Positions 1 through 5,819 of a stretch of DNA of 5,819 nt are shown in pieces. A model generated the notes under the pieces. The model made no database searches, was not told where the DNA came from, and saw only the letters and a program-made list of their open reading frames with translations. The stretch comes from Geopsychrobacter sp. Lineage in GTDB: Bacteria; Desulfobacterota; Desulfuromonadia; Desulfuromonadales; Geopsychrobacteraceae. Where the stretch lies: positions 1 through 5,819 of the forward strand of contig JAUXIR010000119.1 in assembly GCA_030620915.1 (NCBI GenBank), written 5' to 3'. Numbering within the stretch: the first letter of the stretch is position 1; every line of letters starts with the position of its first letter. A program made the position numbers and the translations under genes.

Positions 1-202
1 CATGATGCCGCTGATGAACGGCGATCTCAAGATTAAAACCCTGAAGAACAACACCCGAAGCCGCAATATTCCAGTCCTGCTTATGTCGTCAAAAATGCCA
101 GCTGAACTCCAGCAACTAGCAGATGCTGCCGGTGCCAATGGGATTATCTCAAAGCCCTTCACCCCATTCGGGCTGGTCCAGGCCGTTCGTAACTATCTTT
201 GA
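1..202 (+). CDS. Response regulator receiver domain, C-terminal part (5' truncated)
   Basis: The open frame enters from the left edge and stops at TGA 200-202, giving about 66 visible residues. It is the second half of a CheY-like receiver domain. It starts with MMPLMNG, the segment that normally follows the phospho-accepting Asp by one or two residues, so that Asp lies just outside the window. The PVLLMSSK segment carries the conserved Ser/Thr switch position, and GIISKPF carries the invariant Lys and the cis-Pro. The protein ends soon after the last receiver helix (LVQAVRNYL). It is therefore either a stand-alone receiver or a receiver at the C-terminus of a larger hybrid kinase or regulator; the window cannot tell which. 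A 55-bp gap separates it from the selenoprotein gene. The two could share a transcript, since I see no terminator between them, but no functional link is visible. Confidence 0.88.
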   Translation, partial: MMPLMNGDLKIKTLKNNTRSRNIPVLLMSSKMPAELQQLADAAGANGIISKPFTPFGLVQAVRNYL

Positions 203-214
203 AGCCGCTATACT
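186..214 (+). promoter_or_regulatory. Possible weak sigma-70 promoter upstream of the selenoprotein gene
   Basis: A TATACT hexamer at 209-214 resembles a -10 box. TTCGTA at 186-191, 17 bp upstream, is only a poor -35 match (3 of 6). Transcription would begin near 221, at the palindrome there. The gene could equally be read through from the upstream receiver gene. This is a pattern match only. Confidence 0.3.
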
Positions 215-220
215 TTGTGC

Positions 221-230
221 GAAACGTTTC
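221..230. repeat. Perfect 10-bp palindrome upstream of the selenoprotein gene
   Basis: GAAACGTTTC is its own reverse complement. It sits 27 bp before the ATG at 258 and just downstream of the candidate -10 box. Position and symmetry would suit a small operator, but no known regulator site is recognised and a 10-bp palindrome can occur by chance. Confidence 0.3.
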
Positions 231-257
231 AGCCCCCTGCCCAACAGGAGATAAGCG

Positions 258-908
258 ATGCGCTTAAATGCCCTGCTGTCAGCCATGAGTCAGGATTTTG
301 CCTCCAAGGCCGATCCCAAGGCACTGGCAATCATGAAAGAGACCCGCCAGCAACTGGAAGATTCGGGCCTGCATAAAGAGGCCCTGGGGTCCGGCGAACA
401 GATGACCGATTTCGTGCTGCTCGATTCTTCAAATAGCGAATTTTCAAGCCGTGAGGCACTAAAGAAAGGGCCTCTGCTACTTTGCTGGTATCGGGGAATC
501 TGGTGACCTTACTGCAATGCGGAGCTGGAGGCTCTGCAAGAGATTCTACCTGAAATCGAGAAAACCGGCACCACCATGGTCGCGATCTCGCCGATGCTAC
601 AAAAGTACGCCGGCAACCTGGTGCGGAATCTCGGCCTGAGCTTTCCCCTGCTGCTCGACCCAGACAATCTGCTGGCCAAGCAATTTCGCATGGTCTACAA
701 GCTACCCGATTCCCTCAAAGAGGTCTACCAGGGATTCGGCATTGATCTGGAACGCTTCAACGGCAATGCTCACTGGGAGCTGCCACTACCAGGACGTTTT
801 ATAATCGATCGCGACGGTACCCTGATCGATGCGGCGCTCTACCCGGATCACACCCAGAGGCCTGAACCCGAAGAGACCCTTGAGATCCTTAAAAAACTCA
901 CCGCTTGA
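258..908 (+). CDS. Peroxiredoxin-like (AhpC/TSA fold) selenoprotein, UxxC motif, Sec at residue 83
   Basis: One 217-codon frame (216 residues) is continuous if TGA 504-506 is read as selenocysteine. The start ATG 258 follows AGGAG (246-250) at 7 bp. The N-terminal helical part covers roughly residues 1-45. A thioredoxin-fold AhpC/TSA domain follows: strand LLLCWYRG, then W-U83-P-Y-C86-NAEL, where relatives typically read RGxWCPYCNxEL, so Sec replaces the first (peroxidatic-type) Cys. Then come VAISPM, the FPLLLDPDN segment and, near the C-terminus, PLPGRFIIDRDG followed by a helix. This last part matches the family's usual ending. The fold and motif indicate a thiol/selenol peroxidase or disulfide reductase, probably cytoplasmic since no signal peptide is seen. 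Substrate and reductant are unknown. The only other Cys, C76, lies on the strand before the motif. A SECIS-like hairpin lies just downstream of the TGA. Ordinary gene callers would give 258-506 and 576-908 as two ORFs. A nonsense pseudogene is the alternative, and I consider it unlikely. Confidence 0.92.
504..506 (+). other. In-frame UGA selenocysteine codon
   Basis: TGA lies between TGG (Trp82) and CCT TAC TGC (Pro-Tyr-Cys86). Homology to AhpC/TSA-like proteins continues in the same frame on both sides with no insertion or deletion. The position is that of the catalytic Cys in relatives (family knowledge), the usual place for Sec. Reading it requires SelA, SelB, SelC and SelD elsewhere in the genome; none is in this window. 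Confidence 0.9.
518..538 (+). promoter_or_regulatory. Bacterial SECIS-like mRNA hairpin
   Basis: Bases 518-525 (TGCGGAGC) pair with 531-538 (GCTCTGCA) to give an 8-bp stem with one G-U pair. The loop is the pentanucleotide UGGAG at 526-530. The loop begins 20 nt after the last base of the UGA. A compact stem with a small apical loop, a G within the first two loop positions and a UGA-to-loop distance of about 16-37 nt is what is known of bacterial SECIS elements that bind SelB. The hairpin lies inside the coding sequence (NAELEAL), as bacterial SECIS elements do. It was paired by hand and no folding energy was calculated. Confidence 0.82.
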
Positions 909-930
909 GAGAAAAGGCCGATCAGATAAC

Positions 931-968
931 AAAAGGCAACACCTGGAAAAATCAGGACGTTGCCTTTT
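931..968. terminator. Strong intrinsic terminator, probably bidirectional, between convergent genes
   Basis: AAAAGGCAAC (931-940) pairs perfectly with GTTGCCTTTT (959-968). Inside it, CCTG (942-945) pairs with CAGG (953-956), leaving a small A-rich loop. The stem ends in T runs on either strand. It lies 22 bp after the selenoprotein stop and 14 bp after the thioesterase stop on the opposite strand, so it can end both transcripts. Confidence 0.85.
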
Positions 969-982
969 GGGTTTAAGCGGCC

Positions 983-1381
983 TCAGCACAAAACAGCATC
1001 AATCTCGGCGGGCAGAAAAGGCCGGTTGCGCTCATTGAGTGCGGTGCCGATGATCAGCCCTTCGAGGATCAAAGCCCCGTCAGAATCCCGCACTATCTGC
1101 TGCCTGAAGGCGAACCTGAGTTTCGAGATCCGCTCCATGCGCGTCAAAACCGCGAAACGGTCTCCACTCACCAGTGAGCGGCGATAATCGAGTTCGGCCC
1201 TGATGACCACCAGATTAATCCGAGCCCTGGTCAACTCGGCAAAGTCGAGCCCCAGGTTTTTCAGAAATTCATGGCGACTATGCTCAAGGTAATGTTGATA
1301 GATGGCATTGTTCACCACCCCCTGCATGTCGCATTCATAATCCCGAACTTCAAACGACTGACAATGCTGCGATTCCGACAT
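983..1381 (-). CDS. Acyl-CoA thioesterase, 4HBT/YbgC-FcbC-like hotdog fold
   Basis: This encodes 132 residues, the normal size for a single hotdog-fold thioesterase. The start ATG at 1381 is chosen because AGGAG precedes it by 7 bp; a longer frame to 1426 lacks such a site. The N-terminus carries the family signature YECDMQGVVNNAIYQHYLEH-SR: D18 corresponds to the catalytic Asp of 4-hydroxybenzoyl-CoA thioesterase-type enzymes, followed by GVVNN and the hotdog helix with E33 and R36. Later segments such as LDYRRSLVSGD and the strand KLRFAFRQQIV are typical of the fold. The expected reaction is hydrolysis of an acyl-CoA thioester to free CoA and acid in the cytoplasm; the substrate cannot be read from sequence. 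It lies 63 bp downstream of the CoA-disulfide reductase gene on the same strand, probably in one operon, which suggests a link to CoA or thiol status (inference). Confidence 0.9.
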   Translation of the reverse strand: MSESQHCQSFEVRDYECDMQGVVNNAIYQHYLEHSRHEFLKNLGLDFAELTRARINLVVIRAELDYRRSLVSGDRFAVLTRMERISKLRFAFRQQIVRDSDGALILEGLIIGTALNERNRPFLPAEIDAVLC

Positions 1382-1444
1382 GAGCCATCTCCTGATTGTG
1401 TGACCTAACAGATCAGCAGACTTCAACAGAAACGGGATGAATCG

Positions 1445-3145
1445 TCAAGCGACCTGTTGCCTGGCAGCGGTTTCCAACTCGTAGGGCCAGGCAATCACTC
1501 CACCTTCAAGATAGCGAACTTTTTTGAATCCCGCCGCCAACAGTATCCGCGCGGCCTCATAACCACGTAGGCTCAACTTGCAAAAAGGCACAATTTCTCG
1601 ATCTGGGGGCAGCTCATGCAAACGTTCACGCAACTGCCCCAACGGGATCAGGATGGCCCCAGGGATCCGCACCTGCTCTGCTTCGGCCGGTGAACGGACA
1701 TCTAGCAGAATCATCGGCTGCAGCTGCTGCCGGCGTTGCTGAAGTTCGAGCGGGGTGTAACTGGCGGCCAAGCCGTCCAACTTGTTGCGCAGGGCATTGG
1801 CGGCCTGATGCAAGGGATCCATCGCAGTGGCGAAGGGGGGTGCGTAGGCCAGATCGAGTCGTGCCAGATCGTCGACCGTTCCGTTAAGGCTCAACAGAGA
1901 GACGATGACATTGATCCGCCCGGCAATCTCACCCGGCCCGGCCATCTGCGCGCCAAGCAGTTTCCGGCTGTTACGATCAGCGATCAGGCGGATAACGACC
2001 GGCTTCACCCCTGGATAAGCATGCACCCGGTCTGGTGCCGAGATCAGAACCGATTCAGCCGCGTAACCGGCCGCCGTTGCGTCACTGGCAGAAAGACCTG
2101 TCCGCGCAAGGCTTTGATCGAAGAGTTTAACAATCAGGGTCCCTAAAACCCCGGGGAAAAGGTCGCTTGAACCGCCAAGCTGATCCGCCAGGACTCGCCC
2201 CTGTCGGTTGGCCGTCGAGCCGAGTGGCAGATGGAGATGTTTACCCGTTTGCAACTGCACCACCTCGACACAGTCTCCAGCGGCAAATATCTGCGGGTCA
2301 CTGGTCCGCATCTGTGGGTCGACCAGAATCCCGCCGCTCTCTCCCAGCCGTAAACCGGCTGCAGCCGCCAATTCAGTCTCGGGGCGAACCCCAATCGCCA
2401 TGACCACCAGATCTGCGGCATAACTGCCACTCTTTGTCACCGCACGACAAACGCGCCCGGCCTCCCCCTCAAGACTCACCAGGCCTTCATTGAGACGCAG
2501 GTCGACCCCCTGTTTACTCAGTTCGCGCGCCGCCAGACCGGCAAGATCGGCGTCAACCACAGCGTCCAGAATCTGCCCTTGTCGCTCAAGCAGAGTGACA
2601 ATCAGGCCCCGTGCGACCAGCGCCTCGGCCATCTCGAGTCCGATCAACCCGGCACCAACTACAACCGCGCGCTTGGCGTCGCTAGCAAACCGATCAATCT
2701 TCTCGGCATCTTCCATGGTCTTGAGCGGCAACACTCCGGCCAGTTCCATCCCGGGAAGTGCCGGCATGATCGGCCGACAGCCGGTTGCCAGAACAAGATT
2801 GTCGTAACCTATATATTCACTGCTTTGACTTTCCAGATTACGCACCAGGACTCTCTGCTGCTGCCGATTGATCTCGACGGCCTCACAGCCGCTGAGGACC
2901 TTAATCCCCTTGACCCGCTCAAAGAAAGCTTCATCACGCGTCACGCCAGCCGGCGTTTGACGTACCTCATCCAGATCGTCAAATAGCCCCTCGACAAAAT
3001 ACGGCAGCGCGCAAGCACCGTAAGAGAAACGCTGACTTCGTTCGACCACAACAATTTCAGACTGACTATCGAGACGGCGCAGGCGCGAAGCGGCTTTCAT
3101 TCCGGCAGCGACTCCGCCGATAATCAGAATTCGTTTTTTGGGCAT
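1445..3145 (-). CDS. CoA-disulfide/persulfide reductase, FAD- and NAD(P)H-dependent, with C-terminal rhodanese domain
   Basis: This encodes 566 residues. Start ATG 3145 follows AGGAG at 7 bp and is preferred to an upstream ATG at 3184. Domains: FAD Rossmann motif IIGGVAAG (residues 8-15); a redox-active Cys at C45 in YGACALPYF; ATGCRP (120-125); NAD(P)H-binding GAGLIG (164-169); FAD motif AAGDC (288-292); a dimerisation domain with YAPPF (434-438) and MDPLHQAAN; and a rhodanese domain from about 470, with LDVRSPAE (481-488) and active-site C522 in FCKLSLRGYEAA. This is the CoADR-rhodanese fusion of the pyridine nucleotide-disulfide oxidoreductase family. Known members reduce CoA disulfide, CoA persulfide or polysulfide, using a single cysteine in the flavin domain while the rhodanese handles sulfane sulfur. 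C45 sits in a slightly variant motif (usual form roughly ANCGLPYY). Cytoplasmic, no signal peptide. First gene of a likely two-gene operon with the thioesterase. CoA disulfide versus persulfide as substrate cannot be decided from sequence. Confidence 0.93.
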   Translation of the reverse strand: MPKKRILIIGGVAAGMKAASRLRRLDSQSEIVVVERSQRFSYGACALPYFVEGLFDDLDEVRQTPAGVTRDEAFFERVKGIKVLSGCEAVEINRQQQRVLVRNLESQSSEYIGYDNLVLATGCRPIMPALPGMELAGVLPLKTMEDAEKIDRFASDAKRAVVVGAGLIGLEMAEALVARGLIVTLLERQGQILDAVVDADLAGLAARELSKQGVDLRLNEGLVSLEGEAGRVCRAVTKSGSYAADLVVMAIGVRPETELAAAAGLRLGESGGILVDPQMRTSDPQIFAAGDCVEVVQLQTGKHLHLPLGSTANRQGRVLADQLGGSSDLFPGVLGTLIVKLFDQSLARTGLSASDATAAGYAAESVLISAPDRVHAYPGVKPVVIRLIADRNSRKLLGAQMAGPGEIAGRINVIVSLLSLNGTVDDLARLDLAYAPPFATAMDPLHQAANALRNKLDGLAASYTPLELQQRRQQLQPMILLDVRSPAEAEQVRIPGAILIPLGQLRERLHELPPDREIVPFCKLSLRGYEAARILLAAGFKKVRYLEGGVIAWPYELETAARQQVA

Positions 3146-3331
3146 CGATTTTCTCCTGATGATCTTCTTTATGTATCTCCACAAAAATCTGGAAGTAAGG
3201 GCTCAAGAGACAGACTAGGGTAGGCGCACACCCACAGTCAATAGACATATATGAATACATAAATTAAAAGATCTATCTAGACAGCTTTTTACTACCCTGA
3301 TACCCTGCTGAAAATTACAACGGAGGCGACG
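3146..3331. promoter_or_regulatory. Divergent intergenic region between the CoA-disulfide reductase and DUF1847 genes
   Basis: This 186-bp AT-richer spacer holds the start regions of two outward-facing genes. For the minus strand, TTGACT (complement of 3236-3241) and TAGTCT (complement of 3212-3217) are 18 bp apart, a plausible -35 with a weak -10. For the plus strand, TAGACA (3278-3283) lies 17 bp before TACCCT (3301-3306), a fair -35 with a poor -10. The GGAGG at 3322-3326 serves the DUF1847 start. Neither promoter is certain. The CTACCCT motif recurs here on both strands and is listed separately. Confidence 0.45.
3217..3307. repeat. CTACCCT motif repeated in both orientations in the divergent promoter region
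   Basis: AGGGTAG at 3217-3223 is the reverse complement of CTACCCT at 3292-3298. A second TACCCTG follows at 3301-3307, in direct repeat with 3293-3299 at an 8-bp period. The copies flank or overlap both candidate promoters, as operator half-sites for a shared regulator might. The motif is short, so chance cannot be excluded. Confidence 0.35.
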
Positions 3332-4057
3332 ATGACAACGAAGAACAGTGTACCGGCCTGCACCAAATGTAGCCCCCTGTGGCAAAAACAGGGAACCACA
3401 AACTGCTGGAGTGAGCCAGGTGAGGGACCGGACCAACCCGCACATTGTCCGGCGGCCCTGAGTCCTGACACCATCAAGGAAACCTTCACAGAATATGAAG
3501 GGGAAGATGGGGATGCAAAACTGGCGCGGGTTGCCGCACAGGTCGAAGGCCTATGCTATCAACCGGTTCCGGGAAGCGACGCGGTCAATGCGCGCTGGAC
3601 ACGCGTTGAGGACACCGTTGCCCTCGCCAAACTTATGGGCTACCGCAAGGTAGGGATTGCGACCTGCATCGGGCTACTTGAGGAAAGTTCGCGCCTGGCG
3701 ACCATTCTTAGCGCTCAGGGGCTGGAACCTGTTTCAGTCTGCTGCAAGGCCGGTAGCCTGGATAAACTCTCCCTGGGTCTCAAGGAGGAAGAGAAGGTCC
3801 GCCCCGGAACCTTTGAACCGGCCTGTAACCCGATTGCCCAGGCGCGGGTATTGAACCAGCAGCAGACCGATATGAACCTGATTGTCGGCCTTTGCGTCGG
3901 CCATGACATGCTCTTTGCAAAACACTCCGCTGCGCCGGTTTCAACAATTGTCGTCAAGGACCGCGTGACCGGCCACAACCCGGCGGCAGTACTTTATGGT
4001 CAAAACTTCTATTTCAAACGTCTGCAAAAACAGCAGGTTATCCAGGTAGACGAATAA
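3332..4057 (+). CDS. DUF1847 family protein, cysteine-rich, probable metal-binding, function unknown
   Basis: This encodes 241 residues. Start ATG 3332 follows GGAGG (3322-3326) at 5 bp; the stop is TAA. I recognise the DUF1847 family by conserved blocks: GIATCIGLLEE (from residue 108), VSVCCKAGSLDK (134-145), ACNPIAQA (164-171), GLCVGHD (186-192) and KDRVTGHNP (209-217). The N-terminus has C10-x2-C13, C25 and C39, a likely zinc or other metal site. Further cysteines are C75, C112, C137, C138, C165 and C188, ten in all, several inside the most conserved blocks. No signal peptide or membrane segment is seen, so it should be a cytoplasmic soluble protein. The family has no established function that I know of. 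The cysteine pattern suggests metal or Fe-S binding or thiol redox chemistry (inference). It is divergent from the CoA-disulfide reductase and forms a single-gene unit ended by an intrinsic terminator. Confidence 0.88.
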   Translation: MTTKNSVPACTKCSPLWQKQGTTNCWSEPGEGPDQPAHCPAALSPDTIKETFTEYEGEDGDAKLARVAAQVEGLCYQPVPGSDAVNARWTRVEDTVALAKLMGYRKVGIATCIGLLEESSRLATILSAQGLEPVSVCCKAGSLDKLSLGLKEEEKVRPGTFEPACNPIAQARVLNQQQTDMNLIVGLCVGHDMLFAKHSAAPVSTIVVKDRVTGHNPAAVLYGQNFYFKRLQKQQVIQVDE

Positions 4058-4120
4058 CAGAGACGAAAATAAATGCACCAGCAAGAATACCACGGTACGA
4101 CGAAGGGCTTTTGAAGCAAC

Positions 4121-4146
4121 ACCGGCATCATTTGCCGCGTATTTTT
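4121..4146 (+). terminator. Intrinsic terminator after the DUF1847 gene
   Basis: CGGCA (4123-4127) pairs with TGCCG (4133-4137) around a TCATT loop. Two more base pairs (A4121-T4140, C4122-G4139) extend it past a bulged C. Five T residues follow at 4142-4146. It lies 63 bp after the DUF1847 stop and just before the rrf2 promoter, so it insulates the two units. Confidence 0.72.
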
Positions 4147-4159
4147 CTGTGAAATATTC

Positions 4160-4189
4160 TTGACACAACTGGTCGGCTTTACCTATAGT
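4160..4189 (+). promoter_or_regulatory. Sigma-70 promoter of the rrf2-larE unit
   Basis: A consensus -35 TTGACA (4160-4165) is followed, after 18 bp, by TATAGT (4184-4189), a near-consensus -10 (5 of 6). Initiation is expected near 4196, giving a leader of under 30 nt before the ATG at 4223. Rrf2 regulators usually control their own promoters. GAC (4162-4164) and GTC (4172-4174) form a short dyad over the -35 that could be part of an operator, though this is weak. Confidence 0.8.
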
Positions 4190-4222
4190 TTTAAGATAAG
4201 AAAATCATGGAGGTATAACCAG

Positions 4223-4711
4223 ATGAAGCTTTCAACCAAGAGCCGCTACGGTGTTCGGGCCATGTTCGACATGGCCTACCACGCAGGCACCCTGCCTGCA
4301 CAAATCAAAGACATCTCGCGGCGGCAACAAATCTCCCCGCGCTACCTTGAACAGATTTTTCAAGACTTGAAAAAGGCCGGCCTCCTGAATAGCCGACGTG
4401 GCCCTCAGGGCGGCTACAGCCTCGCCCGCCCTGCCGACGAAATCACGGTGAAGGACATTATTCTGGCCGCCGAAGGCGAGTTGGAGCTGGTGAATTGCGT
4501 AAAGGGCTTGCGTAAGACAAAAGGCACCGAAGAGGACGCAGGCGCAGCCTGTCAGTTTGACAACCGATGCGTCACCCAACATATCTGGAGCAATGCCAGC
4601 AAAATTCTCGGTGACTACTTTTCAAGCCTGTCATTGAAAACACTTTGCGAGCAAGCCAAGGAGATGGGTCTCGAAAAAGAACTCGATCACCGCTTCATGT
4701 ACTTTATCTGA
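4223..4711 (+). CDS. Rrf2/IscR-family transcriptional regulator with three candidate Fe-S cysteines
   Basis: This encodes 162 residues. ATG 4223 is chosen over an earlier ATG (4160) because the protein then begins MKLSTKSRYGVRAM, the canonical Rrf2 N-terminus, and GGAGG (4209-4213) lies 9 bp upstream. The earlier start would also fall inside the promoter. A winged helix-turn-helix spans about residues 1-75: DISRRQQISPRYLEQIF is the recognition region and RRGPQGGYSLARP the wing. The C-terminal part has C92, C110 and C116 followed by H120 and W122, comparable to the three Cys and one His that hold the [2Fe-2S] cluster in IscR. The first gap is 17 residues rather than the 5 of IscR, while the second is the usual 5. 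Expected role: a cytoplasmic dimeric repressor or activator sensing Fe-S, redox or sulfur status, probably acting on its own promoter and so on larE downstream (inference). Confidence 0.92.
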   Translation: MKLSTKSRYGVRAMFDMAYHAGTLPAQIKDISRRQQISPRYLEQIFQDLKKAGLLNSRRGPQGGYSLARPADEITVKDIILAAEGELELVNCVKGLRKTKGTEEDAGAACQFDNRCVTQHIWSNASKILGDYFSSLSLKTLCEQAKEMGLEKELDHRFMYFI

Positions 4712-4755
4712 CGGCATCCCATGAGTATATTGCGAGTACATCTCAGCTGAAACGA

Positions 4756-5583
4756 ATGAACAAAATGTCTCTGCACGCAAAAATGGCTAAACTGCAGTCC
4801 CTGCTGGCTGAAATGGAACAGGTCGTGGTCGCTTTTTCCGGCGGGGTCGACTCTACCTTCCTGCTCAAGGTTGCCAGCGACTGCCTCGGCGCACAAAAGG
4901 TGGTCGCTCTCACCGCGACCTCCCCCACCTACCCCGATTTCGAATATCAGCAGGCCTGTGAGCTCGCGCGTGAGCTCGGCGTAGAACAGATTGTGATCGA
5001 GAGTAACGAACTCGAGATCCCCGGCTTTGCCGACAACCCGCCACGACGCTGTTATCACTGCAAGTACGAGCTGTTCAGCCTCTGCCTGGAGAAGGCAGAA
5101 GAACGCGGTTTTGCGACGGTGCTCGACGGTTCCAACCTGGATGATCTGGCCGATTATCGTCCGGGTCGCGATGCGGTTAAAGAGTTGCAGATCCGCTCGC
5201 CCCTGCTCGAGGCCGGACTCGGCAAGGATGATATCCGTGCATTGAGCCGAGAACTCGGCCTCAAGACCTGGGACAAACAGGCCTTTGCCTGCCTTTCATC
5301 CCGCTTCCCCTACGGGACCAAGATCACAGTCGAACGCTTGCGCCAAATCGACAGTTGTGAGACATTTCTGCGTGAGAACGGCTTCAGAAACTATCGCGTC
5401 CGTTACCACGATGAGATTGCGCGTATCGAGGTTGCCCCTGAGGAGATCCAAAGACTCCTGGACAACCAGCTGCGCGACAGTTTGGTCGCAACATTCAAAC
5501 AGGCGGGCTTCACCTTTATCACCCTCGACCTGCAGGGTTATCGCACCGGCAGCATGAATGCTACCCTGCCCAAGAACCCGTAA
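4756..5583 (+). CDS. larE: LarE family ATP-dependent sulfur transferase (three-cysteine type)
   Basis: From ATG 4756 this encodes 275 residues, normal for LarE. No good ribosome-binding site precedes any candidate start (ATG 4756, 4765 or 4783), so the exact N-terminus is uncertain; all retain the catalytic domain. Motifs: PP-loop SGGVDS (28-33) for ATP pyrophosphatase chemistry, RRCYHCK with C99 and C102, GSNLDDLADYRPGRDA (125-140), and ACLSSRFPYG with C179. LarE adenylates the pyridinium dicarboxylate mononucleotide precursor and inserts sulfur to build the nickel-pincer cofactor first described for lactate racemase. Some LarE proteins sacrifice one Cys, while three-Cys types are reported to hold a [4Fe-4S] cluster that carries the sulfur. 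The C99/C102/C179 set fits the latter. No larA, larB or larC is in view, so the client enzyme is unknown. It lies 44 bp after the rrf2 stop and is probably cotranscribed, with coupling possibly compensating for the weak initiation signal. Confidence 0.9.
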   Translation: MNKMSLHAKMAKLQSLLAEMEQVVVAFSGGVDSTFLLKVASDCLGAQKVVALTATSPTYPDFEYQQACELARELGVEQIVIESNELEIPGFADNPPRRCYHCKYELFSLCLEKAEERGFATVLDGSNLDDLADYRPGRDAVKELQIRSPLLEAGLGKDDIRALSRELGLKTWDKQAFACLSSRFPYGTKITVERLRQIDSCETFLRENGFRNYRVRYHDEIARIEVAPEEIQRLLDNQLRDSLVATFKQAGFTFITLDLQGYRTGSMNATLPKNP

Positions 5584-5709
5584 GGGGTGAGGCGGAAAAG
5601 CGATTAACTATTTAATCAAAAGCAGGGCCTAATTCCCCGCTGCTTACGGCGGGATAGTTTGTATTAACGCGAGGACTTGCTCCTCACCCTTCACCCCTCA
5701 CTCCTCACT
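5583..5709. repeat. Repeat-rich intergenic element with inverted ends and internal hairpins
   Basis: AAGGGGTGAGG at the larE stop (5582-5592) is, with one bulged G, the reverse complement of CCTCACCCTT at 5682-5691. Between them lie GATTAA/TTAATC (5602-5607/5612-5617, 4-nt loop), AAGCAG/CTGCTT (5620-5625/5639-5644) and the competing CCCGC/GCGGG (5636-5640/5649-5653). No strong T run follows any hairpin, so a classical terminator for larE is not certain. The segment may act as an RNA structure at the transcript end or be a small intergenic repeat. No gene is seen in it. Confidence 0.5.
5682..5709. repeat. Four tandem copies of a CTCAC-type heptamer
   Basis: The copies are CCTCACC, CTTCACC, CCTCACT and CCTCACT, head to tail with a 7-bp period and consensus CYTCACY. 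They end 22 bp before the next ATG. Degenerate heptamers of this kind are familiar intergenic repeats in some bacterial genomes. Copy number may vary between strains by slippage. Confidence 0.75.
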
Positions 5710-5731
5710 CGCTGAACCAACGGGAGGCGTC

Positions 5732-5819
5732 ATGCCGAAGAACAGTGCCCTGCTCGCCGTCTGCTTTGTTGGAGGGATGCTGGGTGGTCTGGCCTGCAGT
5801 CTCTTTATCTGGATGCTGG
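5732..5819 (+). CDS. Small membrane or exported protein, N-terminus only (3' truncated)
   Basis: ATG 5732 follows GGGAGG (5722-5727) at 4 bp, a strong ribosome-binding site. The 29 visible residues begin MPKNSALLAVCFVGG and continue as a hydrophobic stretch with small-residue GG pairs (MLGGLACSLFIWML). This looks like one transmembrane helix or an uncleaved signal anchor with a short positive N-terminus (K3). Cysteines fall at residues 11 and 22; L-A-C at 20-22 is lipobox-like, but the residues that follow are again hydrophobic, so a lipoprotein is unlikely. The family cannot be identified from this fragment. Confidence 0.7.
   Translation, partial: MPKNSALLAVCFVGGMLGGLACSLFIWML

Follow-up and report, generated by a model that had tools for sequence, protein, structure and literature searches.

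The gene at positions 258 to 908 of the window (the whole stretch of 5,819 nucleotides analysed here, contig C366 of the source assembly) is predicted with good confidence to encode a selenoprotein of 216 residues, with selenocysteine at position 83 (U83) decoded by means of SelB and an mRNA hairpin, a peroxiredoxin fold and a likely function as a thioredoxin-like UxxC oxidoreductase. It is probably a selenoprotein because the UGA is kept where 72 other homologs have cysteine, and mostly together with a conserved hairpin. Observed directly were the open frame across the UGA, the alignment of UGA with cysteine, the constraint on the RNA in UGA copies and, in the genome, selB, selD and the last part of selA.

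Reading frame and homologs of the predicted gene

258–908, plus strand: coding sequence of the predicted selenoprotein, 216 amino acids with U83, stop codon TGA at 906–908 (sequence, profile, homologs)
246–250, plus strand: AGGAG, likely ribosome-binding site, 7 nt 5′ of the ATG (sequence)
504–506, plus strand: in-frame TGA, predicted selenocysteine codon of U83 (alignment with homologs)
513–515, plus strand: TGC for Cys86, second residue of UxxC (alignment rows)
518–538, plus strand: predicted bacterial SECIS hairpin, 9 bp stem, loop GGA at 527–529 (folding)
930–969, no strand assigned: strong inverted repeat 3′ of the gene, terminator-like on both strands (folding, z −5.0 and −6.6)

Positions 258–908 form a single frame whose sole interruption is the TGA at 504–506, and readthrough yields 216 residues with U83 in the context WYRGIWUPYC. 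The preliminary description had read two shorter frames as one frame split by TGA, and it was exact in coordinates, residue count and the position of U83. Its claim of homology on both sides of the TGA was borne out by an unbroken Pfam AhpC-TSA domain across residues 46–190 of the readthrough protein (4.3e-21); the 3′ piece alone matched this family at 1.4e-12, and the 5′ piece alone had no Pfam match. The ribosome-binding site that it had proposed was located as the AGGAG listed above, and GGAGG-type sites lie 5′ of several congener copies. The gene had also been credited with its own terminator. The inverted repeat at 930–969 does fold strongly (−21.2 kcal/mol, z −5.0), but a simple terminator scan after the gene found none; moreover, the repeat lies between convergent genes and is readable on either strand, which makes a role as the gene's own terminator only plausible.

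The source assembly comprises 2.04 Mb in 378 contigs and is 70% complete. Among the 60 genomes searched (own and relatives), 52 contained some match (E ≤ 0.001) and 16, own included, a close copy (E < 1e-40). TGA occupies the same motif in 16 of the 16 close copies, and in all 17 copies inspected when one distant copy is added. Close copies were found in six of eight congeners, with only distant matches in G001 and G008. Besides the conserved TGA, one congener copy (L008, G005:C3) contains a TAA at codon 47, which indicates either a decaying gene or a sequencing error.

A scan of named genomes gave at least 584 matched stretches, at least 560 of them encoding a relative. The best 80 of these relatives were retained to count the residue at the U83 position: 72 have Cys and 8 have TGA, in a scan that favours Cys copies because one of its two patterns contained WCPYC. 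Cys and Sec homologs are therefore both found at this position, and the cysteine aligns with the UGA as the preliminary description had anticipated. The eight TGA loci lie in five deltaproteobacterial or desulfobacterial records and in one MAG each of Thermodesulfovibrionia, Rokubacteria and Bacillota. In an even sample of the phylum, 19 of 297 genomes had a match at E ≤ 1e-20, and TGA stood at 18 of the 20 places listed. The 18 new loci (L149–L166) contain the motif with TGA in 15 cases and with Cys in two (L157 and L166); no such motif turned up in L164, which has two TGA and one TAA. The Sec set comprises 36 non-duplicate TGA copies, with L052 and L055 left out as apparent duplicates of L005 and L014, and the Cys set comprises 72 homologs. 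The second cysteine, Cys86, is kept throughout (36/36 Sec rows, 73/73 Cys rows).

Active site, fold and relation to known families

Membership of the AhpC/TSA superfamily, with its peroxiredoxin fold, is indicated by both domain and fold: the best structural match is AhpE, and peroxiredoxins take the top ranks among the folds, ahead of ResA chains. The canonical PxxxTxxC(U) motif is absent, and RGIWUPYC has R79 for Pro and U83 for Thr. In the motif rows, which were located by RGxW (absent in 1 of 98 loci), R79 occurs with U83 in 36/36 Sec rows and with Cys in 73/73 Cys rows. Because U83 is off the peroxidatic position, 'peroxiredoxin' describes the fold and not the active site. The selenocysteine peroxiredoxin-like protein of the preliminary description is thus upheld in its selenocysteine and its fold, but the place of U83 is that of the Thr in PxxxTxxC and not the peroxidatic one. 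Since this place corresponds to the first Cys of ResA, the alignment speaks more for a thioredoxin-like selenoreductase than for a canonical peroxidase.

From the sequence we infer both the insertion of selenocysteine and the chemistry of a proposed cycle, in which SelB, bound to the hairpin at 518–538, would decode the UGA at 504–506 as U83, and the U83 selenolate would attack a disulfide (or a hydroperoxide). Cys86 would resolve this to an intramolecular selenenylsulfide, which a cellular thiol or a thioredoxin-type donor would reduce.

The loss of Pro and Thr from PxxxTxxC throughout the Sec and Cys rows makes it rather unlikely that the selenoprotein acts as a peroxidase, in which one of U83 and Cys86 would attack H2O2 or an organic hydroperoxide and its partner would resolve. 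Such an activity would suit the peroxiredoxin fold with AhpE on top, the register of Cys86 with the peroxidatic Cys of 5epf, and the names alkyl hydroperoxide reductase or thioredoxin-dependent peroxiredoxin that the sources give to some homologs, but P178 also seems to occupy the place of the Arg of 5epf, as deduced by joining two HMMER segments. Proline is found at the P178 position in 29/36 Sec rows and 65/73 Cys rows. The NCBIfam model of a SelL-related redox protein (NF040769) scored 40.5 bits, below its cut-off of 120.

The thioredoxin-like selenoreductase is of a kind already known, since UxxC Prx-like oxidoreductases were listed as deltaproteobacterial selenoproteins by 2006 at the latest, and the window protein is probably a further member of this published group. 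The review tables give 'Prx-like thiol:disulfide oxidoreductase' selenoproteins with PF00578 and UxxC/UxxU, with WP_010940744.1 as example, and the 2006 tables record them in Geobacter, Desulfotalea and Syntrophus, but do not include one in the six selenoproteins of Desulfuromonas acetoxidans. Like the window protein, these selenoproteins have an AhpC/TSA domain (PF00578) and UxxC with Sec first. WP_010940744.1 is likened here by its published description alone, and the marks of the window subfamily are a helical N-terminal extension of about 40 residues and RGxWUPYC. Among the search listings and paper passages covered, no paper naming this UPYC subfamily in this order was found.

Cysteine peroxiredoxin-like family proteins of proteobacteria, cyanobacteria, bacilli and others share the motif, as RGxWCPYC, and the length, with full-length similarity of 33–42% in the 30 of 66 plasmid rows that were listed, but have Cys for Sec and no selected hairpin behind it. 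The cd02970 peroxiredoxin-like selenoprotein, as given in the review, has UxxS instead of the UxxC found here. The Sec-containing peroxiredoxin (TxxU) is homologous with the window protein in fold and motif position; its Sec is described as peroxidatic and the last motif residue, whereas that of the window protein lies three residues earlier, and a 2007 paper describes the TxxU and UxxC motifs as homologous but shifted. ResA-type thiol-disulfide oxidoreductases, which rank below peroxiredoxins among the fold matches, have W-C-x-x-C in register with U83/Cys86 and P-L-P before the next strand, as in the window protein. A working analogue is CgAhp (NCgl0877) of Corynebacterium glutamicum, described as a CxxC Ahp that is mainly a disulfide oxidoreductase for peroxidases and a weak peroxidase; the likeness drawn here is one of described function, and its motif is CPGC (Cys 42/45), unlike UPYC. 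These comparisons drew on parts of PMC13188914, PMC9312934, PMC2398784, PMC1794560, PMC12013277, PMC10460364 and PMC1914089.

Hairpin and decoding of the UGA

The hairpin at 518–538 has nine pairs and a GGA loop, begins 11 nt after the TGA, with 20 nt from TGA to loop, and folds at −13.4 kcal/mol. Bacterial SECIS elements are described in PMC1088965 as hairpins just 3′ of the UGA with a small apical loop containing G, and the window hairpin matches in its small apical loop with G; an Rfam scan of the window gave no match up to E 5. Compared with dinucleotide shuffles over four stretches (z −2.09, −0.56, −2.50 and −1.53), the hairpin is only moderately unusual, and in the stretch with z −0.56 it does not stand out. 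Synonymous recoding of each copy with its own codon usage was used to separate constraint on the RNA from constraint on the protein, and against such recodings the window hairpin reached z −3.1, in agreement with the SECIS-like hairpin noted in the preliminary description.

Sec copies had a mean z of −2.70 against synonymous recodings, with 32/36 below −1.5, whereas Cys copies had a mean of 0.06, with 5/72 below −1.5. These counts were made without L020 and L165 (TGA, distant clade) and without L157 and L166 (Cys); a first run of 23 Sec copies that included the distant L020 gave −2.77 versus 0.08 in Cys. Four of the 36 Sec copies miss the cut of z < −1.5, and a few fold in another register. 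The six inner stem pairs form in 33 to 36 of the 36 Sec copies. Codon choice follows the same division: GCT for Ala(+9) was used in 34/35 Sec versus 8/65 Cys rows (Fisher 6e-18), GAG for Glu(+6) in 35/35 versus 25/67 (2e-11) and CTG for Leu(+7) in 34/36 versus 23/68 (6e-10), with p-values that overstate independence because the sequences are related. The stem-building codons are fixed only together with Sec, and selection at the RNA level acts on the hairpin in TGA copies and not in Cys copies. Bacterial SECIS elements often lose their function in a foreign species.

A distant AhpC/TSA clade, represented by L020 (G055) and L165 (G303), has TGA in the same RGxWUPYC without this hairpin, and is possibly a second Sec subfamily.

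The preliminary description had called for a search of selA, selB, selC and selD, and this was answered in part. Adjacent selB and selD genes, both above profile cut-offs, lie on contig C335; between selB and the contig end, upstream of selB, the sequence encodes the C-terminal tail of a SelA, resembling the one in congener G007. A SelA profile search of the own genome returned nothing, and no selC (tRNA-Sec) came to light in the assembly, which is 70% complete. Among 21 genomes, own included, selA was above cut-off in 19 and selC in 18 (seven and six of the eight congeners, respectively). Three weak tRNA-Sec matches in the own genome were rejected as tRNA-Trp, tRNA-Leu and tRNA-Phe. The own selD (L041, G000:C335, 465–1385, minus strand) has an in-frame TGA in SSGUAAK and is itself a predicted selenoprotein.

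The UGA at 504–506 is very likely a selenocysteine codon. A nonsense mutation, or a sequencing or assembly error that would make the gene a pseudogene, is most improbable despite the incomplete 378-contig assembly and the extra TAA in one congener copy, because the same TGA recurs in 36 non-duplicate copies and in many separate assemblies, the hairpin is under selection, and purifying selection acts on both sides of the TGA. That UGA is read as another residue through a Trp or Gly code variant is scarcely credible, for although Trp (WWPYC) stands at this position in 2/120 homologs (one being P0004) and Arg in P0003, those two Trp rows could be code 4 gene calls, the tRNA-Trp found in the genome has the anticodon CCA, UGA is otherwise a stop, with two other window genes ending in TGA, selB and selD are present, and the hairpin accompanies TGA and not Cys.

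Gene context, annotation and evolution of the family

Around the genus copies, genes for receiver-domain, DUF1847, Rrf2 and LarE proteins are found repeatedly (24 stretches compared). Outside the genus, recurrence is limited to scattered similar ORFs (DUF1847-like at L143, receiver-like at L054 and L057, and others of the genus set at L139), so the gene context gives no partner. In the window, positions 1445–3145 (minus strand) encode a flavoprotein resembling CoA-disulfide reductase, with a rhodanese domain fused at its C-terminus, and the residue in its SYGACALPY is Cys; in the review, the CoA-disulfide reductase family is listed with a Sec form. A DUF1847 protein (PF08901, 1.6e-59) with a Cys-rich N-terminal stretch is encoded at 3332–4057 (plus strand); its gene adjoins the selenoprotein gene on the 3′ side in G002 (L132), and two minus-strand genes lie between them in the window. 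Positions 4223–5583 (plus strand) encode an Rrf2-type regulator and, after it, a LarE-type sacrificial sulfur transferase, and this order is kept around the genus copies.

Among the database proteins found, 26 of 36 were fragments of 120–130 residues that start behind U, in line with the earlier claim that standard annotation splits the gene and loses its catalytic residue. The 'redoxin domain-containing protein' of Desulfopila sp. IMCC35008 is one such fragment, and its DNA has the TGA. Five NCBIfam models were listed for the readthrough protein, which scored below the cut-off of each.

In a tree of 117 rows, the Sec label needs at least seven changes, and well-supported branches alone force four, with the bootstrap unsettled; the tree requires repeated switches between Sec and Cys. 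A change from Sec to Cys is likely in P0002, a Cys copy with 71% identity that falls within the genus clade. We tentatively suggest, as an idea more doubtful than probable, that the family switches repeatedly between Sec and Cys, with the SECIS element built each time by synonymous codons in [A/L]-E-L-E-A-L, a helix that would pre-adapt the mRNA. On this bold reading, the hairpin would have arisen anew in each Sec clade, as opposed to the transfer of one ancestral Sec gene; if it is true, a single TGY-to-TGA change can be captured.

The case shows how a catalytic residue disappears from annotation. Since the family has numerous members of both the Sec and the Cys type, and an RNA element that can be separated from the peptide, it would be a good natural set for studying the benefit of selenium to a UxxC enzyme and the origin of SECIS elements within coding sequence.
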